Position numbers and translations under genes: made by a program. DNA of 35,407 bases from Bacillota bacterium (GTDB lineage: Bacteria > Bacillota > Dehalobacteriia > UBA4068 > UBA4997), in assembly GCA_021769035.1 (NCBI GenBank), contig JAETTP010000001.1, positions 1 to 35,407 of the forward strand, read 5' to 3'. The notes under the pieces were generated by a model that did not search any database, had not been told where the DNA came from, and worked only from the letters and a program-made list of their open reading frames with translations. Positions 1 to 35,407 of this stretch are shown one piece after another. Within the stretch, counting starts at the first letter, position 1. Each line of letters begins with the position of its first letter.

Positions 1-19
1 CTTAATTCATTCCACTATT

Positions 20-48
20 ATTATACCACTAACCCCCACCGTTGTCAA
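20..48 (-). promoter_or_regulatory. Antisense-RNA promoter leaving the left edge (unit 0)
   Basis: On the minus strand TTGACA (43-48) and TATAAT (20-25) are separated by exactly 17 bp. The spacer, ending GGGGGTTAGTGG, is nearly the same as in the promoters at 367-395 and 487-515, so this is a third copy of the same antisense promoter. Its transcript would start near base 13 and run out of the window to the left. The cognate toxin gene and terminator would lie outside the window. Confidence 0.75.
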
Positions 49-104
49 GCGGCATACTCCCATATTTATTTTTCACCCAAAATCTTCCATTTTCGCCCAA
101 GCTA

Positions 105-113
105 TGCTATAAT
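105..113 (+). promoter_or_regulatory. Extended -10 promoter of small toxin gene 1
   Basis: TGC-TATAAT (105-113) is an extended -10 element. The -35 position 17 bp upstream (TTCCAT, 85-90) is poor, so the promoter probably relies on the TG extension. It would start an mRNA near 120 that covers the 30-residue ORF at 155-247 and ends at the hairpin at 288-311. Confidence 0.55.
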
Positions 114-154
114 ATAATTAATTCTATCGCCTCAGGCAAAAGGAGGTGAGAATA

Positions 155-247
155 ATGAGTCTATTTTTTTCCATATCCGCTGCCGTAGTGGCAAACGTAA
201 TTTCCTATTACATTTGCAAATGGCTGGAGGACAGAAAATGGCGATAG
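155..247 (+). CDS. 30-residue hydrophobic peptide, Fst-like type I toxin candidate (toxin 1)
   Basis: A 30-codon ORF starts MSLFFSISAAVV, continues with a membrane-spanning stretch ending ISYYICKWLED, and closes with basic residues. It follows a near-perfect Shine-Dalgarno (AGGAGGTGAG, 141-150). The hydrophobic segment followed by a Trp-Leu-acidic tail resembles peptides of the Fst/Ldr type I toxin superfamily, which act at the membrane. The gene is flanked as such toxins are: a bidirectional terminator directly downstream and a convergent antisense RNA promoter (367-395). A 16-base direct repeat places the toxin start sequence inside the antisense RNA. A homologous peptide is encoded at 5641-5730 on the other strand. 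Toxicity is inferred, not shown; a harmless membrane peptide regulated by antisense RNA is the alternative. Confidence 0.7.
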   Translation: MSLFFSISAAVVANVISYYICKWLEDRKWR

Positions 248-282
248 CAGCCTGGGCCTAAGCAGTGCCTATAAACTGAATA

Positions 283-315
283 GAAAAACCCCGGAGGCCT
301 AATTCCGGGGTCTTT
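283..315. terminator. Bidirectional terminator shared by toxin 1 mRNA and its antisense RNA
   Basis: An 8-bp GC-rich stem (ACCCCGGA 288-295 with TCCGGGGT 304-311) is followed on the minus strand by a U-run (283-288) and on the plus strand by TCTTTC. Both convergent transcripts would end here, which gives them complementary 3' ends. Confidence 0.8.
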
Positions 316-360
316 CGCTGTGCATTTTGTGATTCAATGAGTCTATTTTTTAATTTCCAC
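283..360 (-). ncRNA. Antisense RNA 1 (type I antitoxin candidate)
   Basis: A strong minus-strand promoter (TTGACA 390-395, 17 bp, TATAAT 367-372) drives a transcript of about 75 nt that ends at the terminator at 283-311. The RNA contains the complement of AATGAGTCTATTTTTT (336-351), which recurs exactly at the toxin start codon (154-169). It can therefore pair with the toxin mRNA at the translation start and again at the terminator. This two-site pairing is the scheme of the Fst/RNAI-RNAII (par) system. The start and end points are inferred from promoter and terminator positions. Confidence 0.75.
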
Positions 361-410
361 ATTCATATTATACCACTAACCCCCGCCGCTGTCAACTCCT
401 TTTTCAGTAG

Positions 411-480
411 AAAAAAACCCCCGTTGCCGCGGGGGTTTTCGTTTCCGTACATGCCTAACTTTTTTCTAACTCTTTTGTTC
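411..480 (-). ncRNA. Orphan antisense RNA 2
   Basis: A second copy of the minus-strand promoter (TTGACA 510-515, 17 bp, TATAAT 487-492) is followed by about 70 nt and a terminator: stem CCCCCG (418-423) with CGGGGG (430-435), then a 7-U run at 411-417. No matching toxin ORF lies within its reach in this window. Read as the complement of a toxin start, the RNA predicts a peptide beginning MPNFF, in line with MSLFF of toxin 1. It looks like an antitoxin whose toxin gene was lost or lies elsewhere. Confidence 0.65.
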
Positions 481-517
481 ATTACTATTATACCACTAAA
501 CCCCGCCTTTGTCAATA

Positions 518-555
518 CAAAAACCAGCCTCCCATTTCTGGGAGGCTGGTTTTAT
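518..555. terminator. 15-bp hairpin terminator
   Basis: A perfect 15-bp stem (20 bases of context: 520-534 pairing with 539-553, loop TTTC) is flanked by A-runs and T-runs, so it can stop transcription in both directions. It sits right behind the antisense promoter at 487-515. It would end any minus-strand transcript coming from 554-840, or insulate the array from plus-strand read-through. Confidence 0.8.
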
Positions 556-841
556 CTTTGTGCTTTGCGCTAGCACAAGATTAATCTTCGTTTCACCCAC
601 TGTTAGCCCCGTGGGTACGGGCAAGCTTTTGATCGTCGTTTTCAATTTTTACGCCTTGCGGCGGAGCCTGCCTATTTTGGCCCCCGACAGGCTCAAGGGG
701 AGCTGCCCCTGATTTTAAACCCGGGCCGGGTTGTAATTCAATTTTATCCAACCTTTTCTTTTCCTGTCTTGCGATCACTGGCTGAGCTGCCAGTAAACTA
801 AGGAATTGTAATTTGTTTTAGAGAGGTAAATTGCAATTCAG
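554..841. other. Gene-free structured stretch between two terminators
   Basis: No convincing gene. The segment holds several hairpins: GAGCCTG (664-670) with CAGGCTC (88-94 of the same hundred, 688-694), GGGG/CCCC (697-709), AACCCGG (718-724) with CCGGGTT (726-732), and the palindrome AAGATTAATCTT (577-588). It lies between the SLH-gene terminator and the hairpin at 518-555, so a separate minus-strand RNA of about 270 nt is possible. I found no good promoter for one and recognise no known RNA family. A 61-codon minus ORF (593-778, GTG start) has no ribosome-binding site and is not called. Confidence 0.35.
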
Positions 842-889
842 AAAAAACAGTAGGGGAAAGGCTGGGGTCGTGCCTTAATTCCGTTCCCC
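842..889 (-). terminator. Probable terminator of the SLH gene
   Basis: Read on the minus strand, GGGGAA pairs with TTCCCC (853-858 with 884-889) and an inner stem AAGGC/GCCTT closes the loop. A run of six U (842-847) follows five bases after the stem. It lies about 110 bp beyond the stop codon of the SLH gene. A further inverted repeat (AAGCCA 893-898 with TGGCTT 933-938) precedes it in the 3' UTR. Confidence 0.6.
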
Positions 890-1001
890 GTCAAGCCAAC
901 TCCCAGTGTTCCTGGCTGGGATTGTAGGAAGCTGGCTTATATATCATTGTTGAATGATAGCAACGGAGAGGGATTTTCTACCTTGCGGTAAATTTTAGTG
1001 C

Positions 1002-4000
1002 TTATTCATTGACCAATTCAACAGTAATAGTCAAAGTAGTAACATTCTTGGTCAAAGTAACAGCACGATTGTTTCTGCTGCCGATCAAGCCAAGACTTGT
1101 ACCATCGGCATCAGCATTAATAGGACTAACACGTTTACCCTCAGGTACACCAGTGAAATTAAAGGTAAATGTATTACCGGTCTGTGTACCTCTATTAATT
1201 CTTACGGTTGTACCGTTTACCGGATCACCATCAGCATTAACAACGATCACGTTCAAATTAGTAACACTATAGTTGCTAGGAGTTGTGGGAGTATTATCAT
1301 CACCAGCGTTATTTCCGTAGCCAGTATAATCATCAACCAGAACTACTTCAGCGTAACCGTCTTTGTTGATAACCGGAACGTATACATAAGAGTTGCGAGA
1401 GATGTCGCTCAAGGAACCTTCAACATAGTCGCCGCTCTTAGCGTCAATAACGTATACCAAAGTGTTGGTATCAGTCATAATGTTATTTTTGTAGACGTTA
1501 TTGTTGCCAATATAATCGGGCTTAATGTCGCGAGGCCGAACACCCTTGCCTCTCAAGGAGATTAAACCACTATTGTAACCGATAACGTCAGCAGTTTCAC
1601 CCTTCAGAGCAGTATCATTGCCAAAGCTATAAACAACACTAATCTTGCTGCCTACCATCTTGTAAACAATGAAAGCGTCTGCTTTAGAATTCTTGGTCTT
1701 ATTCTCGCCAGTCCACTGCAATTCGTAAACAGTATCATCGCCTACCAAAGTAACAGCGTGGTCATTGTCATAGTCGCGGAAGTTCCAAGCCTTAACAACA
1801 CCATAATGATACTTGGTATTGTTGCCAGTGGTGTAAGCAAGAGCTTTAATAGCACCATTGGTGTTGGTATCAAAAGAAGCATAAGCAGGCAAATCTGTAG
1901 GAGTTCCGCCATTCAATCTAACGCCTTCAACCTTAGAAGGTGTAAAGTCGCCACCGCTCAGCAAAGCAGAACGAGTAATCAATGCCGGATCCAAATCTGT
2001 ACCATCTTTATCGATCTCGAAGATAACCACGTTAGAAGCCAAAGCCAAGTTCTTCTCACCTTTTGCAGTGGTAGATACCAAGTAAGCATTATTCTTAACC
2101 TCAATCTCATCACCAGCCGCAGTCGGCATCAAAGAATTATCAGCTGCTATAATAGGTTCATAAGTCTTAATTTCGCCATTAGCATTCAGTTTGTATTTAA
2201 TCAACTGACCCATATGAGCAGCAACGGCTTCTGTACCACTATAATTTTTCTCAAAATCATAAGTTACAGTGTTGCCTTCCTGAGTGAACATGGTAATGGT
2301 ATCAATACGCTTAGCCCAGCTGCCGCTGTTGCCACCGCCATCTACCAAAATACCATACAGAGTGGTGCCAGTAGATGTTTCATCAACGATGATAGCAGCC
2401 ACAGTGTTATTCTTGTTCAGAATGTAACGAACATTGTTGTTGTAAACGTCATCAATACTTACATCAGAATCATTCAAATCTTCTTCATAGAAACTGATAT
2501 TGATACCAGTAACATTACCATCGTCATCTTTTACAGCGCTCTTCGGAACAACATAAGATTTGCCGCCAACAGTAATTTTTTCGTTAGAAGAAGTCCAACG
2601 AGTCAAGGCACCAGTTACATCAGCAACCTTAACATACAAGTCGCCTTCAGCAATTTCACGAACAGCATCGCCAACCTTCAAATCAGAAGGAGAAATAAAT
2701 TTGTCACCATCGTAAATCAGAGTGTCTTCATCGCTCATATTTACGGTTTTGTTCTGAGTACCAACCAATCTTGCAGAAGAAGTGCTCACAGATTTAATAT
2801 AATAAGTCGTTTCTGTAAAATCTTTATCAGATCTAACCATATAAACCTGGTCATCATCGTTGAAGTACAAGCTGTAGTTAGTGTTCTTGCTAGATACAGG
2901 ACCATTGTCTTTATCAGTATTACCAGTAGCAGGAGCATTAGTACCCCAATCAACACTATTAGCAGCATTGTAGTTGGTCTTGTTCACCTGTACCCTCGCA
3001 CCATTGTCAACAGCTTTAGGAGTATCGGTAACAGTCTGAACATAAGACTCAACATCAATGAAGCGAGCATAAAGTTTGCCGTCAGCGCCTTTTACATAAT
3101 AAACTTTGCCCTGATGATTTTCCAAATTGAACAAATCTGTAGCATTGTTGGATACAGCGGTATCTTTATCAACAATCAGAGTGCCATTGAAATTAACAGG
3201 TCTATTGTAGGTAGAAGTAATACCATTAGTAGGAACCTGTTCTGCCTTCAAAACTTTACCTACGTTCCAGTTCAGTGTCTGAGCCGAAACATCACGCAGC
3301 TGGTCAATCTGGAAGAAGCTATCTACATCAATGTAGCGGCCTTCAAAGCTGTCAGCCAGCAATGTTACGGAATCAGAAGAGTCAATGCCAATCTGTTTCT
3401 TTACGAACTCGTTGGTATCCTTATCATAAGTAACCAAGTCAGAGTCCAAAGTTTCGCTCAGCATAACAACGATGTCGCCACGCTTAGCAGCAGCAGAAGC
3501 TACGATGTTTACATCGTCCAGAATATTGATCTGGTTAGCTTTGGTAACATAGTTTACCGGCCAGCTGCCAGTCAGGTTGTCGTTGTAGCCCAGCAGACGC
3601 AACATAACAGTGATTGCTTCCTGGTTGGAGATGGTATCGTTGGGGCGGAAGTTGCCGTTAGCGTCGCCCTTGAAGATGCCCAGGCTCTCACCTGCATTAA
3701 TCCAGCCAGTGTACCAGCTGTTAGCTTTAACGTCTTTGAAGCTGCTAGCATTAGCTTCCAGCATAGTAGCTGTGTCCTTAGCGCCAGCAGCGGTTACGGC
3801 AATTTTAGCAAACTCAGCACGGGTAATCGTCTTATCCGGACCAAATGTGCCATCTTCGTAACCTTCAATGATGCCCAACGCAACAGCTTTCTTGATAGCA
3901 TCCTGCTCCACAACCGGGCGCTCGGAGATGTCGCTGAAAGTAGCTGCGTAGGCACTGGCAGAGAATGCAAACATCATTACAACTGCCAAAAGAACTACGA

Positions 4001-4013
4001 GTTTCTTTTTCAT
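1002..4013 (-). CDS. SLH-domain surface protein, probable S-layer protein
   Basis: 1003 residues. A signal peptide (K-rich start, hydrophobic core, ASAYA cleavage near residue 23) is followed by three S-layer homology motifs: about 25-75 (FSDIS...GYEDGTFGPDKTITRAEFAK), 90-143 (FKDV...GNFRPNDTISNQEA) and 150-195 (weaker). SLH domains anchor proteins to cell-wall polymers, so the protein should coat the cell. The remaining ~800 residues are Asp/Asn/Thr/Val-rich without a recognised domain. The last ~95 residues, after a TPTTPS linker, look like an Ig- or carboxypeptidase-regulatory-like beta fold. An ideal AAGGAGG precedes the ATG. Codon choice is AT-richer than in the neighbouring genes. Size, signal peptide and isolation with its own terminator fit an abundant S-layer protein; identity as the main S-layer subunit is inference. 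Confidence 0.85.
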   Translation of the reverse strand: MKKKLVVLLAVVMMFAFSASAYAATFSDISERPVVEQDAIKKAVALGIIEGYEDGTFGPDKTITRAEFAKIAVTAAGAKDTATMLEANASSFKDVKANSWYTGWINAGESLGIFKGDANGNFRPNDTISNQEAITVMLRLLGYNDNLTGSWPVNYVTKANQINILDDVNIVASAAAKRGDIVVMLSETLDSDLVTYDKDTNEFVKKQIGIDSSDSVTLLADSFEGRYIDVDSFFQIDQLRDVSAQTLNWNVGKVLKAEQVPTNGITSTYNRPVNFNGTLIVDKDTAVSNNATDLFNLENHQGKVYYVKGADGKLYARFIDVESYVQTVTDTPKAVDNGARVQVNKTNYNAANSVDWGTNAPATGNTDKDNGPVSSKNTNYSLYFNDDDQVYMVRSDKDFTETTYYIKSVSTSSARLVGTQNKTVNMSDEDTLIYDGDKFISPSDLKVGDAVREIAEGDLYVKVADVTGALTRWTSSNEKITVGGKSYVVPKSAVKDDDGNVTGINISFYEEDLNDSDVSIDDVYNNNVRYILNKNNTVAAIIVDETSTGTTLYGILVDGGGNSGSWAKRIDTITMFTQEGNTVTYDFEKNYSGTEAVAAHMGQLIKYKLNANGEIKTYEPIIAADNSLMPTAAGDEIEVKNNAYLVSTTAKGEKNLALASNVVIFEIDKDGTDLDPALITRSALLSGGDFTPSKVEGVRLNGGTPTDLPAYASFDTNTNGAIKALAYTTGNNTKYHYGVVKAWNFRDYDNDHAVTLVGDDTVYELQWTGENKTKNSKADAFIVYKMVGSKISVVYSFGNDTALKGETADVIGYNSGLISLRGKGVRPRDIKPDYIGNNNVYKNNIMTDTNTLVYVIDAKSGDYVEGSLSDISRNSYVYVPVINKDGYAEVVLVDDYTGYGNNAGDDNTPTTPSNYSVTNLNVIVVNADGDPVNGTTVRINRGTQTGNTFTFNFTGVPEGKRVSPINADADGTSLGLIGSRNNRAVTLTKNVTTLTITVELVNE

Positions 4014-4200
4014 TTTCCTGTTTCCTCCTTATAAAGTTGGTGTAACATCGACATCGGCTTCAAGCAAGCCGATTTCTTCAAGCGCTCCCGCCAGCCCGTC
4101 GAACCTCCTGACCCCTCAATCGAAACCTTTCGGCCCCAATTTGGAGCATTTCAGCTCCCGGCGAATTCGCTTTTCACCATAATTACATCGCTCGGTTCAA
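4014..4200 (-). promoter_or_regulatory. Structured 5' leader of the SLH gene
   Basis: Upstream of the SLH ribosome-binding site the minus strand can form several hairpins: an 8-bp stem (4053-4060 with 4066-4073), GGAGC/GCTCC (4143-4147 with 4154-4158) and the palindrome GCGAATTCGC (4161-4170). Long, structured leaders are common on S-layer mRNAs and stabilise them. The segment matches no riboswitch class I can recognise. I could not place a convincing promoter; the A/T-tract region at 4200-4255 just upstream could act as an UP element. Confidence 0.4.
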
Positions 4201-4645
4201 AAAACTTGCAGCTTTTTAAAAACTTTTTTCAAAAAATTAAAAACTTTTTGAACAGTTTGTCCACAAGTCACAAAACCAAAACTCCAACTTTGCCTCCCGC
4301 AATTCCCCCGAGGCCGCCTAGCAACCTCCAGGCTGCCGCGCCAGCTTCGTTTTGCCGAATAACGAACCCCGCGCAACCAACCCCCAGTCAACTTGGCGGT
4401 TTTGCAAAATCTGCGCAGCAAGCAAAGCCTGTCCTTATGTAGTGAAGAAAACGGTCAAACCTCCACCAATATCATATATATACTATCATACATCAAACAA
4501 AAAAACAACCCTTTTTCCACAAAAAAATTAGGTTCGCTCCAAGCAATTTACAATATACCTGCAAGTTTTAATTTTCTAAAAAGCCAAACCGACGCAAACA
4601 AAATATTATCACACCGGCGATTCCACAAATTTTCCACCACAAACT
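4201..4645. other. AT-rich gene-free stretch upstream of the SLH gene
   Basis: No gene is supported. It begins with repeated A/T tracts of the AAAAACTTTTT type (4211-4250) that should curve the DNA. It contains a few DnaA-box-like words (TTGTCCACA 4257-4265; TTTTCCACA 4513-4521), probably by chance in AT-rich DNA. Near 4605-4615 the minus strand shows a GGTGTGATAATAT motif similar to the -10 regions of the toxin promoters at 5187 and 5771, perhaps a decayed toxin promoter. Confidence 0.4.
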
Positions 4646-4649
4646 TATG

Positions 4650-4728
4650 TGAAACTCAGCGAGTGCCAAACTCAAAGGGTGATGACAGAGCTGTAGTTGA
4701 ACTTACCCCTGAGCGAAGCGAATGGGGC
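4650..4728 (+). repeat. 79-bp interspersed element, copy 1
   Basis: This segment, from TGAAACTCAG to GAATGGGGC, is closely similar to 5352-5430 and of the same length. Both copies have TATG on each side (4646-4649 and 4729-4732 here). Internal CCCC...GGGG and CTCAG...CTGAG pairs allow a hairpin. There is no ORF and no clear terminal inverted repeat. The TATG duplication suggests a small non-autonomous mobile sequence. Confidence 0.7.
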
Positions 4729-4787
4729 TATGCTGTTTATATGTAAGCACAGCCTTAATTTTTCGCCAAAACAATCATCAATTAACC

Positions 4788-4816
4788 TTGACAAAAACGA
4801 CCGCCAGTGCTATAAT
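4788..4816 (+). promoter_or_regulatory. Promoter of antisense RNA A
   Basis: TTGACA (4788-4793), 17 bp, TATAAT (4811-4816). The spacer ends CCGCCAGTGC, as in the promoters at 5239-5267 and 5490-5518, so the three units are paralogous. Confidence 0.85.
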
Positions 4817-4822
4817 AATATC

Positions 4823-4903
4823 TGGAAAACAAACAGTAAATGCATTTTTATCACAAAGATGCAAAACGAAGAACCCCGGCTGATTAGCGTCCCGGGGTTC
4901 TTC
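4823..4903 (+). ncRNA. Antisense RNA A (antitoxin of the disrupted toxin B)
   Basis: About 80 nt from the promoter at 4788-4816 to the terminator stem GAACCCCGG/CCGGGGTTC (4871-4900). Bases 4834-4854 match 5135-5155, the plus-strand image of the toxin B ribosome-binding site and start, at 19 of 21 positions. The RNA can therefore pair with the toxin B mRNA at its start and over the shared terminator. Confidence 0.75.
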
Positions 4904-4934
4904 TATGTTGTTTATATGTAGGCACAACCTTAAG

Positions 4935-5146
4935 CCTAGGCTGGGTTACCGCCCTCTACCATTCAGCCATTCTAAAGTGAAACTCAGTGAAATCAAGCCG
5001 CAGGCGCAGATTGAACTGTAGTTGAACTAATGCCATAGTGCAACCAACTAAAATAAGAAATAGATTTGTACGCTCCTATGGCAGATAATGTAGTTGGAAA
5101 TTACATTACTTATAACAGTAGAGATTATGGAAAACAGTAAATACAT
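4935..5146 (-). pseudogene. Toxin B, small hydrophobic peptide gene split by an insertion
   Basis: On the minus strand GGAGGTGAT and an ATG at 5146 start a peptide MYLLFSIISTVISNVISNYII that parallels the intact toxin at 5641-5730. After Ile-21 the reading enters foreign sequence and stops at 5048, giving 32 codons. The missing tail (a ...EWLNGRGR-like stretch, 4945-4971) and the toxin 3' region resume on the far side of a 112-bp insertion (4972-5083). The promoter is intact (TTGTAA 5210-5215, 17 bp, TAAAAT 5187-5192), and so is the cognate antisense RNA A. The truncated peptide still has its membrane segment but lost the Trp-Leu-charged tail, so it is probably inactive. Confidence 0.7.
4972..5083. 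repeat. 112-bp insertion within toxin B
   Basis: Comparing toxin B with intact toxin C places foreign DNA between the two gene halves. Its left part (TGAAACTCAG..., then CTGTAGTTGAACT) matches the first ~50 bp of the 79-bp element at 4650 and 5352 with changes; the rest differs. TGCCATAG (5031-5038) and CTATGGCA (5076-5083) form an 8-bp inverted repeat in the unrelated part. Confidence 0.6.
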
Positions 5147-5238
5147 CTTTATCACCTCCAATCTGCCTGAGGCGATAACTAAAAATATTTTATCACACCA
5201 AACAACAAATTACAACACTAACTTACTCAACAAACTTA

Positions 5239-5267
5239 TTGACAAAACCGACCGCCAGTGCTATAAT
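5239..5267 (+). promoter_or_regulatory. Promoter of antisense RNA B
   Basis: TTGACA (5239-5244), 17 bp, TATAAT (5262-5267), with the same spacer ending as the promoters of antisense RNAs A and C. Confidence 0.85.
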
Positions 5268-5273
5268 ATCATC

Positions 5274-5348
5274 AGAATGAAAATAACGGGTTCATTTTAT
5301 CACAAAAAAAGCAAAACGAGAAACCCCCGTGCCAGCGGGGTTTTTTTT
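5274..5348 (+). ncRNA. Orphan antisense RNA B
   Basis: About 75 nt ending at the terminator stem CCCCCG/CGGGG with an 8-T run (5322-5348). The segment at 5276-5302 is the complement of a toxin start that would read GTGATAAA, ATG and then MNPLFSF, which fits MFLLFS and MYLLFS of the two sister toxins. The toxin gene itself is absent: its expected place beyond the terminator is taken by the second copy of the 79-bp element and a remnant of the toxin 3' region (5431-5456). It may still act in trans on a copy elsewhere. Confidence 0.65.
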
Positions 5349-5351
5349 ATG

Positions 5352-5430
5352 TGAAACTCAGCGATTGCCAAACCCAAAGGGTGATGGCAGAGCTGTAGTT
5401 GAACTTACCCCTGAGCGAAGCGAATGGGGC
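5352..5430 (+). repeat. 79-bp interspersed element, copy 2
   Basis: Nearly identical to 4650-4728. The empty site can be seen in the same array: after the terminators at 4900 and 5597 the sequence runs CTATGTTG directly, whereas here TATG (5348-5351), 79 bp, then TATG (5431-5434) and TTG are found. That is the signature of insertion with a 4-bp target duplication. Confidence 0.75.
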
Positions 5431-5489
5431 TATGTTGTTTATATGTAGGCACAACCTTAATTTTTCGCCAAAACAATCATCAAATTACC

Positions 5490-5518
5490 TTGACAAAACC
5501 GTCCGCCAGTGCTATAAT
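5490..5518 (+). promoter_or_regulatory. Promoter of antisense RNA C
   Basis: TTGACA (5490-5495), 17 bp, TATAAT (5513-5518); third member of the promoter set. Confidence 0.85.
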
Positions 5519-5524
5519 AACGCT

Positions 5525-5597
5525 AGAGAAAAATAGTAAGAGCATTTATATCACAAAAAAAGCAAAGCGAAAAACCCCCGGTGGAGCGGGGGTTTTT
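5525..5597 (+). ncRNA. Antisense RNA C (antitoxin candidate for toxin C)
   Basis: About 73 nt from the promoter at 5490-5518 to the bidirectional terminator AAAAACCCCCG/CGGGGGTTTTT (5570-5597). Bases 5526-5554 repeat, with a few changes and a 3-base insertion, the sequence at 5714-5739, which is the complement of the toxin C ribosome-binding site and start. Pairing at the start and the common terminator is therefore possible, as in Fst/par loci. Confidence 0.75.
5570..5597. terminator. Bidirectional terminator shared by toxin C mRNA and antisense RNA C
   Basis: An 11-bp stem AAAAACCCCCG/CGGGGGTTTTT with a six-base loop has A and T flanks that supply U-runs in either direction. Confidence 0.85.
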
Positions 5598-5640
5598 CTA
5601 TGTTGTTTATATGTAGGCACAACCTGAAGCCCAGGCTAAA

Positions 5641-5730
5641 TTATCGCCCTCTGCTGTTTAGCCATTTGATAATGTAGTAGGAAGCTACATTACCCACAAC
5701 TGCAGTGGCTATTGAGAAAAGTAAGAACAT
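5641..5730 (-). CDS. 29-residue hydrophobic peptide, intact toxin C
   Basis: The minus strand carries GGAGGTGAT (5735-5743), an ATG at 5730 and 29 codons: MFLLFSIATAVV, a membrane segment with GNVASYYIIKWL, then a basic tail NSRGR. It is homologous to toxin 1 (155-247), sharing the VVxNVxSYYIxKWL core, and to the split toxin B. The promoter is TTGTAA (5794-5799), 17 bp, TAAAAT (5771-5776). The mRNA of about 195 nt would end at 5570. The leader word CGCCTCAGGCA before the ribosome-binding site is conserved in all three toxin genes. Function as a membrane toxin is inferred from size, hydrophobicity and antisense layout. Confidence 0.7.
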   Translation of the reverse strand: MFLLFSIATAVVGNVASYYIIKWLNSRGR

Positions 5731-5770
5731 TTACATCACCTCCAATCTGCCTGAGGCGATAACTAAAAAT

Positions 5771-5799
5771 ATTTTACCACACCAAACAACATATTACAA
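5771..5799 (-). promoter_or_regulatory. Promoter of toxin C
   Basis: TTGTAA (5794-5799), 17 bp, TAAAAT (5771-5776). The same pair in the same spacing precedes toxin B (5187-5215). It is weaker than the matching antisense promoter, as expected if antitoxin RNA is kept in excess. Confidence 0.7.
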
Positions 5800-5849
5800 C
5801 ACTAAATGCCCTCCCAAACAACAAATCCGCCGCCTTAAGGTTTGCTAGA

Positions 5850-5895
5850 AAACAAAAAAACCCCTTTCAGTGTTAAAACTGAAAGGGGTTTTTGT
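5850..5895 (-). terminator. Terminator of the tRNA operon
   Basis: A stem of about 12 bp (AACCCCTTTCAG with CTGAAAGGGGTT, 5859-5890) is followed by a U-run on the minus strand (5854-5860), directly after tRNA-Glu. Confidence 0.85.
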
Positions 5896-5896
5896 T

Positions 5897-5973
5897 TGGT
5901 GACACGTACGGGATTCGAACCCGTGAATGCCAGCGTGAAAGGCTGGTGAGTTAAACCGCTTCTCCAACGTGCC
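5897..5973 (-). tRNA. tRNA-Glu (UUC)
   Basis: The cloverleaf reads on the minus strand: acceptor GGCACGT with ACGTGTC, anticodon stem CCAGC/GCTGG around the loop CTTTCAC (anticodon UUC), T arm with GGTTCGAATCC, and an encoded CCA end. It is the last gene of a three-tRNA operon. Confidence 0.92.
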
Positions 5974-5976
5974 AAA

Positions 5977-6052
5977 TGGTGATCCATCCGCGATTCGAAC
6001 GCGGGACACCCTGATTAAAAGTCAGGTGCTCTGCCAGCTGAGCTAATGGATC
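5977..6052 (-). tRNA. tRNA-Lys (UUU)
   Basis: 76 nt with acceptor GATCCAT/ATGGATC, loop CTTTTAA (anticodon UUU), T-loop GTTCGAATC and encoded CCA. The D arm AGCTCAGCTGGCAGAGC is typical. It is the middle gene of the operon. Confidence 0.93.
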
Positions 6053-6055
6053 AGA

Positions 6056-6131
6056 TGGTGGACCATCACGGACTCGAACCGTGGACATTCTGATTAAGAG
6101 TCAGCTACTCTACCAACTGAGTTAATGGTCC
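6056..6131 (-). tRNA. tRNA-Lys (CUU)
   Basis: 76 nt with acceptor GGACCAT/ATGGTCC, loop CTCTTAA (anticodon CUU), T-loop GTTCGAGTC and encoded CCA. It is the first gene of the operon and reads AAG codons. Confidence 0.92.
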
Positions 6132-6163
6132 AAAGCGTTTTATCTAAATCAACGCGCTTTAAT

Positions 6164-6192
6164 ATTATAGACTAGACAAACGGAGTTGTCAA
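6164..6192 (-). promoter_or_regulatory. Promoter of the tRNA operon
   Basis: Minus-strand TTGACA (6187-6192), 17 bp, TATAAT (6164-6169): a perfect consensus about 33 bp upstream of tRNA-Lys(CUU). Confidence 0.9.
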
Positions 6193-6348
6193 GCCCTTTT
6201 ACAAAAAAAACCTGTTATTTTCCAGCGAATTTTGCCAACCCAGCGTTTTTAATAGGTGGTAGCAGCATATTTTGGCCGGAATAAAGCAAAAAAAGCAGAT
6301 AAACGCTTAAATTTACGCAAATTGCAGCGCATGGGCCACCGGGCACTG

Positions 6349-6357
6349 TGATATAAT
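6349..6357 (+). promoter_or_regulatory. Extended -10 promoter of the VanW-domain gene
   Basis: TGA-TATAAT (6349-6357) lies 25 bp before the start codon; no good -35 is present. Confidence 0.5.
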
Positions 6358-6382
6358 TAAACTGATTAAAGGAGGGATGCTT

Positions 6383-7525
6383 ATGCAAAAGCGCTCTGGG
6401 CTGCGGGGCTACGTGCTGCTTTTGGGTTTTATGATTGCATTGTTTCTGGGGCTTTCAGCCGCGCGGGCTTGGGCCATTCCGGAGCCGGAGGGGTTGGAGC
6501 CAAGCCAGGCCGAGGCTGAGCCGGTTGGGTGGCGGTTGCTACTGCACACGCCGGACGGCGGCCAGCAGGAATATTGGTTGGCGGAGGTGTTTGCAGATTC
6601 CACAGGCTACGAGTGGAATTTAGGGCAGCCTTATCTACCGCTACGCCTATTGGCAGAGGTTGGTGAAATTCCTTTGGGCTGGCAGGAATATCAGGTGGGC
6701 CGCGTGCACAGTGGGACGGCCGTTTGGGCCGGGCATCAGGGCTTCGTATTTCTGCTGCCCGGCCGTCAGCAGCTAATAAGAGTGGCAGCCGACGGCCAAG
6801 CAACCATTCAGCAGGAATATGCCGCGCCTCTGCTGCTGGAGAACACCCTTTGTCTGCCGCTGGCTTTGCTGGAACCGCTGGGCCTGAGCTGGCAGCTGCA
6901 AAGCGAGCAGCGGCTGGTGGAGGTTTGGCTGCCAGATTGCTCAAACGAGCTATCTATTAATATGGAAGAAATAGATTTGGCGGCGGCCTGGCAGTTGGCA
7001 GAGCCCAAACTGGCAGAAATTTGGGCAGTGGAAGCAGAGGCCCAACTGCTGGCAGCGGCGGAAACAGCTTTTAATCCGGAGCAGCAAAACCGCAGCCAGA
7101 ATATTTATCTGGCGGCAGAGGCGCTGCATGGTTTGCAGCTGGCCCCTGGCGAGGAGTTTTCTTTTAATGCAGCGGTTGGGCCGCGCACAGCGGAGCGCGG
7201 TTTTCTGCCGGCCATCATTTTTGTGGAGAGGCGGCCGGTGCAGGGGTTGGGCGGCGGCATTTGCCAGGTCAGCAGCACCTTATATCTGGCCTTGCGCCAA
7301 ACGAATTTGGCGGTTTTGGAGCGGCATCCCCACTCTCTGGCAGTTGATTATGCCCCGGCTGGCGGCGACGCCACAGTGGCCTGGGGTTCAAAGGATTTAC
7401 GCTGGCAAAATAATCTGACGGAGCCCGTTTATTTGCTGTGTCGGATTGGCGGCGGCCGCTTGCGGATCGAAATTTGGCAGGGAGAAACACCTGCGGAGTT
7501 GCCCACACTCTTTATTTTGGAGTAG
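6383..7525 (+). CDS. Exported VanW-domain protein
   Basis: 380 residues. The second of two close ATGs is chosen because the first directly abuts GGAGGG. A hydrophobic N-terminal segment (about 8-32, ending RAWA) is a signal peptide or membrane anchor. Residues ~60-200 resemble the copper-amine-oxidase-N type repeats of surface proteins, but only loosely. The C-terminal ~150 residues are a VanW-like domain, recognisable by NRSQNIYLAAEALHG, LAPGEEFSFNAAVGPRT, GGGICQVSSTLY and ERHPHS. VanW occurs in vancomycin-resistance clusters and in many surface proteins; its reaction is not known to me. The gene is monocistronic with its own promoter and no van genes nearby, so a general envelope role is more likely than glycopeptide resistance. 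Confidence 0.8.
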   Translation: MQKRSGLRGYVLLLGFMIALFLGLSAARAWAIPEPEGLEPSQAEAEPVGWRLLLHTPDGGQQEYWLAEVFADSTGYEWNLGQPYLPLRLLAEVGEIPLGWQEYQVGRVHSGTAVWAGHQGFVFLLPGRQQLIRVAADGQATIQQEYAAPLLLENTLCLPLALLEPLGLSWQLQSEQRLVEVWLPDCSNELSINMEEIDLAAAWQLAEPKLAEIWAVEAEAQLLAAAETAFNPEQQNRSQNIYLAAEALHGLQLAPGEEFSFNAAVGPRTAERGFLPAIIFVERRPVQGLGGGICQVSSTLYLALRQTNLAVLERHPHSLAVDYAPAGGDATVAWGSKDLRWQNNLTEPVYLLCRIGGGRLRIEIWQGETPAELPTLFILE

Positions 7526-7582
7526 ACGCTGATAAAACGGAATAAATAACGGCAGAAAAGCGATAACATGAGCAAAAATTTG

Positions 7583-7611
7583 TTGACAGTTCGGGTGGAA
7601 AATAGTATAAT
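7583..7611 (+). promoter_or_regulatory. Promoter of purA
   Basis: TTGACA (7583-7588), 17 bp, TATAAT (7606-7611). It leaves a leader of about 60 nt before purA. Confidence 0.85.
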
Positions 7612-7650
7612 TTTAGGTAATAGAGGGCAAGAAGCTCCTGGCCCCAATAA

Positions 7651-8967
<1,317 letters not shown>

Positions 8968-9036
8968 CCAGGTTTTTGGCCCACCACAAGGATAGCAGTT
9001 TGCTAATAAAATTAAATATTAAAGAAGGGGTTGCTT

Positions 9037-9777
9037 ATGACGAAAGAAACTACAAGGGACCCTGCGCAAAAGCTGGAGTCCAAATGGCAAAAGATTTTAA
9101 AAGAATTCGGTAAAAATCCGCGGGATGTGCAGACCATACCAAAGATAAATCGACCGGGGCGTTGGTTTTACGTGGTGGCCTTAAATGGCAATTTATATGT
9201 GCGCCACGCCATGGAGCCGGAGCATCAGGAGCGTGCCTGCAAGCTGAAACGACAACGCCACCTGTTGCGTAGCGAATTTGAGCGCGTATTTAATTTGTAT
9301 CAGCGCTGGAGCAAGGGCGAAAAAATTTGGGGGCGCAACCTGGCCAACAAGGCCGAGGATGAAGCCCAAACCAAAATGCTGGTGTATTGGTTTGGCGTTT
9401 TTGCCGCCGTGTGGCCCTCCAAACATAATTTCAATGGTTTTAAACATCAGGTTGGCCTGGAACGCTGGCAGAAAATTGTGGAGGAATTTTCCGCCAATCC
9501 ACACGACGTGAAAACAATGCCCACCAACCGGCGGGCCAGCAAATGGTTTTACGTCTACGTGGAAAAAAACAGCCTCTATGTGGATAAAAGCCCCAACGTG
9601 CCGCCGGAGGACAGCTGCAAAATATCGCAACGGCGTTTTCTGCGCCCCAGCGAGCTGGAGGATATGTGGCTGTTCTATCAACGCCGGCAGGATGGGGAAA
9701 ATATTTTCCGGGAGGCAACGGAGCGTTGCCGCAATCAGGTCTATTGGTATGGGATATTCGCCGATTTAGGTTGGTAA
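9037..9777 (+). CDS. Unrecognised protein made of two copies of a ~105-residue domain
   Basis: 246 residues, no signal peptide or membrane segment, rich in Trp, Tyr, Arg and Lys. The sequence is an internal duplication: residues ~16-127 and ~142-246 share WQKI(L/V)xEFxxNPxDVxT(I/M)P, then (R/K)WFYV, NxLYV, an LRxSE/LRPSE helix with YQR, GE(K/N)I(W/F), and end YWFGVFAAVW or YWYGIFADLGW. I do not recognise the family. Soluble, basic-aromatic repeats of this kind could bind nucleic acid or a ligand, but that is a guess. ATG at 9037 is chosen over TTG at 9031 because AAGAAGGGG lies six bases before it. It sits between purA and ndk; a 3' interspersed repeat follows. Confidence 0.75.
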   Translation: MTKETTRDPAQKLESKWQKILKEFGKNPRDVQTIPKINRPGRWFYVVALNGNLYVRHAMEPEHQERACKLKRQRHLLRSEFERVFNLYQRWSKGEKIWGRNLANKAEDEAQTKMLVYWFGVFAAVWPSKHNFNGFKHQVGLERWQKIVEEFSANPHDVKTMPTNRRASKWFYVYVEKNSLYVDKSPNVPPEDSCKISQRRFLRPSELEDMWLFYQRRQDGENIFREATERCRNQVYWYGIFADLGW

Positions 9778-9783
9778 CTGAAA

Positions 9784-9876
9784 GCTCAAGAGCAGCTCAT
9801 CCGCTTTGTCATCAGCTTATTCGCCTTGTCAACGGCTCATAAACTGATTCCGCGCATCTGAACCACTTTTGAACTT
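9784..9876 (+). repeat. Interspersed repeat, short copy
   Basis: The segment begins with the small palindrome GCTCAAGAGC, then carries GCTTTGTCATCAGCTT and CGCGCATCTGA. These match 21565-21688 in the same order. The inner hairpin part seen in the other copy is missing here. It lies between two genes and codes for nothing. Confidence 0.6.
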
Positions 9877-9914
9877 TCAAGGTTAAAATACACTTATTAA
9901 AAAGGAGTAATCAA

Positions 9915-10313
9915 ATGGAAAGAACTTACATTATGCTGAAGCCGGACGCCTTAAAGCGCGGCGTGGCTGGGGAGATTATCTCTCGGATTGAACACAAAGG
10001 CTATAAAATTGTGGAGGCCAAAACTATGCAGCTGGGCGAAGCTGTGCTGAAAGAGCATTATGCTCATATTGCAGACAAGCCGTTTTTCCCGGAGCTGGTG
10101 GAATATATGACCAGCGGCCCGGTGCTGGCAATGATTGTGGAGGGCCCCGACGTGGTACTGGGCATGCGTATTTTGATGGGCGCAACCAAATTTGAGGAGG
10201 CCGCCCCTGGCACTATCCGCGGCGATTATGCTTTCTGCACCACCGAAAATCTGATTCACGGCTCCGACAGCGTGGAAAACGCCGAGATTGAAATTAAACG
10301 CTTTTTCGGCTAA
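9915..10313 (+). CDS. ndk: Nucleoside diphosphate kinase
   Basis: 132 residues, the short bacterial form. It moves the gamma-phosphate of ATP onto other (d)NDPs through a phosphohistidine, balancing nucleotide pools in the cytosol. The N-terminal ERTYIMLKPDALKRG and the active-site NLIHGSDS, with His115, are diagnostic; VEGPDVVLGMRILMGAT is the nucleotide-binding part. AAAGGAG precedes the ATG by six bases. It stands before pckA with about 120 bp between. Confidence 0.97.
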   Translation: MERTYIMLKPDALKRGVAGEIISRIEHKGYKIVEAKTMQLGEAVLKEHYAHIADKPFFPELVEYMTSGPVLAMIVEGPDVVLGMRILMGATKFEEAAPGTIRGDYAFCTTENLIHGSDSVENAEIEIKRFFG

Positions 10314-10436
10314 GCCGTTGTTCCAGTATATATAATAAGGAAGAAACAGGATTAAAACATTGCCGCAAGGCAAGCAGGATACAAAATAAAAAATTAAGAC
10401 GGCTTTTAGGCAGTCTTAAAAAAGGAGGAATGGCTT

Positions 10437-12014
10437 ATGAGTATGAGAGAACAACTGGCAGCTGCCGGTTACATTAATCTGGGTGCAATTTTTGAAAACC
10501 TGCCCCCGGCCCTGTTGGTGGAACAGGCGCTGAGCCGTGGCGAGGGCCGCATGGCCAGCACGGGAGCTTTGGCGGTGGAAACCGGCAAGTATACCGGCCG
10601 CTCGCCGGAGGACCGTTTTGTGGTGGAGGACGCCACCACCAAGGACACTGTGGATTGGGGCAAAATCAACAAGCCCTTTGACCCGGAAGCCTTTGCTGCC
10701 CTGCGCAGCCGCCAAAAGGCTTATCTGGAGGGCCGCGACGTTTTTGTTTTTGACGGCTACATCGGCGCGGACGAGGATTATCGCATTCCGGTGCGGGTGA
10801 TTAACGAGTACGCCTGGCAGAACCTGTTTATTCACCAGCTGTTGCGCCGCCCCACTGAGGAGGAGCTGGCTAACTTTAAGCCGGAGGTTACACTGGTTTG
10901 CACGCCTGGTTTTAAGGCTATCCCGGAGCTGGACAAAACAAACTCGGAGGCCTTTATTATCCTGAACTTCACCAGCAAGGAGATTTTGATTGGCGGCGCT
11001 TCCTATGCCGGCGAGATGAAAAAATCCTGCTTCAGCTACATGAACTATATGATGCCGGAGCACGGCGTTTGCCCGATGCACTGCTCCGCCAACATTGGCG
11101 CAGACGGCACCACCGCTTTGTTCTTTGGCCTTTCCGGCACCGGCAAGACCACCCTTTCCGCCGACCCGCAGCGGCAGCTGATTGGCGACGACGAGCATGG
11201 CTGGTCGGAAAAAGGCGTTTTCAACTTCGAGGGCGGCTGCTATGCCAAGGCTATCAAGCTTTCCCGCGAGGGCGAGCCGCAGATTTGGAACGCTATTAAG
11301 TTCGGTGCAGTGATTGAAAACGTGGTTATGGACCCGACTACTCGCCTGGCCGACTACGACGACGACACCCTGACCGAGAATATCCGCACCGGCTACCCGG
11401 TGGATTATATTCCGGACGCAGTGCTTTCCGGCAAAGGCGGCCAACCCAAGGCGATTATCTTCCTGACGGCCGACGCTTTTGGCGTGCTGCCGCCGGTGGC
11501 TAAGCTGGACCAAAACCAGGCTAGTTACTACTACCTGTCCGGCTACACCAGCAAGTTGGCCGGCACGGAGCGCGGTATTACCGAGCCGCAGGCCACTTTC
11601 TCCGCCGGCTTTGGCGCACCTTTCCTGCCCCGTGCGGTTGGTGAGTATGCCAAGCTGCTGCGCGCCAACATTGCCAAATACGGCACTGAGGTTTATATGC
11701 TGAACACCGGCTGGACGGGCGGCCCCTACGGAGTGGGCAGCCGTATGAAGCTGGCTTACACCCGCGCGATGGTGACGGCGGCCTTAAATGGCGAGCTGGC
11801 TAATGTGGAATACGAGAAAGACCCGATTTTTGGTCTGGCTGTGCCGAAAACCTGCCCCAATGTGCCGGCTGAAGTTTTGAATCCTCGTAGCACCTGGGCG
11901 GACAAGGACGCTTACGACGAATCCGCTAAAAAGTTGGCGGCTCTGTTTGTGGAGAACTTTAAGACATACCACGGCGTGGACGCGGATATTTTGGCGGCCG
12001 GCCCTGGCAAGTAA
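10437..12014 (+). CDS. pckA: Phosphoenolpyruvate carboxykinase (ATP)
   Basis: 525 residues. It interconverts oxaloacetate + ATP and PEP + CO2 + ADP. In anaerobes it often runs towards oxaloacetate, feeding succinate or propionate formation, but the direction cannot be read here. The P-loop GLSGTGKT (231-238), LIGDDEHGW, GRSPEDRF and the FEGGCYAK segment identify the ATP-dependent family. The start follows AAAGGAGG. The leader holds a small hairpin (TTAAGAC 10394-10400 with GTCTTAA 10413-10419) right in front of the ribosome-binding site, which could affect translation. A terminator follows the gene. Confidence 0.97.
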   Translation: MSMREQLAAAGYINLGAIFENLPPALLVEQALSRGEGRMASTGALAVETGKYTGRSPEDRFVVEDATTKDTVDWGKINKPFDPEAFAALRSRQKAYLEGRDVFVFDGYIGADEDYRIPVRVINEYAWQNLFIHQLLRRPTEEELANFKPEVTLVCTPGFKAIPELDKTNSEAFIILNFTSKEILIGGASYAGEMKKSCFSYMNYMMPEHGVCPMHCSANIGADGTTALFFGLSGTGKTTLSADPQRQLIGDDEHGWSEKGVFNFEGGCYAKAIKLSREGEPQIWNAIKFGAVIENVVMDPTTRLADYDDDTLTENIRTGYPVDYIPDAVLSGKGGQPKAIIFLTADAFGVLPPVAKLDQNQASYYYLSGYTSKLAGTERGITEPQATFSAGFGAPFLPRAVGEYAKLLRANIAKYGTEVYMLNTGWTGGPYGVGSRMKLAYTRAMVTAALNGELANVEYEKDPIFGLAVPKTCPNVPAEVLNPRSTWADKDAYDESAKKLAALFVENFKTYHGVDADILAAGPGK

Positions 12015-12047
12015 TATTTTACAATGCTGATAAAGAAGTGCTGATAG

Positions 12048-12083
12048 AAAAGTGCGTTGGGCGAGGGCCTGACGCACTTTTTG
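12048..12083 (+). terminator. Terminator of pckA
   Basis: AAAGTGCGT (12049-12057) pairs with ACGCACTTT (12072-12080), followed by TT and a short T-rich tail; 34 bp after the stop codon. Confidence 0.75.
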
Positions 12084-12094
12084 TTGATAAAATG

Positions 12095-12123
12095 TTGATA
12101 AAAGCACTGGGATGTGCTATAAT
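12095..12123 (+). promoter_or_regulatory. Promoter of the three-gene membrane-protein cluster
   Basis: TTGATA (12095-12100), 17 bp, TATAAT (12118-12123) with a TGC extension before the -10. Confidence 0.8.
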
Positions 12124-12157
12124 CTCGGTAAATATATTATAAAGGAGTGTGATAGTG

Positions 12158-12817
12158 ATGACTATTGCGAAGCGGTTTTGTGTGTTAGGGTTGATTTTGA
12201 CGCCGATTGTTGGTTTTTGGACGTTTATTGGGATTGGCTTTGGCTGCGCTTTGGATAATTTGTTTGCAGCCTTTTTGCTGATTCAGGCGTTGATTATCAG
12301 CTCATTTGTGGTGATGTTGGTTGGTTACAATTTGAAAGATGAGAAGCGCAGCCAAAATGTTTGCGTGGCCGGTGTGCTGCTGTTTGTTATGGCGATGGCC
12401 AGCACGGCCTGGGGATTTAATTATAAGATGAATGGGGTTTGGCAGCCCTATGCCGGTTTGCGGACGGCCCAGGTGCTGACCGTGCAGCTGGATAATTACG
12501 AGGGGCAGACTTTGGCGGCTGAGGACGCGGAGCAGGTGTTGGAGCTTATGCAGCAGGTGAAGTTGCGCAATCCGGTGATGGATGGGGATTGGACGCCCTA
12601 CCCAGAGGAGGCAAAGGGCGAGCGCGGCAGATTTTTAGTGCGTTTGGTTGATGACAAGGCTTATTCCTTAGGTATGATAGATAATTACTATTTCCGCGGC
12701 AGTTATTGTTATGAAGCTGCCAACCCGGAGGTGGGCGCGGCCCTGCAAAGCCTTTACGCTGAGCTGGCGGAAAAATATGGCCCGGCAGACGACGGCACGC
12801 AGCTGGCGGCGGAATAG
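12158..12817 (+). CDS. Membrane protein of unknown function, paralog 1 of 3
   Basis: 219 residues from the ATG preceded by AAAGGAGTG; the upstream GTGs overlap the ribosome-binding site. Three hydrophobic segments (about 6-28, 34-58, 68-90) are followed by a soluble domain of ~120 residues containing WQPYAGLR, AEDAEQVLELMQQV and a C-terminus LYAELAEKYGPADDGTQLAAE. The two downstream genes share this plan, the MT(I/V)AKRF start and the ending, so this is a tandem gene family. The soluble part probably faces outside. I do not recognise the family. Confidence 0.8.
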   Translation: MTIAKRFCVLGLILTPIVGFWTFIGIGFGCALDNLFAAFLLIQALIISSFVVMLVGYNLKDEKRSQNVCVAGVLLFVMAMASTAWGFNYKMNGVWQPYAGLRTAQVLTVQLDNYEGQTLAAEDAEQVLELMQQVKLRNPVMDGDWTPYPEEAKGERGRFLVRLVDDKAYSLGMIDNYYFRGSYCYEAANPEVGAALQSLYAELAEKYGPADDGTQLAAE

Positions 12818-12838
12818 GCGAAAAGGGGTGTGGTTGTG

Positions 12839-13531
12839 ATGACTGTTGCGAAAAGATTCGCCGTTTTTGCACTTATCTTTACACCGTTTCTTTTTATTTT
12901 TTGTGTGGGTAATTGGGTTATTGCTGAATATATGGAGATGAGCCGGCTGCTTTTGGAGGTGCTGTTTTGGTGCCCGCTGCTGGCGGCCGCGCTGCTGTTT
13001 ATTGGCTGTATGATTAGGGAGCCACGCTTACAAAGAGGCGTTTGCTGTTCCGGCCTGTTCGTTTTTGCCTTGGCGCTGGCTGCCCTGATTAGCAGCTGGG
13101 GCCCCGTGCACGCCAGGGATTGGCAGCCTTATTTGGGTGTGCAGGAAGTTGACGATTTGAAAGTCTACATATATTATTACAACGACCAGCCGGAACCAAG
13201 CCTTGAACACGCTCAGCTTGCCGCCGCGGACGCGGAGCAGGTGACGGAGCTTTTGCAGCAGGTTCAGATGAATAGGCCAAAGTTCAACTTTCGGCAAGTC
13301 CGGGACGAGTTGACAGCAGCCGGCGAGCCTTATGTTCAGTTCAGCGTGCACACAGAAAAGGGCTGGAGAAAAAGCGGCGTAGGTATGTGCCCGCCATACT
13401 ATATTTTCAGCGACGATACGGCTTATGTGGCAGCAGACGAGCAGGTTTGCAAGGATTTAAAGACTCTTTACGACGAGCTGCTGCCGAAATATCTGCCGGC
13501 AGACGAAGGCACGCAGCTGGCGGCGGAATAG
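12839..13531 (+). CDS. Membrane protein of unknown function, paralog 2 of 3
   Basis: 230 residues, starting MTVAKRFAVFALIF. It has three hydrophobic segments and a soluble domain with WQPYLGVQEVDDLKVYIYY, AADAEQVTELLQQVQ and the ending LLPKYLPADEGTQLAAE. The intergenic stretch in front of it (stop codon, GCGAAAAGGGGTGTGG, start) is the same as that in front of the third gene, showing a tandem duplication. It is only 21 bp from gene 1 and should be co-transcribed from 12095. The soluble domain differs enough from paralog 1 to suggest divergence after copying. Confidence 0.8.
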   Translation: MTVAKRFAVFALIFTPFLFIFCVGNWVIAEYMEMSRLLLEVLFWCPLLAAALLFIGCMIREPRLQRGVCCSGLFVFALALAALISSWGPVHARDWQPYLGVQEVDDLKVYIYYYNDQPEPSLEHAQLAAADAEQVTELLQQVQMNRPKFNFRQVRDELTAAGEPYVQFSVHTEKGWRKSGVGMCPPYYIFSDDTAYVAADEQVCKDLKTLYDELLPKYLPADEGTQLAAE

Positions 13532-13552
13532 GCGAAAAGGGGTGTGGTTGTG

Positions 13553-14227
13553 ATGACCGGGTGGCAAAAGCTGGTTTTTTGGGCTTTGTTTTTTGACGTG
13601 GTTTTGGTGATATTGGGATGGGGCGCAGTTATTTCCGCTGACTTCACCCCGCACCCTATTTTGGCGGAATGGCTTTTTTGGCTGCCGCCTGTGGCTTTTG
13701 TTTGGATGTTGGTGGGCTACTGGCTGCGCCGGCCGCGAGCGCACGAGGTAATTTGCTGCTCAGGCCTGGCCTTGTTTGGCCTGTCCTTAGGGCTGGTGGT
13801 TTGCAGCTGGCAGTTTGTGCAGGGCGGCATGGTGGAGGCTTACGCGGATTTGCAGCCGTCGCAGGTGGAAAGCGTTAAATTGTATTATGACGAACGGCCC
13901 ATTGATGAATACAGCGTGCTTTCCGAGGCTGACGCGCAGCGGGTTGTGGAGTTGGTTCAGCAGGTTGTGTATTGCAATCCGTATGAGGATTTGATAAGCT
14001 CGGATTATTTGAGCCAGACGCGGGCGGAGGCCGTGCGCTTTTTGGTTCAGCTGCAGGAGGGCGGCGAGATTTACATTGACGCCAGGCCCGCGCGCCTGGT
14101 GCGGGATTGCCGCGCTTACAGTATGCCGGAGGAGCAGCTTTACTATCGGCTGCTTGATTTGCACACGGAGCTGGCGGCAAAATATGGGCCGGAAAGAACC
14201 GCAGGGCAGCTGACGGCGGAAAGATAG
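13553..14227 (+). CDS. Membrane protein of unknown function, paralog 3 of 3
   Basis: 224 residues. It starts MTGWQKLVFWALFF, so the first codons have diverged from paralogs 1 and 2, but it keeps the three hydrophobic segments and the soluble domain (YADLQPSQVESVKLYY, EADAQRVVELVQQV, LHTELAAKYGPERTAGQLTAER). Translation is probably from AAAAGGGG upstream of the ATG. It is the last gene of the cluster and meets the fba/GT operon tail to tail at the hairpin at 14231-14272. Confidence 0.8.
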   Translation: MTGWQKLVFWALFFDVVLVILGWGAVISADFTPHPILAEWLFWLPPVAFVWMLVGYWLRRPRAHEVICCSGLALFGLSLGLVVCSWQFVQGGMVEAYADLQPSQVESVKLYYDERPIDEYSVLSEADAQRVVELVQQVVYCNPYEDLISSDYLSQTRAEAVRFLVQLQEGGEIYIDARPARLVRDCRAYSMPEEQLYYRLLDLHTELAAKYGPERTAGQLTAER

Positions 14228-14230
14228 CTG

Positions 14231-14272
14231 AAAAAAATAAGGCGGCGTTCCTTTTGGGGAAACGCCGCTTTA
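14231..14272. terminator. Convergent terminator between the paralog cluster and the fba operon
   Basis: GCGGCGTT (14242-14249) pairs with AACGCCGC (14261-14268). The minus strand continues into a T-rich run (14231-14240); on the plus strand TTTAAGCTT follows. Confidence 0.8.
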
Positions 14273-14275
14273 AGC

Positions 14276-14422
14276 TTATTGCTGAACGCCGGTAATATAA
14301 GCGTCTATTAAATCTTTAAGCTCTGCTATCGTATAGGTTTTATCAGGCTCTCTTTCAAATATACGGATTAAATCATAAGCCATAGCCTTTTGCACATCTT
14401 TTCTCTCGTTTTCAGTTGGCAT
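14276..14422 (-). CDS. 48-residue protein of unknown function
   Basis: The start is the ATG at 14422, eight bases after AAAGGAG; an in-frame upstream start lacks a site. The peptide is soluble and charged: MPTENERKDVQ, then AYDLIRIFEREPDKTYT and AELKDLIDAYITGVQQ, with two or three predicted helices. It follows the glycosyltransferase gene by 44 bp and shares its terminator, so it is the third gene of the fba operon. No family is recognised. Confidence 0.65.
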   Translation of the reverse strand: MPTENERKDVQKAMAYDLIRIFEREPDKTYTIAELKDLIDAYITGVQQ

Positions 14423-14466
14423 ATAATATTCTCCTTTCCTAATTCGTACAGATAGAAACGGTTTGC

Positions 14467-15738
14467 TCAATCTTTGCGCTTGTCGAAAATGCGCGGCCGC
14501 TTGTAAATGCGGGCAGCGGCGCTTTTCAGCTGGCGGGTCAGCTTCAGGGGCAGGCTGCGGTGCGGGGTCAGCTTGTGAACCGCGGCCGCCTCCGCGTAAA
14601 CCTCCAGCAGGCGGCTGGCTAACGCCTCGTAGCTGTGGTTAGCCACGGATTGGCGAGTGGATCGGCTGAACGCAGCCTTTAGCTCCGGGGTCAGAGCCTG
14701 CCAGGCTTTCAACTTTTGCCGCAGTTCCGCTGCGTCGCGGAAAACGAAGCCGTTTACCCCCTCGATGATTTGGTCGGCATTGATAGGGTCGTATTTTTGC
14801 AGCACCGGCAGGCCGCAGGCCATACCCTCCAGCATAGAGATGGAGTTGGTGTCGGAAAGGGAGGCCGTGGCGTATAAGCTGCCCAGGGCCAGATAGGGCG
14901 GAATGTCCGCGTGCTCTACCTTGCCGGGCAGCAAAATCCGGTCGTCTGCGCCCAGGCTGGTGGTTAGCTGTTGCAGCTCCACCCGTACGGGGCCCTCTCC
15001 GACAATCAGCAGCTTCAGCTTATCCTCCGGCTGCACGGCCGCCGCCCAGCAGCGGATTAAATCGTCGGCGCTTTTTTCCTTGCCCAGACGGCCCACAAAC
15101 AGCACGTAATCGCAGTCCGCCGTCAAGCCCAAGCGTTGGCGCACGGCCTCCACCGCGGACGGGTCAATCTGGGCGGGGTCAAACTTGTCCAGCTCCACCG
15201 GGTTGGGAATGATATGTACGCTGCGCTGCAAATTCAGGGCGTCCACATAATCCTGGCACTTCTGCGAGGGGCCGGTGATTGCGTCGGCCGCTTTGATGTA
15301 GCGGGCGAAAAACTTGTGGGAGAGACTGCGCGCCGCCGGAATGAAAGGCCGCGGGGCAATATAGTAAATATAATCGTCGTACATCGTATGCAGGGTGTAA
15401 ACCAGGGGTACGTCGTGGCTTTGGGCCCAGTACATACCAAACATGCCTATGCCAAATTCCGTGTGGAGATGCACAATATCCGGGTTGAAATCGTTCAGAT
15501 ATTTAACGCGCTCCAAGCTCCAGGGCCTAGACAGGGTGTAATCATAAAACTTTTGGGAAACGTAGCCGGGGCAGTAAAGCACATTGTCTTTCAGCAGGTG
15601 GCGGCCGTAGCTGTTATCGCCGCAAATCACCAGCACCTGGTGGCCCAGATTTTCCAGGCCCACGCGCAGGGCGTGGACGTGCGTCACCACGCCGCTGACG
15701 TTGGGCAGATAGGTTTCGGCAAAAAGGGCAATACGCAT
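14467..15738 (-). CDS. Glycosyltransferase family 4 (GT-B fold)
   Basis: 423 residues. The N-terminal half starts MRIALFAETYLPNVSGVVTHV with the glycine-rich acceptor loop and HLHTEFGIGMFG. The C-terminal half has FVGRLGKEKS, LLIVGEGPVR, LPGKVEHADIPPYL and the donor-site ESx-type motif SDTNSISMLEGMACGLPVL. Such enzymes use NDP-sugars; the closest well-known group makes glucosyl-diacylglycerols, but the acceptor cannot be decided here. The ATG overlaps the fba stop codon (TAATG), so translation is coupled. The K/R-rich C-terminus (RIYKRPRIFDKRKD) could touch the membrane. Confidence 0.85.
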   Translation of the reverse strand: MRIALFAETYLPNVSGVVTHVHALRVGLENLGHQVLVICGDNSYGRHLLKDNVLYCPGYVSQKFYDYTLSRPWSLERVKYLNDFNPDIVHLHTEFGIGMFGMYWAQSHDVPLVYTLHTMYDDYIYYIAPRPFIPAARSLSHKFFARYIKAADAITGPSQKCQDYVDALNLQRSVHIIPNPVELDKFDPAQIDPSAVEAVRQRLGLTADCDYVLFVGRLGKEKSADDLIRCWAAAVQPEDKLKLLIVGEGPVRVELQQLTTSLGADDRILLPGKVEHADIPPYLALGSLYATASLSDTNSISMLEGMACGLPVLQKYDPINADQIIEGVNGFVFRDAAELRQKLKAWQALTPELKAAFSRSTRQSVANHSYEALASRLLEVYAEAAAVHKLTPHRSLPLKLTRQLKSAAARIYKRPRIFDKRKD

Positions 15739-16673
15739 TATGCTTGTCCTGCGCAGCCCAAAACGGCGGTCATCTTGTGGGCCACAACCTCCTTGATAGC
15801 AGCACGGGCCGGGGTGAGATACTGTCGGGGGTCAAAGTGGTCCGGGTGCAGTGCCATGTGCTCGCGCACGGCGGCGGTGAGGGCCAGGCGCAGGTCGGAA
15901 TCAATGTTGATTTTGCAGACGGCCATGCCAGCGGCCTGGCGCAGCATATCCTCCGGCACGCCGATAGCGTCCGGCATAGCGCCGCCAAACTGGTTCACCT
16001 TGGCCACGTATTCCTGCATAACCGAGGACGCGCCGTGCAGCACAATGGGGAAGCCGGGCAGACGGCGTTCCACCTCGGCCAGAATGTCAAAGCGCAGCTG
16101 GGGTTTGGTGCCGGGCTTGAATTTGTAGGCCCCATGGCTGGTGCCGATAGCAATGGCCAACGAATCCACGCCGGTGCGGCCCACAAATTCCTCCACCTGG
16201 GCCGGGTCGGTGTAGGAGCTATCCTCCGCACTGACGTTCACGTCGTCTTCCACGCCGGCCAGGCGGCCCAACTCGCCCTCCACGGTCACGCCGAACTGGT
16301 GGGCGTAATCCACCACCTGCTTGGTCAGGGCGATGTTGTCCTCAAAGCTGTGCTTGGAGCCGTCAATCATCACCGAGGTGAAGCCGCCGTCAATGCAGGC
16401 TTTGCAGATCGCAAAATCCTCGCCGTGGTCCAAATGCAGGGCAATATCCAGCCCGGTGTCCTCGATTGCGGCCTCCACCAGCTTCACCAGATAAATATGC
16501 TTGGCATATTTGCGGGCCCCGGCGCTAACCTGCAAAATCAGGGGCGATTTGGTTTCCGCCGCCGCCTCGGTAATCCCCTGAATAATCTCCATATTGTTGA
16601 CGTTGAAAGCGCCCACCGCGTAGCCGCCGGCATAAGCCTTCTTAAACATTTCCGTTGTATTAACTAAAGCCAT
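15738..16673 (-). CDS. fba: Class II fructose-1,6-bisphosphate aldolase
   Basis: 311 residues. It splits fructose 1,6-bisphosphate into glyceraldehyde 3-phosphate and dihydroxyacetone phosphate in glycolysis/gluconeogenesis, using zinc. Catalytic Asp82 and zinc ligand His83 lie in ALHLDHGEDF. Further ligands are His180 (GTSHGAYKF) and His213 (VLHGASS), and KINIDSDLR is the C-terminal phosphate-site motif. AAAGGAGGGG precedes the ATG. It is the first gene of an operon with the glycosyltransferase and the 48-residue protein. Tagatose-bisphosphate aldolase is a close relative, but the motifs fit Fba. Confidence 0.95.
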   Translation of the reverse strand: MALVNTTEMFKKAYAGGYAVGAFNVNNMEIIQGITEAAAETKSPLILQVSAGARKYAKHIYLVKLVEAAIEDTGLDIALHLDHGEDFAICKACIDGGFTSVMIDGSKHSFEDNIALTKQVVDYAHQFGVTVEGELGRLAGVEDDVNVSAEDSSYTDPAQVEEFVGRTGVDSLAIAIGTSHGAYKFKPGTKPQLRFDILAEVERRLPGFPIVLHGASSVMQEYVAKVNQFGGAMPDAIGVPEDMLRQAAGMAVCKINIDSDLRLALTAAVREHMALHPDHFDPRQYLTPARAAIKEVVAHKMTAVLGCAGQA

Positions 16674-16751
16674 TTGTAACCCCTCCTTTAAATAGTTATT
16701 AAAAATATTCGGCGTTTGACAAATTTATCCTGCCGCCGGGGCAGATTTTGC

Positions 16752-16780
16752 TTGTAAAATTTGCCGAAAAATGCTAGAAT
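16752..16780 (+). promoter_or_regulatory. Promoter of the mltG operon
   Basis: TTGTAA (16752-16757), 17 bp, TAGAAT (16775-16780) with TGC before the -10; leader of about 78 nt. Confidence 0.7.
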
Positions 16781-16864
16781 ATAAGGGTGCGGTTGGTATA
16801 GTGCTGCACCTTTGACCAGGCTCTGCTTGGCGGAGCCGCTATAATTGAGAGGAGAGTGACAATT

Positions 16865-17875
16865 TTGGCAAAACGAAAGTTAAAAAAAGCCCCGGCCCTG
16901 CTGCTTTTGCTGGTGCTGCTGCTGGCGGTGGCAGGCGGTGCGGCGGCCTATCTACTGCCTGGCACAGCCCATTTGGCCCAGCCGGTGACGGTGGTTATCG
17001 ACGAGGGCATGGGCGGCACGGCGATGGCCCGCCGGCTGGCTGAAAACGGTGTGATTAAAAATGTGCCGTCCTTTGTGCTTTACGTGCGTGGCGAAAAAGC
17101 GGAAGCCGATTTGCGGCCCGGCACATATATTTTCAGCGGCGAGGTAAGCTATGCCCAGGTGCTGGCGGAGCTGAAGCGCGGCCGCGGCGACGCGAACACC
17201 GTGAACGTAACCATTCCGGAGGGCAAAACCGTGCCTCAGATTGCGGATATTTGGGAGGACGCCGGCCTGTGCACCGCGGACGAATTTTTGCGCTGCTGTG
17301 CGGAGCTGGAAATTCCCTACGATTACATTCCGGCCGGCGAGGATTTTAACCAGCTGGAGGGCTTTTTATTCCCGGAAACCTACAACGTGCTGATAACCTG
17401 GAGTGCGGAGGATTTGGTGCGTATGCAGCTGGCCCAGTTTGATAAGAATTGGACGACGGAGCGGCAAAAACTGGCGGATAAGCAGGGCCTGACGGTCAAG
17501 GAGATTGTGACCGTGGCCTCGCTGATTGAGCGGGAGGCCCGCGTGGCCGACGAGCGGCCCTTGATTGCCAGCGTGATTTACAACCGCCTGGCTATCGGCC
17601 AAAAGCTGCAAATTGACGCTACCATTCAGTATATCCTGGGCGAGCAGGTGGAGCGGGTGCTCTACAAGGATTTGGAGATTGAAAGCCCCTACAACACCTA
17701 TCTAAACGCCGGCCTGCCGCCGGGTGCAATCTGCTCGCCGGGCTTGTCCTGTATCGACGCGGCCCTAAATCCGGCGGAAACAGATTACTTCTACTATCGC
17801 ACCAAAAATGACGGCAGCGGCGAGCATAATTTTGCCCATACCTATGAGGAGCACCTGAATAATGCTAACAAATAA
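16865..17875 (+). CDS. mltG: Endolytic murein transglycosylase
   Basis: 336 residues from the TTG at 16865, ten bases after AGGAG; a GTG at 16856 overlaps the site. The start has a basic patch (AKRKLKKAP) and one membrane helix (about 9-31), so the enzyme acts outside on nascent glycan strands and sets their length. The YceG-like domain shows FLFPETY, ASLIEREARVADERPLIASVIYNRL with catalytic Glu222, LQIDATIQY and the SPYNTYLNAGLPPGAICSPG signature (in two pieces). The next gene starts inside its last codons. Confidence 0.93.
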   Translation: MAKRKLKKAPALLLLLVLLLAVAGGAAAYLLPGTAHLAQPVTVVIDEGMGGTAMARRLAENGVIKNVPSFVLYVRGEKAEADLRPGTYIFSGEVSYAQVLAELKRGRGDANTVNVTIPEGKTVPQIADIWEDAGLCTADEFLRCCAELEIPYDYIPAGEDFNQLEGFLFPETYNVLITWSAEDLVRMQLAQFDKNWTTERQKLADKQGLTVKEIVTVASLIEREARVADERPLIASVIYNRLAIGQKLQIDATIQYILGEQVERVLYKDLEIESPYNTYLNAGLPPGAICSPGLSCIDAALNPAETDYFYYRTKNDGSGEHNFAHTYEEHLNNANK

Positions 17876-19223
17876 ACCCGAACTGCTGGCCCCGGCCGGC
17901 GATCTGGAAAAGCTGCAAATGGCCGTGCTTTACGGCGCGGACGCGGTTTATCTGGGGGCCAGCGATTTCAGCCTGCGGGCCCAGGCCCACAATTTTGACC
18001 CGGCGGAGCTGGCCGAGGCGGTGGCCTTTGCCCACTCCCGCGGGGTTAAGGTTTACCTGACGGTGAACGTTTACGCGCAGGAGCCGCACCTGCCGGCCCT
18101 GCGCCGGCTGCTGCCCCAGGCGGCGGAGCTGGGCGTAGACGCTTTCATCATTGCCGACCCCGGCATTTTCCGGCTGGCGGCCCAGCTGGCCCCTCAAGTT
18201 CCCCGGCACATCAGCACCCAGGCGGCCAGCAGCAACAGCGAGGCGGCCCGCTTTTGGCTGGAGCAAGGGGCCAGCCGGGTGGTGCTGGCCAGGGAGGTCA
18301 ACCTGCGAGATTGCGGCCAAATTGCCCGCGCCGTGCCAATTGAGCTGGAAATATTTATCCACGGCGCAGTCTGCATGGCCTATTCCGGCCGCTGCCTGCT
18401 TTCCAGCTTTTTAACCGGCCGCAGCGGCAACCTGGGCGATTGCGCCCAGCCCTGCCGTTGGCAGTATCGGCTGGAGGAAGCCAAACGCCCCGGCCAGTAT
18501 ATGCCGATTGAGGAAGACCGTTGGGGCTCTTATATCTTCAACAGCAAGGATTTGCGCCTGCTGGAGCTGCTGCCGGAGGTGCTGGCCGCCGGCCCGGCCA
18601 GCCTGAAAATTGAGGGCCGTATGAAAAGCGCCTACTATGTAGCCAATATTACGCGGGTTTACCGGCAGGCCTTGGACACTTGCTGGCAGGCCTACGAGGC
18701 AGCCCGACGGGAGCTGCCGGCGCAGCTGGCGGGCGAGGAGCCGACAGCGGAGCAAATCCGGGCCTGCTGGCAGTGGGACGACGAATGGGCGGCGGAGCTG
18801 GAAAAGCTCAGCCAAAGGCAGTACTTCACCGGCTTTGCCCTGGCCGACGCGGCGGATTTAAGCCTGCCTGCGCAAAGCGCACAAAATGCGCCCGGCCCGG
18901 AAGCCTACGACTACGACAACAGCTACAGCCAGCGCAGCTGGGACTTTGCCGGCGTGGTTTTGGACTGGGACGCGGAGCGGCAGCGTTTGCATATTGAGCA
19001 GCGCAACCACTTGCAGCTAGGCGACGAGCTGGAGCTGATTCAGCCGCAGGGCAAATTGCGCCGCCTGCAAATTGAAGCGATCTGGGACGAGCAGGACCAA
19101 CCGCGGCAAACCTTGCCCCACGCGCGGGAGCATGCCTGGCTGGCTTGTCCGTTTGCTTTGCCGGCGGGCAGTATTCTACGGCGCAGACAGAGGCCGGTTA
19201 AGCAGGAGGCAGCTGATGAATAG
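17862..19223 (+). CDS. Peptidase U32 family protein, probable tRNA hydroxylation enzyme
   Basis: 453 residues. The N-terminus PELLAPAGDLEKLQMAVLYGADAVYLG and the signature EIFIHGAVCMAYSGRCLLSS mark the U32 family. Cys171, Cys178, Cys194 and Cys198 would hold an iron-sulfur cluster. Members of the TrhP/YegQ type make 5-hydroxyuridine in tRNA with prephenate as source, while RlhA modifies 23S rRNA; true protease activity is doubtful. The C-terminal ~120 residues form the extra beta domain of the longer members. It overlaps mltG by 14 bp and the next gene by 8 bp, indicating one coupled operon. Which RNA is the target cannot be told from sequence alone. Confidence 0.85.
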   Translation: MLTNKPELLAPAGDLEKLQMAVLYGADAVYLGASDFSLRAQAHNFDPAELAEAVAFAHSRGVKVYLTVNVYAQEPHLPALRRLLPQAAELGVDAFIIADPGIFRLAAQLAPQVPRHISTQAASSNSEAARFWLEQGASRVVLAREVNLRDCGQIARAVPIELEIFIHGAVCMAYSGRCLLSSFLTGRSGNLGDCAQPCRWQYRLEEAKRPGQYMPIEEDRWGSYIFNSKDLRLLELLPEVLAAGPASLKIEGRMKSAYYVANITRVYRQALDTCWQAYEAARRELPAQLAGEEPTAEQIRACWQWDDEWAAELEKLSQRQYFTGFALADAADLSLPAQSAQNAPGPEAYDYDNSYSQRSWDFAGVVLDWDAERQRLHIEQRNHLQLGDELELIQPQGKLRRLQIEAIWDEQDQPRQTLPHAREHAWLACPFALPAGSILRRRQRPVKQEAADE

Positions 19224-19503
19224 TGAACAACCAAAGAATGATGAGCGTCAGTTGGCTAATGAGCGGCAGCTGAGCCCGGAGCTTTTGGCGCGCCACGCGG
19301 CGGAGCTAGTTTGGGTGCAGGTGGAGCCGGCTAAAATCGACTGGTTTAATAAAATTGTGGAGGCCTATGACAACCTGGCCCTGGTAAGCACGGTGGACGC
19401 GGCGCAGGGCTTGCTGGTCTGCTGGGTGACGAACGATATGCGGCCGCTTTTGCTGAAGCTGTTGTCTAAATTGCCGGTTAAACCGGTACAAGCACCACTT
19501 TAA
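19216..19503 (+). CDS. DUF4911-like small protein
   Basis: 95 residues starting at the ATG after AGGAGG, overlapping the U32 stop by 8 bp. After a charged, low-complexity start of ~30 residues come VWVQVEPAKIDWFNKIVEAYDNLALVST, GLLVCWVTNDMRPLLLKLL. This resembles the short alpha-beta fold of DUF4911 proteins, which regularly follow U32 genes in related bacteria. No catalytic residues are apparent. A helper or regulator for the U32 enzyme is an inference from position. Confidence 0.65.
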   Translation: MNSEQPKNDERQLANERQLSPELLARHAAELVWVQVEPAKIDWFNKIVEAYDNLALVSTVDAAQGLLVCWVTNDMRPLLLKLLSKLPVKPVQAPL

Positions 19504-19561
19504 GCCAAAAGCATAGGCTATAATATGAATACTCCATAGAGAGAAAAAGGAGGTCCATATT

Positions 19562-20461
19562 ATGGCCAATAGACTTTGTACCTGTAGTGATGTTCCGTTT
19601 TACCACGATTGCGAGTGCTCCAACGGCACTTTGGGCGTGGAGGATATTTTTGAGGAGGTTATGCTGCGCGCCCGCGAGGCTGAGCTGTTTTACTGCTGCA
19701 TGGTGGAGCACGCCCAGTGCGAGGTGGATAAGGAGATGTTCCGCCAATTCAGCCTGGACCAGCGCCGCCACTACGCCCTGTTGCAGCAAATCCTGCGGGA
19801 GCTGACCTGCCAATGCTACTGTATCGGCGAGGTTTGCATCGAGGAGCCCACGGGCTTTTGCAAAGGGGTTAAGCTTGCCATCTACAATGAAATGCAGCTA
19901 AGCAACGACTATGAAAATCTGGCTTACTATCTGACAGATATGCAGCAAAGAGAGATTTTGCTCAGCATGATTCGGGATTCCCGCCAGCACGCCGAGCGCT
20001 TGGCAGAGCTTTACAAGTTTGCGCAGGACTGCGCCTGCCGCGACGTTGCCGACGAAACCACCGACGAATGTTGCTGCTGCTGCATGCCTTGTTGCTGTGG
20101 CTGCGGCTGCTGCAATGGCAAGTGTGACGGCAAAAAGAAAGATAAAAATGGCTGCTGCGGTTGCTGCGGCTGCGGGTTTATTCCTTTCTGCATGCCCGGT
20201 TGTTGCTGCAACTGCTCCGACGTTGAAAGCGCCGAGGACGAGGAAGATGAGGATTGCATCACCTACTGCTGCATGGACGACGACACCTGCCCGTGCAGCT
20301 GCGGCCGCAAGGTTGACAAACAGCGCAGCTGCAAAGGCAATCCGGCCCGCGTCAACAAATGCAAGAACAACGGCGTGGCCGGCGACACCGACGACTGCAA
20401 CTGCGGCTGCAAAAAGTGCAACTGCTCGGCTGTGCAGGGCCGCTGCTGGGGTTCCCGCTAA
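19562..20461 (+). CDS. Ferritin-like protein with a long cysteine-rich tail
   Basis: 299 residues of which about 50 are Cys. Residues ~25-155 look like a four-helix ferritin-like domain: EEVMLRAREAELFYCCMVEH, then LDQRRHYALLQQIL, EMQLSNDYENLAYYL and MIRDSRQHAERLAEL, with Glu/His placed as in di-iron helices. From ~155 on, short runs of CC, CCC and one CCCCC alternate with Gly, Lys and acidic patches (ESAEDEEDEDC), with CxC pairs to the end. The metal may be iron in the front domain and soft metals or Fe-S/zinc in the tail; this is inference. AAAGGAGG precedes the ATG, and TATAAT lies at 19519-19524 without a clear -35. A spore-coat or metallothionein-like role are alternatives. I know no named family with both parts. 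Confidence 0.75.
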   Translation: MANRLCTCSDVPFYHDCECSNGTLGVEDIFEEVMLRAREAELFYCCMVEHAQCEVDKEMFRQFSLDQRRHYALLQQILRELTCQCYCIGEVCIEEPTGFCKGVKLAIYNEMQLSNDYENLAYYLTDMQQREILLSMIRDSRQHAERLAELYKFAQDCACRDVADETTDECCCCCMPCCCGCGCCNGKCDGKKKDKNGCCGCCGCGFIPFCMPGCCCNCSDVESAEDEEDEDCITYCCMDDDTCPCSCGRKVDKQRSCKGNPARVNKCKNNGVAGDTDDCNCGCKKCNCSAVQGRCWGSR

Positions 20462-20500
20462 TCACATCATTTTATGCAGGTAAATTAAATAATATAATCA

Positions 20501-20530
20501 GGTGGAGCTGGCTTTAGGGCTGGCTCCACC
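20501..20530 (+). terminator. Hairpin terminator after the cysteine-rich gene
   Basis: GGTGGAGC (20501-20508) pairs with GCTCCACC (20523-20530), followed by TCTTGGTTT. The T-run is weak. Confidence 0.6.
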
Positions 20531-20545
20531 TCTTGGTTTAGGCGG

Positions 20546-20574
20546 TTGACATTTGCCCCCTAAGCTAGTATAAT
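20546..20574 (+). promoter_or_regulatory. Promoter of the birA operon
   Basis: TTGACA (20546-20551), 17 bp, TATAAT (20569-20574). No clear biotin operator palindrome overlaps it. Confidence 0.85.
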
Positions 20575-20606
20575 AAACCTGATAAAATGAAAAGCGGGGT
20601 GTCTTT

Positions 20607-21566
20607 ATGTCTAAAAGAGATGATATATTTGCTTTGTTGTTGCAGGCGGACGGCTTTTTTTCCGGCCAGGAGCTGAGCGCGCGCGTGGGCATTTCCCGCG
20701 CCGGCGTGTGGAAGCATATCAAGGCTTTGCAGGCGGAGGGCTACACTATTGAGGCGGTGCGCAACCGGGGCTATCGCCTGCTGCCCAACGGCGTGCGCCA
20801 GCAGGAGGTGGAGGCTTATCTGCAAACGGAATGGCTGGGCCGGGCTTATCGCTATCTGCCGGAGGTGGGCTCCACCAACATTGAGGCCAAAAATTGGGCG
20901 GAGGACGGCGCGCCCAACGGCGCAGTGGTGATGGCGGATTTGCAAAACCAGGGCCGCGGCAGACTGGGCCGGGCCTGGAGCAGCCCCAGCGGCACAGGCA
21001 TTTGGTTCAGCCTGGTGCTGCGCCCGCGGCTGGAGCCCTCCCTGGCCCCGCAGATTTCCCTGGCTACGGCGGTGGGCGTGTGTGCCGGCCTGCAACAGCT
21101 GGGCTACGCCGCCGGCATAAAATGGCCCAACGATATTTATATCGACGGCCGCAAGGTTTGCGGTATGCTGACGGAAATGCACGGTTCTATGGAAAGCGTG
21201 GAATGGGTGGTGGTTGGCATTGGCGTGAACTGCCTGAACCGCGAACTGCCGGAGGAGGTTAAGGACGTGGCGATCTCGTTGGCCATTGCCCGGCCGGAGC
21301 TGCCGGTGGTGCGGGCCCAGGTGGCGGCGGTGATTTTCCAGCATCTGGAAAAATATTACAATATGCTTTACGAGCAGGGCTTTGCGGAAATTCGGCGGCA
21401 ATGGCTGGCTAACAATATCACCCTGGGCAAAAGGGTGCGTATCAGCACTTTGAACGAAACATTTTACGGACAGGCTTTGGATATGCAGGAGGACGGCTCG
21501 CTTTTAGTTAAGAAAGAGGGCGGCGATGAGTTTTCGTTAGTTACGGGCGACGTTTTCTTCGCCTGA
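20607..21566 (+). CDS. birA: Biotin-protein ligase and biotin repressor
   Basis: 319 residues. A winged-helix domain (about 4-58, LSARVGISRAGVWKHIKALQ) is followed by the ligase domain: GSTN, QGRGRLGR (115-122) as the biotinyl-AMP loop, KWPNDIY (172-178), GRKVCGMLTE, GIGVNC, and a C-terminal SH3-like part (GQALDMQEDGSLLV). It activates biotin with ATP and joins it to carboxylase carrier proteins. With its DNA-binding domain it should also repress biotin genes. The biotin transporter gene bioY follows, the expected target. Ends with TGA. Confidence 0.95.
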   Translation: MSKRDDIFALLLQADGFFSGQELSARVGISRAGVWKHIKALQAEGYTIEAVRNRGYRLLPNGVRQQEVEAYLQTEWLGRAYRYLPEVGSTNIEAKNWAEDGAPNGAVVMADLQNQGRGRLGRAWSSPSGTGIWFSLVLRPRLEPSLAPQISLATAVGVCAGLQQLGYAAGIKWPNDIYIDGRKVCGMLTEMHGSMESVEWVVVGIGVNCLNRELPEEVKDVAISLAIARPELPVVRAQVAAVIFQHLEKYYNMLYEQGFAEIRRQWLANNITLGKRVRISTLNETFYGQALDMQEDGSLLVKKEGGDEFSLVTGDVFFA

Positions 21567-21688
21567 GCCAAAGGCTCATTAGCACTTCATCTGCTTTGTC
21601 ATCAGCTTGCTCGGCTTATCAGCGTACATCAGTACGCCTGCTACGCCTCACAATCTGATTTCGCGCATCTGAGGCACTATTAAGCCTT
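21565..21688 (+). repeat. Interspersed repeat, long copy
   Basis: It starts with the palindrome GAGCCAAAGGCTC, then has GCTTTGTCATCAGCTTG, an inner hairpin AGCGTACATCAGTACGCCT, and TTTCGCGCATCTGA. The outer parts match the shorter copy at 9784-9876. It is non-coding and sits between birA and the bioY leader. Confidence 0.65.
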
Positions 21689-21741
21689 TGTTGTTCGACT
21701 TATATTTTGTTACTCTATTTATATAAGGAAGTAAATAGAAA

Positions 21742-21816
21742 ATGCAGTCTAAGATTAAGAAAATGGCAAAAAAATCTCTCAGATTTTTCTTCATAAATTT
21801 TTTTGTAATACGTTAA
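21742..21816 (+). CDS. 24-residue leader ORF duplicating the bioY start
   Basis: ATAAGGAAGTAAATAG and ATGCAGTCTAAGATTAAG (21742-21759) repeat the bioY ribosome-binding site and first eight codons. The copy then diverges into AAAAATCT-CTC-AGATTTTT, an 8-bp A/T hairpin (21770-21788), and stops with a TAA that touches the bioY ribosome-binding site. The ORF therefore reads MQSKIKKMAKKSLRFF and ends 14 bp before bioY. It may be an accidental local duplication or a translated leader that tunes bioY. No biotin-related codon pattern is visible. Confidence 0.45.
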   Translation: MQSKIKKMAKKSLRFFFINFFVIR

Positions 21817-21830
21817 GGAAGTAAGTAAAA

Positions 21831-22361
21831 ATGCAGTCTAAGATTAAGAAAATGGCCACAATGGCTATGCTTGTTGCTTTGTTGGTGGTTTGCTCTCAGT
21901 TGGCAGTGCCGGTGGGCAACGTGCCTATCACCGCCCAAACCGCGGCGGTTATGCTGATTGCCCTGCTGCTCTCGCCCGGCTACGCCGCCCTGACGGTTTT
22001 GATTTTCATTTTGGCCGGCGGTATTGGCCTGCCCTTTTTCGCCAATTTTAAGGGCGGCTTTGGCGTGCTGCTGGGGCCCACCGGCGGTTATCTCTACGGT
22101 TTTGTGGCCGCGGCGGCTTTGATTTCCCTCATTGCCGGGCGGCAGTTTTCCTGGCTGCGCAGCATTGCCGGCTGTGTGGTGGGCCTGCTGTTTGTCTATC
22201 TGTTTGGCGCAGTGCAGCTGAAACTGCTGCTGGATTTGGACAGCTACGGCGCAGCTTTTGCCCTGGGCGGGATTCCGTATATCTTTTTTGAGCCGATTAA
22301 AATTGCCGTGGCTGTTGTGGCGGCTAAAATGCTGCAAAGCCGCGGCTTGGATCGATTTTAA
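21831..22361 (+). CDS. bioY: Biotin transporter BioY (ECF substrate-binding subunit)
   Basis: 176 residues, about six membrane helices. The start MQSKIKKMATMAMLVALLVV, VPITAQTAAVMLIALLLSPGYAAL and GGIGLPFF...GGFGVLLGPTGGYLYGF are typical BioY parts. It binds biotin at the membrane and passes it in when joined to the EcfA/A'/T energy module, which is not in this window. The position after birA fits biotin control. AAGGAAG precedes the ATG. Confidence 0.92.
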   Translation: MQSKIKKMATMAMLVALLVVCSQLAVPVGNVPITAQTAAVMLIALLLSPGYAALTVLIFILAGGIGLPFFANFKGGFGVLLGPTGGYLYGFVAAAALISLIAGRQFSWLRSIAGCVVGLLFVYLFGAVQLKLLLDLDSYGAAFALGGIPYIFFEPIKIAVAVVAAKMLQSRGLDRF

Positions 22362-22393
22362 GCTTTATCTAAATTTGGGTTAGGGGTGTTTTT

Positions 22394-23176
22394 ATGCTGC
22401 TGGTTGTTGATATTGGCAATACGCACACAGTTTTGGGCATTTACGCAGACCGCAATTCGGAATGTCTGCACCATTGGCGCTTGGCGAGCGACCGCAAAAA
22501 AACGGAGGATGAATATGCCGTGCTGCTGCTGGCAATGCTTCAGGCAGAGGGCTTGCAGCTGAGCCAGTTGCAGGCGGCGGCTATTTCCAGCACAGTGCCG
22601 CCACTGGTGGACGTTTGGCAAAAGCTCTGCCGCAAATATTTGCAGGTGACGCCGCTGGTGATTTCCGTAGATACGCACACCAATTTGCCGATTTTATTGG
22701 ATAACCCGCGGGAGATTGGGCCGGATCGGATTGTCAACAGCGTGGCTGGCCGGGCTAAATACGGCAATTCCTTGATTATCATTGATTTAGGCACGGCCAC
22801 CACCTTTGATTGTGTTTCGGCGGCCGGCGAGTTTTTGGGCGGTGTGATTGCGCCGGGGCTGGCGGTTTCGGCAGACGCTCTCTGCAACTCCACCGCCCGC
22901 CTGCCGCGGGTGGAATTCGACGTGCCCAGCCGGGCCCTGGCTACTAACACCGTGCAGGCTTTGCAGTCCGGCCTGGTTTACGGCTACGCCGGCTTGGTTG
23001 ACGGCCTGGTGCGCCGCCTGAAAGCGGAAATGGGCGGCAATGTGAAAGTGATTGTCACCGGCGGGCTGGCCAGCACCATTGCCAAGGTGACTGATTGCGT
23101 TGATTATGTGGATAATATGCTGACCTTGGACGGCCTGAAAATTTTGTATGATTTGAATGAGGCGACCAATGGCTGA
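22394..23176 (+). CDS. coaX: Type III pantothenate kinase
   Basis: 260 residues. It phosphorylates pantothenate with ATP, the first step to coenzyme A, and belongs to the ASKHA fold. DIGNTHT (residues 6-12) is the phosphate-binding loop, GPDR (109-112) and DLGTATTFD (131-139) are further signatures, and VIVTGGLAS closes the fold. AGGGGTG lies seven bases before the ATG. The following dus gene starts inside its last codons. It supplies CoA next to the biotin genes, a common grouping around birA. Confidence 0.95.
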   Translation: MLLVVDIGNTHTVLGIYADRNSECLHHWRLASDRKKTEDEYAVLLLAMLQAEGLQLSQLQAAAISSTVPPLVDVWQKLCRKYLQVTPLVISVDTHTNLPILLDNPREIGPDRIVNSVAGRAKYGNSLIIIDLGTATTFDCVSAAGEFLGGVIAPGLAVSADALCNSTARLPRVEFDVPSRALATNTVQALQSGLVYGYAGLVDGLVRRLKAEMGGNVKVIVTGGLASTIAKVTDCVDYVDNMLTLDGLKILYDLNEATNG

Positions 23177-24161
23177 GCAGCTTACGATTACCGAGCTGTT
23201 GGCGAAAAATCCGGTGGTTACCGCGCCGATGGCCGGGCTAACCGACCGGGCCTTTCGGGAAATTCTGCGGGAAATGGGCGCGGGCCTGATTTATACCGAA
23301 ATGGTGAGCGATATGGCCCTGTGTTATAACAACCACAAAACGCTGGAAATGCTGCCGGCGGCTGCCGAGCAGGGGCCGCTGGTGGTGCAGCTTTGCGGCT
23401 CCGCGCCGGAAACGATGGCCCAAGCGGCCCAAATAGTAGAGCAGCTTTTGGGGCCGGCCGGGGCCGGCAATGTGGTGATGTTGGATATTAATATGGGCTG
23501 CCCGGCCCCCAAGATTGTCAAAAATGGCGAGGGCTGCCGCCTGATGCAGCAGCCGGAACTGGCCGAGCGTTTGGTGGCCGCCGTGGTTGGGGCGGTGCGC
23601 CTGCCGGTGAGCGTGAAGTTGCGCCTGGGCTGGGACGCGGAAAACCGCAACGTGTTGCCGCTGGCCGAGCGCTTGGTGCAGGCCGGAGCTTCCGCTGTTG
23701 CTATCCACGGCCGTACCCGCGAACAGTTTTACGCCGGGCAGGCGGACTGGCAGTTGATTGCCGAGGCCGCGGCGCGTTTGCCGGCGCCGGTGATTGGCAA
23801 CGGCGATATTGCTTCCGTGCAGCAGGCGGCCGACAGAATGGCGGAAACCGGCTGCGCCGGCCTGATGGTGGGGCGCGGCCTTTTGGGCAACCCCTGGCTG
23901 GCGCGGGATATGGCCCGGCATTTTGCCGGCCTGCCGCCTCTGCCTGCGCCCAGCCGGGCGGAAATCTGCCGGTTGGCTTGCCGGCATTTGCGGCGGCAGA
24001 TGGAGCTGCTGGGGGAATATATGGCGGTGCGGGTTATGCGCAGCCACCTGCCTTTTTATCTGAAAGGCCTGCCCGGCGCGGCGGCTATGCGCGGCCGTTT
24101 GAATGGCCTGAACGACGCGGCGGCGGTAGAGCAGGCGTTGAGGGAGTTTTTTGGTGAATAA
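23169..24161 (+). CDS. dus: tRNA-dihydrouridine synthase
   Basis: 330 residues from ATG 23169 (8-bp overlap with coaX); an upstream in-frame ATG is less well placed. It reduces uridines in the tRNA D-loop with FMN and NADPH. TAPMAGLTDRAFR, the FMN barrel, INMGCPAPKIVKNGEGC with the catalytic Cys in NMGCPAPK, KLRLGWD, AIHGRTREQFYAG, VIGNGDI and GLMVGRGLLGNPW are all present. The family subtype (DusB-like) is likely, but its target position is not decided. Confidence 0.94.
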   Translation: MAEQLTITELLAKNPVVTAPMAGLTDRAFREILREMGAGLIYTEMVSDMALCYNNHKTLEMLPAAAEQGPLVVQLCGSAPETMAQAAQIVEQLLGPAGAGNVVMLDINMGCPAPKIVKNGEGCRLMQQPELAERLVAAVVGAVRLPVSVKLRLGWDAENRNVLPLAERLVQAGASAVAIHGRTREQFYAGQADWQLIAEAAARLPAPVIGNGDIASVQQAADRMAETGCAGLMVGRGLLGNPWLARDMARHFAGLPPLPAPSRAEICRLACRHLRRQMELLGEYMAVRVMRSHLPFYLKGLPGAAAMRGRLNGLNDAAAVEQALREFFGE

Positions 24162-24226
24162 GCAATGGCTAAGTGTTGAGAGAGATTTTTATTGAATAAG
24201 CAATGATAAGCTGGGAGGGAAAACCG

Positions 24227-24679
24227 TTGCGTTTACTTTTTGTCTGCCACGGCAATATCTGCCGCAGCCCGATGGCGGAATTTGTGATGAAAGATTTAGT
24301 GCGGCAGGCCAGGCTGGCGGCGGAGTGCTTTCAGATTGAATCGGCCGCCACCAGCCGGGAGGAGTTGGGCAATCCGGTTTATCCGCCGGCGCGGGCCAAA
24401 TTGGCGGAGCACGGCATTGGTTGCGCCGGCAAGCGGGCCCGCCAGCTGCAAGCGCAGGATTATGCGGCCTTTGATTTGCTGCTGGGTATGGACATTGCCA
24501 ATATTGTTAATATGCAGCGGATTTGCGGCGGCGACCCGGAGCGTAAAATCCACCTTTTGCTGGATTATGCCGGCCGTCCGGGGCAGGAGGTGGCCGACCC
24601 TTGGTATACCGGCGATTTTGAGGCCACCTGGCAGGACGTGCTGGCCGGCTGCCAGGGGTTGCTGGATAAGTTTGTTTAA
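24227..24679 (+). CDS. Low-molecular-weight protein tyrosine phosphatase
   Basis: 150 residues from a TTG eight bases after GGGAGG; an in-frame ATG at 24203 has no site. The P-loop VCHGNICRSPMAE gives Cys7-x5-Arg13-Ser, and DPWYTG carries the general acid Asp near the C-terminus. The enzyme removes phosphate from phosphotyrosine, and in bacteria it often works against a tyrosine kinase in envelope polysaccharide control or stress responses. No kinase is nearby. A short duplicated stretch (TTGAATAAGCAATG-like, 24154-24168 and 24187-24206) lies in front. Confidence 0.88.
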   Translation: MRLLFVCHGNICRSPMAEFVMKDLVRQARLAAECFQIESAATSREELGNPVYPPARAKLAEHGIGCAGKRARQLQAQDYAAFDLLLGMDIANIVNMQRICGGDPERKIHLLLDYAGRPGQEVADPWYTGDFEATWQDVLAGCQGLLDKFV

Positions 24680-24694
24680 GATTGCATTTGGTGA

Positions 24695-24723
24695 TTGTAT
24701 TTTTTACCAAAATGATATATAAT
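24695..24723 (+). promoter_or_regulatory. Promoter of the thioesterase-secA-prfB stretch
   Basis: TTGTAT (24695-24700), 17 bp, TATAAT (24718-24723), about 80 bp upstream of the thioesterase start. Confidence 0.7.
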
Positions 24724-24806
24724 AATTAAATAGGTTAAAATTGATAAATCTCACAAGCATTACCCATATTATGAACAGGACAAAACTAAAATGGAGGAAG
24801 CATTTT

Positions 24807-25328
24807 ATGAAATATAAAGTCATCGGCCACCAGTATCGCAACGACCAATGCCTGGTTTGCGGCTGGGACAACCCGCTGGGTCTGGATTTGGAGTTTTGGG
24901 AGCTGGAAAATGGCGAGCTGGCCACCCTGGCCAACCTGAAGCAAAACCACCAGAGCTATCCCGGCCGGGCGCACGGCGGCATTATCTCCGCCCTGCTGGA
25001 CGAGCTGATTGGCCGCGCCGTGTGTATTCAGGAGCCGCTCAGCTGGGGCGTGACGGTGGACCTCAATATTAAGTATAAAAAACCGGTACCGCTGGAGCAG
25101 CAGCTGGTGGCCGTGGGCCGCATAACCCGCAACCGTAGCCGTATGTTTGAGGGCGCAGGCGAAATATATCTGCCAGACGGCACTCTGTTAGCCAGCGCCG
25201 AGGGCCGTTATATGAAGCTGCCCGTGGACAAAATTGTGGAGAGCGAAACGCCAATTTCCGATATGAACTGGCGTATGCTCGACGTGGCCCCGGAAGCAAT
25301 GCCGGAATACATTGAATTACCCTATTAA
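24807..25328 (+). CDS. Hotdog-fold thioesterase (PaaI-like)
   Basis: 173 residues from the ATG after GGAGG. The central [18 protein letters not shown] is the hot-dog helix motif with its conserved His-Gly-Gly, and the following beta strands ([23 protein letters not shown]) fit PaaI/YbgC-type acyl-CoA thioesterases. The N-terminal [14 protein letters not shown] carries a CxxC that many members of this subgroup show. The substrate is unknown. It lies 20 bp before secA and may be co-transcribed. Confidence 0.85.
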
Positions 25329-25348
25329 TTAGCAAGAGGAGGAACAAT

Positions 25349-28042
25349 ATGGCAGGCTTTTTTAAAAATCTGTTTGATAGCAATGCCAAGGAAATAAAAA
25401 AATATAGCCAGCTGGTGGGGCAAATCAACGCGCTGGAGCCGCAAATGCAGGCCCTCAGCGACGCTGAATTGCAGGCCAAAACGCCGGAGTTTAAAAACCG
25501 CCTGGCTAACGGCGCCAGTATTAACGACCTGATGTTGGAGGCCTTTGCCCTGGTGCGCGAGGCCAGCCGCCGGGTGCTGGGCCTGCGCCACTTTGACGTG
25601 CAGCTGATTGGCGGCATGACCCTGCACGACGGCCGCATTGCCGAGATGAAAACCGGCGAGGGCAAAACTCTGGTGGCAACTTGCCCGGTTTATCTCAACG
25701 CGCTCACCGGCAAGGGCGTGCACATGGTGACGGTCAACGAGTATTTGGCCTCCCGCGACAGCCAGTGGATGGGCAAGCTTTACAAATTCCTGGGCCTCTC
25801 CGTGGGCCTGATTGGCTATTCCGTGCCGCCGCCGGCCAAAATCCAGCAATACAACTGCGACATCACCTTTGGCACCAATAACGAGTTTGGTTTTGATTAT
25901 CTGCGCGATAATATGGCCGTGCGGCCGGAAAATCAGGTTCAGCGGCCCCTGCATTTTGCGATTATCGACGAGGTGGACAGCATTTTAATTGACGAGGCCC
26001 GCACCCCGCTGATTATCAGCGGCCAGGCCGAAAAGCCCACGGAGCGTTACTACCAGATGGCCAAAATCGCCGCCCGCATGCGGCGCGACCAGGACTTTAC
26101 CATTGACGAAAAGGCCCGCGCTATTATGCTGACCCCAGAGGGTGTGGCTAAGGTGGAGCATTTGCTGGGCGTCACCAACCTTTACGACAACGTCAACACG
26201 GAGATTAACCATTATGTGCAGCAGGCCTTAAAAGCGGAGTTCCTGTTCAAGCGAGACCGGGATTACGTGGTGAAGGACGGCCAGGTGGTTATCGTTGACG
26301 AGTTCACCGGCCGCTTGATGGACGGCCGCCGTTACAGCGACGGCTTGCACCAGGCGATTGAAGCTAAGGAAAATGTGATTGTTAAAAACGAGAGCCAAAC
26401 ACTGGCCAGCATTACCCTGCAAAATTACTTCCGTATGTATCAGAAGATTGCCGGCATGACCGGCACGGCGATGACCGAAGAGGACGAATTTAAGGCCATT
26501 TACGGGCTGGACGTGGTGGAAATCCCCACCAACAAGCCTATTCAGCGTTTGGATAAGCCGGATATTATCTACCGCACCGAGGCCGGCAAGTTTAACGCCG
26601 TGGTGGAGGATATTGTGGAGCGGCACGCTAAGGGCCAGCCGGTTTTGGTGGGCACGGTTTCTATCGAAAAATCGGAGCAGCTTTCCGCCCTGCTGCACAA
26701 GCGGCAAATTCCGCATAATGTGCTGAACGCCAAATATCACGAAAAAGAGGCGGAAATCATCGCCCAGGCCGGCCGCTTCGGCGCGGTCACCATTGCTACC
26801 AATATGGCCGGCCGCGGCACGGATATTATGCTGGGCGGCAACCCGGAGTTTATGCTGCGCCAGGAGCAAATGCGCGACCCGGAGCGGGAATGGACGCTGC
26901 TGGAGGAGCAGCAATATCTGGCCCGCTATGAGGACGAGGTTAAGACCGACCGCCAAAAGGTTTTGGAGGCCGGCGGCCTGGCGATTATCGGCACGGAGCG
27001 GCACGAGAGCCGGCGCATAGACAACCAGCTGCGCGGCCGTTCCGGCCGTCAGGGCGATATTGGCCAAAGCCAGTTTTATATCTCCATTGAGGACGATTTA
27101 ATGCGGCGTTTCGGCGGCGACGCCCTGCAAAATATGATGGATAAGATTGGTATGGACGACAGCATGCCGATTGAGCTGAAGATGATTAGCAAGTCCATTG
27201 AAAACTCCCAGAAAAAGGTGGAGGCCCGCAACTTCGATATTCGTAAAAACGTGCTGGAATATGACAACGTGATGAATCAGCAGCGCACCCTGATTTACAA
27301 GCAGCGGCAGGACGTGCTGCGGGGGGAAAACCTGCACGAGCAAATCATCTTTATGCTGCAATCTACCATTAAAAATATTGTGGAGCATTACAACAACGTC
27401 AGCGAGTACGTGGAGGAGTGGGATTTGCCGGCTATGCTGCGCGATTTGGAAGCGCCGCTGCCGGAGCACGGCCTGACGCCGGAGGATTTGGCCAAGCTGG
27501 GCAAGGACGAGATTATCCCCATGCTTTGCCAAAAGGCGGAGGCGCATTTGGAGGGCCGCGCCGAGGCTATGGGGCCGGCTATGCTGCAAGCTTTAGAGCG
27601 CGTCATCATTTTGAAAGTGGTTGACGAGCATTGGATGGACCATATCGACGCGATGGACCAGCTGCGCCAGGGCATTGGTTTCCAGGCGCTCGGCCAGCAA
27701 AATCCCGTCACCGTTTATAAAAATGAAGCTTATATTATGTTTGAGGATATGGTGGCCGATATTCAGCTGAATGTTTCCCGCTTAATTCAGCGGGTGGAAA
27801 AGGTGGAAGCACCCAAGGAGCGGCAGAATTTGGTCGCCAGCCATGGCGGCGAGAGCGAGGGCGCGCCGGCTGGGCGGCCGGGCAAAGCCGGCGGCAAGGC
27901 GGCCCCGCCAAAAAAGCAGCCTGTGCACGTGGGCGAGAAAATTGGCCGCAACGATCTTTGCCCCTGTGGCAGCGGCAAGAAATATAAAAACTGCTGCGGC
28001 CGCCCTGGCCAGGGCAACGCGGAAGCGGAAAGTGCGGAATAG
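25349..28042 (+). CDS. secA: Preprotein translocase ATPase SecA
   Basis: 897 residues. SecA drives proteins through SecYEG with ATP at the inner face of the membrane. KTGEGKT (101-107) is Walker [21 protein letters not shown] Walker B, and [12 protein letters not shown] and [10 protein letters not shown] are motor motifs V and VI. Near the C-terminus lies the zinc motif [16 protein letters not shown], preceded by a Gly/Ala/Lys-rich linker. GAGGAGG precedes the ATG. Full length; it should export the SLH protein and MltG among others. Confidence 0.97.
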
Positions 28043-28093
28043 CGTCAAAATATACTATAAATAAAATTATTTAGGAAAGCGAGAGGTGATATT

Positions 28094-29191
28094 ATGCTTA
28101 GCGATTGGAAAAGCCCGATTGAAAAAAGCCAAAGCAAGCTGGCGGAGCTGCAAAAGGCTCTGGATATGACGTGAAAGGAAGAGGAGGCCGCCCGCCTGGA
28201 GGAGGAATCGGCCCAGCCCGGATTTTGGGAAAATCAGGAGGCCGCGCAGGCCTTACTGCAAAAGCTTACTAACCTTAAAGCCAGCATTAGCGCCTACCAA
28301 AACCTGGCAAGCCAGCAGGATGATTTGCAAACCCTTTGGGAGCTGGCTAACGAGGAGCAGGACGAGGACTTGGAGCCGGAAATTGAGCAGGCCTGCCACG
28401 CCCTGCAAAAGGAGCTGGAAAAGCTGGAAATTCAGGTGTTGTTCAGCGGCCCCTACGACGACCACGACTGCATTTTGACCCTGCACGCCGGCGCCGGCGG
28501 CACGGAGGCCCAAGATTGGACGGATATGCTTTATCGAATGTATAGCCGCTTTTGCGAGAAGAACGGTTTTAAATGCGAGGTGCTGGATTTTCTGGACGGC
28601 GAGGAGGCCGGCCTGAAAAGCATTACCCTGGCGATTGAGGGCCCCCACGCCTACGGCCATTTCCGGGCGGAGCGCGGCGTGCACCGGCTGGTGCGTATTT
28701 CCCCCTTTGACGCTTCGGCCCGCCGGCACACCTCCTTTGCCTCGGCTGACGTTATGCCGCAGGTGCAGGAGGATAATGAGGTGGAAATCAACCCGGACGA
28801 CTTGAAAATTGATACCTATCGCAGCGGCGGCGCCGGCGGCCAGCACGTCAACAAAACAGATTCCGCCGTGCGGATCACGCACCTGCCCACCGGCATTGTG
28901 GTGCAGTGCCAGGATGAACGCTCGCAGTACAATAACAAGGACCGCGCTATGAAGCTGCTAAAAGCTAAATTGCTGGAGGTAAAGGTGAAAGAGCGCGAGC
29001 GCGAGCTGGCCGAGCTGCGGGGTGAGCATGCGGAAATTGGCTGGGGCAGCCAAATCCGCTCCTATGTTTTCCAGCCGTACCGTCTGGTTAAGGACCACCG
29101 CACCAACGTGGAATCCGGCAATGTGGACGCAGTGATGGACGGCGACTTGCTGCCTTTCATTAGCGCTTATCTGAAGCAATTCAAGGGCTAA
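28094..29191 (+). CDS. prfB: Peptide chain release factor 2 with an in-frame TGA at codon 27
   Basis: If read through, 365 codons, the normal RF2 length. RF2 releases peptides at UGA and UAA. The anticodon-like SPFD motif ([17 protein letters not shown]) and GGQ ([16 protein letters not shown]) are intact. Unlike most bacterial prfB genes there is no CTT-TGA +1 slip site. ATG 28094, after GAGAGGTGAT, and the main body are in the same frame, interrupted by TGA at 28172-28174. The neighbours LDMT[stop][18 protein letters not shown] suggest that Gly (GGA) is normal there, one base away. The choices are sequencing error, a genuine nonsense mutation, or UGA read-through acting as a simple autoregulatory switch. 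The next usable start (TTG 28325) would remove most of domain 1. Confidence 0.85.
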
Positions 29192-29255
29192 CCTTTTCCG
29201 CGGGGAAAGTGTTGACCTGCGCCAAATTAATAAAGTGAGATGGAGGAAGATTAAA

Positions 29256-30065
29256 GTGGATACAGCCAAATTGCAAGCCACAGCCAAACAGCTGCGGCGG
29301 GAAATCATCAAAATGATTACGGCGGCCGGCAGCGGCCACCCCGGCGGCTCCCTTTCGGCCGCTGATATTCTCACCGTTTTATACTTCGACAAAATGAACA
29401 TTAAACCGGAACAGCCGGATTGGCCCGGCCGGGATTACTTTGTGCTTTCCAAAGGGCACGCCGCCCCGGCTTTGTATGGCACGCTGGCCTTGCGCGGCTA
29501 CTTCCCGGTTGAGGAGCTGGCCGGCCTACGCAAGCTGCATACGCGCTTGCAGGGTCACCCCGTGAGCACCAAGGTGCCGGGCGTGGACGTAAGCACCGGC
29601 TCCCTGGGGCAAGGGGTCAGCGTGGCATGCGGCCTGGCCAAGGGCTTGAAAATCGACAAGCTCCCCAATCGGGTCTACACCGTTTTGGGCGACGGCGAAT
29701 GCCAGGAGGGCCAGGTTTGGGAGGCCCTGATGTTTGCCGCCCACTATCAGTTGGATAACCTGTGCGTTATCATCGACCACAACCGTCTGCAAATCGACGG
29801 CCAGGTTGCAGACGTGATGAATGTGGAACCGCTGGATAAAAAGCTGGACGCTTTCGGTTTTAATGTGCTGCTGATAAACGGCCACGATATGGAAGCCATT
29901 GGCAGGGCTTTGGACAGCGCCGCTGCCTGCAAGGGCCGGCCCACCGCTATCATCGCTAACACCGTTAAGGGCAAGGGCGTTTCCTTTATGGAGAACCAGG
30001 CCGGCTGGCACGGCACCGCGCCCAAGGCCGCCGAAGCCGAACAAGCTTTACAGGAATTGTCCTGA
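29256..30065 (+). CDS. Transketolase, N-terminal (thiamine diphosphate) subunit
   Basis: 269 residues from GTG 29256, nine bases after GGAGG. SGHPGGSLSAADIL, SKGHAAPALYG, GSLGQGVSVACGLAKG and the diphosphate-binding GDGECQEGQVWEA belong to the N-terminal half of transketolase. With the next gene it forms a split enzyme that moves two-carbon units between sugar phosphates in the non-oxidative pentose phosphate pathway. Split forms are common in Bacillota and archaea. Confidence 0.93.
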   Translation: MDTAKLQATAKQLRREIIKMITAAGSGHPGGSLSAADILTVLYFDKMNIKPEQPDWPGRDYFVLSKGHAAPALYGTLALRGYFPVEELAGLRKLHTRLQGHPVSTKVPGVDVSTGSLGQGVSVACGLAKGLKIDKLPNRVYTVLGDGECQEGQVWEALMFAAHYQLDNLCVIIDHNRLQIDGQVADVMNVEPLDKKLDAFGFNVLLINGHDMEAIGRALDSAAACKGRPTAIIANTVKGKGVSFMENQAGWHGTAPKAAEAEQALQELS

Positions 30066-30094
30066 GCAAACGCAGATAAGGGAGGATAAGCAAA

Positions 30095-31045
30095 ATGTCT
30101 GAAAAAATTGCAACTCGTGAAGCCTACGGCCAAACCCTGGCCGAATTGGCAGCAACCGATAAAAATTTGGTCGTGCTGGACGCCGACCTTTCCAAATCCA
30201 CCAAAACCTGCGATTTCGCTAAGGTCAGCCCGGAGCGTTTTATTGACGTGGGCATTGCCGAGCAGAATATGGTGGCTATTTCCGCGGGCCTGGCAACCCT
30301 GGGCAAGCATGTTTTTTGCAGCTCCTTTGCCATTTTTGCCGTAGGCCGTGCCTTTGAGCAAATCCGCAACTCTATCGCCTATCCGCAGCTGCCGGTGACG
30401 ATTGCCGCCACGCACGCCGGCCTGACCGTTGGCGAGGACGGCGCCACCCACCAGGCCATTGAAGACATGGCGATTATGCGGGCAGTGCCTAATATGACGG
30501 TGATTGTGCCGGCCGACGCTGAGGAAACGCGGCAGGCGGTGCGCCTGCTGGCTGAGCACCCCGGCCCGGCTTATCTGCGCTTGGGCCGCCTGGCCGTGGA
30601 GCAGATTTTGCCGGCGGATTATCATTTCCAAATCGGCAAGGGCACCGTGCTTTACGGCGGCGACGGCGAGTCAGAAGAGGTGGCTATTTTTGCCTGCGGC
30701 CTGATGTTGGGCAAGGCTTTGGAGGCAGCCCGCGCCTTGGCGGCGGAGGGCATTAAAGCCGCGGTTGTCAATATGCCCACCATTAAGCCGCTGGACGCAG
30801 AATTGGTCTGCCAGATGGCTAAACGTTGCGGCGCGGCTGTTACCGTGGAAGAGCACAGCATTATTGGCGGCCTGGGCAGCGCGGTGGCGGAAACGTTGGC
30901 GGAGAATTGCCCCATTCCTTTGCAGCGTGTTGGCGTGGAGGATAAATTTGGCCAGTCCGGCAAACCGGACGAGCTGCTGGCGGATTACGGCCTAACCGTG
31001 GAAAATATTATCGCTAAGGCTAAGGCGGCTATTGCCCGGAAGTAA
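30095..31045 (+). CDS. Transketolase, C-terminal subunit
   Basis: 316 residues, 29 bp after the first subunit with GGAGG in front. The pyrimidine-binding domain has DVGIAEQNMVAISAGLA, including the catalytic Glu that activates thiamine, then FAIFAVGRAFEQIRNS and THAGLTVGEDGATHQ. The transketolase C-terminal domain (VEEHSIIGGLGSAVAETL) closes the chain. It lacks the N-terminal half, so it needs its partner. A terminator at 31111-31143 ends the unit. Confidence 0.93.
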   Translation: MSEKIATREAYGQTLAELAATDKNLVVLDADLSKSTKTCDFAKVSPERFIDVGIAEQNMVAISAGLATLGKHVFCSSFAIFAVGRAFEQIRNSIAYPQLPVTIAATHAGLTVGEDGATHQAIEDMAIMRAVPNMTVIVPADAEETRQAVRLLAEHPGPAYLRLGRLAVEQILPADYHFQIGKGTVLYGGDGESEEVAIFACGLMLGKALEAARALAAEGIKAAVVNMPTIKPLDAELVCQMAKRCGAAVTVEEHSIIGGLGSAVAETLAENCPIPLQRVGVEDKFGQSGKPDELLADYGLTVENIIAKAKAAIARK

Positions 31046-31110
31046 TGAATTGATAAACTAATATTGAAACAACAGAGAAATGCTTGACAAAATATACCAA
31101 ATGTATTAAA

Positions 31111-31143
31111 AAAAGCACCACTTTACCGCAGGGTGCTTTTTTT
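31111..31143 (+). terminator. Terminator of the transketolase operon
   Basis: AGCACC (31114-31119) pairs with GGTGCT (31132-31137), with an A-run before and seven T after. Confidence 0.85.
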
Positions 31144-31177
31144 ATTTTCGCTCGTTTTAAATTGCACCTGCGGTATA

Positions 31178-31245
31178 AGTTCACACTAAGCTCTTGCTTC
31201 GCCTTTCGCTATGCTCAGACTTGCAAATCGCTAAGTGTTCACTTA
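31178..31245. repeat. REP-like imperfect inverted repeat
   Basis: AAGTTCACACTAAGC (31178-31192) and GCTAAGTGTTCACTT (31230-31244) are imperfect inverse copies (12 of 15 positions). The inside TGCTTCGCCTTTCGCTATGCTCAG recalls the GCTTCGCTCAG part of the 79-bp element at 4650. It overlaps the toxin-like promoter. Confidence 0.4.
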
Positions 31246-31249
31246 AAAC
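31221..31249 (+). promoter_or_regulatory. Promoter of the second type I toxin-like gene
   Basis: TTGCAA (31221-31226), 17 bp, TAAAAC (31244-31249). The mRNA would begin with GGCGGTTAGCC and run to the terminator at 31361-31392. Confidence 0.55.
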
Positions 31250-31290
31250 GGTAGGCGGTTAGCCAGTATCCTCCGAAAGGAGGTGAGGCC

Positions 31291-31401
31291 ACGTCACTGC
31301 GAATAACGCTTTGTATTGGAACATTTACATTCACAATCGAACTTAAACGTACACATAAAAAAACCGCCACTAGTCCCAATAGTGACGGTTTTTTAGCGTA
31401 A
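31291..31401 (+). CDS. 36-residue toxin-like peptide with an ACG start (second family)
   Basis: GGAGGTGA (31279-31286) is followed, after five bases, by ACG TCA CTG and then RITLCIGTFTFTIELKRTHKK, a beta-branched, amphipathic peptide. The frame runs into the terminator hairpin and stops at 31401. An ATG at the ACG position would give a normal start, so the ORF looks like a gene whose start mutated, or one started weakly on purpose. A convergent antisense promoter and bidirectional terminator surround it, as with type I toxins. It is unrelated in sequence to the 29-30 residue peptides elsewhere in the window. Toxin function is inference. Confidence 0.45.
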   Translation, partial: TSLRITLCIGTFTFTIELKRTHKKTATSPNSDGFLA

Positions 31402-31445
31402 AAAACTATTCACTTAGGCTAACCGCTTATCTGTAGTGCCTTATT
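31357..31445 (-). ncRNA. Antisense RNA of the second toxin-like locus
   Basis: The minus-strand promoter TTGACA (31475-31480), 17 bp, TAAAAT (31452-31457) gives an RNA of about 90 nt. It ends at the hairpin AACCGCCACTA/TAGTGACGGTT (31362-31390) with a minus-strand U-run. It shares the terminator with the toxin-like mRNA. It also carries GGTTAGCC, found in the mRNA leader (31258-31264 region); this word can pair with itself using two G-U pairs, so loop-loop contact is possible. Confidence 0.65.
31361..31394. terminator. Bidirectional terminator of the second toxin-like locus
   Basis: A stem of 11 bp with one mismatch (31362-31372 with 31380-31390) has an A-run on the left and a T-run on the right, serving both convergent transcripts. 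Confidence 0.8.
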
Positions 31446-31493
31446 ATTATTATTTTAGCCTATTTAAGCAGTTTTGTCAAGAAATTCAAACAC

Positions 31494-31527
31494 AAAAAAT
31501 CCTCAGATTAACTTCTGGGGATTTTTT
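31494..31527 (-). terminator. Terminator of the XRE gene
   Basis: AAATCCTCAGA pairs with TCTGGGGATTT (one G-T) around TTAACT. The minus strand continues into six U (31494-31499). It directly overlaps the stop codon of the XRE gene. Confidence 0.8.
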
Positions 31528-31768
31528 ATTTAATTTCCTGTTCCAAGCTTTCAAATATTGAGGCTGAAAAGAATTCTTTTAACGATATATCTAAACCATC
31601 ACATAACTTTTTAATCGTTACAATAGATACTTCCCTGCGTTTTTCATCCATCATACTATAAATGGTAGACGGTGTAACACCAGATAAGTTAGCCAATTTA
31701 TTTATCTTAATATCACGTTCACTACATAATTCTTGAAAGTGAATTGCAACTGCATCTTTGACGCCCAT
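31526..31768 (-). CDS. XRE-family transcriptional regulator
   Basis: 80 residues from ATG 31768 (nine bases after GAGGTG; a GTG further up overlaps the site). The Cro/C1-type helix-turn-helix covers most of it: INKLANLSGVTPSTIYSMMDEKRREVSIVTIKKLCDGLDISLKEFF. There is no extra domain, so it is a plain DNA binder. It is divergent from the SLOG gene, with an 11-bp direct repeat and a central palindrome between them, the likely operator. Confidence 0.9.
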   Translation of the reverse strand: MGVKDAVAIHFQELCSERDIKINKLANLSGVTPSTIYSMMDEKRREVSIVTIKKLCDGLDISLKEFFSASIFESLEQEIK

Positions 31769-31807
31769 ATAAATAAACACCTCAAGAAAAATTGTAAATA
31801 CTTATTT

Positions 31808-31832
31808 GCATTTGCGTATACGCATTTGCGTA
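31808..31832. promoter_or_regulatory. Probable XRE operator
   Basis: GCATTTGCGTA occurs twice (31808-31818 and 31822-31832), and the palindrome GCGTATACGC (31814-31823) sits between. The second copy overlaps the -35 of the SLOG promoter, so the XRE protein bound here should repress it. Confidence 0.6.
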
Positions 31833-31854
31833 ATAACGCGAAAAGATTTATAAT
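31826..31854 (+). promoter_or_regulatory. Promoter of the SLOG gene
   Basis: TTGCGT (31826-31831), 17 bp, TATAAT (31849-31854). Confidence 0.7.
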
Positions 31855-31908
31855 ATTATAATAAATTCTTATTACATATATGCAAAAAAAACGGAGGTAA
31901 TAAATAAA

Positions 31909-32448
31909 TTGATTACAAACAACAGATTATCAAATATGTGTTGTGCTTTCACTGGCCACCGCCCACAAAACCTGCCCTGGCAATTCAATGAAAATGCCAC
32001 AGCTTGCCTAAAAGTGAAACAAATCTTAAACCAGCAGATAAACCAACTCGCCGCCAACGGCTTCACTGATTTTCTCTCAGGAATGGCCCAGGGCACAGAC
32101 ACCTGGACGGCGGAAGCAGTTTTGCATTTGCGCACAAAAATTCCTGCCCTAAAACTCCATTGCATACTACCTTGCAAAACGCAAGCAGAAAAATGGCCTG
32201 TTTCAGCGCAGGAACGCTATCAAAAAATTTTGGCCCAGGCGGATTCAATCTTTTTCACCAGCCGCGCCTATCACCCAAACTGTATGCTGGAGCGCAACCG
32301 CTTTATGGTGAAAAATGCCAGCCTGCTTTTGGCCGTTTATAACGGGCAGGCCCACAGCGGCGCCGGCGCAGCCGTGCGGCACGCGCAAAAGCTGGGGCGG
32401 ACAATTATCATCATCAATCCAATATCGCTGGAAATATCCTATTTATAA
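31909..32448 (+). CDS. YpsA-like SLOG-domain protein (DUF1273 type)
   Basis: 179 residues from a TTG, eleven bases after GGAGG; the first ATG (31936) is too far from the site. CCAFTGHRPQNLPW at the front, GFTDFLSGMAQGTDTWTAEAV in the middle, and ERNRFMVKNASLLLAVYNG with GAGAAVRHAQKLGR at the end are the usual blocks of YpsA-like SLOG proteins, a Rossmann-like fold thought to bind nucleotides or NAD derivatives. SLOG proteins are found as sensors in several conflict systems and as stand-alone genes. Here the partner is only the divergent XRE gene. The function is not known to me. Confidence 0.82.
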   Translation: MITNNRLSNMCCAFTGHRPQNLPWQFNENATACLKVKQILNQQINQLAANGFTDFLSGMAQGTDTWTAEAVLHLRTKIPALKLHCILPCKTQAEKWPVSAQERYQKILAQADSIFFTSRAYHPNCMLERNRFMVKNASLLLAVYNGQAHSGAGAAVRHAQKLGRTIIIINPISLEISYL

Positions 32449-32490
32449 ATGAAAGGAAACAAATCAAAATGCAAATCTATTCAAAAGCAG

Positions 32491-32520
32491 AAGCCCCTCA
32501 GCTTGAAAACTGAGGGGCTT
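32491..32520. terminator. Convergent hairpin between the SLOG gene and ilvC
   Basis: An 11-bp stem AAGCCCCTCAG/CTGAGGGGCTT with an eight-base loop; T-runs are modest on both sides. Confidence 0.75.
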
Positions 32521-32539
32521 AAATAATATTTAATTAATA

Positions 32540-33583
<1,044 letters not shown>

Positions 33584-33598
33584 TTATTGTATTTTTAA

Positions 33599-34000
33599 TC
33601 ATAACTGACCAATAATCCAGTTTATCAGGATATTAGCCAGGGATATGACAATACTAGCCAAAATTGCCGAGCCAAAACCGGCCACCGAGCAACCGGGGAT
33701 CAGCCAAACCACCACCCACAGCATAAAACCGTTCAACACCAGGGCAAAAACCCCAAACGTCAAAATTGTCAGCGGCAGGGCCGCCAGCTGCAAAACCGGC
33801 TTCACGCTTAAATTCAGCACTGTGAAAAGCAGCGCCGCCAGCAACAATGAAAGCAAATTGCCAAATTGCAGGCCGCTCACCATTCTCTCCGCCAGCAACA
33901 TTGCCAGGGCGTTCATCAGCGCCACCATCAGCAGCCGCTGAAAATCCGGCCCTGGGCGCACATAATTGCCGCGGTTGTCGATATAACCATCCCTGCGCAT
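33599..34000 (-). CDS. Phage-holin-superfamily IV-like membrane protein
   Basis: 133 residues from ATG 34000 (eight bases after AAAGGAGG). A hydrophilic start (MRRDGYIDNRGNYVRPGPD) is followed by four hydrophobic helices with the typical VLNLSVKPVLQLAALPLTILTFGVFALVLNG segment (here given as family motif). Such proteins are chromosomal and widespread; despite the family name they are usually not phage lysis genes. No phage gene is near. It may be transcribed together with ilvC. Confidence 0.82.
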   Translation of the reverse strand: MRRDGYIDNRGNYVRPGPDFQRLLMVALMNALAMLLAERMVSGLQFGNLLSLLLAALLFTVLNLSVKPVLQLAALPLTILTFGVFALVLNGFMLWVVVWLIPGCSVAGFGSAILASIVISLANILINWIIGQL

Positions 34001-34044
34001 AAAATCAACCTCCTTTTGCGCCAAAGCCAATTAAGTTTAGCAAT

Positions 34045-34073
34045 AGTTTAGCACTATTCCCCTTAAAATGCAA
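34045..34073 (-). promoter_or_regulatory. Promoter of the holin-like gene and ilvC
   Basis: Minus-strand TTGCAT (34068-34073), 17 bp, TAAACT (34045-34050) with TGC before the -10. Confidence 0.65.
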
Positions 34074-34117
34074 GCCACTTTTTTATATTTATAATGTATT
34101 CATGCATTTTTTTCAGC

Positions 34118-34146
34118 TTGTTTTTTCCTGCCAAATTGGGTAAAAT
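34118..34146 (+). promoter_or_regulatory. Promoter of the M29 aminopeptidase gene
   Basis: TTGTTT (34118-34123), 17 bp, TAAAAT (34141-34146). Confidence 0.6.
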
Positions 34147-34201
34147 ATATTTAGCTCTAAAAAATATAATTGTAAACCATTTCAGGAAAGGATTTGATAC
34201 A

Positions 34202-35323
34202 ATGCAAGACCCTCGTATTAAACAGCTGGCCCGCAATCTGGTCAATTACTCCTGCCGAGTGCAGCCCGGCGAAAATGTGCTGATTGAAGTGAACGGCGAA
34301 GCCAGCGAGCTGGCCTGCGCCCTGATAGACGAAGTTTATCGCGCCGGCGGCAGGCCCTTTTTCAACCTGCTTCAGGAGGACGTCAAGGAGGCGCTGCTGC
34401 AAAACGCCGACCAATCCCTGCTGGAGCAAACCGCCAAATATGAAGCCGCCCGCATGCAGGATATGCAGGCCTACATTGGGGTGCGGGCTGGCGCCAACAG
34501 CTTTGCCATGGCCGCTCTGCCGGCGGAAAAGGTGGAGCTTTACAACAAATATTGGCAAAAACCCGTGCACCTGGACATTCGGGTGCCCCACACCAAGTGG
34601 GTTATTCTGCGCTGGCCCAACGCCAGCATGGCCCAGCTGGCCCAAATGCCCACCCACCAATTTGAGGATTACTTTTTCAGCGTCTGCAATCTGGATTACA
34701 GCAAGCTGAGCCGGGCCATGGACCCGCTGGTGGAGCTGATGAACCGCACCGACCGGGTGGAGCTGAAAGGCCCGCAGCTGAACCTAAGCTTCAGTATCAA
34801 GGGGATTCCCGCTATCAAATGCGCCGGCGACTGTAATATCCCGGACGGCGAGGTCTACACCGCGCCGGTGCGCGATTCCATCAACGGCGAAATCACCTAC
34901 AACGCGCCCTCGCTATATCAGGGAACGATTTTTGACCAAATTCACTTCCGCTTTGAGCAAGGCAAAATTGTGGAGGCCAACGCCGGACGCAACACCGAAA
35001 AGCTGAATAAAATTTTAGACACCGACGAGGGCGCTCGCTACATCGGCGAGTTTGCTCTGGGATTGAACCCCAACGTCACGGTGCCTATCTACGACATTCT
35101 GTTTGACGAAAAAATCAGCGGCAGCTTCCACTTCACCCCCGGCGATTGTTACGACGACGCGCCCAACGGCAACAGCAGCAGCATCCACTGGGATTTGGTG
35201 AATATCCAAACGCCGGAGCTGGGCGGCGGCGAAATCTGGTTCGACGGCCAGCTGGTGCGCAAGGACGGCCGCTTCGTTATCCCGGAATTAAACTGCTTAA
35301 ACCCGGAAGAGTTGCTCAAATAA
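34202..35323 (+). CDS. M29-family aminopeptidase
   Basis: 373 residues from ATG 34202 with AGGAAAGGA in front; an upstream in-frame ATG at 34094 is not supported. Family M29 enzymes (aminopeptidase T/S type) cut N-terminal residues using two metal ions, in the cytosol. Likely ligands are Glu in GDCNIPDGEVYTAP, Glu in RYIGEFALGLN, His in SGSFHF, and His/Asp in SSIHWDLV. It is a little shorter than the ~410-residue characterised members. The N-terminal domain (QPGENVLIEVNGEASELACAL) matches the family. Confidence 0.88.
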   Translation: MQDPRIKQLARNLVNYSCRVQPGENVLIEVNGEASELACALIDEVYRAGGRPFFNLLQEDVKEALLQNADQSLLEQTAKYEAARMQDMQAYIGVRAGANSFAMAALPAEKVELYNKYWQKPVHLDIRVPHTKWVILRWPNASMAQLAQMPTHQFEDYFFSVCNLDYSKLSRAMDPLVELMNRTDRVELKGPQLNLSFSIKGIPAIKCAGDCNIPDGEVYTAPVRDSINGEITYNAPSLYQGTIFDQIHFRFEQGKIVEANAGRNTEKLNKILDTDEGARYIGEFALGLNPNVTVPIYDILFDEKISGSFHFTPGDCYDDAPNGNSSSIHWDLVNIQTPELGGGEIWFDGQLVRKDGRFVIPELNCLNPEELLK

Positions 35324-35343
35324 ACCAACGGGCTTAGCCGCTA

Positions 35344-35407
35344 TTAAGCCTGGCCCTCAAGGAGGACTACAGCCTGGGCGGCAATCCCCTCTTCTCGCCC
35401 TACAAAA
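35344..35407 (-). CDS. Possible C-terminal end of a convergent gene (partial)
   Basis: On the minus strand a frame is open from the right edge to a TAA at 35344-35346. It encodes VGREEGIAAQAVVLLEGQA at its end. Codon choice and composition are like the neighbouring genes, but 20 residues are too few to name a family. An AAGGAGG on the plus strand (35359-35365) has no start codon behind it. Confidence 0.35.
   Translation of the reverse strand, partial: FVGREEGIAAQAVVLLEGQA

Follow-up and report, generated by a model that had tools for sequence, protein, structure and literature searches.

A cysteine-rich rubrerythrin-type protein with a sigma-K-type promoter, a probable spore-surface component of Candidatus Avidehalobacter

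Introduction

What is a ferritin-like domain doing in front of a long, cysteine-packed tail? A gene raising this question lies in a 35,407-nucleotide stretch of DNA from a Bacillota genome (contig JAETTP010000001.1), called the window here. A sequence-only reading of the gene had considered iron or peroxide chemistry, storage of soft metals or sulfide, and a cross-linked coat protein. Several cysteine-rich, self-assembling spore proteins, including CsxA, ExsY/CotY and CdeC, are held together by disulfides that have been shown or proposed (PMC7333573, PMC7677010), and CdeC and CdeM are cysteine-rich exosporium morphogenetic proteins of C. difficile (PMC6101409, PMC7677010). What covers the spores of uncultured gut Clostridia is little known, and their rapid divergence makes coat proteins hard to detect by homology. 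We combined protein profiles, comparisons within the genus and its order, and an analysis of the upstream DNA.

Results

The open reading frame at positions 19,562 to 20,461 of the forward strand (stop codon included) encodes a cysteine-rich ferritin-like protein of 299 amino acids, an assignment based on the reading frame, a Pfam match and homologues in the genus. It starts with ATG, and an AAGGAGG ribosome site lies at 19,547 to 19,553. The earlier estimate of about fifty cysteines was accurate: we counted exactly 50, with 14 in residues 1-162 and 36 in residues 163-299, and the N-terminal segment (residues 1-25; 19,562 to 19,636, forward strand) carries cysteines at C6, C8, C17 and C19. On inspection of the sequence, no signal peptide and no membrane or strongly hydrophobic stretch was apparent. 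The full-length protein was also found in seven more genomes of the genus at 67-96% identity. Differences between the window and the homologue L003 cluster at third codon positions, with a dN of 0.006 and a dS of 0.325 in the domain (dN/dS about 0.02) and a dN of 0.051 and a dS of 0.661 in the tail (dN/dS about 0.08); by this codon comparison, both parts are under strong purifying selection. Because the same full-length protein recurs in seven other genus genomes and dN/dS is low, the reading frame is, on comparative grounds, a genuine gene and not a chance one.

Residues 26-156 (19,637 to 20,029, forward strand) were assigned to a rubrerythrin/ferritin-like domain of two helix pairs using PF02915, profile matches to PDB entries and the ligand columns described below. 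The front part of the protein scored 27.5 bits against Pfam Rubrerythrin PF02915, above the curated gathering cut-off of 22.8, and all 18 family members scanned matched the same model (E ≤ 0.01). A profile built from the family matched the PDB entries 2fzf (3.7e-12) and 1vjx (2.7e-6) as well as symerythrin (3e-4). These sequence profiles agree with the ferritin-like front domain that had been claimed and support the front domain as a rubrerythrin/ferritin relative. That it has four helices is favored by the profile matches and by an internal two-fold repeat of helix pairs, in which each half has its tyrosine (Y44 or Y117) at +7 from its first ligand position (37 or E110) and its histidine (H70 or H143) at +26 from that tyrosine; the predicted models were too weak to use on this point. 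AlphaFold2 reached only low confidence for the full-length protein (pLDDT 33, using an 8-row genus alignment) and for the domain by itself (pLDDT 56), and a Foldseek search of the PDB with this low-confidence domain model gave no match at E ≤ 0.001. Because of this low confidence, we infer the fold from sequence. No rubredoxin-type domain was found in the protein.

The diiron ligand columns, 37, 67, 110 and 140, were set by aligning the protein to its relatives and to L001, a rubrerythrin encoded in the same genome, which anchors the columns of helices A, B and D; helix C aligns to it less cleanly. The protein in the window has A37, Q67, E110 and S140 at these positions, so that three of the four carboxylates are replaced and E110 is kept. 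Throughout the genus, the helix-A glutamate has become Ala37 and the helix-D glutamate Ser140, while the helix-B glutamate is Gln67 in four of eight genus sequences, leaving one or two of the four carboxylates in each. The histidines H70 and H143 are invariant within the genus and nearly so across the wider family. Since positions 37 and 140 are lost throughout the genus and position 67 in half of it, diiron catalysis is unlikely there, and the iron or peroxide chemistry that the sequence-only reading had suggested is disfavored for this genus; a structural role or another use of metal is possible. All four carboxylates and both histidines are present in eight relatives (L018, L019, L021, L022, L024, L027, L028 and L037), which span f1/g2, f3 and f5 among others and include a member of the sister genus, L018. 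Ligand loss is seen in other branches too, namely in L020/L023 and in most members of the largest family of the order.

The cysteine-rich tail covers residues 163-299 (20,048 to 20,458, forward strand), where 36 cysteines are separated by acidic and Lys/Gly linkers; its 137 residues, close to the 140 first described, hold 12 CC, 10 CxC and 10 CxxC motifs. Over four comparisons, 20-32 of the 36 tail cysteines were retained, as were 33-87 of the 101 other tail residues. Judged by these alignments, the tail is real coding sequence, though its cysteine pattern drifts between species. We found the tail-bearing protein in eight of nine genomes of Candidatus Avidehalobacter, a gut genus of Peptococcaceae whose named genomes are MAGs, and a tail search of 35 genomes returned one copy per tail-carrying genus genome and nothing convincing outside the genus. 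Cysteine number rises in steps: members of the largest family have 1-6, those of intermediate families 11-19 and those of the genus 39-50. The tail of L006 contains NPC motifs (CCCCNPCCCNPCCC) resembling those reported as repeats in CdeC of C. difficile (PMC7677010), a likeness that is probably convergent. Directly past the stop codon of L004 and L005, from two species, lies an interspersed repeat of AACACTTA(A/G)CGA-type units.

Upstream of the gene, we identified a 28-bp sigma-K-type promoter at 19,493 to 19,520 on the forward strand, with evidence from genus conservation, consensus spacing and family enrichment. It consists of a -35 element CACC (19,493 to 19,496), a 15-bp spacer and the -10 element CATAGGCTA (19,512 to 19,520), and this CACC-N15-CATAGGCTA unit ends 41 bp ahead of the start codon. 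The B. subtilis sigma-K consensus has a 5-nt -35 and a 10-nt -10 element separated by 14-16 nt (PMC517825), and in C. difficile a -35 AC is characteristic of sigma-K, versus ATA for sigma-E (PMC3789822). The sigma-K pattern of AC (-35), a 16-17 bp spacer and CATANNNT(A) (-10) is present upstream of the gene. GCACC-N15-[C/A]ATA occurs in all eight genus loci amid otherwise diverged upstream DNA, with ACA.GCACC and ATA...T invariant, though these eight promoters share ancestry and hence do not represent eight independent events.

We then counted a strict, literature-derived pattern, AC-N16/17-CATANNNTR, in about 120 bp upstream of each gene. It was found at 9 of 29 ferritin-like homologues (shuffle mean 0.12, maximum 2). 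The positive control was dpaA, whose operon is under sigma-K in both C. difficile and B. subtilis (PMC3789822); the pattern preceded 19 of 28 dpaA genes in the same genomes (shuffle mean 0.14), whose identity is probable given matches below the NCBIfam cut-off. Upstream of other ORFs in the ferritin-like loci, the negative control, the count was 0 of 32. CATANNNTR alone was found at 52% of ferritin-like homologues, 93% of dpaA genes and 0% of other ORFs; many homologues in the largest family of the order have a CATA-type -10 element and lack a clear AC -35. Looser variants of the motif were chosen after viewing the sequences, and the strict count is the trustworthy one. A sigma-E-type -35 element was not enriched (1 of 27 homologues, 0 of 7 in the genus). 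The genome's own dpaA-like gene is preceded by a similar element, ACC-N16-CATAAGCT. For a second sigma-K control, YabG (PF05582), there was no match in 35 genomes. A genome scan with the strict form CACC-N14..16-CATANNNTA gave eight matches versus five for a reversed-pattern control, mostly antisense within genes; because the motif alone is not diagnostic in such a scan, the promoter argument rests on conservation and the controls.

Between promoter and start codon lies a 41-bp 5' leader with the ribosome site (19,521 to 19,561, forward strand), delimited by the genus alignment. It is near-invariant in all eight genus loci and partly common to L018 and L019, and could bind a regulator or contribute to mRNA stability. 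A CUCC:GGAG hairpin able to cover the ribosome site was not significant (z -0.61), and no Rfam elements were found close to the gene. Elsewhere, at L050 (G000:C34:21919-21947, reverse strand), CACC-N16-CATAGCCTA forms a near-identical promoter 32 bp ahead of a 49-aa ORF encoding a small, membrane-like, uncharacterised product (MDFILRYLCFAGL...), a candidate new sigma-K gene.

The genome itself encodes SpoIVA (8.2e-223) and SigE, both above cut-offs. A family member was found in 31 of 35 genomes of the order. One of the other genomes, G021, is without SpoIVA, has a weak SigE match only and has no dpaA match, so that the family gene is absent together with these markers in this single case. Of the remaining three, two are MAGs that are incomplete, at 78% and 65%. 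The last, G002, belongs to the same genus and is 92% complete, and no copy of the gene was found in it. By ORF inspection, the neighbors of the gene are mltG, a U32 peptidase gene, birA, bioY, coaX and dus. Because the gene stays beside birA, coaX or dus in several families, we regard the homologues in these families as positional orthologues. The window also contains three adjacent tRNA genes on the reverse strand (5,900 to 6,131).

Discussion

The sigma-K-type promoter, the spore-forming background, the cysteine richness, the lack of a signal peptide and the loss of the catalytic site together suggest that this is quite probably a disulfide-cross-linked structural protein of the spore coat or exosporium, produced by the mother cell at a late stage under sigma-K control. 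The coat-protein idea of the sequence-only reading thus gained ground from a conserved promoter backed by controls, a sporulating genome and the composition of the protein. That composition is the one expected of cysteine-rich spore-surface proteins, with 50 of 299 residues being cysteine, clustered as CC and CxC, in a protein lacking a signal peptide; no named coat-protein family was matched. A sigma-K promoter implies expression in the mother cell and is by itself no proof of assembly on the spore. We infer that assembly, and the disulfide lattice, by analogy. Transcription would begin late in the mother cell from the predicted promoter, the helical domain may serve as a folded oligomerisation unit that places the tails, and the protein would self-assemble into a layer on the spore surface. 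As this layer oxidises, the 50 cysteines would form disulfides within and between molecules and leave it insoluble and sensitive to reduction, as has been proposed for CsxA, ExsY/CotY and CdeC.

Comparison with known systems shows both likeness and difference. C. difficile CdeC and CdeM (PMC6101409, PMC7677010) are likewise very cysteine-rich, with CC motifs and Lys/Gly linkers; however, no family match links the proteins, no rubrerythrin-type domain has been described in CdeC, and the self-assembly reported for CdeC is a prediction for the Avidehalobacter protein. Cysteine richness is also shared with C. sporogenes CsxA and Bacillus CotY/ExsY, which have been proposed to form disulfide-linked two-dimensional lattices (PMC7333573), but these are unrelated in sequence as far as tested, and CsxA has 25 cysteines versus 50 here. 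With the rubrerythrin family PF02915 the protein shares two helix pairs, predicted here from sequence, conserved ExxH-type histidines and a tyrosine, and differs in the replacement of three of four diiron carboxylates, the lack of a rubredoxin domain and the added cysteine tail. The manganese catalases CotCB and CotD are ferritin-superfamily proteins. These catalases, of the CotJC type, are sigma-K-controlled coat components in C. difficile (PMC3789822), but they belong to another family and are annotated as catalases, whereas the protein here combines a degenerate metal site with a cysteine tail.

The main rival reading is a metallothionein-like store on or in the spore, in which the tail thiols would bind Zn, Cu, Cd or Fe-S species and the helical domain would act as a carrier. 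Dense CC, CxC and CxxC motifs (36 cysteines in 137 residues) and the conserved H70 and H143 fit such a store; yet no metallothionein family matched in Pfam or NCBIfam even at E ≤ 10, the neighboring genes (mltG, U32 peptidase, birA, bioY, coaX and dus) include no evident metal handlers, the drifting tail cysteines form no fixed metal-cluster array and the promoter is of sporulation type, and we consider metal storage unlikely. It is less likely still that the protein is an active diiron enzyme of the coat, a rubrerythrin-type peroxidase or ferroxidase whose tail would supply reducing thiols or an anchor. The eight relatives with intact ligands and the coat manganese catalases of C. difficile (PMC3789822) offer precedent, but the genus has Ala37 and Ser140 throughout and Gln67 in half its sequences, at columns of helices A, B and D that L001 confirms, and a rubredoxin-type domain was not found.

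A sigma-K-driven mother-cell protein acting off the spore surface, serving for example as a thiol or redox sink when the mother cell lyses, would fit the promoter evidence equally; a cysteine-rich, low-complexity composition typifies proteins of the coat and exosporium (PMC7333573), and we judge this reading to be very unlikely, slightly more so than the diiron enzyme. Some family members match the EncFtn-like model PF22277 and the NCBIfam EncB_fam/ferrit_encaps models, which raised the prospect of an encapsulated ferritin of the EncFtn/EncB kind, the cargo of an encapsulin. EncFtn is a two-helix protein, versus two predicted helix pairs per chain here, and in a search for shells of the PF04454 type, the shell gene was absent from the genome itself and 35 relatives (36 genomes) while control genomes were positive; encapsulin cargo is disfavored, and of all the readings it has the slimmest chance.

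The spore-surface protein that we favor probably descends from a diiron mini-rubrerythrin expressed under sigma-K, a form that would persist in the related families with intact ligands. The promoter test, the orthologous gene position and the ligand loss jointly nominate an order-wide coat family. That such a family of sigma-K mini-rubrerythrins, not described before, exists as part of the spore coat, and that the Candidatus Avidehalobacter lineage lost its diiron ligands and gained a 36-cysteine tail in a transition from enzyme to scaffold, is a tentative proposal to which we give slightly less than even chances. The lineage offers intermediates, with an intact diiron site alongside 2-19 cysteines and then a degenerate site alongside 39-50. 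A distant member, L024 (G053), has intact diiron ligands. Its N-terminus carries GGYPAGGYP repeats and its gene a promoter-like CACA/CATAGAATG element, which suggests that coat-type sequence of low complexity was fused separately to a rubrerythrin-type domain.

A literature search, partial in its coverage, found no rubrerythrin or ferritin-like domain joined to a cysteine-rich spore protein, and the combination of a rubrerythrin-type domain with a cysteine tail would be a new architecture among cysteine-rich spore-surface proteins. The promoter pattern validated on dpaA can be used to list more sigma-K genes in MAGs of the order. If true, the enzyme-to-scaffold transition would have produced this new architecture of spore-surface protein, and would provide a case, open to testing, of a metalloenzyme turning into a cross-linked structural protein.
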